Shown in pieces: positions 1 to 27,947 of a stretch of DNA of 27,947 nucleotides. The DNA comes from a virus: positions 1-27,947 of IMG/VR virus record IMGVR_UViG_3300017527_000448; one strand, written 5' to 3'. The notes under the pieces were generated by a model, which was given only the letters and a program-made list of their open reading frames with translations, searched no databases and was not told the DNA's origin. The translations under genes were made by a program, and so were the position numbers. The first letter of the stretch is position 1, and the number at the start of each line of letters is the position of its first letter.

Positions 1-452
1 CCTAAAATGGTGATATTCAAGTCTAACAAATCAACGGAAAAATCACCACCCCCAATATTCCCAACCTTAAAATCAAAATAGCGGCCTTCTAAATCTTCCG
101 TTAATGGAATTTCATTTCCATGTTGTTTCATATCTATTCTTACCGGTGGCATTGTGAATATGCGGCTATAATCATCATCTATGGTTATTTTTAAAAATAA
201 TGATCCTTCGGACTCGTAACCGACATATATTGTGTTCAATACCTTTTGTTTCGATGATCCAAAATCGGTTTTTATGATTCTGAAATATCCGTCAATATCC
301 GATCCATCAGCATCGTTACACTCACAAATCGAATAAATGCCATTCTCATTGGCGGCTAAATATTGTTCGCCTAAATTACCATAACTATTAAAATTCATTA
401 CGGTTGATTGAGTCGGCGCAAATTGCGTTATTTCTGTTATGATTGAAAACAT
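1..452 (-). CDS. Unknown late-operon protein, C-terminus cut by window edge
   Basis: An open frame of 150 codons runs from ATG at 452 off the left end of the window. It begins MFSIITEITQFAPTQS and contains acidic, Tyr- and Gly-containing stretches without a motif I recognise. The start follows the stop of the upstream gene (453-455) directly and has GAGGT a few bases before it, so it is probably translated by re-initiation. It is the most distal late gene visible and follows tail-type genes, so a virion role is an inference from position only. Confidence 0.75.
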   Translation of the reverse strand, partial: MFSIITEITQFAPTQSTVMNFNSYGNLGEQYLAANENGIYSICECNDADGSDIDGYFRIIKTDFGSSKQKVLNTIYVGYESEGSLFLKITIDDDYSRIFTMPPVRIDMKQHGNEIPLTEDLEGRYFDFKVGNIGGGDFSVDLLDLNITIL

Positions 453-1928
453 TTATACCTCAAATTCGGCTGGATCAAATTCTATTAAATAAGCCTCAAT
501 ATTTCCAGGTAAAGCCCCATCGTCAAGAGCTTCTTGTTTTGTACTGTTTGTAATTAAAGAAACCACAGCAGCTTCTAATTCTGTATTCCTGACTTGATTT
601 TTCGGATTGTGGTCAGTAGCTTCATCCGTAAATTCTTCACACCCGGCAATGCATTTTACAACCATATCGTATATATTAGAACTGCCCGAAGCAGACGGAT
701 TATGCGGGTAATCATAATCATGAATGTATTCTTCCCAACCAGCCTGCGCAATTCTCATAACCATACCGGTTGAAATCTGATACATAATTTTCTTATAGAA
801 TCCAGAATTATCATGCTTTAAATAATGACTATATGTTGTACTGATTTCTCGATCTCTTCTATGATAAAAAGGAATGGATACTTCTTGCTCATAATACCAT
901 CTTTCTCCTTTGTGCAAAGCCTCTGTCCCCAACGGCGTAGTCATAGAGCTTTTTCTATCTAAAACCGTTGTTCTTTCAGCAAGAATAACAGTGTTAGCCC
1001 ACCAACAATCCGGTCCTAATTGTGTCTCATAATAGTCGTTACCGGTATAATCATAAACCGAATAAGGAAAACACGCACTTAGCCCATTTCCATTAACCGT
1101 CTGTATTTTAGCATATAAAGAACCCGTGCCGCTTATCGGTGGCTGATAGGATGGAAAATAATCATAATATTCTGTCCGGTAGATACCATCCATACCAAGA
1201 TAAACACCTCTTGCTATTGCCGACCCATAATCTTCAAATTCTGTAAATCCCACCCGCTCCCTTCCATTTCGTCTAAGCACATATTCAGTCACGCCATCAG
1301 GTCTTACAAACGGTACTGAATTTTGATTATATACATATTCATCAGGGCGTACTAACCAATACTTTCCTGGGTCATCAGGACATTCACCACCTGCACTACC
1401 AGACCCCACAAAACTTGGCTTTGAATAACTGCCAGAAATTGAGTTAATTCCATAATTAGCAAAATTATCATAACATGGCTTTTCCGCCGGCCGTTCTAAT
1501 TCTAAAAGAACCCCGCCAACATCCCCCCATTCATACACGTCTTGTTCTGAAAACCCCGGAATCGGCATGTAATCATTTTCTTGAATATTCCAAATAAAAA
1601 CTTGATCGGTTGCATATTGAGAGCCTGAAGGAATAAATCGTACCAAAAGAACAGGTTCTCCAATTGAAATAACTTCCCCTTCCGGTAAATCTTCAACCAC
1701 CGGCATAAACACTTCAATTCTCGACAATGATCCGATGGCCTGAACAAAAACGTTTCCGCCGCCGGGTAAAGGAATAGTGTCCTGAGATTGAAAAATAGGT
1801 TCAAGCCCCATTTTCGTAGGCAATTCCATTCTTTGTCTCAGTTCATCTAAACATTTTTGACCAAAACGAACAAACCTTGCTGCCGCTTCTTCGTCACCGT
1901 CTAAAGTTATTCTGTGTTCAAAATCCAT
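453..1928 (-). CDS. Unknown 491-aa virion-associated protein
   Basis: The protein is 491 residues, soluble, with no signal peptide or membrane segment. The middle (about residues 150-370) is rich in Tyr, Gly and Asp (PSYQPPISGTGSLYAK, YDYTGNDYYETQLG), a composition common in beta-rich tail or fibre proteins. The N-terminus (MDFEHRITLDGDEEAAARFV) is more helical. I do not recognise the family. Its ATG shares one base with the stop of the 436-aa gene (TAATG), so the two are translationally coupled. Its position after the repeat-rich tail protein suggests a tail or injected virion component, which is inference. Confidence 0.8.
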   Translation of the reverse strand: MDFEHRITLDGDEEAAARFVRFGQKCLDELRQRMELPTKMGLEPIFQSQDTIPLPGGGNVFVQAIGSLSRIEVFMPVVEDLPEGEVISIGEPVLLVRFIPSGSQYATDQVFIWNIQENDYMPIPGFSEQDVYEWGDVGGVLLELERPAEKPCYDNFANYGINSISGSYSKPSFVGSGSAGGECPDDPGKYWLVRPDEYVYNQNSVPFVRPDGVTEYVLRRNGRERVGFTEFEDYGSAIARGVYLGMDGIYRTEYYDYFPSYQPPISGTGSLYAKIQTVNGNGLSACFPYSVYDYTGNDYYETQLGPDCWWANTVILAERTTVLDRKSSMTTPLGTEALHKGERWYYEQEVSIPFYHRRDREISTTYSHYLKHDNSGFYKKIMYQISTGMVMRIAQAGWEEYIHDYDYPHNPSASGSSNIYDMVVKCIAGCEEFTDEATDHNPKNQVRNTELEAAVVSLITNSTKQEALDDGALPGNIEAYLIEFDPAEFEV

Positions 1929-3238
1929 TAAGCCTCATGTTGATAGGTATGACTTTCCGAATAACTGTCACTTTCGCTTCGGCTGAATCTCCGACTTGTA
2001 CCGTCAGACAATCCGGCATGTGTGTTCAATCCGCTCATTGCGCCGGCGGCGATCTGCGCCAAAATAGAAGCGATTGTTTTTGCCACTTCAATATTTAAAC
2101 CAAGTGAGCTAAGATAGCCCTGCAAACCCACTTCCCATTCTTTAATGGCCAAACTGGTTTCGTTGTTGGATTGAGAAGTAAGCGCTTTCAATCGTTCGAT
2201 TTTAGCGTCAACATCGATCCTGGCCTTGTCTATATCGGCGGCGAACCCGTTTATTTGAGCCGCATACACCTTGGCCAACCCATCAATGACACCAAGAACG
2301 GCGTCAATCTCGGCCTTGAATCTTGTTGTTTCACCGACATTTTGATCGGTGATCCCCTTATTCATTGAGACATAGGCATCAATTTTTTTAGCTTCGGCAT
2401 CTATCTCGGAAGTAATCCCCTGTAATCTGGCAAGATAAACCTGGACTTTCTTTTCAAAAATTGAATAGATCATTTCAACCGTTGTTTTTGCCGATTCAAA
2501 TAGCCTTGATTGAACAGCATTGAAATGACCTGATAAATTATTTTCAAGCGTTACCGATAAGGTATGAGCGAATTGGGTGTTGTTTTGAGCTAATTCGGCC
2601 TGAACCTTCATAATTTCTTGGTTCAAATCCTCTTCCTTGCGCTCAAAATCGGCATTAACCCGGCGCAATTTATAATCTTTTGGGCCAGATGGAATATTAA
2701 AACTCCTGGAAGAGTGGAAAGTATCGGCGTTTTCAAACGCTAATTCCCAGGCTTCGGTTAATCTCGTTCTCGCTCGGTCAAATATTTCCTCTTCAACCGC
2801 CGCCGTGAGTCCGGTGCCACCATCTAAAAGCCAAGTCAAGAGGGACGCTTTAACGGCATCTAAAAGGCTAGATTGATAAGGTTCTTCATTATATGAAAAA
2901 TCATCATCCGGCGTTTCTTCGTCAAATCCGGGAATGGCCGGGAATTCCGGCTCATTAAAATCAATTAATTCTTTTCTTTCCGGGGGGTCAACATCATCGG
3001 TATCCGGGAAAACAGGCGGATCAGGCCGCAGATGGTCAATAGACGTTTCAATCTCATCGTCTATGTAATCATAATTAATACCTGGGTCTGCGGTACTTGC
3101 AGATGTAATCTCATCCCTTAAATCATTAAGCGCTTCATACATTGCTGCAAGGGCTTCATCGGCCTTATCTCTAAGATAGCTCATTTGGCTTTGAACTATC
3201 ACACTTGATTCATTGGTAAAAAAGTCAGATAAACTCAT
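1928..3238 (-). CDS. Long helical protein, candidate tail or ejection protein
   Basis: This 436-residue protein has three zones. Residues 1-60 are helical. Residues 60-125 are Pro/Asp/Glu-rich (DPPVFPDTDDVDPPERK). Residues 140-400 are almost continuous heptad-like helix, including YSIFEKKVQVYLARLQGITS. The C-terminus is a Ser-rich tail (RRFSRSESDSYSESHTYQH). Long coiled coils next to tail-tip genes fit needle, tape or ejection proteins of short-tailed phages, but no family motif proves it. The gene lies between the repeat-rich tail protein (1-base gap) and the 491-aa protein (1-base overlap), so the three likely act together. Confidence 0.8.
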   Translation of the reverse strand: MSLSDFFTNESSVIVQSQMSYLRDKADEALAAMYEALNDLRDEITSASTADPGINYDYIDDEIETSIDHLRPDPPVFPDTDDVDPPERKELIDFNEPEFPAIPGFDEETPDDDFSYNEEPYQSSLLDAVKASLLTWLLDGGTGLTAAVEEEIFDRARTRLTEAWELAFENADTFHSSRSFNIPSGPKDYKLRRVNADFERKEEDLNQEIMKVQAELAQNNTQFAHTLSVTLENNLSGHFNAVQSRLFESAKTTVEMIYSIFEKKVQVYLARLQGITSEIDAEAKKIDAYVSMNKGITDQNVGETTRFKAEIDAVLGVIDGLAKVYAAQINGFAADIDKARIDVDAKIERLKALTSQSNNETSLAIKEWEVGLQGYLSSLGLNIEVAKTIASILAQIAAGAMSGLNTHAGLSDGTSRRFSRSESDSYSESHTYQHEA

Positions 3239-3239
3239 A

Positions 3240-4451
3240 TCAACACCTTGAATGTTTTAATATAATTGTTGGAAATACATTTTTAATTTGTGCATCAATT
3301 TCAATCATTGGTATTGTAAGTGATCCTTGGATTATATTATTAAACCCAATGAGCGACTCTATTTCAATAAATGGAATTGTAATATCAACGGTTAAGTAAT
3401 TCCCGCTCTTAATAATGCCGTCCACTTGGATCATAGGAATTGTTATATCAGCATCAATGCTTATTGAGTGAATGATCTCAGCCGCCACCTGGATCATGGG
3501 AATAACAAGATCAACGGTTATTTCATCCCTTGGGACGATATCCGCATCGACCTGGATCATTGGAATGGTAATATCGACTTCCATCCCGAAACTGGTTTCA
3601 ATCTGAATAAATGGAATTGTTACATCAGCGTCTATGATAACGCTTGTGACTATAAGTTTTAAAGCATAACCCGGGGTGGAATAGTGAGAGTGATAACAGT
3701 CATGAACCGTGAGCGTGGTTGGCATACTCAGGGTGATATTATCAGCAAAATGCTCGTGGTAAGTATCATTAACCACCAACAAGGTAGTTGTTTCCAAGAT
3801 TACATTATCGGCAAAATGCTCGTGGTAGGTGTCCTGAACGATAAGAGCACCAGCGAAAAGCGCTATATTGTCAGCAAAATGCTCATGGTAGCAATTATTG
3901 ACGGTGAGTGTAGGCGGGCCCACCAAAACAACATTATCGGCAGAATGCTCGTGGTAGGTGTCCTGAACAGTCAGGGACGAGGAGACATACTCTTCTATTT
4001 CAGCAACCTTACCGGAAGCCCCGCCGGCTCCAAAAGCAAATGTATTTGATGCCTCGACATTGACAACTTTAAAATATCTGGCAGTTTGGGAAGAACTAAA
4101 TTCCAATCGAAAACCGAGACAATTTGAAATATGATAAAAGATAGGGGGGCCATCCCATCCACTATCAACTTCCGTCCACGCACTATTATCTGATGATTTG
4201 AAAACTTTTGCAGAATCCATAGCTGAACTATACCAGGTTGAAAGATCCCCGCCCGCATGGATGCAATAAACATCTAAACCGAATACTTCTTTGGATTCAC
4301 CAAAATCGATACCGTAAGAATATTGACCGGACCAATAAGCACTTCTTGCCCCAGTACAATCAACCCCGTCAACAATATCAGACTCACCAGTGGTCATGGC
4401 TCCGCTGGTAAAAGGGCTTGAATCCGGTTCTAGGTATAGGCCGTCAGTCAT
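3240..4451 (-). CDS. Tail-tip/fibre candidate: discoidin-like domain plus two internal repeat arrays
   Basis: The 403-residue protein has three parts. Residues about 1-155 look like a discoidin (F5/8 type C) jelly-roll: SYGIDFGESKEVFGLDVY, then VFKSSDNSAWTEVDSG and RYFKVVN. Residues about 160-258 hold five copies of a 21-22-residue unit with core TYHEHFADNI (HEH in four, HSH in the last). Residues about 270-395 hold six copies of a unit with core DITIPMIQVDA, with IP at 279, 297, 318, 338, 359 and 379. Repeated HxH motifs bind iron in the T4 gp37 fibre tip, so metal binding is plausible but unproven. The start sits inside a 62-bp tandem duplication; the ATG at 4451 gives the open frame. Confidence 0.82.
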   Translation of the reverse strand: MTDGLYLEPDSSPFTSGAMTTGESDIVDGVDCTGARSAYWSGQYSYGIDFGESKEVFGLDVYCIHAGGDLSTWYSSAMDSAKVFKSSDNSAWTEVDSGWDGPPIFYHISNCLGFRLEFSSSQTARYFKVVNVEASNTFAFGAGGASGKVAEIEEYVSSSLTVQDTYHEHSADNVVLVGPPTLTVNNCYHEHFADNIALFAGALIVQDTYHEHFADNVILETTTLLVVNDTYHEHFADNITLSMPTTLTVHDCYHSHYSTPGYALKLIVTSVIIDADVTIPFIQIETSFGMEVDITIPMIQVDADIVPRDEITVDLVIPMIQVAAEIIHSISIDADITIPMIQVDGIIKSGNYLTVDITIPFIEIESLIGFNNIIQGSLTIPMIEIDAQIKNVFPTIILKHSRC

Positions 4452-4515
4452 TTGGTCATGGCTCCGCTGGTAAAAGGGCTTGAATCCGGTTCTAGGTATA
4501 GGCCGTCAGTCATTT
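4391..4515. repeat. 62-bp perfect tandem duplication over the start of the discoidin-repeat gene
   Basis: Bases 4391-4452 are repeated exactly at 4453-4514, with one further matching base at 4515. The unit contains the first 20 codons of the 403-aa gene. Because 62 is not a multiple of three, the upstream copy reads as a 21-codon ORF (ATG at 4513) that ends in TGA at 4448-4450, overlapping the ATG of the full gene as ATGA. The duplication may be real and recent, or an assembly artefact. Confidence 0.95.
4448..4513 (-). CDS. 21-codon duplicated leader ORF coupled to the tail-tip gene
   Basis: ATG at 4511-4513 directly follows the TAA of the 127-aa gene, so this was probably the original start of the tail-tip gene. 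The ORF repeats the first 19 residues of that gene (MTDGLYLEPDSSPFTSGAM), adds TK, and stops at TGA 4448-4450. The four-base ATGA overlap would let ribosomes re-start on the main gene. I see no separate function. It exists only because of the 62-bp duplication. Confidence 0.4.
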   Translation of the reverse strand: MTDGLYLEPDSSPFTSGAMTK

Positions 4516-4897
4516 AAGCAACGTCACGGACTTCGATATCCCATGCCGGAATAGTTACCTGATTGCTGGCTACAAGCGCCTGGGTGTCACAGGTCGTGAC
4601 ATACAATAGCGTAGGTGTTGAAGCGACACTACCAACCAGGGCCACATGAGCGGCGCTACCGGACGAGTCAATAGAAACGTTTGCGGCTTCATCAACCGTT
4701 ATTTTACGACCGGATGTATCACCCGCAGCCGGTCCAGTAAAATTACTTGAAGTCATGGCTTGATCGGCCAGGGCATAAGTGGCGGTTGCCTCGGTATAAT
4801 TGGTCGGTTCAGTTGAACAAATAATCATTTCGTCACAATTAGCCGTAATATAAGCTAAAGCGGCGTCTAACATTGCATCATTTTGTGATTTGGCCAT
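4514..4897 (-). CDS. Small phage structural protein, 127 aa, unknown
   Basis: The protein begins with a helical segment (MAKSQNDAMLDAALAYITAN) followed by Ala/Thr/Ser-rich, probably beta-structured sequence ending VTIPAWDIEVRDVA. Similar small proteins occur in phage tail or capsid gene blocks, with no assigned function that I know. AGGAGG stands about ten bases before the ATG, the strongest Shine-Dalgarno site in this block, suggesting high expression. The first 20 bases overlap the end of the 257-aa gene. Confidence 0.82.
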   Translation of the reverse strand: MAKSQNDAMLDAALAYITANCDEMIICSTEPTNYTEATATYALADQAMTSSNFTGPAAGDTSGRKITVDEAANVSIDSSGSAAHVALVGSVASTPTLLYVTTCDTQALVASNQVTIPAWDIEVRDVA

Positions 4898-5651
4898 TTT
4901 CTTTTTCCTCCTGATAAGTTACATAGGGCGGATATAGTGGATTTCCGCCGGTAAATTCGGAAACCGTTTGATCTCCCATCATAAAAGCATTGTGAATCCA
5001 CAATCGGAATATGGTTGCGGCTCTATGATCCGGTTGTGGAAAATTCTTGTTATTAAACGTAATTAACTCTTCTAATGTTTTTTCTTTTAACTTGTCCTTT
5101 TCGGACATTTCCCATTTATCACTTGGTCCAAATTTATGCTCAAACTCGGTGCATCCTCGCTTAATAATCGGCTTGATTGTTTCACCAGTAAACGGATTTT
5201 TTAACAATTCAATCCTACTGGCCGCATCTTGAATCTGAGGTAGTTTTCTTTTAGCTTCGTCCAGGGACCGATTGTAAAAATATGCCCCGAACGTTCCAAA
5301 AACTGTTGGTCTGGCTTCCCATCCTATTTTGCTCGGAAAGTCCAGGTATTGCATGATATCGTGAAAATCAAACGCAGCTTTTATATTTGCCGGTCTAACG
5401 ACTATTTTCCAGCAAGAATAGCAAGGTGTTGGAATAAAATCGCAATGTTCAAAATAAACATGATGCCAAAGATAGCATTTTGTCGAACTCACGTTTTTAA
5501 TGAATAACCATGGAGTTATGTCGCTCATTCTCATATTTAATTCATAACTTCCATCATCTGCGCTTGTTATCCGTCCCGATCCAATGGCGCTTCTTAACAT
5601 CCCGGTAGCGTCCATACGGGTAATGCTTAAATAGTCCTTGTTCTTAATCAT
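4878..5651 (-). CDS. Unknown 257-aa protein of the tail block
   Basis: This soluble protein has no signal sequence or membrane helix. It contains a Cys/His/aromatic-rich part at residues 58-82 (KCYLWHHVYFEHCDF, then CYSCWK) that could bind a metal. The C-terminal half is charged and helical (KWEMSEKDKLKEKTLEELI). I do not recognise the family. GGGAG precedes the ATG at a normal distance. The stop lies inside the following 127-aa gene. Position between a beta-rich structural gene and the tail-tip block suggests a tail or assembly role, by inference only. Confidence 0.78.
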   Translation of the reverse strand: MIKNKDYLSITRMDATGMLRSAIGSGRITSADDGSYELNMRMSDITPWLFIKNVSSTKCYLWHHVYFEHCDFIPTPCYSCWKIVVRPANIKAAFDFHDIMQYLDFPSKIGWEARPTVFGTFGAYFYNRSLDEAKRKLPQIQDAASRIELLKNPFTGETIKPIIKRGCTEFEHKFGPSDKWEMSEKDKLKEKTLEELITFNNKNFPQPDHRAATIFRLWIHNAFMMGDQTVSEFTGGNPLYPPYVTYQEEKENGQITK

Positions 5652-5676
5652 CGGCTAATTTTCTCCCTGTTATTTG

Positions 5677-6405
5677 TTAAGCGACTTTCGGCTGCGTTAT
5701 GTTAAATGAAGTAAGCGTATTAACAACACCGGATGTAACTTGAGTGTGGGTAATCCCAAAGTCTTGGCTGGTTCCAACTCCAACACGGCCTTGGATTCTT
5801 GGGGATTGGAGGTTTACGCTATCATTACCCTCTATGTAGCCGTTGTCATACAGCCGGCCATAATAGGCCGTATCAGTAACAAGCCCGGTTCCCTGAACCG
5901 TATCTCCGGAAGCAACCACAATCTTGCCAATGGAATCAAAATCCCATTGGATACCATTGGTAAGCGTCCCAGGCGTAAGCCCCCCATCGTCTACCGTCAT
6001 TTCAAGCAATTTGGTTCCGGTGGCGGCAAGATCAGCATTAGCCGGTTCAGGTGATGTGTAAACCACAAAAATGCTGTATCTCAATGCTTCTTGCCAACCG
6101 AATCCATTTACAGCTAAAATGGTCGGTGTATCCACGGCTGCGGCCTCGGTTGAAATTGTTGCCTCGCTAACAGTAATAACGCCGGCCACAAGACTCGCTA
6201 TGGTCCAATATCCAGCGTTTGTACTGGCGCCGCCACTCACGACATTAATCACCATTCCCGGTCGAAACCCTGCGGTTAAAAAATCGCCCTGAGTTGTATT
6301 GATTAAATTTGGAGCGGTAAAACTTATTTGGCTTCCAGCATCAACGACACTAATGCCCTTGCCGATAATCCGATTCACCAAAGCGGTTGAAAGTGAAATA
6401 GCCAT
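5677..6405 (-). CDS. Beta-rich virion structural protein, 242 aa
   Basis: The sequence is rich in Gly, Thr, Ser and Val with few charges, as in phage shell, collar or tail proteins. Residues 20-100 hold a compact beta region (ISFTAPNLINTTQGDFLTAG, then VITVSEATISTEAAA). The C-terminus repeats short strands (RIQGRVGVGTSQDFGITHTQ). The ATG follows AGGAGAAAGAAAA, and that Shine-Dalgarno overlaps the TAG stop of the upstream 317-aa gene. The exact role is not known. It comes right after the gp10-like gene, which suggests the tail machine. Confidence 0.8.
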   Translation of the reverse strand: MAISLSTALVNRIIGKGISVVDAGSQISFTAPNLINTTQGDFLTAGFRPGMVINVVSGGASTNAGYWTIASLVAGVITVSEATISTEAAAVDTPTILAVNGFGWQEALRYSIFVVYTSPEPANADLAATGTKLLEMTVDDGGLTPGTLTNGIQWDFDSIGKIVVASGDTVQGTGLVTDTAYYGRLYDNGYIEGNDSVNLQSPRIQGRVGVGTSQDFGITHTQVTSGVVNTLTSFNITQPKVA

Positions 6406-6416
6406 TTTTCTTTCTC

Positions 6417-7370
6417 CTATGTAAATGTTGATATTAGTTTTTCGTTATTTACAACGATTGAAGCCCCATAGCTTGAATCCGGTAAATAGTTGTTTCCTTG
6501 TGCTGGTATTCTTCTGATAAGTTTATTAATCGTATGGTTCTTGCAATATCCCCCAGGACCAAGAACGTAACATCCAAAATCAGACCAAGCGACAACAACT
6601 TCACCGGAAAAATCCATACCAATGTTTTCGGCCATGCACCGTGAGCCGCTATTTTGGATAATCGATTTATCGCTTACTTTTCTAAGCGAAAACGAATTAT
6701 CATCCCTGAGAATATCGCCGCCTGATAAAAAATAGGTTGAATAACTGTCACCTACGAAAAGCCCATCGGCCATGTGTTCAAGGAAAGTAATTCTTCCAGG
6801 GAATATGATATAATTATGTTCCAGGTTAAATTTGCCAAAATCATGCGGTTCAGAAGCATAGATCGCATTATCCATGGCAATGTACATGCGGCCATTAAAT
6901 AACGTTAGAAGGTGGCCATAGGGGGGATCGGCAAATTGCTTAGTTGTATCGGGACCGACATAATCAAGAGCTGTCCATCCATGAGAAACACGATTATAAA
7001 CCTTGCCTTTTTCATGGCCGTTTAGATAATAGATGTATTCTTTTTTTCCATCTGACGCTTTTTCGTAATCGATATAAGCATCGGTCATGTTTGCCCGGAC
7101 GCTTAAAAGATCGCCACCAGGATCAACGGCCATTAGGTTGTTCCCATTTCTGAGGACAAGCAAATATCCGCCACAATCGAACGGACATAAAGATTTGAAT
7201 TCACCAGCGACTAATTCTGATAATCCTTGCTGAAGGCTAACCCTGCCGGTAGAATCAATTTCAACGTTAATCGCTTCGGATAATTCGGAAATCCCGGTTT
7301 CCGGATTAAAATTTAATCTTGTCGGATCTACGCGGTTGTTAAGACCTGAACTTCCTGAAAATATTCTCAT
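6417..7370 (-). CDS. Tail accessory/stabilisation protein, gp10-like beta-propeller candidate
   Basis: The protein is 317 residues. It begins like phage stabilisation proteins (MRIFSGSSGLNNRVDPTRL) and continues with short repeated strand units: GGYLLVLRNGNNLMAVDPGG, LLTLFNGRMYIAMDNAIYAS, FLEHMADGLFVGDSYSTYFL. Such units are typical of beta-propeller tail proteins related to P22 gp10, which seal the connector below the portal. Order supports this, because it directly follows the head-tail adaptor. Its ATG comes after tandem stops (TAATAA) of that gene. It ends in TAG, unusual here, and this TAG is part of the next ribosome site. Family assignment is by resemblance. Confidence 0.68.
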   Translation of the reverse strand: MRIFSGSSGLNNRVDPTRLNFNPETGISELSEAINVEIDSTGRVSLQQGLSELVAGEFKSLCPFDCGGYLLVLRNGNNLMAVDPGGDLLSVRANMTDAYIDYEKASDGKKEYIYYLNGHEKGKVYNRVSHGWTALDYVGPDTTKQFADPPYGHLLTLFNGRMYIAMDNAIYASEPHDFGKFNLEHNYIIFPGRITFLEHMADGLFVGDSYSTYFLSGGDILRDDNSFSLRKVSDKSIIQNSGSRCMAENIGMDFSGEVVVAWSDFGCYVLGPGGYCKNHTINKLIRRIPAQGNNYLPDSSYGASIVVNNEKLISTFT

Positions 7371-7373
7371 TTA

Positions 7374-8222
7374 TTAACCTCTAAAACCGTCGACTCGTAA
7401 AGTATGACCTTGTTGCTGAAACCTTATATCAGCAAGCCCCTGGTTAAAATGACGTAAATAATTGTCTCTATTTACCTTTGCACCATCGGCGCCCCTTTCA
7501 ATAAGATCGAAAATTTTATAAGAAACGTAATAGATCAATAAGTTATCGGCCATTTTATCGTCTAATCCGGTAAGATCATCCGGAGTGGCCGTTAAAAGAG
7601 TTATTGGAGTAGGTTTTTTAAAATAATGAAGAGTAAGTGTTTCAAGGGCATCATCGGCGGGAATATATTGATAATGAAGATTTGCTCCACGAATAGCGGC
7701 ATCGTAAACCGCTCCCTCATCATCAAAACCATCATGGTATTTCTTTCTTAGAAATTGAAGATTAGAATGAAGCTCGACTTCAATACCCTGGGTATCATTA
7801 AAACAAAAGAATAATTCACGGTGAAAATCATCCGGCAGCGCCACATAGGAAGTATCGGCAACCGTTTCAACCGTATCGTCAGCCTCTAAAGCGGGTAAAT
7901 CGGCTTTCATGGCGATAAAATGGATCGCTTCGTTTACAAATTCAAGAAGCCTTGCCCCGATTATATCCCCCAGGACTCCTGTATATGTCCAAACGACACT
8001 CCCATCATTTACCGTTCCGGCACCCGGCCACGTTGGTTCGGCCAGGGCAGTAAAGCCGGCTGTTGTACAAATATAATAATTTCCATCGTCATTTTCTTCG
8101 GTGGGCTTAATGATTTGGCCAACAACATAGGGAAAATAACCCTTTCTCGTTTTTGGAAGTAACATTGAGAAATCCGGGACTATCTCGCTGACCGATATAA
8201 TAATTCCATTTATTGTTTTCAT
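7374..8222 (-). CDS. Head-tail adaptor (gp4/gp11-type) with an inserted beta domain
   Basis: The 282-aa protein fits the adaptor that binds the portal and carries the tail: a first segment (VSEIVPDFSMLL), a helix with the typical core LLEFVNEAIHFIAM, then a strand LPDDFHRELFF and a helical C-terminus. Between the first two helices, residues about 28-82 form a separate unit (YFPYVVGQIIKPTEEND, YYICTTAGFT, EPTWPGAGTVNDGSVVWTYT) of the small beta type found repeatedly in phage structural proteins. The insertion makes the protein longer than usual adaptors. Neighbours, a small structural gene and the gp10-like protein, agree with the role. Confidence 0.72.
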   Translation of the reverse strand: MKTINGIIISVSEIVPDFSMLLPKTRKGYFPYVVGQIIKPTEENDDGNYYICTTAGFTALAEPTWPGAGTVNDGSVVWTYTGVLGDIIGARLLEFVNEAIHFIAMKADLPALEADDTVETVADTSYVALPDDFHRELFFCFNDTQGIEVELHSNLQFLRKKYHDGFDDEGAVYDAAIRGANLHYQYIPADDALETLTLHYFKKPTPITLLTATPDDLTGLDDKMADNLLIYYVSYKIFDLIERGADGAKVNRDNYLRHFNQGLADIRFQQQGHTLRVDGFRG

Positions 8223-8225
8223 TAA

Positions 8226-8618
8226 TTACCCCATAGCGGCTTTGGTTATTTTAGTCCCTTCGGCCTTTTGAGAATAAAATTCTTTTGCGGTAGCTTCCTC
8301 TAAGCGCTCATAGGGAAACATGCGAATATGAGCGATATTTTTTCGATCCTCGCCCGGTAATTGCTTGAATTTGGTGTACCTTGCATGATCGGCACATTCC
8401 AAAAACCTTTCAGGCAAAGCGACTCTTTTTTCTCGTTGCAAAACCAGGGTTTCGCCGTTTACGGATAATTCCACATCGTCCTTATGAGTTGGGTCTGACT
8501 TAGCTTGAAATCGAACCCAAAAGTATTTCTCATTCGGGACTTTGGATGTTTCCGGCGATTGTTTTTTCGCTCCTTCAGTAGCAACATACTTCGGTGTTTC
8601 TTCTTTAGTTGTAACCAT
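8226..8618 (-). CDS. Small phage virion protein between capsid and adaptor genes
   Basis: This 130-residue charged protein has a disordered N-terminus (MVTTKEETPKYVATEGAKKQ) and one compact middle domain (KYFWVRFQAKSDP, VELSVNGETLVLQREKRVAL). Proteins of this size and pattern commonly lie between the capsid and connector genes in phages; the function is not known to me. AAAGGAG precedes the ATG. It is the first gene after the hairpin at 8680-8712, so it may be made at a lower or separately set level than the capsid genes. Confidence 0.78.
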   Translation of the reverse strand: MVTTKEETPKYVATEGAKKQSPETSKVPNEKYFWVRFQAKSDPTHKDDVELSVNGETLVLQREKRVALPERFLECADHARYTKFKQLPGEDRKNIAHIRMFPYERLEEATAKEFYSQKAEGTKITKAAMG

Positions 8619-8668
8619 TGTCTTTTCTCCTTTGCTCTTGGATTTTCTTGAAATCTCTTGGCTTTTGT

Positions 8669-8713
8669 AAAAAATTCAGGGGGGAAGGGTATAATTTTAA
8701 TCCCCTTTCCCTT
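8669..8713 (-). terminator. Probable intrinsic terminator after the capsid/decoration genes
   Basis: Read on the minus strand, GGGAAAGGGG and CCCTTCCCC form a hairpin of about eight pairs with one bulged A and an AT-rich loop, followed within four bases by six T. It lies in the 153-bp gap between the 153-aa and 130-aa genes. Partial termination here would give more capsid than tail transcript. The stem is imperfect, so strength is uncertain. Confidence 0.5.
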
Positions 8714-8771
8714 TTGGTTCTTAAAAAGTGTCCCAACCCGCCTGAATGAATGATAAGTTAAAAGTTATTGT

Positions 8772-9233
8772 TTACGGACCAGCATGTGAAATAATGCCGG
8801 AAGTCCAAACCTTACCGCCAATCAAAAGATTGAGGTAATAGTCTTCGGCGGCATCCTGGGTGCAATCAATATCAATATTGCCATCGGCTTCACTTAGGGC
8901 ATGAAAAAACACCACACTATCCCCGCCGGACGGAAACATCGTCCCATCCGTTCCGATTGCAAGCGTGTCGGGCGCAGTTGTAGCGATAATATCCCCGATA
9001 GTATCCTCGGAGACCCAACCATGCACCATGGTTCGATAATCAATATTGTTTCCGTCTGCATCCCTTAATTGAGCGGCTATATTGATTACAGTTGCGGCCT
9101 CGACACCTACGGTAAACACAGCATCGTAAGGCGCCTTTAAGCCTAACTGGTCAGAAACCCCTTCTCTGAATTCCACAGGCCCATCGAATATAATTCGACC
9201 ATTAAAAAGCCTGTCACTTGGTATTGTTAGCAT
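8772..9233 (-). CDS. Capsid-block structural protein, 153 aa (decoration-like)
   Basis: The start MLTIPSDRLFNGRIIFDGPV is followed by a beta-rich domain with the stretch VINIAAQLRDADGNNIDYRT, then VHGWVSEDTIGDII. This pattern recurs in small phage structural proteins next to coat proteins. A head decoration or fibre-like role is plausible but not proven. AAGGAG precedes the ATG by about nine bases. It is the second gene downstream of the major capsid gene and the last before a hairpin with a T run, so it groups with the capsid genes. Confidence 0.78.
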   Translation of the reverse strand: MLTIPSDRLFNGRIIFDGPVEFREGVSDQLGLKAPYDAVFTVGVEAATVINIAAQLRDADGNNIDYRTMVHGWVSEDTIGDIIATTAPDTLAIGTDGTMFPSGGDSVVFFHALSEADGNIDIDCTQDAAEDYYLNLLIGGKVWTSGIISHAGP

Positions 9234-9250
9234 TTCGCAATCTCCTTCTT

Positions 9251-9279
9251 TTTCGATATCGAAATAGCGATATCGGCTA
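9251..9279. repeat. Two adjacent palindromes ahead of the 153-aa gene
   Basis: TTTCGATATCGAAA (9251-9264) is a perfect 14-bp palindrome. It is followed at once by the near-palindrome TAGCGATATCGGCTA (9265-9279). Both centre on GATATC. They fill the short gap between two capsid-block genes and end just before the Shine-Dalgarno of the 153-aa gene. They could be a protein site or RNA hairpins that affect translation. Confidence 0.6.
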
Positions 9280-9280
9280 A

Positions 9281-9925
9281 TTAGGCGTGATTGCCAGCTT
9301 CAAAGAAACAAAGGGCATCATCGATGTTTGCCTCGGCGGTAGAGTCCAGGAAAAAGCCGGCTGGCATTACCTGGCCGGCGGAAGCTCCGATAAAGTCAAA
9401 CATCCCATGCAGCGCATTGATAACACCGGACCTTGAGGGTGCAGCCTCGGAAAGAGTGACTTCATCAGCCGCCTCCCCGTTGCTGGTCAATGCTTCAACG
9501 GTGTACCATTTACCATCGATGCAAATCCGGCTACCTTCGCCCACATAGGTTGTGTTACAAACATCGTTCCAATGACCAGTACGATTTGCGGCGGTGTCAA
9601 GCGTCCATTTGTCAATTTCAGCCCCGGCCCCGGAAGCTCGTTTATCCGGGAGAGGATCACGGACAAGATAAACCGTGCTGGCGGCTTCGATCAAATTTCC
9701 CCCTCGGAAAACACCGATACCAACCTGAGAGGCGTTAGCCGCCGCCCCAGGCGTATCATTGAAGGTTTTACCACCCGCCACCTCGGCGGAGCGCATATCC
9801 TTTGACCAATGATTTAGAGGAAAGGTTGCAGTTTCAAGATTGTAGACCTTCACCCAATCAGGAATAAAACCAATTCCTAAGTAAAGGTCTGCCCCGGTTC
9901 CATCGAAAGTACCTGTTGCTTTCAT
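9281..9925 (-). CDS. Capsid-block structural protein, 214 aa (decoration-like)
   Basis: This Gly/Ala/Thr-rich soluble protein begins MKATGTFDGTGADLYLGIGF and continues with FIPDWVKVYNLETATFPLNH. This kind of protein is commonly seen directly after the major capsid gene in phages. It has no membrane or catalytic motif. AAGGAG precedes the ATG. It is the first gene downstream of the capsid protein, with a 68-bp gap. A head decoration or shell-stabilising role is the natural guess from position, not shown by sequence. Confidence 0.78.
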   Translation of the reverse strand: MKATGTFDGTGADLYLGIGFIPDWVKVYNLETATFPLNHWSKDMRSAEVAGGKTFNDTPGAAANASQVGIGVFRGGNLIEAASTVYLVRDPLPDKRASGAGAEIDKWTLDTAANRTGHWNDVCNTTYVGEGSRICIDGKWYTVEALTSNGEAADEVTLSEAAPSRSGVINALHGMFDFIGASAGQVMPAGFFLDSTAEANIDDALCFFEAGNHA

Positions 9926-9993
9926 AATAATTTTCTCCTTGTTTATTAAAAGTATTTATCTGGTGATAAAATCTCCCTGTTTATTTGGTAAAA

Positions 9994-11010
9994 TTAAGCC
10001 GGGCTAGCGGTAGCTGCACACTCCATCCGGGCAAACCAAAGCTGATTAAGGATTGCGGCGGTTTGGTATGTTTTCCAGGATACCCAACCAATCTGACCAG
10101 CCGGATCGGTTTTACTCGGTTTCGGATTCACCACCATCGGCGTGACCGCATTATACCCCTGCAAGGGGACAATGCCGTAAGCGTTTTGAGCGGTAAACAG
10201 AAGCGGGTAAACGTCACAATCTGCGGCGCTGGAAACCTCTACACCACCTGAGAGGTAGGTCGTTCCGGACGCCCCGGCCACTTCCCACGGATCGAACATG
10301 GCGGTTAGAATAATACGGAATTGCTCAACTTTCCCAATCTCTCCGGGCAGCAATTTTGTAGAATCCGCATACTTTTCACCTTCCAGGAATCCGGTAAGGC
10401 CACGAATATCGGCGTCAAGATCGGTATGTCCCATGCAAAAAAAGGCAGGGGCAACCGGCTCGGTTGAAATCCGATGTGAGGCTTTTATGATTTTCGATAT
10501 TTGCCGGGCTTTGTTTCTCATAAAAGACCGATAAATTTTGCGAAAATCACTTCGGGTAGGCGGAGAATCAACCGTTGCACGGCTCGTTACACCATTGGCG
10601 TAAAAAACATTACTTCCGGCTTTCAGGATATTAATCCGTAATTCTTCAACGGTCTCGGCGGATTGTTCCCCACAAAGGTCAACGGCTTCATTGAAAACGT
10701 TGTCTTCGTGAGTGTCCTTAATCACATCGGAAATCTGAACCGCATCTCCGTATTGTTCCAGGGTCGCAGTAATATCGACCTTTGTTAATTTCTGACCTTG
10801 GGGCGGTACTCCCTCGGCCAAGGGCGCAGTTGCCCTGGGGAATGAATTGTACCGGCGCCACTTCACCGTCTTTGATTTGTTTTTCTGTTGTGGGTCGGTT
10901 TGCCCGAAACGTTCAATCACCATAAGATGCTGTCCACGTTTTAACAGGCGCTTCTTTGCGTAAGCTGCTGTTCTCGGAGAAATATCTCCGTAAGTAGTAT
11001 AATTCGGCAT
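9994..11010 (-). CDS. Major capsid protein, N4-gp56-like
   Basis: This 338-residue protein forms the icosahedral shell if the assignment is right. Features of the N4-gp56 capsid family are visible: the N-terminal MPNYTTYGDISPRTAAYAKK, the loop KTVKWRRYNSFPRATAPLAE, the conserved PPQGQKLTKVDITATLEQYG, the helix EELRINILKAG, and the C-terminal DPAGQIGWVSWKTYQTAAIL followed by NQLWFARMECA. Length fits the family. AAGGAG lies before the ATG. A scaffold-like gene and a zinc-ribbon gene come just upstream and decoration-like genes follow, the usual head-gene order. Confidence 0.85.
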   Translation of the reverse strand: MPNYTTYGDISPRTAAYAKKRLLKRGQHLMVIERFGQTDPQQKNKSKTVKWRRYNSFPRATAPLAEGVPPQGQKLTKVDITATLEQYGDAVQISDVIKDTHEDNVFNEAVDLCGEQSAETVEELRINILKAGSNVFYANGVTSRATVDSPPTRSDFRKIYRSFMRNKARQISKIIKASHRISTEPVAPAFFCMGHTDLDADIRGLTGFLEGEKYADSTKLLPGEIGKVEQFRIILTAMFDPWEVAGASGTTYLSGGVEVSSAADCDVYPLLFTAQNAYGIVPLQGYNAVTPMVVNPKPSKTDPAGQIGWVSWKTYQTAAILNQLWFARMECAATASPA

Positions 11011-11107
11011 AATAAAGGCTCCTTGCTATTATTGTTTTCGATCATGCCTGTCTGAGCCTTTATCATAGAGGGAAAGCGGCTTCTGCTGGTACGTTGATCT
11101 GTTTTAA

Positions 11108-11308
11108 TTAAATAACCATGAATTTCACTAACCGCCGGCATTTTGGCCGGCTGCATTTCACTTCTATTTGGGTTCCCTTACCCATCACGCCCTTGAATAG
11201 CAACACTCCACAATATGAACAGCGATGCTCTCGGTTTTCATTAATATGAACAACCGGCTTTAAATCATACTTGTACAGGGCGGTATCTTTTGTTTTAATC
11301 TTCTTCAA
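11108..11308 (-). CDS. Com-like zinc-ribbon protein
   Basis: The 66-residue protein has two cysteine pairs, CSYCG (about residues 30-34) and CSRPKC (about 52-57), around LLFKGVMGKGTQIEVK. This spacing and the LLFK / IEVKC core resemble the Mu Com zinc finger, which in Mu binds mom mRNA and frees its translation. No mom gene is visible here, so the target is unknown. It overlaps the end of the scaffold gene by 14 bases and precedes the capsid gene, which makes an RNA- or DNA-binding role in head-gene expression possible. Confidence 0.7.
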   Translation of the reverse strand: MKKIKTKDTALYKYDLKPVVHINENREHRCSYCGVLLFKGVMGKGTQIEVKCSRPKCRRLVKFMVI

Positions 11309-12242
11309 AAATTTCCTCTGCCTCGGCTTCCTCTTCTTTTTCTGTTTTTTCTTTCGACTTTCGGCCTTTTTTCTTTGACCTCATCGTGTGGCTGTGAAGA
11401 TCGTCTTTTTTCTTTTTTTCTTTCCGGGCGGAATCGTCATGGTCCTCGCCCTTCTTTTTGTCTAAATCCCATTTATAAAAATCAAGGCCAGCAATAAAGT
11501 TTTCAACCGCTTGCCGGGTATCACCGTCATTGACAAAAAGGCGCTGAATAGCCTTTGGTTGATCGTTAATCCATGCGGCAAAATCTTCATCAACCAAATT
11601 CCCCTTATCGTCAATCTCGGTTATTTTTTCAGCATCAGGGTGTTTCCTGGTAACGTCCAGCCTTAATTCTAATCGTGCGATTGTGTGGCCAAGCTCTTCC
11701 CTGGTAGCATAATCCGGCTTTTCCTTGTCGCTTTCTTTCGATTCAAGCATCCGGTTTGCAATGCCGGTCGCTATTTTTAAAATAGCATTATAATCTTCCG
11801 GGTAAGATTGCTTGTATTCTTTTAAATCAAAATCATCATCATCAAGCTCAAGGTCTTCATCGGCCTTTTTGTCGCTCTTTTTCTTGGGAGAAGGTTTTTC
11901 CTCTTCCTCTTCCTCTTCTTCGTCCTCGTCTTCATCCGATCCGATAAAATCAAGCAAGGGATTATTGGATTCGCCGGCTTTCTTTTTGTCTTCTCTCAAC
12001 CCGGCCAGCTTTTCAGCTATTTGTTTGGGCGTTAATTCATCATCCTCGCCCTCTTCGTCCTCTTCATCATCCCCGGCATCATCATCATCATCGGATTCAT
12101 CGTCTTTGGAATCTTTGGAGTCCTCGGAATCCTTTTTTTTGGTTTTATCCTCTTCGCCGTCTTCATCGTCAAATATTCCTTCGGCGTCCATTTCGTCCTT
12201 ATCCTCTTGCTCTGCGATCTCTTTGTCATTATCGTCTGGCAT
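11295..12242 (-). CDS. Acidic scaffold-like protein
   Basis: The 315-residue protein starts with about 120 residues dominated by Asp, Glu and Lys, including long acidic runs encoded by GAA/GAG/GAT repeats. Helices follow around residues 145-250, with DEDFAAWINDQPKAIQRLFV and the helix DTRQAVENFIAGLDFYKW, as in phage scaffolds. The C-terminus is highly basic (RSKKKGRKSKEKTEK) and then acidic again. Location immediately upstream of the capsid genes and downstream of the portal is the classical scaffold position. The acidic repeats produce long spurious Ser-rich frames on the other strand. Confidence 0.72.
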   Translation of the reverse strand: MPDDNDKEIAEQEDKDEMDAEGIFDDEDGEEDKTKKKDSEDSKDSKDDESDDDDDAGDDEEDEEGEDDELTPKQIAEKLAGLREDKKKAGESNNPLLDFIGSDEDEDEEEEEEEEKPSPKKKSDKKADEDLELDDDDFDLKEYKQSYPEDYNAILKIATGIANRMLESKESDKEKPDYATREELGHTIARLELRLDVTRKHPDAEKITEIDDKGNLVDEDFAAWINDQPKAIQRLFVNDGDTRQAVENFIAGLDFYKWDLDKKKGEDHDDSARKEKKKKDDLHSHTMRSKKKGRKSKEKTEKEEEAEAEEIFEED

Positions 12243-12243
12243 T

Positions 12244-12519
12244 TTATGTGTCTCCTTCGTCTATGTTTTCAATATATCGCTTTGCGTCCGGTGTTAATTG
12301 CTCAATCCATTCAAAAGCGGCCAACATTCCTAATTTGTATCTTACATCTCGTTTTATTTCGTTATGAATCTCCGGTTTTTTAATCACATCAGACATAATC
12401 TCGCCTTTGCGCCTGTCAATCGCCTCTAAAAGCGCAACCGTTGGACCGGAATCGTAAGCATTTGCGATATTAATGATCCGGCGGCTGTCATTGTCTGAGT
12501 ATTTTAAAAGATCGGCCAT
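12244..12519 (-). CDS. Small helical head-block protein, 91 aa, unknown
   Basis: This mostly helical, charged 91-residue protein (MADLLKYSDNDSRRIINIAN, later YKLGMLAAFEWIEQLTPDA) has no recognised motif. The ATG directly follows the TAA of the 58-aa gene (TAAATG), so it is likely read by re-initiation. The stop is two bases from the scaffold ATG. Position between portal and scaffold suggests a head-assembly accessory factor; this is inference. Confidence 0.78.
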   Translation of the reverse strand: MADLLKYSDNDSRRIINIANAYDSGPTVALLEAIDRRKGEIMSDVIKKPEIHNEIKRDVRYKLGMLAAFEWIEQLTPDAKRYIENIDEGDT

Positions 12520-12696
12520 TTATTTTTTCAAAGCGTCCATTTCCTGTTGCATACGTTTTCTGCGATTCTGAATCGCTCTTGAAGTGGGGTGTTTCGGATT
12601 TAGTTTTACTTTCGGTTTAGGCGGCATAGACGGAAACCTTTTAAAAATTCCTTCAAGTAAAGACTTTACAAGCGATTTTCTTTCAGGCTGCGGCAT
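12520..12696 (-). CDS. Small basic protein, 58 aa
   Basis: ATG at 12694-12696 opens 58 codons ending TAA at 12520-12522. The protein is strongly basic (MPQPERKSLVKSLLEGIFKR, then KPKVKLNPKHPTSRAIQNRR) and ends in a short charged helix. AAAGGAG lies about eight bases before the ATG, and the stop touches the next ATG. This spacing and ribosome site support a true gene that is easy to miss because of its length. A nucleic-acid or scaffold-tail partner is possible from the charge, but no function is known. Confidence 0.72.
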   Translation of the reverse strand: MPQPERKSLVKSLLEGIFKRFPSMPPKPKVKLNPKHPTSRAIQNRRKRMQQEMDALKK

Positions 12697-12712
12697 GATT
12701 GTACTCCTTTTT

Positions 12713-14719
12713 TTAAGTTACGGCTTTGAGTTTACGTTCTTTCGGTTGCTTCTGCTCTTCCCCGGCATCGGCATTTCTTACCCCGGCGGCGGATTCGGCC
12801 TCTTGAATCCTGATATCGGATTGGTTCTTTTCAGCCTCGGAATCCTCTTTCCTGGACCTGGACTCGTTAAATTTGGCCTCTGATTGAGTTTTGCTGCTTG
12901 CATCACTTATGTTTTGATCCTCAATCTGCCTTACACGCTGTTGTTCCGCCTGGGCGGCTTCATCATCGGCCTGTTTCTCTTCCGGGCGCCTTAATGAGAG
13001 ACTTGGATCAACCGAAAGCGCCATGGATATCTCACGAATCATATCCCTAACGTTGGTTTCGATCAAAGTTGCGTCATTGTTAATAAGAATATTGAATAAC
13101 TGTAACAGCTTTTGAAGCCTAATAACCTTGTCCTGATAAGATTTATATCCCAGGGCTTGAACAATCAGGTTTCGTTTCTGAATCGATAAATCAGGATCAA
13201 GCATGTTATAAACATAAAAAGACATAATGACCGGTTCAATCAGGTTTTCATCGTAATTGCGAACCACGCCACCAAGATACTTACCGGCATTGGTTTGAAG
13301 CTGGTTTAATTCAAAAGCCGTGTCGGCCTTTTGTTTCTCATGTATGGCACCTTGCAAAATCTTGGGTAATTGCGACTCTTCATCGGCGTATCGCTCAAAT
13401 AACCCAATCCCGGATAAGAGACTTTCACCAACATCGGGGATTACAACGGCATGTAACGCCTGGGCCGCATTATCAATGTCCTCGGATAACTTAATTCGCA
13501 TACCAGGGGTTAAAGTGTCTCCCATTTTTTGAAAGAAACTCTCTTTAGCCGCTAATATGACATTTCCGGACAACTTTTTATTATCTTCAAAAGCCCGAAC
13601 CATGCCGTTTAATACGGTCTGAGTCTGTTCAAGGTTGTCGGCTACGCCACAACCGCCCGGAAAATCAAGCCTAATTTCCCAAGGCGTCCAGAAATAAGGC
13701 CGCTCGTTCTTTTCAACTCTCGCATACCTGATAATTTGATCGCCGGCAATCAAAGCCATTATCTCGACTTCATCACCATCATTCTGACTATTCTCATTAG
13801 TATAGATATAATCGCTTTTTTCACGATCTTTTTCAAATTCCTCGGCAAAAGCTCTCGGCACCCTGGCCCAAAACTCTTTCATGGGAATAACGCTGGTATA
13901 ACGGGACATTTTTTGAGCGGCGGAAGCCGGGGGAGTGGCCCAATCAGGATCATAATCTTGATTATTGACTCCGGAAGTGCTTGACTCTGTTGTTTTTTGA
14001 GAAGCGTATTCGGAGATAACATCTTCAATCGTATCTGGAAAAAAACCAGGATATTGCATAGATTGTCTTAACAAATAAGCCGATGAATAATCAACTTGAC
14101 AAATACCGGCGCAATCCTGAATATCCTCAATCTCGTAATCCCTGAATATCGAAAAACAAGACACATATTCCCAACCGGGTTGATTGGCCTCGCTCGTTAC
14201 CTGATCGAATCGGCCAAACTCGTTTTGCTGAAAATTCACTCGCTGAATGGAATCTATGAACCGTTTTGCGTAGGATTCGCCGTAGATAGCTCCGGACATG
14301 ACACACTTCATAAGCTCCCTGACAGCCTTGGTGTCCTTTAACTGTTGCCGGATCACCCTGGCCATGTCCTCAATGTCTTCTATAATGACGGCACGTTCTT
14401 CCCTGGGAAGGTCTTCAAGAACAATGTTGTCTGAGGGAGCGGGTTTTAAATCAAATGGGAATTTATCATCTTGGAGGAAAATGTCGATTACAATCGACCA
14501 TGCAGATAGGATTTTTTGCTTTGTTATGCCAATGAAAGTGTCTGAGCGCCAATCTTCCGTTTCCTCTTCTTTCCAGGTGTCTTTCCAAAAACGGCCTGAA
14601 ATGCGCTCAAAAGCCTCCATGTTTCGGCGCCACTTGTCTTCAAATATGGCGGCTCTATTGTGCTTCCAGTTAGAAAAATACTCTTCCAATAAAAAGGCGG
14701 CAAGCCCGGATGTCTCCAT
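12713..14719 (-). CDS. Portal protein
   Basis: The 668-residue protein fits the dodecameric portal at the DNA-entry vertex. Helical N-terminal segments (FEDKWRRNMEAFERISGRFW) are followed by a membrane-free core: VMSGAIYGESYAKRFIDSI, FSIFRDYEIEDIQDCAGICQ, RPYFWTPWEIRLDFPGGCGV, QTVLNGMVRAFEDNKKLSGN. The last about 100 residues are low-complexity Glu/Gln/Lys/Ser, probably disordered. Size and the FPGGCGVADNLEQTQ region match the large portals of podovirus-like phages (P22 or N4 type). Its place upstream of the scaffold and capsid genes agrees. Confidence 0.82.
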   Translation of the reverse strand: METSGLAAFLLEEYFSNWKHNRAAIFEDKWRRNMEAFERISGRFWKDTWKEEETEDWRSDTFIGITKQKILSAWSIVIDIFLQDDKFPFDLKPAPSDNIVLEDLPREERAVIIEDIEDMARVIRQQLKDTKAVRELMKCVMSGAIYGESYAKRFIDSIQRVNFQQNEFGRFDQVTSEANQPGWEYVSCFSIFRDYEIEDIQDCAGICQVDYSSAYLLRQSMQYPGFFPDTIEDVISEYASQKTTESSTSGVNNQDYDPDWATPPASAAQKMSRYTSVIPMKEFWARVPRAFAEEFEKDREKSDYIYTNENSQNDGDEVEIMALIAGDQIIRYARVEKNERPYFWTPWEIRLDFPGGCGVADNLEQTQTVLNGMVRAFEDNKKLSGNVILAAKESFFQKMGDTLTPGMRIKLSEDIDNAAQALHAVVIPDVGESLLSGIGLFERYADEESQLPKILQGAIHEKQKADTAFELNQLQTNAGKYLGGVVRNYDENLIEPVIMSFYVYNMLDPDLSIQKRNLIVQALGYKSYQDKVIRLQKLLQLFNILINNDATLIETNVRDMIREISMALSVDPSLSLRRPEEKQADDEAAQAEQQRVRQIEDQNISDASSKTQSEAKFNESRSRKEDSEAEKNQSDIRIQEAESAAGVRNADAGEEQKQPKERKLKAVT

Positions 14720-14789
14720 AGTTTAATCCTTTGAATGAACTTTATCATCTAACCGCCTCTTAATTGTGCAATCGCATATCAAAAATTAA

Positions 14790-15428
14790 TCAGTTTGTCA
14801 AGTACGGAATTTTATTATACCCGAATAACAAACATTGCAAAGCATGAATGGCCGGCTCGGCCTTTTTAACGGTTTTGTAGGTGTCAATCGCTCTTTGTAA
14901 GGGTGTGTCCCTGTTTATTAATAACCGCCGGGTCTTTAATAGCTGCCAAATAGCCAAGTAACCGTCTTCGTCTGTTCTCCAATCAACCGATACCAGGGTC
15001 GGCTTTGGCTCTATCATTACCGATCTTTGTATGTCTAATCGGTATTTTTGAACCATGGGGAGCGGTTGTTTCCAGTAATAAAGCCGGCAAAAATACTTCG
15101 ACCATCCATCGTTCACAAAGTTACTAATGCCTTTGTATTCAATCGCTAAATCGTAATTTAGAATATTCTCAATCGTAAGATATTCTAATTGCTCATAAAC
15201 CGTTACGGTTCCATTGGCTTCCCGCCCTGCAATCAACAAGAATCCGCCGATCTCTTCACCTTTTAATTGAATCGGAGTCGGGAAACACAAGCCGCCCCGG
15301 ACCTGGGAAACAATGGGAAGAGGCCGGGTTTTATCGTAAAGGATAGATGCGTTTTGTTCCATATCCCATTCGACCGCCGTAATCTCAGGCTTTGGGATTA
15401 TTATTTTCTTTTTTTGCTTTGACAACAT
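14790..15428 (-). CDS. Unknown 212-aa late protein
   Basis: Basic at the N-terminus (MLSKQKKKIIIPKPEIT), then mixed alpha/beta sequence with GGFLLIAGREANGTVTVYEQ and a Trp/Tyr-rich middle (GWSKYFCRLYYWKQPLPM). No family recognised. AGAGG precedes the ATG. Its start overlaps the preceding 71-aa gene by 44 bases; a later in-frame ATG at residue 23 would remove the overlap but has no better ribosome site. It sits between the tRNA segment and the portal gene. Confidence 0.72.
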   Translation of the reverse strand: MLSKQKKKIIIPKPEITAVEWDMEQNASILYDKTRPLPIVSQVRGGLCFPTPIQLKGEEIGGFLLIAGREANGTVTVYEQLEYLTIENILNYDLAIEYKGISNFVNDGWSKYFCRLYYWKQPLPMVQKYRLDIQRSVMIEPKPTLVSVDWRTDEDGYLAIWQLLKTRRLLINRDTPLQRAIDTYKTVKKAEPAIHALQCLLFGYNKIPYLTN

Positions 15429-15600
15429 CCTTCCTCTCTTCCCGGCGGCAATAATCCATTAAAGTGTTACATTCCTTGGCCTTTGACCGGTTCCCGCCTG
15501 ATTTACCGCCCCAAATGACATGAGCATAACAATAAACAAGATCGGCCTTATGATCGTAATCGGCGGCGGGACACGCCGTATCTGTATGGTTTTGCCTCAT
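15385..15600 (-). CDS. Cys/His-rich small protein, 71 aa
   Basis: I start this gene at ATG 15598-15600. The open frame continues upstream through the tRNA gene, which is unlikely to be coding. The protein begins MRQNHTDTACPAADYDHKAD and contains C, H and Y in LVYCYAHVIWGG, then KECNTLMDYCRREERKD. The Cys and His spacing could bind zinc, but no classic pattern is complete. The ribosome site is weak (GGA). It lies just downstream of tRNA-Gln in the late operon. Confidence 0.55.
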   Translation of the reverse strand: MRQNHTDTACPAADYDHKADLVYCYAHVIWGGKSGGNRSKAKECNTLMDYCRREERKDVVKAKKENNNPKA

Positions 15601-15621
15601 GGCTACAATTCCAAGTGTGTG

Positions 15622-15695
15622 TGGATGGGGTGACAGGAATCGAACCTGTGTAACAGGGATCAAAACCCTGGGTCAAGCCACTTGACTACACCCCA
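15622..15695 (-). tRNA. tRNA-Gln (anticodon UUG), CCA encoded
   Basis: The minus strand folds into a full cloverleaf. The seven-pair acceptor is TGGGGTG with CACCCCA. The D arm is GTC with GAC and holds GG in the loop. The anticodon stem CAGGG/CCCTG closes the loop TTTTGAT, with TTG at positions 34-36. The T arm ACAGG/CCTGT closes TTCGATT. The discriminator is T, followed by encoded CCA at 15624-15622. The U1-A72 pair and the TGGGGT start are typical of glutamine tRNAs. It is embedded between two late genes, so it would be cut from the late transcript. Confidence 0.93.
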
Positions 15696-15701
15696 AATTT
15701 A

Positions 15702-15917
15702 TTATTCAAAATCAAGGCCGTTAAGGTAATTTACCATTCGTTTCGTTTTCTTAACAGCATCATGCTCGCGCTTTCCATCAAAACTTTTCTCAAAACTGGT
15801 CTTAACCACGGCAGATACATGACGCTGATTATCGTAAACACCATAACATCTTTGATAATAATCGATTAAATCAAGGTCTCTATCCTTAAACGGCGTCTGA
15901 TTTATCCCATTAGACAT
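15702..15917 (-). CDS. Small late protein, 71 aa, unknown
   Basis: This charged, helical protein (MSNGINQTPFKDRDLDLIDY, then YGVYDNQRHVSAVVKTSFEK) has no known motif. It overlaps the end of the large terminase gene by 16 bases and ends six bases before the tRNA 5' end. This suggests coupling to terminase translation. No clear function. Confidence 0.7.
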   Translation of the reverse strand: MSNGINQTPFKDRDLDLIDYYQRCYGVYDNQRHVSAVVKTSFEKSFDGKREHDAVKKTKRMVNYLNGLDFE

Positions 15918-17440
15918 GCTTCGACATCCTCATTATCGGTTAATGCTCCTGATTCTTCTATCAATCGTGCCAACCATGCCATTGAATCCACTTCATCATC
16001 ATGTGGATGAACACCAAAGCCAACCATTTGATCCTGAACATCCTTCATCCAGGGCGCTTGCATCGGAAATAACCACAATCCCTGCCTCATTTGTCCCTGT
16101 AACGTCCTGGCCCTGGCCCTCTTGTCCTGAATAGGAACTAATAATTCGTAATTAAAATCACCAAGACGCTCCTTCTTGATCTGACTCATTAAATATGCCC
16201 ATATCCCCTTGCGCTCCTTACCCTCTTCAAAGCCCCACAACAACGGGTGCCATTGCTTGTGAACATCGATAATCACCTGTGACACTTTGAATGAATCCGC
16301 ATCTCCTTTGAAATTGTACGAATCTATCAACAAATATCGTTGATCGGGTAATATTGCGGCTACTTTTATCGAATTAGAATCGTTCTCCTTCTTCTCACCT
16401 AACGCAAAGTCCATGGCCGCATAAATCTGAACAATTCGATGCTCATTCATCAAGGCAAGATGGTTGCCGGCATCGATGAACCAATCCTTCGGAAAGAAAA
16501 GCCCCTCATCCGGGACCGGGTTTTGTCCAATCTGGCCGGCATAACCATACGCTCCCAGGTCAATCCTTAGTGATTCAAGGATAGATCGACTCAACCGCTT
16601 CGGGTCCAATAGCCCATCCTTATAGAATTTCCGGGCGGATTCGGGCTTGATTTCATACGAGTCCTCCCCAGGTAAACAGATATGATGCACCCTTTTACCC
16701 TTCGTTGACAGCCATTTCCCGGTTGGGTCTTCTAAATGTAAGCGCTGCTGAATGAGAAAGGTGGACGTAACGGCCTTATCGACCTTACGAGTGGGGAGAG
16801 TTTGACTCATCCAATAAGGCGCCGTCTTCCTTTCGGCCTCTGACTTGGCACCTTCCGGATCAATCGGATCATCGATAATCAGGATGTGACCGTGCATCCC
16901 TGTGACCGTGCCACCTACCGATGTGGTGTGTCTGACGCCGCCGTACTCGTTCTTGAATCTGCCTTTGGCATCTGCATCGGCTCTGACGCTCATCTCAGGG
17001 AAATAGTGTTTGTATGTGTCTGATTTGATTAAATCTCGGGAGATTGAAGAATGTTCAAGACTTAGATCGCCGGAATAGCTGGCTGTAATGAATTGAAGGT
17101 CTCTACCATAAAGGATTTTGCCGTTGTGTTCGACCTGGGCAATCCAACACCATGCCGGAAAAGCAATGGTACAGGTGATTGACTTGGTTGATCCAGGCGG
17201 AACATTGGTGATTACCTCAAAAGGATTGTCTTCTCGCCTGATTACCCTCTCTGCTACCGCCTGTAATTCGTTGCAAATGTATTCGATATGCCAATTCCAG
17301 ACAGGCTTCTCGGTCGATATCTCATGCCAAAGCTCTTGCAAGAAGAAGAAATAATCGGTCCGGCATCGATACGACATGACGTTATCAGGCGCTTTCTTGA
17401 TATCCTGATAGATTCGATCCCTGGGCGCCTTATCGGCCAT
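15902..17440 (-). CDS. Terminase large subunit
   Basis: This 512-residue DNA-packaging motor docks on the portal, pumps DNA with its ATPase and cuts it with its nuclease. The Walker A-like loop is NVPPGSTKS (79-87). Walker B is ILIIDD (186-191). The C-terminal RNase H-like nuclease carries D344 (AAMDFALG), acidic E405/E406 (GFEEG) and the HPHDDEVDSMAW cluster (478-489). The linker YAGQIGQNP (300-308) is typical of TerL. Length is normal and all key motifs are present. It overlaps the 64-aa gene upstream by 11 bases and the 71-aa gene downstream by 16. Confidence 0.93.
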   Translation of the reverse strand: MADKAPRDRIYQDIKKAPDNVMSYRCRTDYFFFLQELWHEISTEKPVWNWHIEYICNELQAVAERVIRREDNPFEVITNVPPGSTKSITCTIAFPAWCWIAQVEHNGKILYGRDLQFITASYSGDLSLEHSSISRDLIKSDTYKHYFPEMSVRADADAKGRFKNEYGGVRHTTSVGGTVTGMHGHILIIDDPIDPEGAKSEAERKTAPYWMSQTLPTRKVDKAVTSTFLIQQRLHLEDPTGKWLSTKGKRVHHICLPGEDSYEIKPESARKFYKDGLLDPKRLSRSILESLRIDLGAYGYAGQIGQNPVPDEGLFFPKDWFIDAGNHLALMNEHRIVQIYAAMDFALGEKKENDSNSIKVAAILPDQRYLLIDSYNFKGDADSFKVSQVIIDVHKQWHPLLWGFEEGKERKGIWAYLMSQIKKERLGDFNYELLVPIQDKRARARTLQGQMRQGLWLFPMQAPWMKDVQDQMVGFGVHPHDDEVDSMAWLARLIEESGALTDNEDVEACLMG

Positions 17441-17624
17441 TAGTCACCTTGTCTTCCCCGGCTGCGGAGCCTAATCTCGCTGCAATCTTGGCCTTTTGGT
17501 ATTCAGCCCTTAATCCAATCGCCCTGATTTGCCGGGTTTTCTCGTTGATTGCATACCTTGTCTCTCTGTGTGCGTAATCGCCGTAGACTTGTCGCCTTAG
17601 TCTTTTCGCTTTGGTTCCCCTCAC
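17430..17624 (-). CDS. Small basic conserved-looking phage protein, 64 aa
   Basis: The start is GTG at 17622-17624 with AGGCGGTG upstream. The protein is basic (MRGTKAKRLRRQVYGDYAHR, then ETRYAINEKTRQIRAIGLRA). Short proteins of this KAKRLRR-VYGDYS pattern are common beside packaging genes in phages and prophages; no function is known to me. It overlaps the large terminase start by 11 bases, so it probably serves or at least times terminase expression. Confidence 0.75.
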   Translation of the reverse strand: MRGTKAKRLRRQVYGDYAHRETRYAINEKTRQIRAIGLRAEYQKAKIAARLGSAAGEDKVTNGR

Positions 17625-17655
17625 AAATCACCGCCTTTTTCATAATGTCATGGCC

Positions 17656-17775
17656 TCACCGGCTCTTTAGGAAGCCTATCACTCCCAAAAAGTCATGGTA
17701 TGATAGCCATAAATCCGGGGTTATTGTCGCATTTTTGCCAATATCGTCCTCATCTGTGGTTAAAAATAGCCTCAT
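17656..17775 (-). CDS. Possible micro-gene, 39 aa
   Basis: ATG at 17773-17775 overlaps the TGA of the preceding 21-codon ORF as ATGA. The product (MRLFLTTDEDDIGKNATITP, then DLWLSYHDFLGVIGFLKSR) looks like a globular peptide with a hydrophobic C-terminal helix. GAGAAGG lies upstream. The frame and coupling are suggestive, but length is too short for confidence. It falls in the gap between the two terminase genes. Confidence 0.38.
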   Translation of the reverse strand: MRLFLTTDEDDIGKNATITPDLWLSYHDFLGVIGFLKSR

Positions 17776-17837
17776 TTTGCCGCCCTTCTCCGCTTTTGCG
17801 GCTTTAAATCGCCTCTCAGGTTTTTAAAATTAGCCAT
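17772..17837 (-). CDS. Possible micro-gene, 21 aa, basic
   Basis: ATG at 17835-17837 opens 21 codons (MANFKNLRGDLKPQKRRRAA plus K) ending TGA, which overlaps the next ATG by four bases. AAGG lies upstream at a somewhat long distance. The strongly basic C-terminus and the coupled overlap are the only support. Confidence 0.35.
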   Translation of the reverse strand: MANFKNLRGDLKPQKRRRAAK

Positions 17838-17844
17838 CCCTGCC

Positions 17845-17961
17845 TTATGTGATGGTTATGTTATCCACTTCATTTGAGCCACAACCGCCTGATATCATAG
17901 AGTATGGGCAAACACCCTGCGGTATGGTACTGTCAAACGTACTGTCAACCTGAGTTTTCAC
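17845..17961 (-). CDS. Possible micro-gene, 38 aa
   Basis: A GTG start at 17959-17961 gives 38 codons (VKTQVDSTFDSTIPQGVCPY onward) ending TAA at 17845. The GTG shares its first base with a TAG that closes another short frame upstream. No good Shine-Dalgarno is seen. The 12-bp direct repeats at 17927-17948 lie inside it, so the region may be regulatory instead. Confidence 0.22.
   Translation of the reverse strand: MKTQVDSTFDSTIPQGVCPYSMISGGCGSNEVDNITIT
17927..17948. repeat. Two 12-bp-spaced direct repeats between the terminase genes
   Basis: GTACTGTCAA occurs at 17927-17936 and again at 17939-17948, with a period of 12 bases. On the minus strand each reads TTGACAGTAC, which includes a -35-like TTGACA, but no -10 box stands at the right distance. 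A protein-binding or packaging-related site is possible. The wider gap 17,838-18,164 otherwise holds only weak micro-ORFs. Confidence 0.5.
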
Positions 17962-18036
17962 TATTCACAATCCGTTATCGCCTCTGAATATACCCACCTA
18001 ATCCCGCCGAAACCATCTGGCCAAGGAGGAAACCCC

Positions 18037-18150
18037 ATGTCACCAGGGGATTCTAAGGCCATTTGGCAACGTGAACCCCAAACTATCCACGCTGATCCGG
18101 CACAAACCCACGAAACGGCCCAGGCGGAGGCGGAGTCACCTGAACCGTAG
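18037..18150 (+). CDS. Possible plus-strand small gene opposite the late operon, 37 aa
   Basis: ATG at 18037 follows AAGGAGGAAACCCC, a near-perfect ribosome site, and opens 37 codons (MSPGDSKAIWQREPQTIHAD, ending AEAESPEP) to TAG at 18148-18150. All surrounding genes run the other way. It is Ala/Pro/Glu-rich with no motif. The ribosome site is the main argument. No plus-strand promoter is evident close by, so expression is uncertain. Confidence 0.33.
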   Translation: MSPGDSKAIWQREPQTIHADPAQTHETAQAEAESPEP

Positions 18151-18164
18151 AAACCTTATCAACC

Positions 18165-18692
18165 TTACACACTTTCATCTTCAACCTGTTTAGCGGCCTC
18201 TCTCTTGGCCACAATGGCGTCAGTAATTTGCACCAATTCTTCCCGACTTAACTCGGCGTACATATTTATGGAATTAACCACAACCGGCTTTTCGGTGTCC
18301 TTGTACATTCCCCGGACCTTGATCGCCATGTCCAGGTAACGGCGCTGTTCACCTATACAATCCCTTGGCTCTGACTCAATGATCTCGCCGGCATTGTGAA
18401 ATAACTTAGTTTCCTTAACATTTAAGCCCTTTACGATACGAGCTTGTAACTCATTTTCGGATAAAAGAACGTTGTCAAAAGCCTCGGTAATGAAATGTTT
18501 AAGCTTTACGAAATTCTGAACTCCGATGGTAGAAGCGCTCTCAATCGTACAATCATAGGCTCTCAATGCGGATTGTCTTTTGTTCAAGTATGTGGATTTA
18601 TTGGAAGAGTCGCAATAAGCGGCTAACCACGCTTTTTGCTTAGTGGTGAGTGTGTTGTAATCGGTATAATCTACTTTGTTTGGATGGACCAT
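18165..18692 (-). CDS. Terminase small subunit
   Basis: The 175-residue protein starts with the helix-turn-helix type region of small terminases: LTTKQKAWLAAYCDSS, KRQSALRAYDCTIESASTIG, VQNFVKLKHFITEAF. These subunits recognise the packaging site and hand DNA to the large subunit. The C-terminal half is helical and charged (ELSREELVQITDAIVAKREA). Length is normal. It lies upstream of the large subunit but is separated by about 0.7 kb, which is unusual and could contain a packaging site. Confidence 0.78.
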   Translation of the reverse strand: MVHPNKVDYTDYNTLTTKQKAWLAAYCDSSNKSTYLNKRQSALRAYDCTIESASTIGVQNFVKLKHFITEAFDNVLLSENELQARIVKGLNVKETKLFHNAGEIIESEPRDCIGEQRRYLDMAIKVRGMYKDTEKPVVVNSINMYAELSREELVQITDAIVAKREAAKQVEDESV

Positions 18693-18694
18693 GT

Positions 18695-18946
18695 TTAACC
18701 GCCCCTTTTCTTACGAGCGATTAGGCGTGGTTTCCCTATCTTTTTAACCGTTTTTTTCTTAGTTTTGGTCCTTGGTTTAGGTTTATCCCTGGCTTTTGCT
18801 GCCGGTTTTGGTTGTGCAGCCGGCGCAATCATGGGTACGAATCCATCTTTTTGTCTACGATCCAGGCTTGTTTTTTTAAATCCGTTTTGTGATTTAGTTA
18901 TCACATCTTTTGGATTCACATAGACGATAGTCTTTGAAATTGTCAC
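18695..18946 (-). CDS. Basic Lys/Pro-rich protein, first gene of the late operon, 83 aa
   Basis: The GTG start at 18944-18946 has AAAGGAG eight bases upstream. The protein has a short folded-looking start (MTISKTIVYVNPKDVITKSQ) and then a Lys/Arg/Pro/Ala-rich tail (AARDKPKPRTKTKKK-type). It is likely to bind nucleic acid, but no family is recognised. It is the first gene after the promoter at 18998-19027 and two bases before the small terminase gene, so it may be a packaging accessory. Confidence 0.7.
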   Translation of the reverse strand: MTISKTIVYVNPKDVITKSQNGFKKTSLDRRQKDGFVPMIAPAAQPKPAAKARDKPKPRTKTKKKTVKKIGKPRLIARKKRGG

Positions 18947-18985
18947 AGATTATCTCCTTTGGTTAGTTTTACTGCAATATTTAGA

Positions 18986-19008
18986 ACGATAGAATGGATT
19001 CTAATCGT
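18986..19008. promoter_or_regulatory. Inverted repeat overlapping the late -10 box
   Basis: TAGAATGGATTCTA (18990-19003) has perfect six-base arms around GG, extended by ACGAT and ATCGT flanks with a one-base offset. It covers the -10 box of the late promoter and the expected start site, the usual place for a repressor or activator operator. The binding protein is not identified. Confidence 0.5.
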
Positions 19009-19027
19009 GTTATTTTTAATTTGTCAA
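18998..19027 (-). promoter_or_regulatory. Sigma70-like promoter for the late operon
   Basis: On the minus strand TTGACA (19027-19022) and TAGAAT (19003-18998) are 18 bases apart, in an AT-rich stretch. Transcription would begin near 18,990 and enter the basic 83-aa gene and then the terminase genes. It is the best promoter match on this strand in the late half. Confidence 0.65.
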
Positions 19028-19031
19028 CCGT

Positions 19032-19535
19032 TTAATTTTCAAGCTCTTTTTTTCTCATTTCATTTTTAAAGTCTGTTATCATTTTATGGACCTCTTCCGG
19101 TGTTTTATACCCTGGGTCTCCTGGTTTTGGTTTTTTTGGCATATCGGACGGTTTGTATTTATGAGCTAATTTATAATTAACTGCTGCGGCTTTTGATTCC
19201 ATTCTATCCTGTTTAGATGCTGGTTTATTATGTGGGAATCTTGGTGCGGCGTAGTTTTGTTCGATAGCTTCCCGAAAATAATAATTTGGATCGGGTGGAT
19301 CGGTTGTTTGGATTGCTTTGGCCACGGATTTTCTAATGGCTTTATCCTGGGTGGGTGTGTATCGGTATCCGGCTTCTTTTTTATGGGTGAGGAATTGTTT
19401 CCATATTTCCGGGCTTGTTTTTGGTGGTGGTTTTTTTAAAGAGTCCCTTAAAAAATCATCCCCTAGGTTTAATCCCCTTTTTTCCCCCTTGGGGGGGGGT
19501 AGGGGGGGGTTTTTCTTTTCTTTTAACTTCTTCAT
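19032..19535 (-). CDS. Replication initiator, C-terminal part (frame-shifted half)
   Basis: This frame encodes 167 residues if started at ATG 19535, but no ribosome site precedes that ATG. The folded part (SPEIWKQFLTHKKEAGYRYT, TQDKAIRKSVAKAIQ, YYFREAIEQNYAAPRFP) resembles the C-terminal domain of phage replisome organisers, which usually follows a winged-helix domain in the same protein. It overlaps the winged-helix frame by 80 bases. Removing one base in the C8 or C9 tract (19491-19509) would fuse the two into about 319 residues. So it is best read as the second half of one gene, broken by sequencing, mutation or slippage. Confidence 0.65.
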   Translation of the reverse strand: MKKLKEKKNPPLPPPKGEKRGLNLGDDFLRDSLKKPPPKTSPEIWKQFLTHKKEAGYRYTPTQDKAIRKSVAKAIQTTDPPDPNYYFREAIEQNYAAPRFPHNKPASKQDRMESKAAAVNYKLAHKYKPSDMPKKPKPGDPGYKTPEEVHKMITDFKNEMRKKELEN

Positions 19536-19992
19536 TAGCTGCTAGATCGTTTGTGGATATTTGGACATCGTTTGTTGATATTTTGGAAATCGTTTGTGGA
19601 TTTTTTAACAAAGCATTGTTGAATCGTTTGCCGTTTTTTATTTCCTCCGCTTGATATTGCTCCCAATTTAAGATAGTTATCAACCTTCCGCCCTTTGTGG
19701 ATTCGTTTGTTAAAAATCCGACCATCGTTAGCCACTTTATCGCCGTTCGTATGCTAGAATCTGACAATCCTTTGTCACATCGTTTGTGGATTGATTTTAG
19801 GGACGTTACCATCTGCCCCGGCTTTAAATGGTAAACTTGCCCGTTCCATTCCCAGGTGGCGTCTTTCCAATTTGCCATTAATAATAAGGTAATCATTACC
19901 ACTTTCGTTTTAGGGGGCGCCTCTTTCCAGGCTCTCTTGGTTAATAAAACCCGATACAACCTTATCCATCCAGAATTATATTCAATGGCCAT
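19456..19992 (-). CDS. Replication initiator, N-terminal winged-helix part carrying the origin iterons
   Basis: Residues 1-115 match the winged-helix module of phage replication initiators: GWIRLYRVLLTKRAWKE, VVMITLLLMANWKD, KPGQMVTSLKSIHKRC, SDSSIRTAIKWLTMVGFL, GRLITILNWEQYQ. Residues 130-150 (ISKISTNDVQISTNDLA) are a repeated linker because the DNA below holds iterons. After residue 160 the frame ends in a Pro/Gly tail created by the C tract, and stops at 19456. GGAG precedes the ATG. The four palindromes just upstream suggest tight control. Lambda O has the same order: DNA-binding domain, iteron-coded linker, C-terminal partner-binding domain. Confidence 0.75.
   Translation of the reverse strand: MAIEYNSGWIRLYRVLLTKRAWKEAPPKTKVVMITLLLMANWKDATWEWNGQVYHLKPGQMVTSLKSIHKRCDKGLSDSSIRTAIKWLTMVGFLTNESTKGGRLITILNWEQYQAEEIKNGKRFNNALLKNPQTISKISTNDVQISTNDLAANEEVKRKEKPPPTPPQGGKKGIKPRG
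19546..19791. repeat. Iterons and probable replication origin inside the initiator gene
   Basis: The 13-mer ATCGTTTGTGGAT occurs exactly at 19546-19558, 19589-19601 and 19779-19791, and with one change at 19567-19579. Shorter matches lie at 19623-19630 and around 19693-19709. The first three are 21 and 22 bases apart, two helical turns, and T-rich DNA (19601-19606) adjoins. Iterons inside the linker-coding part of an initiator gene are the hallmark of lambdoid origins, so this is the likely origin, bound by the protein it encodes. Confidence 0.7.
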
Positions 19993-20010
19993 GGCTCCGC
20001 TCTCCCTTCC

Positions 20011-20113
20011 CTGGTGGATTTTCTACCAGCCTGTCAAACTGGTAGATTTTCTACCAGCCTGTCAAACTGGTAGATTTTCTACCGGCTCGTCAATCTGGTA
20101 GGTTTTCTACCAG
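20011..20113. repeat. Four 19-bp palindromic operators at exact 28-bp spacing
   Basis: CTGGTAGATTTTCTACCAG-type palindromes lie at 20011-20029, 20039-20057, 20067-20085 and 20095-20113, each with eight-base arms around TTT. Copies 1, 3 and 4 have one changed base each. Spacers of nine bases are nearly identical (CCTGTCAAA, twice, then CTCGTCAAT). They lie 20 bases ahead of the initiator ATG, where a repressor or the initiator itself could bind. The short, near-constant spacers exclude a CRISPR array. A partition-type centromere is another option. Confidence 0.75.
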
Positions 20114-20114
20114 C

Positions 20115-20230
20115 AAAAAAAAGAAAGCGCCTGGAACATGCACGGTGGGACCAGCCACCGCCGGGGGCTTACACCATCCGGATTCCAGACGCTTCCTTAA
20201 ATTTGTATGGTTTGTATGATCCGATTGCAT
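20115..20230 (-). ncRNA. Structured minus-strand RNA ending in an intrinsic terminator
   Basis: On the minus strand a 14-pair stem (20196-20183 with 20136-20123) closes two inner hairpins: CCGG/CCGG (20181-20161) and CGGTGG/CCACCG (20160-20143, six-base loop). The stem is followed directly by eight T (20122-20115), an ideal terminator. Two stem pairs are G-U on this strand but would be mismatches on the plus strand, which supports the orientation. A promoter at 20265-20237 would start it near 20,230. It could be an independent small RNA or an attenuating leader for the initiator gene. Confidence 0.6.
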
Positions 20231-20238
20231 AATCGGAT
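20219..20238. promoter_or_regulatory. Perfect inverted repeat at the start of the small RNA
   Basis: ATCCGATT and AATCGGAT face each other around GCAT. The repeat touches the -10 box of the minus-strand promoter and covers the expected start site, so it may be an operator. It could also form a 5' hairpin in the RNA. Confidence 0.5.
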
Positions 20239-20265
20239 AATTACCACGATAAAAGAGAAAGTCAA
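20237..20265 (-). promoter_or_regulatory. Candidate promoter for the structured RNA / initiator leader
   Basis: TTGACT (20265-20260) and AATTAT (20242-20237) are 17 bases apart on the minus strand. The -10 match is moderate (four of six). Its position upstream of the structured RNA gives it weight. Confidence 0.42.
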
Positions 20266-20448
20266 CACTTTCACGGTCGCTCTTGTTGTCAAAGTCTATA
20301 AAAAAACATAAAAACAGACCTTAGTTAAAATAATTCATTTTTCTTTAAAATAGTTTTTTTAGCCTTTTATTAAATCAATTAAGGTATTTAATCCCTATTC
20401 TTAAAGGTTGTACCTAAACAAACCGTCAATTTTTTTTCGTTCCTTGGC
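20266..20448. other. AT-rich intergenic stretch between divergent gene sets
   Basis: About 180 bases, mostly A and T, with runs of A and T (around 20294-20300 and 20351-20357) and no convincing ORF. I see no clear terminator or further repeat. It may assist strand opening or promoter activity. Confidence 0.5.
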
Positions 20449-20476
20449 TTGACATTGAAAATAAAGTCCTCATAAT
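20449..20476 (+). promoter_or_regulatory. Rightward early promoter
   Basis: TTGACA (20449-20454) and CATAAT (20471-20476) are 16 bases apart, close to the sigma70 consensus. Transcription would start near 20,483 and run into the early genes, the first of which begins at 20538. Confidence 0.7.
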
Positions 20477-20537
20477 TAGAGACCACAGGCAAAAACCCAT
20501 GGCAAACAACCAAACAAAATGCAAAAGGAGTCAGACC

Positions 20538-20840
20538 ATGAAAAAAAGGCACATCAACACCGGTTGTCTCTATTCTAAGGACGGCCAAGAAATTACCATC
20601 GTGGATGATCCAGACCTGGAATTAACCCACTTCATCGACCATTCTCGGGGCATCTCCGGTTTCATAATGGGGATCGACCTATCAATCGCAGACGTTATCA
20701 AGGCTTACCTACGCAACGATTATTCCTGGTGCAAACTTAATCAAAACACCCAAACCCTGATCGATAACGATCACGAAAATAACGACCTTACCTTTATAGA
20801 TTGGAAAAGCCAGTACAATCAAATGGGATCGTGTTTGTAA
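20538..20840 (+). CDS. First early gene, 100 aa, unknown
   Basis: The ATG at 20538 has AAAAGGAG ten bases upstream; a longer in-frame start at 20499 lacks one, so I choose 20538. The protein (MKKRHINTGCLYSKDGQEIT onward) is acidic and Asn/Asp-rich at the C-terminus with no membrane helix or known motif. As the first gene after the early promoter it is a candidate host-takeover or regulatory protein, which is inference. Confidence 0.72.
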   Translation: MKKRHINTGCLYSKDGQEITIVDDPDLELTHFIDHSRGISGFIMGIDLSIADVIKAYLRNDYSWCKLNQNTQTLIDNDHENNDLTFIDWKSQYNQMGSCL

Positions 20841-20873
20841 ACCAATAACCCAAAATGCAAAGGAGACCGACTA

Positions 20874-21089
20874 TTGAAATTAAAACACATCAAACTGAAA
20901 CCGACCTATCTTACCTTGGCTGACCTGAACAACGATGTTCCCTGGAATGGTGAAATCTTTGCCGAATTAATGGAAGAGCTTTTTAATACGGTCAAATTCG
21001 GTTTCGGCAATCTGAACATGCCGGCCTGGACAACCAAACCGACCCACATCCGTTTCCTTAAACGTCAAATCAGACTCTTGCTGGCTTAG
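20874..21089 (+). CDS. HIKLK-type early protein, 71 aa
   Basis: TTG at 20874 follows CAAAGGAG, the same leader style as gene 20538. The protein starts MKLKHIKLK and ends THIRFLKRQIRLLLA. The first domain of the 203-aa protein at 22614 shares the HIKLK start, an acidic helix (LMEELFNTV versus LLEDLQELV) and the IR-LLL end, so the two are paralogues. It stops at TAG 21087-21089, and the same frame continues open for 84 codons into the zinc-ribbon gene. Function unknown. Confidence 0.7.
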   Translation: MKLKHIKLKPTYLTLADLNNDVPWNGEIFAELMEELFNTVKFGFGNLNMPAWTTKPTHIRFLKRQIRLLLA

Positions 21090-21113
21090 ATGCCGAAAGG
21101 AACTCCAACGATT

Positions 21114-21344
21114 ATGACCGGACAAAAAAAAGTCGATTGCAATGTCAAGGCACGGAATCGAAATTGCATGGATTGTGGTAAGGCCATTAAGGCCAACATC
21201 GTAAACCGAAAGGAAAATCCCGTATTTTACTGTTTTCCTCATTTCAAAATGCGAAACCCTGGCCATTCCCGGCGTAATTATGCCATGTGGCCCAGGAAGG
21301 TAGCTGCGACCAAGTCATATTGGGATCGCAAACCCGGCGCTTAA
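21114..21344 (+). CDS. Zinc-ribbon early protein, 76 aa (or read-through extension)
   Basis: This frame directly follows the TAG of the HIKLK gene. AAAGGA about 12 bases before ATG 21114 favours that start over ATG 21090, which has no ribosome site. Cys pairs NCMDCGKAI and FYCFPH make a zinc-ribbon-like knuckle, followed by a basic tail (HFKMRNPGHSRRNYAMWPRK). The paralogue at 22614 carries a similar domain fused in one frame, so read-through of the TAG is possible. Its stop TAA lies in the base of hairpin element A. Confidence 0.62.
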   Translation: MTGQKKVDCNVKARNRNCMDCGKAIKANIVNRKENPVFYCFPHFKMRNPGHSRRNYAMWPRKVAATKSYWDRKPGA

Positions 21345-21411
21345 CTTCTGCCAAGGCTCCCCGGCTCCGGTCGGGTGGCCTTATCGGTAAGTTAATCCAA
21401 TCGAAAGGGGG
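21341..21411 (+). promoter_or_regulatory. Intercistronic RNA element A (hairpin plus GGGGG ribosome site)
   Basis: TTAACTT (21341-21347, containing the upstream stop) pairs with AAGTTAA (21389-21395). Inner pairs are GCC/GGT, AAGGC/GCCTT and CCCG/CGGG. Eight bases later stands AAAGGGGGTGA before the next ATG. Same layout as elements B, C and D. Confidence 0.6.
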
Positions 21412-21421
21412 TGACGAAAAC

Positions 21422-21658
21422 ATGAAAGGAACGGTAGCCGCAGATACACCGGTAGGAATCGTATCTCTGGACGGAATCCGGTTTAAGCCTTTTATTTTAC
21501 CCAGGGTATTAACCAGGGGAAAGCGAAAAGGTCATTTTGAAATTTTTCTAACCAGGGGCCGGAAAGACGGTAAGATCGTAATTGGCCAGAAAAAGATCGT
21601 AACTCGGAAGAACATCAAAACTCTTCCCTCGGACTTCAAAGAAAAGGATGCAGAATAA
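21422..21658 (+). CDS. Small basic beta-rich protein, 78 aa
   Basis: ATG 21422 follows AAAGGGGGTGA by seven bases and is the right start, as the longer frame runs back through hairpin A and the preceding gene. The protein is basic and strand-rich (MKGTVAADTPVGIVSLDGIR, then PRVLTRGKRKGHFEIFLTRG), perhaps nucleic-acid binding. No family recognised. Its TAA shares a base with the ATG of the J-domain gene (TAATG), so the two are coupled. Confidence 0.72.
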   Translation: MKGTVAADTPVGIVSLDGIRFKPFILPRVLTRGKRKGHFEIFLTRGRKDGKIVIGQKKIVTRKNIKTLPSDFKEKDAE

Positions 21659-22185
21659 TGACCAAACGTGAAGCATTGGCGATATTAAAGCCAACAGATT
21701 GTAGCAAGGATGCGGTTCGATTGGCCTTTAGGACCGAAGCCATGAACCATCATCCGGACCATGGCGGAGAAACCCGCCGTATGCAGCTTGTAAATGAAGC
21801 CTACACGACTCTTCTCAGGCACCTTGCTAACGGTTGGAACTGGACGACCTGGAATCAGAAACAGGCGAATACCGATGTTCCTTTGACCGAGACCGTTAAT
21901 GCCATTTGGGAGAAAATCAAACATCTTCCCAAAATCGACATTGAGCTTTGCGGTACCTGGATTTGGGTAAGTGGCTGCTCCAGGTCAAAAGAAGATGCGG
22001 CGCTTAGAAAAGCCCTGAAAGATGCTGGCTTTAATTTTGCCCGGAAAAAGGAAAAATGGCAATGGCACCCGCCGGGGTACAAGAAACGGGGCAAGAAGAC
22101 CTACTCCATGGATCAGATCAGGGAACACTACGGCTCCGTAGACCTGGACAAAGACGAACATAGCCAAGTAGGTGCGGCTGCGTAA
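21658..22185 (+). CDS. J-domain protein with a C-terminal phage-type domain
   Basis: Residues 1-55 form a J domain: REALAILKPTDCSKDAVRLA, then the catalytic HPD in NHHPDHGGETR (H32 P33 D34) and VNEAYTTLL. J domains stimulate Hsp70 (DnaK) ATPase. Residues 92-160 carry a second unit (IELCGTWIWVSG, LKDAGFNFARKKEKWQWHPP) seen in small mobile-element proteins, function unknown. The classical Gly-rich and zinc domains of DnaJ are absent, so this is a specialised J protein that could redirect host DnaK to replication or assembly. The gene is followed by a terminator. Confidence 0.8.
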   Translation: MTKREALAILKPTDCSKDAVRLAFRTEAMNHHPDHGGETRRMQLVNEAYTTLLRHLANGWNWTTWNQKQANTDVPLTETVNAIWEKIKHLPKIDIELCGTWIWVSGCSRSKEDAALRKALKDAGFNFARKKEKWQWHPPGYKKRGKKTYSMDQIREHYGSVDLDKDEHSQVGAAA

Positions 22186-22192
22186 ATTAAAT

Positions 22193-22223
22193 GGCAGGGT
22201 GAAAGCCCTGCCTTTCTTTTTAA
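22193..22223 (+). terminator. Intrinsic terminator after the J-domain gene
   Basis: GGCAGGG and CCCTGCC form a seven-pair hairpin with loop TGAAAG, followed by TTTCTTTTTT. It lies 8 bases after the stop and directly before the ribosome site of the next gene, so it probably lowers but does not abolish downstream transcription. Confidence 0.78.
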
Positions 22224-22237
22224 AAGGAGGCGACAAA

Positions 22238-22654
22238 ATGAAAGAGCGATTTTATTATATCCGAGACAAAAAAGAAGTCCCGGTCATAACGGTTTGTATT
22301 ATAACAGACGGCGCACATCGATCAAGAGGGATCGCGCTTTGTTCTAAACTGGATATGCCCTGTAAAAAGGTTGGTCGGAAAATAGCGCGGGAACGAGCAA
22401 GATCAGCTATATTGGGAGGGAAGAGTCTTTGCCGGATTGGAAAATCAGAAAAAGATACCTTTAGTCATTTCGTTGATGCGCTTTGTTCCTGGAATTTAGA
22501 TTCTATCTATATTTCAGGTTTGGCGCATGATTCTAACGATTACGATTTTTATAAAGGTCTCTTCAATCCATCATTTAGCGAATTTAAAGAAAAAATAATA
22601 AGTGGAGATAAAAATGAAAACCGCACACATCAAATTAAAAAGCGACAATTTTAA
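22238..22654 (+). CDS. Unknown early protein, 138 aa
   Basis: ATG 22238 has AAAAGGAGG eight bases upstream; the longer frame would run through the terminator. The protein (MKERFYYIRDKKEVPVITVC) has an alpha/beta-like order with SRGIALCSKLDMP, KKVGRKIARERARSA and SIYISGLAHDSNDYDFYKG. No catalytic motif is recognised. Its last 41 bases overlap the start of the next gene. Confidence 0.7.
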   Translation: MKERFYYIRDKKEVPVITVCIITDGAHRSRGIALCSKLDMPCKKVGRKIARERARSAILGGKSLCRIGKSEKDTFSHFVDALCSWNLDSIYISGLAHDSNDYDFYKGLFNPSFSEFKEKIISGDKNENRTHQIKKRQF

Positions 22655-23225
22655 TGGTGTTCATCCAGATTGCCGGGAATACACCAACCGAAGGTGGTTT
22701 AGCTCTTTACTTGAAGATTTACAAGAATTAGTCATAGCCAACAGAGGCCCAAATTGTGGAGCTAAACATAAGCGGCTCGGTAACTTGCTGGCTCCGTGGG
22801 CGGATTACAGGTCAACCGTGGCCAGCTTGAAGAAAGATATCAGAAATCTTCTATTGCGGAAGTATCAACCGTTGGCCGACATAGATGCAGAAATTAAAAT
22901 GCGAAAGGAAACCATGACCATGATTAGCTCTTGTGACATTGGATATTATACTATAATGACCGGTGGATATTATACTTTGGTTTGTAAAAACCGGGCTTTT
23001 GATAGAGCTTTTGAAAAGGAGACTAAAATGGCCGGATGCGGAAAAAAAATGGAAGAATACGTTCCAAGTGGATTTGACTACAAGAAGATCACGGTAAAAT
23101 GCGGGAATACCTCACCATCGGGTGATCCCTGGCTATGTGACGATTGTGCCGAACGATATGCCGGGACGGATTGGCGCAGGGAAGCCGAACTCAATGGCGA
23201 AGCCTGGGGAGAGGATGATTATTAG
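22614..23225 (+). CDS. Two-domain early protein: HIKLK domain plus zinc ribbon, 203 aa
   Basis: GGAG before ATG 22614 sets the start. Residues 1-85 (MKTAHIKLKSDNF to KKDIRNLLLRKYQ) are a paralogue of the 71-aa protein at 20874. Residues 139-203 hold a zinc-ribbon-like domain with GCGKKM, VKCG and LCDDC. Residue 139 is an ATG (23028) preceded by AAAAGGAG at ideal distance, so a separate 65-aa zinc-ribbon protein is probably also made from an internal start. It stops at TAG 23223, just before hairpin element B. Function unknown. Confidence 0.7.
   Translation: MKTAHIKLKSDNFNGVHPDCREYTNRRWFSSLLEDLQELVIANRGPNCGAKHKRLGNLLAPWADYRSTVASLKKDIRNLLLRKYQPLADIDAEIKMRKETMTMISSCDIGYYTIMTGGYYTLVCKNRAFDRAFEKETKMAGCGKKMEEYVPSGFDYKKITVKCGNTSPSGDPWLCDDCAERYAGTDWRREAELNGEAWGEDDY
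23028..23225 (+). CDS. Internal in-frame start: 65-aa zinc-ribbon product
   Basis: AAAAGGAGACTAAA stands before ATG 23028, inside and in the same frame as the 203-aa gene. The product MAGCGKKMEEYVPSGF onward contains all the Cys pairs. The ribosome site is stronger than that of the long form, so this may be the main product, with the long form a fusion. Confidence 0.5.
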   Translation: MAGCGKKMEEYVPSGFDYKKITVKCGNTSPSGDPWLCDDCAERYAGTDWRREAELNGEAWGEDDY

Positions 23226-23226
23226 C

Positions 23227-23306
23227 TTTTGATTTTATCCTGAATGACCGGGTGCCGGTCCGGTCATTTTGATGTAAAATCAAACTCAATCGGAAGGGGG
23301 TGAAAA
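23227..23306 (+). promoter_or_regulatory. Intercistronic RNA element B
   Basis: TTTGATTTTA (23228-23237) pairs with TAAAATCAAA (23275-23284). An inner AATGACCGG (23243-23251) pairs with CCGGTCATT (23260-23268). The internal loop holds TCCTG on one side and GATG on the other, as in element C. GGAAGGGGGTGA follows, then ATG 23309. Confidence 0.65.
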
Positions 23307-23308
23307 TA

Positions 23309-23554
23309 ATGATTTTATTGCTTGAAGATGAAAGCAAGGTGAAAGGAATTAAACTCAGGCCCGAGTCTGAACTTGACCTTGAAGATGTAAGGCGGTTCTT
23401 TTGTACCGTTATGGCTCATGTCGAAGTCCAAGGCGCTGCTCACATCCTGATTGACAACGGAAACGAACGAGTCAGCGAACCCAGGCACTTCATTTTGAAA
23501 AAAGCGAAAAATGTTACCCATCCAATAATAAAGGACAAAGATGAAAAAAGCTAA
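23309..23554 (+). CDS. Small early protein after element B, 81 aa
   Basis: ATG 23309 lies five bases after GGAAGGGGGTGA; an in-frame GTG at 23300 falls inside that ribosome site and is not preferred. The protein (MILLLEDESKVKGIKLRPES, then HVEVQGAAHILIDNGNERVS) is mixed alpha/beta without known motif. Its end overlaps the start of the following amber-interrupted gene by 14 bases. Confidence 0.68.
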   Translation: MILLLEDESKVKGIKLRPESELDLEDVRRFFCTVMAHVEVQGAAHILIDNGNERVSEPRHFILKKAKNVTHPIIKDKDEKS

Positions 23555-23756
23555 AGCCATTACCGATTTTGGCCGCTCTATGCCGATCACAAGCGTTAGA
23601 ACCGGTAAGCCAAAGGGATACTTACCACGCTACGCTGTTTGGGGCTATAACGGCTATTAGGACGGAAAGGACGAAGTGATTGCAACCGGGAATAGTCTTT
23701 ACGATCTTAAACAGGAATTTGGCGATCTACCATTACATCTAATAAAGGAGAGATAA
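23541..23756 (+). pseudogene. 71-codon gene interrupted by an in-frame TAG
   Basis: ATG 23541 after AAAGGA opens MKKAKAITDFGRSMPITSVR and continues GYLPRYAVWGYNGY to TAG at 23658-23660. The same frame then reads DGKDEVIATGNSLYDLKQEF and ends at TAA 23754-23756, just before the next gene. The second half looks like the continuation of one domain and has no own start, so this is either an amber mutant or a read-through gene. No suppressor tRNA is in the window. Confidence 0.6.
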
Positions 23757-23760
23757 TACC

Positions 23761-24186
23761 ATGTCAGAACCAATCATAGAATACATTGGAAAAAACGGAG
23801 TGATTAGTAATCCAGAAATAAGGCGGCTATATATGCCGAAACCTGGGGATGTAATTGACTTTGGAGAATTTGAAGGAACCTACCCTTTTACATCCGGAAA
23901 ATTTGGCCGGATCGATTCGGAAACCACTTTGCTGTATGATGATACAGACGTTCTTTCGGTTTGCTGCGGAAACGCAAGCGTCTTTTGGTGTAACAAAGAC
24001 ACCGTTTCAATCTCCGGGGGACCGTTCGGCGCCGTTCATAAGAACTGGCTTGATTTTATCGGTCTCAAAAAAGTAGGTTTTTGGAATTGGGGGGACAACA
24101 ATCCGGGCGCTGACCAGGGTGTTCATTACTGGATTACTCGGCCTTTGTTCCTTCTCAGCAAATATAACGAAAAAGAATTGGCTTAA
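23761..24186 (+). CDS. Unknown early protein, 141 aa
   Basis: AAAGGAGAGATAATACC precedes ATG 23761. The protein is beta-rich with a Cys pair (VCCGNASVFWC) and a C-terminal aromatic stretch (VGFWNWGDNNPGADQGVHYW). It is soluble and acidic. I do not recognise the family with confidence. Its TAA lies in the base of hairpin element C, so its translation end is built into the control region of the next gene. Confidence 0.72.
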   Translation: MSEPIIEYIGKNGVISNPEIRRLYMPKPGDVIDFGEFEGTYPFTSGKFGRIDSETTLLYDDTDVLSVCCGNASVFWCNKDTVSISGGPFGAVHKNWLDFIGLKKVGFWNWGDNNPGADQGVHYWITRPLFLLSKYNEKELA

Positions 24187-24258
24187 TTTTATCCTGTAAT
24201 CGCCTGGGCGCAATCCGGGCGATTAGATGTAAAATTAATCTAAAAACGGAAGGGGGTG
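24183..24258 (+). promoter_or_regulatory. Intercistronic RNA element C
   Basis: TTAATTTTA (24183-24191, including the upstream stop) pairs with TAAAATTAA (24230-24238). The inner AATCGCCTGG (24198-24207) pairs with CCGGGCGATT (24215-24224). The arms differ from element B yet still pair, and the TCCTG / GATG internal loop is kept. GGAAGGGGGTGA follows before the TTG start at 24265. Confidence 0.65.
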
Positions 24259-24264
24259 AAGAAC

Positions 24265-24471
24265 TTGTATAATAGTGAACGGTTTTATGCGGCAATTCGC
24301 AAATCTGTTTACGACAATCGTGAATGGATCGATTTAACAACGGCGTCTTACATGATAGAAATAACCGTTGAAAAGGCGGGAGAGGCCGAAAAACGCTTGC
24401 CTAATTGGGCAGTACAAAACCCAATGGTAAGGGTAGGCATTATGACGATGAAGGAGTTTAATAATGGCTAA
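24265..24471 (+). CDS. Small early protein after element C, 68 aa
   Basis: I place the start at TTG 24265, five bases after GGGGGTGA, by analogy with the other elements; the GTG at 24256 is part of the ribosome site. The protein (MYNSERFYAAIRKSVYDNRE) is mainly helical and charged, with no known motif. AAGGAG for the next gene lies inside its 3' end, and the two overlap by eight bases. Confidence 0.62.
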   Translation: MYNSERFYAAIRKSVYDNREWIDLTTASYMIEITVEKAGEAEKRLPNWAVQNPMVRVGIMTMKEFNNG

Positions 24472-24622
24472 GACATTGCTTGGCGTCCTTTATGGCGCTG
24501 TTTCGGCATCGTTAGTGTGGAATCAAATACTGTGGCCAAGTGAGGAAGCGGTAATAGGCTTGGTATTTTGTTTCCTGGGCGGTCTGACTTATCTAATCGT
24601 TTGTGCAGTTATTGAAAGTTAA
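24464..24622 (+). CDS. Small two-helix membrane protein, 52 aa
   Basis: ATG 24464 follows AAGGAG by seven bases. The product has two hydrophobic segments, TLLGVLYGAVSASLVW and AVIGLVFCFLGGLTYLIVCA, joined by a short turn (NQILWPSEE). This fits a small inner-membrane protein such as a holin-like or superinfection-exclusion peptide, but no family is recognised and its place among early genes argues against a classical holin. Confidence 0.68.
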   Translation: MAKTLLGVLYGAVSASLVWNQILWPSEEAVIGLVFCFLGGLTYLIVCAVIES

Positions 24623-24641
24623 AAAAAAGGAGACTAATAAA

Positions 24642-25364
24642 ATGGCTTACAGACACATCAATTATAACGAGTTACAGTTTATCCCATGTCCGGAATGGAC
24701 GGAAACTTGGCACCCTATGTCTCACCATCAGGTTATTGTGTCCCTCGGGAAAGCGCTGGTGAATGAAGGGATCGGAATCCGTGACTATGATATCGTGGTC
24801 TCGGAAGATGGTAAGAAAATGTTTTCAACCTATACCCTGGACGTCAACCTTAACGGCGAAGGTTACGTTCAGATCGGCGTCAGACAGGCCACCGACAAGT
24901 CTTTTGCCCTGGGTGCAGTAGCCGGAATTCACGTTATTTGCTGCGAAAACCTGTGTTTTTCAGGCGGATACATCAATTTTAAGCGCCATACGAAGGGAAT
25001 GGATGAAGATTCTTTACAAAAATTCCTAAAAGAAGCGCTTAAAACGGCTCTCAGCCGGTCAACGGATCAATGGGAATGGCAAAAAGCCCTTAGAAAGTGG
25101 TATGTCAGCCCGGATCAATTCAAGATTTTAACCTATGATCTGATTGACAAGGGAGTTATGCCGGCATCGAAGTTGAAACGGTATCAACTGGAAGTAGCGG
25201 AAGAAACCCGGTTGAATTTCAACTACCGGACCTTGTATCAAATCCACGGCGGCGTTACCCGGATGTATCGAAGCCGATCTATGGTACATCGATTACCGGG
25301 AATAACCGAACGGCTGAACGCTGCTTGTGACGATTATGTGAACGAGTACAAGCTAGCGGCTTAA
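24642..25364 (+). CDS. DUF932-like phage/plasmid protein, 240 aa
   Basis: AAAAGGAG precedes ATG 24642; a longer frame has no ribosome site. The protein shows the pattern of DUF932-type phage and plasmid proteins: WTETWHPMSHHQVIVSLGKA, IGIRDYDIVVSEDGKKMFST, a short strand region GVRQATDKSFALGAVAGIHV, then CCENLCFSGGYINFKRHTKG and a helical C-terminus. The family function is unknown; it is common in phage early or plasmid regions. It is well expressed by its ribosome site. Its TAA forms part of hairpin element D. Confidence 0.68.
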   Translation: MAYRHINYNELQFIPCPEWTETWHPMSHHQVIVSLGKALVNEGIGIRDYDIVVSEDGKKMFSTYTLDVNLNGEGYVQIGVRQATDKSFALGAVAGIHVICCENLCFSGGYINFKRHTKGMDEDSLQKFLKEALKTALSRSTDQWEWQKALRKWYVSPDQFKILTYDLIDKGVMPASKLKRYQLEVAEETRLNFNYRTLYQIHGGVTRMYRSRSMVHRLPGITERLNAACDDYVNEYKLAA

Positions 25365-25453
25365 CTGTTTATAGGGCTACCAGGGCGCTTCCAAGAGGCG
25401 GGGGGAGTGTCCTGGTGGTCTGAGTATGCAGTTAATCTAAAACAGAAAGGTGG
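25361..25453 (+). promoter_or_regulatory. Intercistronic RNA element D
   Basis: TTAACTG (25361-25367, with the upstream stop) pairs with CAGTTAA (25429-25435). The inner GGCTACCAGG (25375-25384) pairs with CCTGGTGGTC (25411-25420) with two G-U pairs. The spacer TTAATCTAAAA (25432-25442) matches element C, and AAAGGTGGTGA leads to ATG 25463. The inner loop is larger than in B and C. Confidence 0.55.
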
Positions 25454-25462
25454 TGAAAAAAA

Positions 25463-25666
25463 ATGGAAAGAATAGACCCGTTTGCCACTCTTGAAGAGAT
25501 AAGCAAACATTTTGATAGCATAGATCAAACGGACCCGGAGAGGCTTGTTGTGTTCCTTTCCGATGTTGTGACCAGGGGCTTTATGGAATGTTTGATGCAA
25601 GGTTCTCCGTATGAATGGGAACATGCAATCACAAAGGGAGAGGCCGCTATTTTGCAGCCAATTTGA
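25463..25666 (+). CDS. Small early protein after element D, 67 aa
   Basis: ATG 25463 comes six bases after AAAGGTGGTGA. The protein is acidic and helical (MERIDPFATLEEISKHFDSI, then RLVVFLSDVVTRGFMECLMQ) and ends AILQPI. No family known. It is followed by a purine-rich, low-complexity leader to the next gene. Confidence 0.68.
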   Translation: MERIDPFATLEEISKHFDSIDQTDPERLVVFLSDVVTRGFMECLMQGSPYEWEHAITKGEAAILQPI

Positions 25667-25742
25667 GAAGTCCCAAAAAAAAGAAAAAAGCTAAAAAATG
25701 GAAAAAGGAGAAAGATAGGGAGGAAAAAAAAAGAGGAAAACC

Positions 25743-25907
25743 ATGAAGAAATTACTATTAGCTCTAAAGAACAGGCTCGACATTTGGAATCTTATTTATC
25801 ACGATGTTTGGGAAACTCCGCTACCCTATGATCTGCGATTGTATAACGTAAATCGGCCAGGACATAGGCTCCACGGATCGACCCTCTCTTACAAGATTGC
25901 GAAATGA
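25743..25907 (+). CDS. Small basic protein, 54 aa
   Basis: ATG 25743 has AAGAGG seven bases upstream. The product (MKKLLLALKNRLDIWNLIYH, then RLYNVNRPGHRLHGSTLSYK) is basic with an amphipathic N-terminal helix. No known family. Its TGA overlaps an ATG (ATGA) that opens a further 21-codon frame ending at 25969; that one is too weak to list separately. Confidence 0.6.
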   Translation: MKKLLLALKNRLDIWNLIYHDVWETPLPYDLRLYNVNRPGHRLHGSTLSYKIAK

Positions 25908-26091
25908 ATAACAACTTATCACCGGTTCACTTTTTTAAACTCTCGCATTGCCGGCGGGGTTTAGGTTGAGATGAACGCACAACTTGTGACGTAAGTACCT
26001 GATAGGTTTCGGGTAGCCGGTGAAAGGGGGTGAACAAGGGATTATCCAGGCAAGCCAGTTAATATTAACCACTATAAGAAAGGACAAAACA
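25908..26091 (+). promoter_or_regulatory. Leader region with an orphan GGGGGTGA site, possible degenerate element E
   Basis: This stretch has no convincing gene. CACCGG (25920-25925) can pair with CCGGTG (26017-26022), and small hairpins ACTT/AAGT (25982-25996) and ACCT/AGGT (25997-26007) lie between. AAAGGGGGTGAAC follows at 26023 but has no start codon at the usual distance. A 12-bp palindrome GTTAATATTAAC lies at 26058-26069. It may be a decayed fifth copy of the A-D elements or a leader for the collagen-like gene. Confidence 0.35.
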
Positions 26092-26631
26092 ATGAAGAGA
26101 AAACGAAACAGATGGATAGCGATCATGGTTGTGGTGTTTTTTTGGGGGCTTTTGTTCCATGTAGGCGCCCATGCAACAACGCCACCGGAATGTTACGAGT
26201 GTCCTCCAGGACCGCCGGGACCGCCGGGACCGCCGGGAAAAGGTGAAAAAGGCGATAAAGGCGATAAAGGTAATACAGGAGAAGCCGGAGCCGATGCAAC
26301 GGGCGGCGGCGGAAGCTGCAAGCCCTGCACGATCCCCCTTGCATTTTATGTAGATACAGGGGGTGGCCCGGTGTTCCGAGAAAACCGAGAATGGTGTCCT
26401 GTGGTGCCTAGATTAAACGATATTCTAAAGTTTGAAGATGATTTACAATGCACCGTGAATCAAGTAATATGGCAGGTAGAAGGTCGACCACTTGTCCATG
26501 TGTTCTGCACTACCTCGCCACCTGGGGCGCAAGCCGATCTTAGCAATTTATATACGAACGAAGAAAAGGCGGCAATCGCAGGGGTGGGGGTAGATGGAAG
26601 TCCATGTTTTATTGGATCGTTATTTGAATAA
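26092..26631 (+). CDS. Secreted collagen-like protein, 179 aa
   Basis: AAGAAAGGA stands before ATG 26092. The N-terminus is a signal peptide: KRKRNR, then hydrophobic IAIMVVVFFWGLLFHVG, and likely cleavage after AHA. Mature residues contain CYEC, then Gly-X-Y repeats (PPGPPGPPGPPGKGEKGDKG onward) for about 12 triplets, then a Gly linker, CKPC and a C-terminal domain with VIWQVEGRPLVHVF. Collagen-like repeats are usual in phage fibres, but those lack signal peptides and are late genes. Export from an early region suggests a cell-surface or periplasmic role. The two CxxC pairs could form disulfides. Confidence 0.75.
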   Translation: MKRKRNRWIAIMVVVFFWGLLFHVGAHATTPPECYECPPGPPGPPGPPGKGEKGDKGDKGNTGEAGADATGGGGSCKPCTIPLAFYVDTGGGPVFRENREWCPVVPRLNDILKFEDDLQCTVNQVIWQVEGRPLVHVFCTTSPPGAQADLSNLYTNEEKAAIAGVGVDGSPCFIGSLFE

Positions 26632-26663
26632 ATAAAAGAAAGATAAGATATGGTGCAGTATTA

Positions 26664-26691
26664 GAGCCACCCGCTTTCGGGTGGGTGGCTC
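26664..26691 (+). terminator. Strong hairpin between the collagen-like and zinc-finger genes
   Basis: GAGCCACC and GGTGGCTC close a GC-rich hairpin with CCCGCTTTCGGGT at its top. Only three T follow, so it is a weak terminator at best; it may protect the 3' end or affect the next ribosome site, AAAGGAG at 26697-26703. Confidence 0.5.
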
Positions 26692-26710
26692 ATTTGAAAG
26701 GAGTATAAAA

Positions 26711-27049
26711 ATGGCATGGTGCAATATTTGTAATGATTTTATGCTTTATCCGGATACTCATAAATGTCCACCAATCTTTGAAGTTTGCCAACATGAATAT
26801 GATCCTGACTATTGGATGAAAATAAGGGCAAGAGATGAAGCAATGGCGGCGGAAAAGTGGGCAGAACAAGATGATTGTGAATCTTCGGAATATCAAATTG
26901 TAAGGGGAACTGATACCGAAGTGTGGGTGCGTAAATGGGGAGAGAGCGAAATTAAAAGGTTTATGGTAAGCGGGGAGTCTGTGCCTGAGTATACAGCAAC
27001 ACCTATCCACAAAAAGGAGAAATGCAAAAATGGACATAAAAAAGTATGA
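26711..27049 (+). CDS. Cys/His zinc-finger-like early protein, 112 aa
   Basis: AAAGGAG precedes ATG 26711. The N-terminus MAWCNICNDFMLYPDTHKCP carries C-x2-C and H-x-C, a compact zinc knuckle, and C and H recur in VCQHEYDPDYW. The rest is charged (ARDEAMAAEKWAEQDD) and ends with EKCKNGHKKV. Function unknown; a nucleic-acid-binding regulator is plausible. The end overlaps the next gene by 20 bases. Confidence 0.7.
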   Translation: MAWCNICNDFMLYPDTHKCPPIFEVCQHEYDPDYWMKIRARDEAMAAEKWAEQDDCESSEYQIVRGTDTEVWVRKWGESEIKRFMVSGESVPEYTATPIHKKEKCKNGHKKV

Positions 27050-27509
27050 ATCACATCCGGAATTCACCGGAGAACCGATTTTTGAAGTCGGGGAATATCT
27101 TAGCCGCTATGATTATGCTGCCACACTTTTAGAAACATTAATCGCATACACCTGTAAAGCGGCGCCCGACACTCACGACACAAAAACCTTTTTCAGAGCT
27201 ATGCGAAAATCATTGAAAGACCTGGAAGGGCTTGAAAAGGCATTGCAGGGTAAGGGAAGAATCAAAAACCAAGAGAAGCCAGATATCTATGAAGTTATTA
27301 ATTCTTTAAAGCTACGACAACAAATATTGTCACGAAAAATCACGATGATCGAAGAGCTTGTTGGATCGGGAAAAAAGAAACCGAAAGATATCGTTAAAAT
27401 CCTTGAGTTGTTGGATGAAACAAAAACCGACAACAAAAAGCTCAAAGTTACTTTTAATCAACTGAAAAGAAAAACGCAGCTATTGTCTAAGCTGACAAAA
27501 ATCGTCTAA
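27030..27509 (+). CDS. Helical early protein, 159 aa, unknown
   Basis: AAAAGGAG lies upstream of ATG 27030 inside the preceding gene. The protein is nearly all helix with coiled-coil character (TFFRAMRKSLKDLEGLEKAL, then KIVKI-type repeats and ETKTDNKKLKVTFNQLKRKT). No motif is recognised. It directly precedes a gene of the phage recombination neighbourhood, so a partner role there is possible. Confidence 0.72.
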   Translation: MDIKKYESHPEFTGEPIFEVGEYLSRYDYAATLLETLIAYTCKAAPDTHDTKTFFRAMRKSLKDLEGLEKALQGKGRIKNQEKPDIYEVINSLKLRQQILSRKITMIEELVGSGKKKPKDIVKILELLDETKTDNKKLKVTFNQLKRKTQLLSKLTKIV

Positions 27510-27524
27510 TGAAAGGGGGCAGTT

Positions 27525-27947
27525 ATGTTTCAAGTTGTTGAAAAAATATTTGCAGTTAGAAAGTTAGAGGAAATATTTAGCCGGGAATTTCTTTTAGACC
27601 TATCGGTAGACCTTGGGAAAATGGCGAATGATTTTGAAATTGACCTTGAAACCGACAAAGGGCGCAAGGAGATAGCTTCCCAGGCTTACAGGGTTACACA
27701 ATCCAAAACATTTATTGAAAAGCGGGGCAAAAAATACAGCAAAATATTAAAGGCCCAGGCTAAAGTGGTTGATGAGGCCCGGAAAGAATTCAGGGAAAAC
27801 ATGGACGCTATAAGGGATGAAGTACGAAAGCCCCTTACAGATTGGGAAGAGGCGGAAAAGGAACGGATTGCGGCCAGGGAATTGGCCATGGCCATTGAAT
27901 CAGATCACGAAGAAGCCCTACTAATGAACGGCGAATTTGACCGGCAA
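27525..27947 (+). CDS. Recombination-neighbourhood coiled-coil protein, 3' end cut by window
   Basis: AAAGGGGGCAGTT precedes ATG 27525, and 141 codons remain open to the window edge. Residues 36-118 show the phage pattern in which a short beta/helix start is followed by LETDKGRKEIASQAYRVTQS, KTFIEKRGKKYSKILKAQAK, and RDEVRKPLTDWEEAEKERIA. Proteins of this type (often labelled TolA-like or DUF1351-like) lie beside phage single-strand annealing and exonuclease genes. The function is not settled. It suggests that recombination genes follow outside the window. Confidence 0.7.
   Translation, partial: MFQVVEKIFAVRKLEEIFSREFLLDLSVDLGKMANDFEIDLETDKGRKEIASQAYRVTQSKTFIEKRGKKYSKILKAQAKVVDEARKEFRENMDAIRDEVRKPLTDWEEAEKERIAARELAMAIESDHEEALLMNGEFDRQ

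What the first reader, a model, noticed from the sequence alone, without database searches (positions are those of the whole stretch)
21341..25463. A repeated intercistronic RNA element with compensating stem changes in the early operon
Four gene junctions (21341, 23228, 24183, 25361) share one layout: an outer AT-rich stem, in three cases containing the upstream stop codon, then an inner GC-rich hairpin, a short spacer, a purine ribosome site of the type GGAAGGGGGTGA, and a small gene. Elements B and C keep the same outer TTTTA/TAAAA core and the same TCCTG / GATG internal loop, while the inner arms differ (AATGACCGG against AATCGCCTGG) yet still pair. Conserved loop with changing paired stem suggests selection on RNA structure, not simple duplication. 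It could link the stop of one gene to the start of the next, or bind a phage or host protein. I know no described family matching it.
Basis: partly seen in the sequence, partly recalled or inferred. Interest (0 to 1): 0.75.

Follow-up and report, generated by a model that had tools for sequence, protein, structure and literature searches.

The report
Phage intercistronic hairpin-plus-ribosome-site elements
An uncultivated phage carries four related hairpins between genes of one operon, each just ahead of an unusually strong ribosome-binding site, laid out much like the RNase III cutting sites of phages T7 and T3 but different from them in sequence.

Summary
Four gene junctions (21342-21394, 23228-23284, 24183-24238, 25361-25434, + strand) each hold a two-part hairpin, a 9-12 nt spacer, a 10-nt extended Shine-Dalgarno (SD) sequence and a small gene. 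Each hairpin folds better than 200 of 200 shuffles. They are one family: a sequence-structure model of B and C finds A (E 5e-9) and D (E 1e-7) in the window. B and C diverged yet kept the fold better than random divergence would (37, 86 and 36 of 20,000 simulations). The stronger 'compensating changes' count depends on alignment. Element genes have four of the five strongest SDs among 19 operon starts.

The layout resembles T3's annotated RNase III sites in length, two helices with an internal loop, position at the stop codon and distance to the next start, but a T7/T3 model does not recognise them. They most likely work like such processing and stabilising hairpins, coupled to a strong independent ribosome site; cleavage is untested. 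No sequence copy was found outside this phage, but another phage has an unrelated two-part hairpin at the matching junction. New variant of a known kind; moderate interest.

The parts
21342..21394 (+). element A hairpin; stop codon of the upstream gene (21342-21344) is in the outer stem
   Evidence: fold z -6.4; coordinates; model R3 E 5.4e-9
21405..21414 (+). extended SD AAGGGGGTGA of element A
   Evidence: anti-SD pairing -16.4 kcal/mol, rank 3 of 19
21422..21658 (+). 78-aa gene after A
23228..23284 (+). element B hairpin (11 bp, 3/4 internal loop, 11 bp, loop 6)
23294..23303 (+). extended SD AAGGGGGTGA of element B
   Evidence: -16.7 kcal/mol
23309..23554 (+). 81-aa gene after B
24183..24238 (+). 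element C hairpin (10 bp, internal loop, 12 bp, loop 5); stop codon 24184-24186 in the outer stem
24250..24259 (+). extended SD AAGGGGGTGA of element C
   Evidence: -16.7 kcal/mol
24265..24471 (+). 68-aa gene after C (TTG start)
25361..25434 (+). element D hairpin (8+3 bp, small internal loops, 19 bp, loop 10); stop codon 25362-25364 in the outer stem
   Evidence: fold z -7.1; most stable 75-nt window of the contig; model R3 E 1.2e-7
25447..25456 (+). extended SD AAGGTGGTGA of element D
   Evidence: -13.1 kcal/mol, rank 5 of 19
25463..25666 (+). 67-aa gene after D

Best explanation
The four elements are cis-acting hairpins of a polycistronic phage mRNA that work like the RNase III processing sites of the T7/T3 early region. 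Host RNase III would bind the two stacked helices (about 20-30 base pairs in all) and cut at or near the internal loop. The upstream message would keep a stable 3' hairpin. The downstream message would begin in the former 3' strand of the outer stem, a few tens of nucleotides before a start codon served by a 10-nt SD that starts translation on its own. Shown here: the folds, their shared descent, the position at the stop codon, the constant 24-28 nt distance to the next start, and the exceptional SDs. Inferred: that the RNA is cut, that RNase III cuts it, and that cutting or stabilisation raises expression of the small genes.
For: The T3 record annotates stem-loops 'RNase III recognition site' R0.3, R0.5, R1, R1.1 and R1.3 between early genes. 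Hairpin lengths: 53, 57, 56 and 74 nt here, 40-54 nt in T3. Hairpin start relative to the previous stop: -3 to +3 nt here; 0, 3, 14 and 19 nt in T3 (R0.3 has none). Hairpin end to start codon: 24-28 nt here, 19-36 nt in T3. Same order of parts: lower helix, internal loop, upper helix, small loop. R1.1 is described as having an asymmetric 4/5-nt internal loop (PMC6121014, passages). A geometric descriptor without sequence terms, whose limits I set after seeing the elements and the T7 sites, recovered 3 of 5 T7 and 4 of 5 T3 sites; on the contig's + strand its top three of 24 hits are D, C and B, with A eighth, tied with three others. The T7/T3 sites show the same pattern of constant upper stem and loop with changing, still paired lower stem (7 of 9 lower pairs have double changes). 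At the junction after a 45% homologue of the gene before C, contig L388 holds a two-part hairpin with a 4/3 internal loop and the stop codon in its outer stem (z -5.0, 1 of 200 shuffles as good), the best of 26 SD-like sites in that stretch.
Against: A covariance model of ten T7/T3 sites gave no match to A-D at E <= 10 and none at E <= 5 in 173,727 bases that include this contig and SP6: no sequence-level membership, and the model's reach is narrow. D (19-bp upper stem, 10-nt loop, 1/2 internal loop) and A (2/2 internal loop, bulge, mismatch) fit less well than B and C. The descriptor is permissive: 9-18 hits in each of 8 single-strand shuffles against 24 on the + and 26 on the - strand, where it also hits the antisense of B and C. 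The L388 hairpin is not matched by the element model, and the junction after the homologue of the gene before D in G002 has only a plain hairpin (z -2.3). T7 site positions were placed by likeness to T3 and recall; only R1.1 (nt 5887) is given in a paper seen. The host and its RNase III are unknown. There are no transcript data.
Confidence: 0.5

Rival explanations
1. Translation insulator without cleavage. The hairpin sits at the edge of the ribosome footprint, is opened only by a ribosome finishing the upstream gene, and keeps the spacer and strong SD free of other pairings, so the small gene is initiated independently or by re-initiation.
For: Stop codon inside the outer stem in three of four and 3 nt before it in B; constant 24-28 nt gap; SD left outside the stem; element genes hold SD ranks 1, 2, 3 and 5 of 19 (2 of 3,876 rank sets are as extreme, partly circular because the SD was part of the finding). 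Relatives keep a hairpin before the SD at the two matching junctions examined.
Against: Does not by itself explain the shared internal loop of B and C or the two-helix design.
Confidence: 0.27
2. Operator for a phage or host RNA-binding protein that controls the four small genes together.
For: Shared TCCTG/GATG internal loop in B and C; several copies in one operon.
Against: The loop is not shared by A and D; the SD is outside the hairpin, so simple occlusion is unlikely. No candidate protein was looked for.
Confidence: 0.12
3. DNA-level element: recombination site of the attC kind, replication site, or quasi-palindrome kept by template switching rather than by selection on RNA.
For: Inverted repeats between genes; template switching can make paired changes without selection (general knowledge).
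Against: Sense strand folds better in 4 of 4, with 17 sense G-U pairs against 2 antisense; no tyrosine integrase match in the 54.7-kb contig (control rings in 14 of 14), though the contig may be incomplete; the recalled attC R' box GTTRRRY is absent from the 3' end of all four.
Confidence: 0.07
4. Intrinsic terminators or attenuators between genes.
For: Stable GC-rich hairpins; the scan flags a 15-nt inner part of B (23246-23260).
Against: No T-run follows any of the full hairpins; 9 terminator-like sites against 8.6 expected in 20000-27900. A convincing one lies elsewhere, at 22193-22212.
Confidence: 0.04

Closest known systems
RNase III processing sites R0.3, R0.5, R1, R1.1 and R1.3 of coliphages T7 and T3
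   Same: Between genes of the early operon, near or over the stop codon, 19-36 nt before the next start, 40-54 nt in T3, lower helix, internal loop and upper helix, constant inner part with changing lower stem. Element A also reads GGGTGGCCTTAT where T7 R0.5 reads GAGTGGCCTTTAT.
   Different: No match to a T7/T3 covariance model. The window elements carry their own extended SD as part of the repeat; D is longer. Cleavage is unknown. No T7-type RNA polymerase was found (whose control was silent, so this is weak).
[quoted passage not shown]
   Same: Repeated sequence just before gene starts, about half with an inverted repeat upstream; in some the upstream stop codon lies inside.
   Different: SAS consensus GGGATAGGAGCCC is absent with up to 2 mismatches. 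The authors find little support for ESAS repeats forming mRNA hairpins; here the fold is kept.
SP6 early-region hairpins 8527-8583 and 9363-9419 (my observation, not annotated in the record)
   Same: At gene junctions, two helices with a 2/3 internal loop, shared inner part and differing outer stems.
   Different: Different sequence; no annotated function.

Membership tests
T7/T3-type early RNase III processing site | hairpin between early-operon genes, near the stop codon and some 20-36 nt before the next start | tested here: met
   4 of 4 elements, against 5 annotated T3 sites. That the operon is early is assumed.
T7/T3-type early RNase III processing site | lower helix, asymmetric internal loop, upper helix of about 9-13 bp | tested here: inconclusive
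   B and C fit well; A has a symmetric 2/2 loop, a bulge and a mismatch; D has a 19-bp upper stem and 10-nt loop. The descriptor ranks D, C and B first to third and A eighth (tied) of 24 on the + strand, but is permissive.
T7/T3-type early RNase III processing site | recognisable sequence-structure relationship to T7/T3 sites | tested here: not met
   covariance model R2 from 10 sites: no element matched at E <= 10, filters off
T7/T3-type early RNase III processing site | cut by RNase III | not testable with these tools
   needs an enzyme assay
Cluster K mycobacteriophage SAS/ESAS | SAS consensus GGGATAGGAGCCC within 2 mismatches | tested here: not met
   0 matches in the window
Integron attC site | R' box GTTRRRY (recalled) and a partner tyrosine integrase | tested here: not met
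   3' ends read GTTAATC, AATCAAA, ATTAATC and GTTAATC; no PF00589 match in the contig
Any Rfam 15 family | match at the gathering score | tested here: not met
   only a tRNA in the window; in 20400-26600 two weak hits around the 22193 terminator, none on A-D, at E <= 2
Intrinsic terminator | GC stem followed at once by a T-run | tested here: not met
   no T-run follows the full hairpins; the scan flags only an inner 15-nt part of B

The most novel reading that the evidence does not exclude
A new phage RNA family in which a two-helix hairpin and an extended SD duplicate and evolve as one expression unit, with an internal loop read by a dedicated phage or host factor that switches on a set of small genes together.
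Probability: 0.12. Interest if true: 0.65.

Novelty: new variant of a known kind. Interest (0 to 1): 0.4.

Why it matters
Phage operons pack many small genes that need very different expression levels. T7 deals with this partly by RNase III cuts between genes. If an uncultivated phage has arrived at much the same design with different sequences, and attaches a near-maximal SD to each hairpin, processing hairpins would look like a general, convergent way to set expression in phage operons. It would also offer a compact natural part (hairpin plus SD) for insulating genes in synthetic operons.

Tried and rejected
Model R1 is void. On checking I found that the structure string I gave it shares 0 of 21 pairs with the folds of B or C. 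Its results are not used. The corrected model R3 (22 of 22 pairs of C's fold, 10 of B's) was built and rerun; the scores of A and D rose from 22.0 and 16.4 to 38.2 and 33.5 bits.

Copies elsewhere. All matches were folded and I inspected those with z below -2; only this phage's own has the layout. A spacer-SD pattern gave 58 stretches; 59 of 61 sites were folded, 9 have z below -3, 3 of them this phage's own A, B and C, the rest with different hairpins among those printed. The core pattern in bacterial genomes stopped at 118 rows; 2 of 118 have z below -3, neither with this layout. Exact patterns miss diverged copies, and two scans were cut short.

Relatives. Terminase, major capsid and three operon proteins were used; a capsid scan of bacterial genomes found no relative. 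The closest by capsid (77, 69 and 65%) match here only in virion genes plus one weak match to the 3,112-aa protein; two of the three are short fragments, so their lack of elements says little. R3 found nothing outside this contig below E 1 in 20 stretches of 277,688 bases. GRAAGGNGGTGA is absent from five related records.

The hand-counted compensating changes were demoted to an alignment-dependent result.

Not done: the Pfam scan of ten operon proteins failed on a coordinate error and was not repeated as a set; no structure prediction was run; no search for an RNA-binding protein was made.
Full report
What is there. The window is a 27,947-base virus record, near-identical (14 single-base differences, none in the elements) to bases 26768-54714 of IMGVR_UViG_3300017613_001354, 54,714 bases. 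Terminase, head-tail adaptor, capsid and head-closure genes run leftwards. A rightward operon of small genes holds the four elements; a promoter-like TTGACA-16-CATAAT lies before it at 20449, one of 9 such sites where 13.3 are expected by chance. I call the operon early only by analogy; nothing here measures timing.

Each element folds into a lower helix, an internal loop and an upper helix. A spacer of 10, 9, 11 or 12 nt (A to D) leads to AAGGGGGTGA (A, B, C) or AAGGTGGTGA (D), then a gene of 78, 81, 68 or 67 codons. In the 54.7-kb contig the 10-mer AAGGNGGTGA occurs six times; four are these elements.

More than chance. Alone, each hairpin folds better than 200 of 200 shuffles. Among 19 upstream regions, B-C (score 60) and C-D (33) align better than any of 4,000 shuffled pairs; A-B, A-C and A-D score 29, 28 and 27, reached by 1 in 4,000; B-D only 22 (P 0.016); two pairs outside the four also score 29 and 27. 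A model of B and C with their fold finds A at E 5.4e-9 and D at E 1.2e-7; after these come the antisense of C and B (1.3e-4, 0.028), as expected of palindromes, and then 0.072. My first model had a wrong structure and is void; giving it the right one raised A and D by 16 and 17 bits, which is itself evidence that they share the fold. Against: in longer windows with flanks only C, of the three elements scored, stays below z -3, and RNAalifold does not choose this fold for B+C.

Selection on structure. Simulating the observed B-to-C divergence (15 substitutions, 1 indel, 57 columns) gives a fold as stable as C in 37 of 20,000 cases at random positions and 86 of 20,000 at the observed columns, and as stable as B in 36 of 20,000 in reverse. 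This needs no register. The hand-aligned count, 5 double changes in 21 pairs and 0 of 200,000 simulations reaching it, looks stronger but rests on a one-base shift of the 3' arm; on the plain alignment it is gone. Sense-strand folding is better in 4 of 4 and rests partly on G-U pairs that the antisense lacks, which points to RNA, with the caveat that the ends were chosen from sense folds.

How it may work. T3's annotated RNase III sites, and the T7 sites that I placed by likeness to them, share the design and position. PMC6121014 (passages) gives R1.1 a 4/5-nt asymmetric loop; PMC4858673 (passages) says that the T7 early precursor is cut at five sites into mono- and dicistronic messages; PMC8708148 (passages) says that RNase III sites lack a strong consensus and likely depend on structure. 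A geometric descriptor recovers 3 of 5 T7 and 4 of 5 T3 sites and ranks D, C and B highest on the contig's + strand, but it is permissive. The T7/T3 covariance model does not match A-D. I therefore say that they work like such sites, not that they are members.

The strong SD is the second half. Pairing with a canonical anti-SD (host unknown) gives -16.7, -16.7, -16.4 and -13.1 kcal/mol for B, C, A and D; the best other gene is -13.4 and the next -10.7 (the starts of A and B were entered two and one bases off, which does not move the SD). The SD lies outside the hairpin, so the hairpin is unlikely to hide it.

Elsewhere. No sequence copy outside this phage was found, within the limits of exact-pattern scans. 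Two relatives keep the gene before an element. In L388 (45% homologue of the gene before C) the next junction holds a two-part hairpin, 4/3 internal loop, stop codon in the outer stem, z -5.0, the best of 26 SD-like sites there, 2 of which reach z -3. In G002 (36% homologue of the gene before D) it holds a plain 9-bp hairpin, z -2.3. Neither is related in sequence. This suggests that a hairpin before the SD is kept at these junctions while its sequence is free to change; two cases cannot prove it. Another contig, L144, has two neighbouring genes with a hairpin before AAAGGGGGTGACAATTA and a third extended SD without one. Among 189 extended SDs in fetched loci, a biased set, 13 have an upstream fold with z below -3 and under -18 kcal/mol.

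Print. Listings and abstract starts from eight searches did not show this element; the library lacks most subscription papers.

Noticed in passing
window 20011-20113: Repeated palindrome CTGGTAGATTTTCTACCAG (about three copies) upstream of the leftward gene 19456-19992; looks like an operator array.
   Followed up: no
window 22193-22212: Convincing intrinsic terminator right after the J-domain-like gene 21658-22185 and before another gene with a strong SD.
   Followed up: no
window 26024-26033: A further AAGGGGGTGA with only a weak upstream fold (z -2.5) and no start codon close behind; possibly a decayed copy.
   Followed up: partly
window 26662-26693: Short strong hairpin (GAGCCACCCGC, loop, arm ending GTGGCTC) just before the SD of gene 26711; a plain intercistronic hairpin of another type.
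   Followed up: no
L022 3702-13040: 3,112-aa protein with DarB-like antirestriction, methyltransferase and helicase matches and an LPD38 domain: a large polyvalent protein.
   Followed up: no
window 26200-26260: Collagen-like Gly-Pro-Pro repeats in gene 26092-26631 (weak Pfam match below cut-off).
   Followed up: no
L197 8527-8583 and 9363-9419: Two SP6 junction hairpins share TTGTCTAACATGTTGGACA in the inner part while the outer stems differ; not annotated in the record.
   Followed up: partly
L144 1434 and 1718: Two adjacent small genes of another phage contig, each with a long hairpin before AAAGGGGGTGACAATTA.
   Followed up: partly
L388 854-918: Two-part hairpin with the stop codon in its outer stem at the junction that matches element C, unrelated in sequence.
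   Followed up: partly
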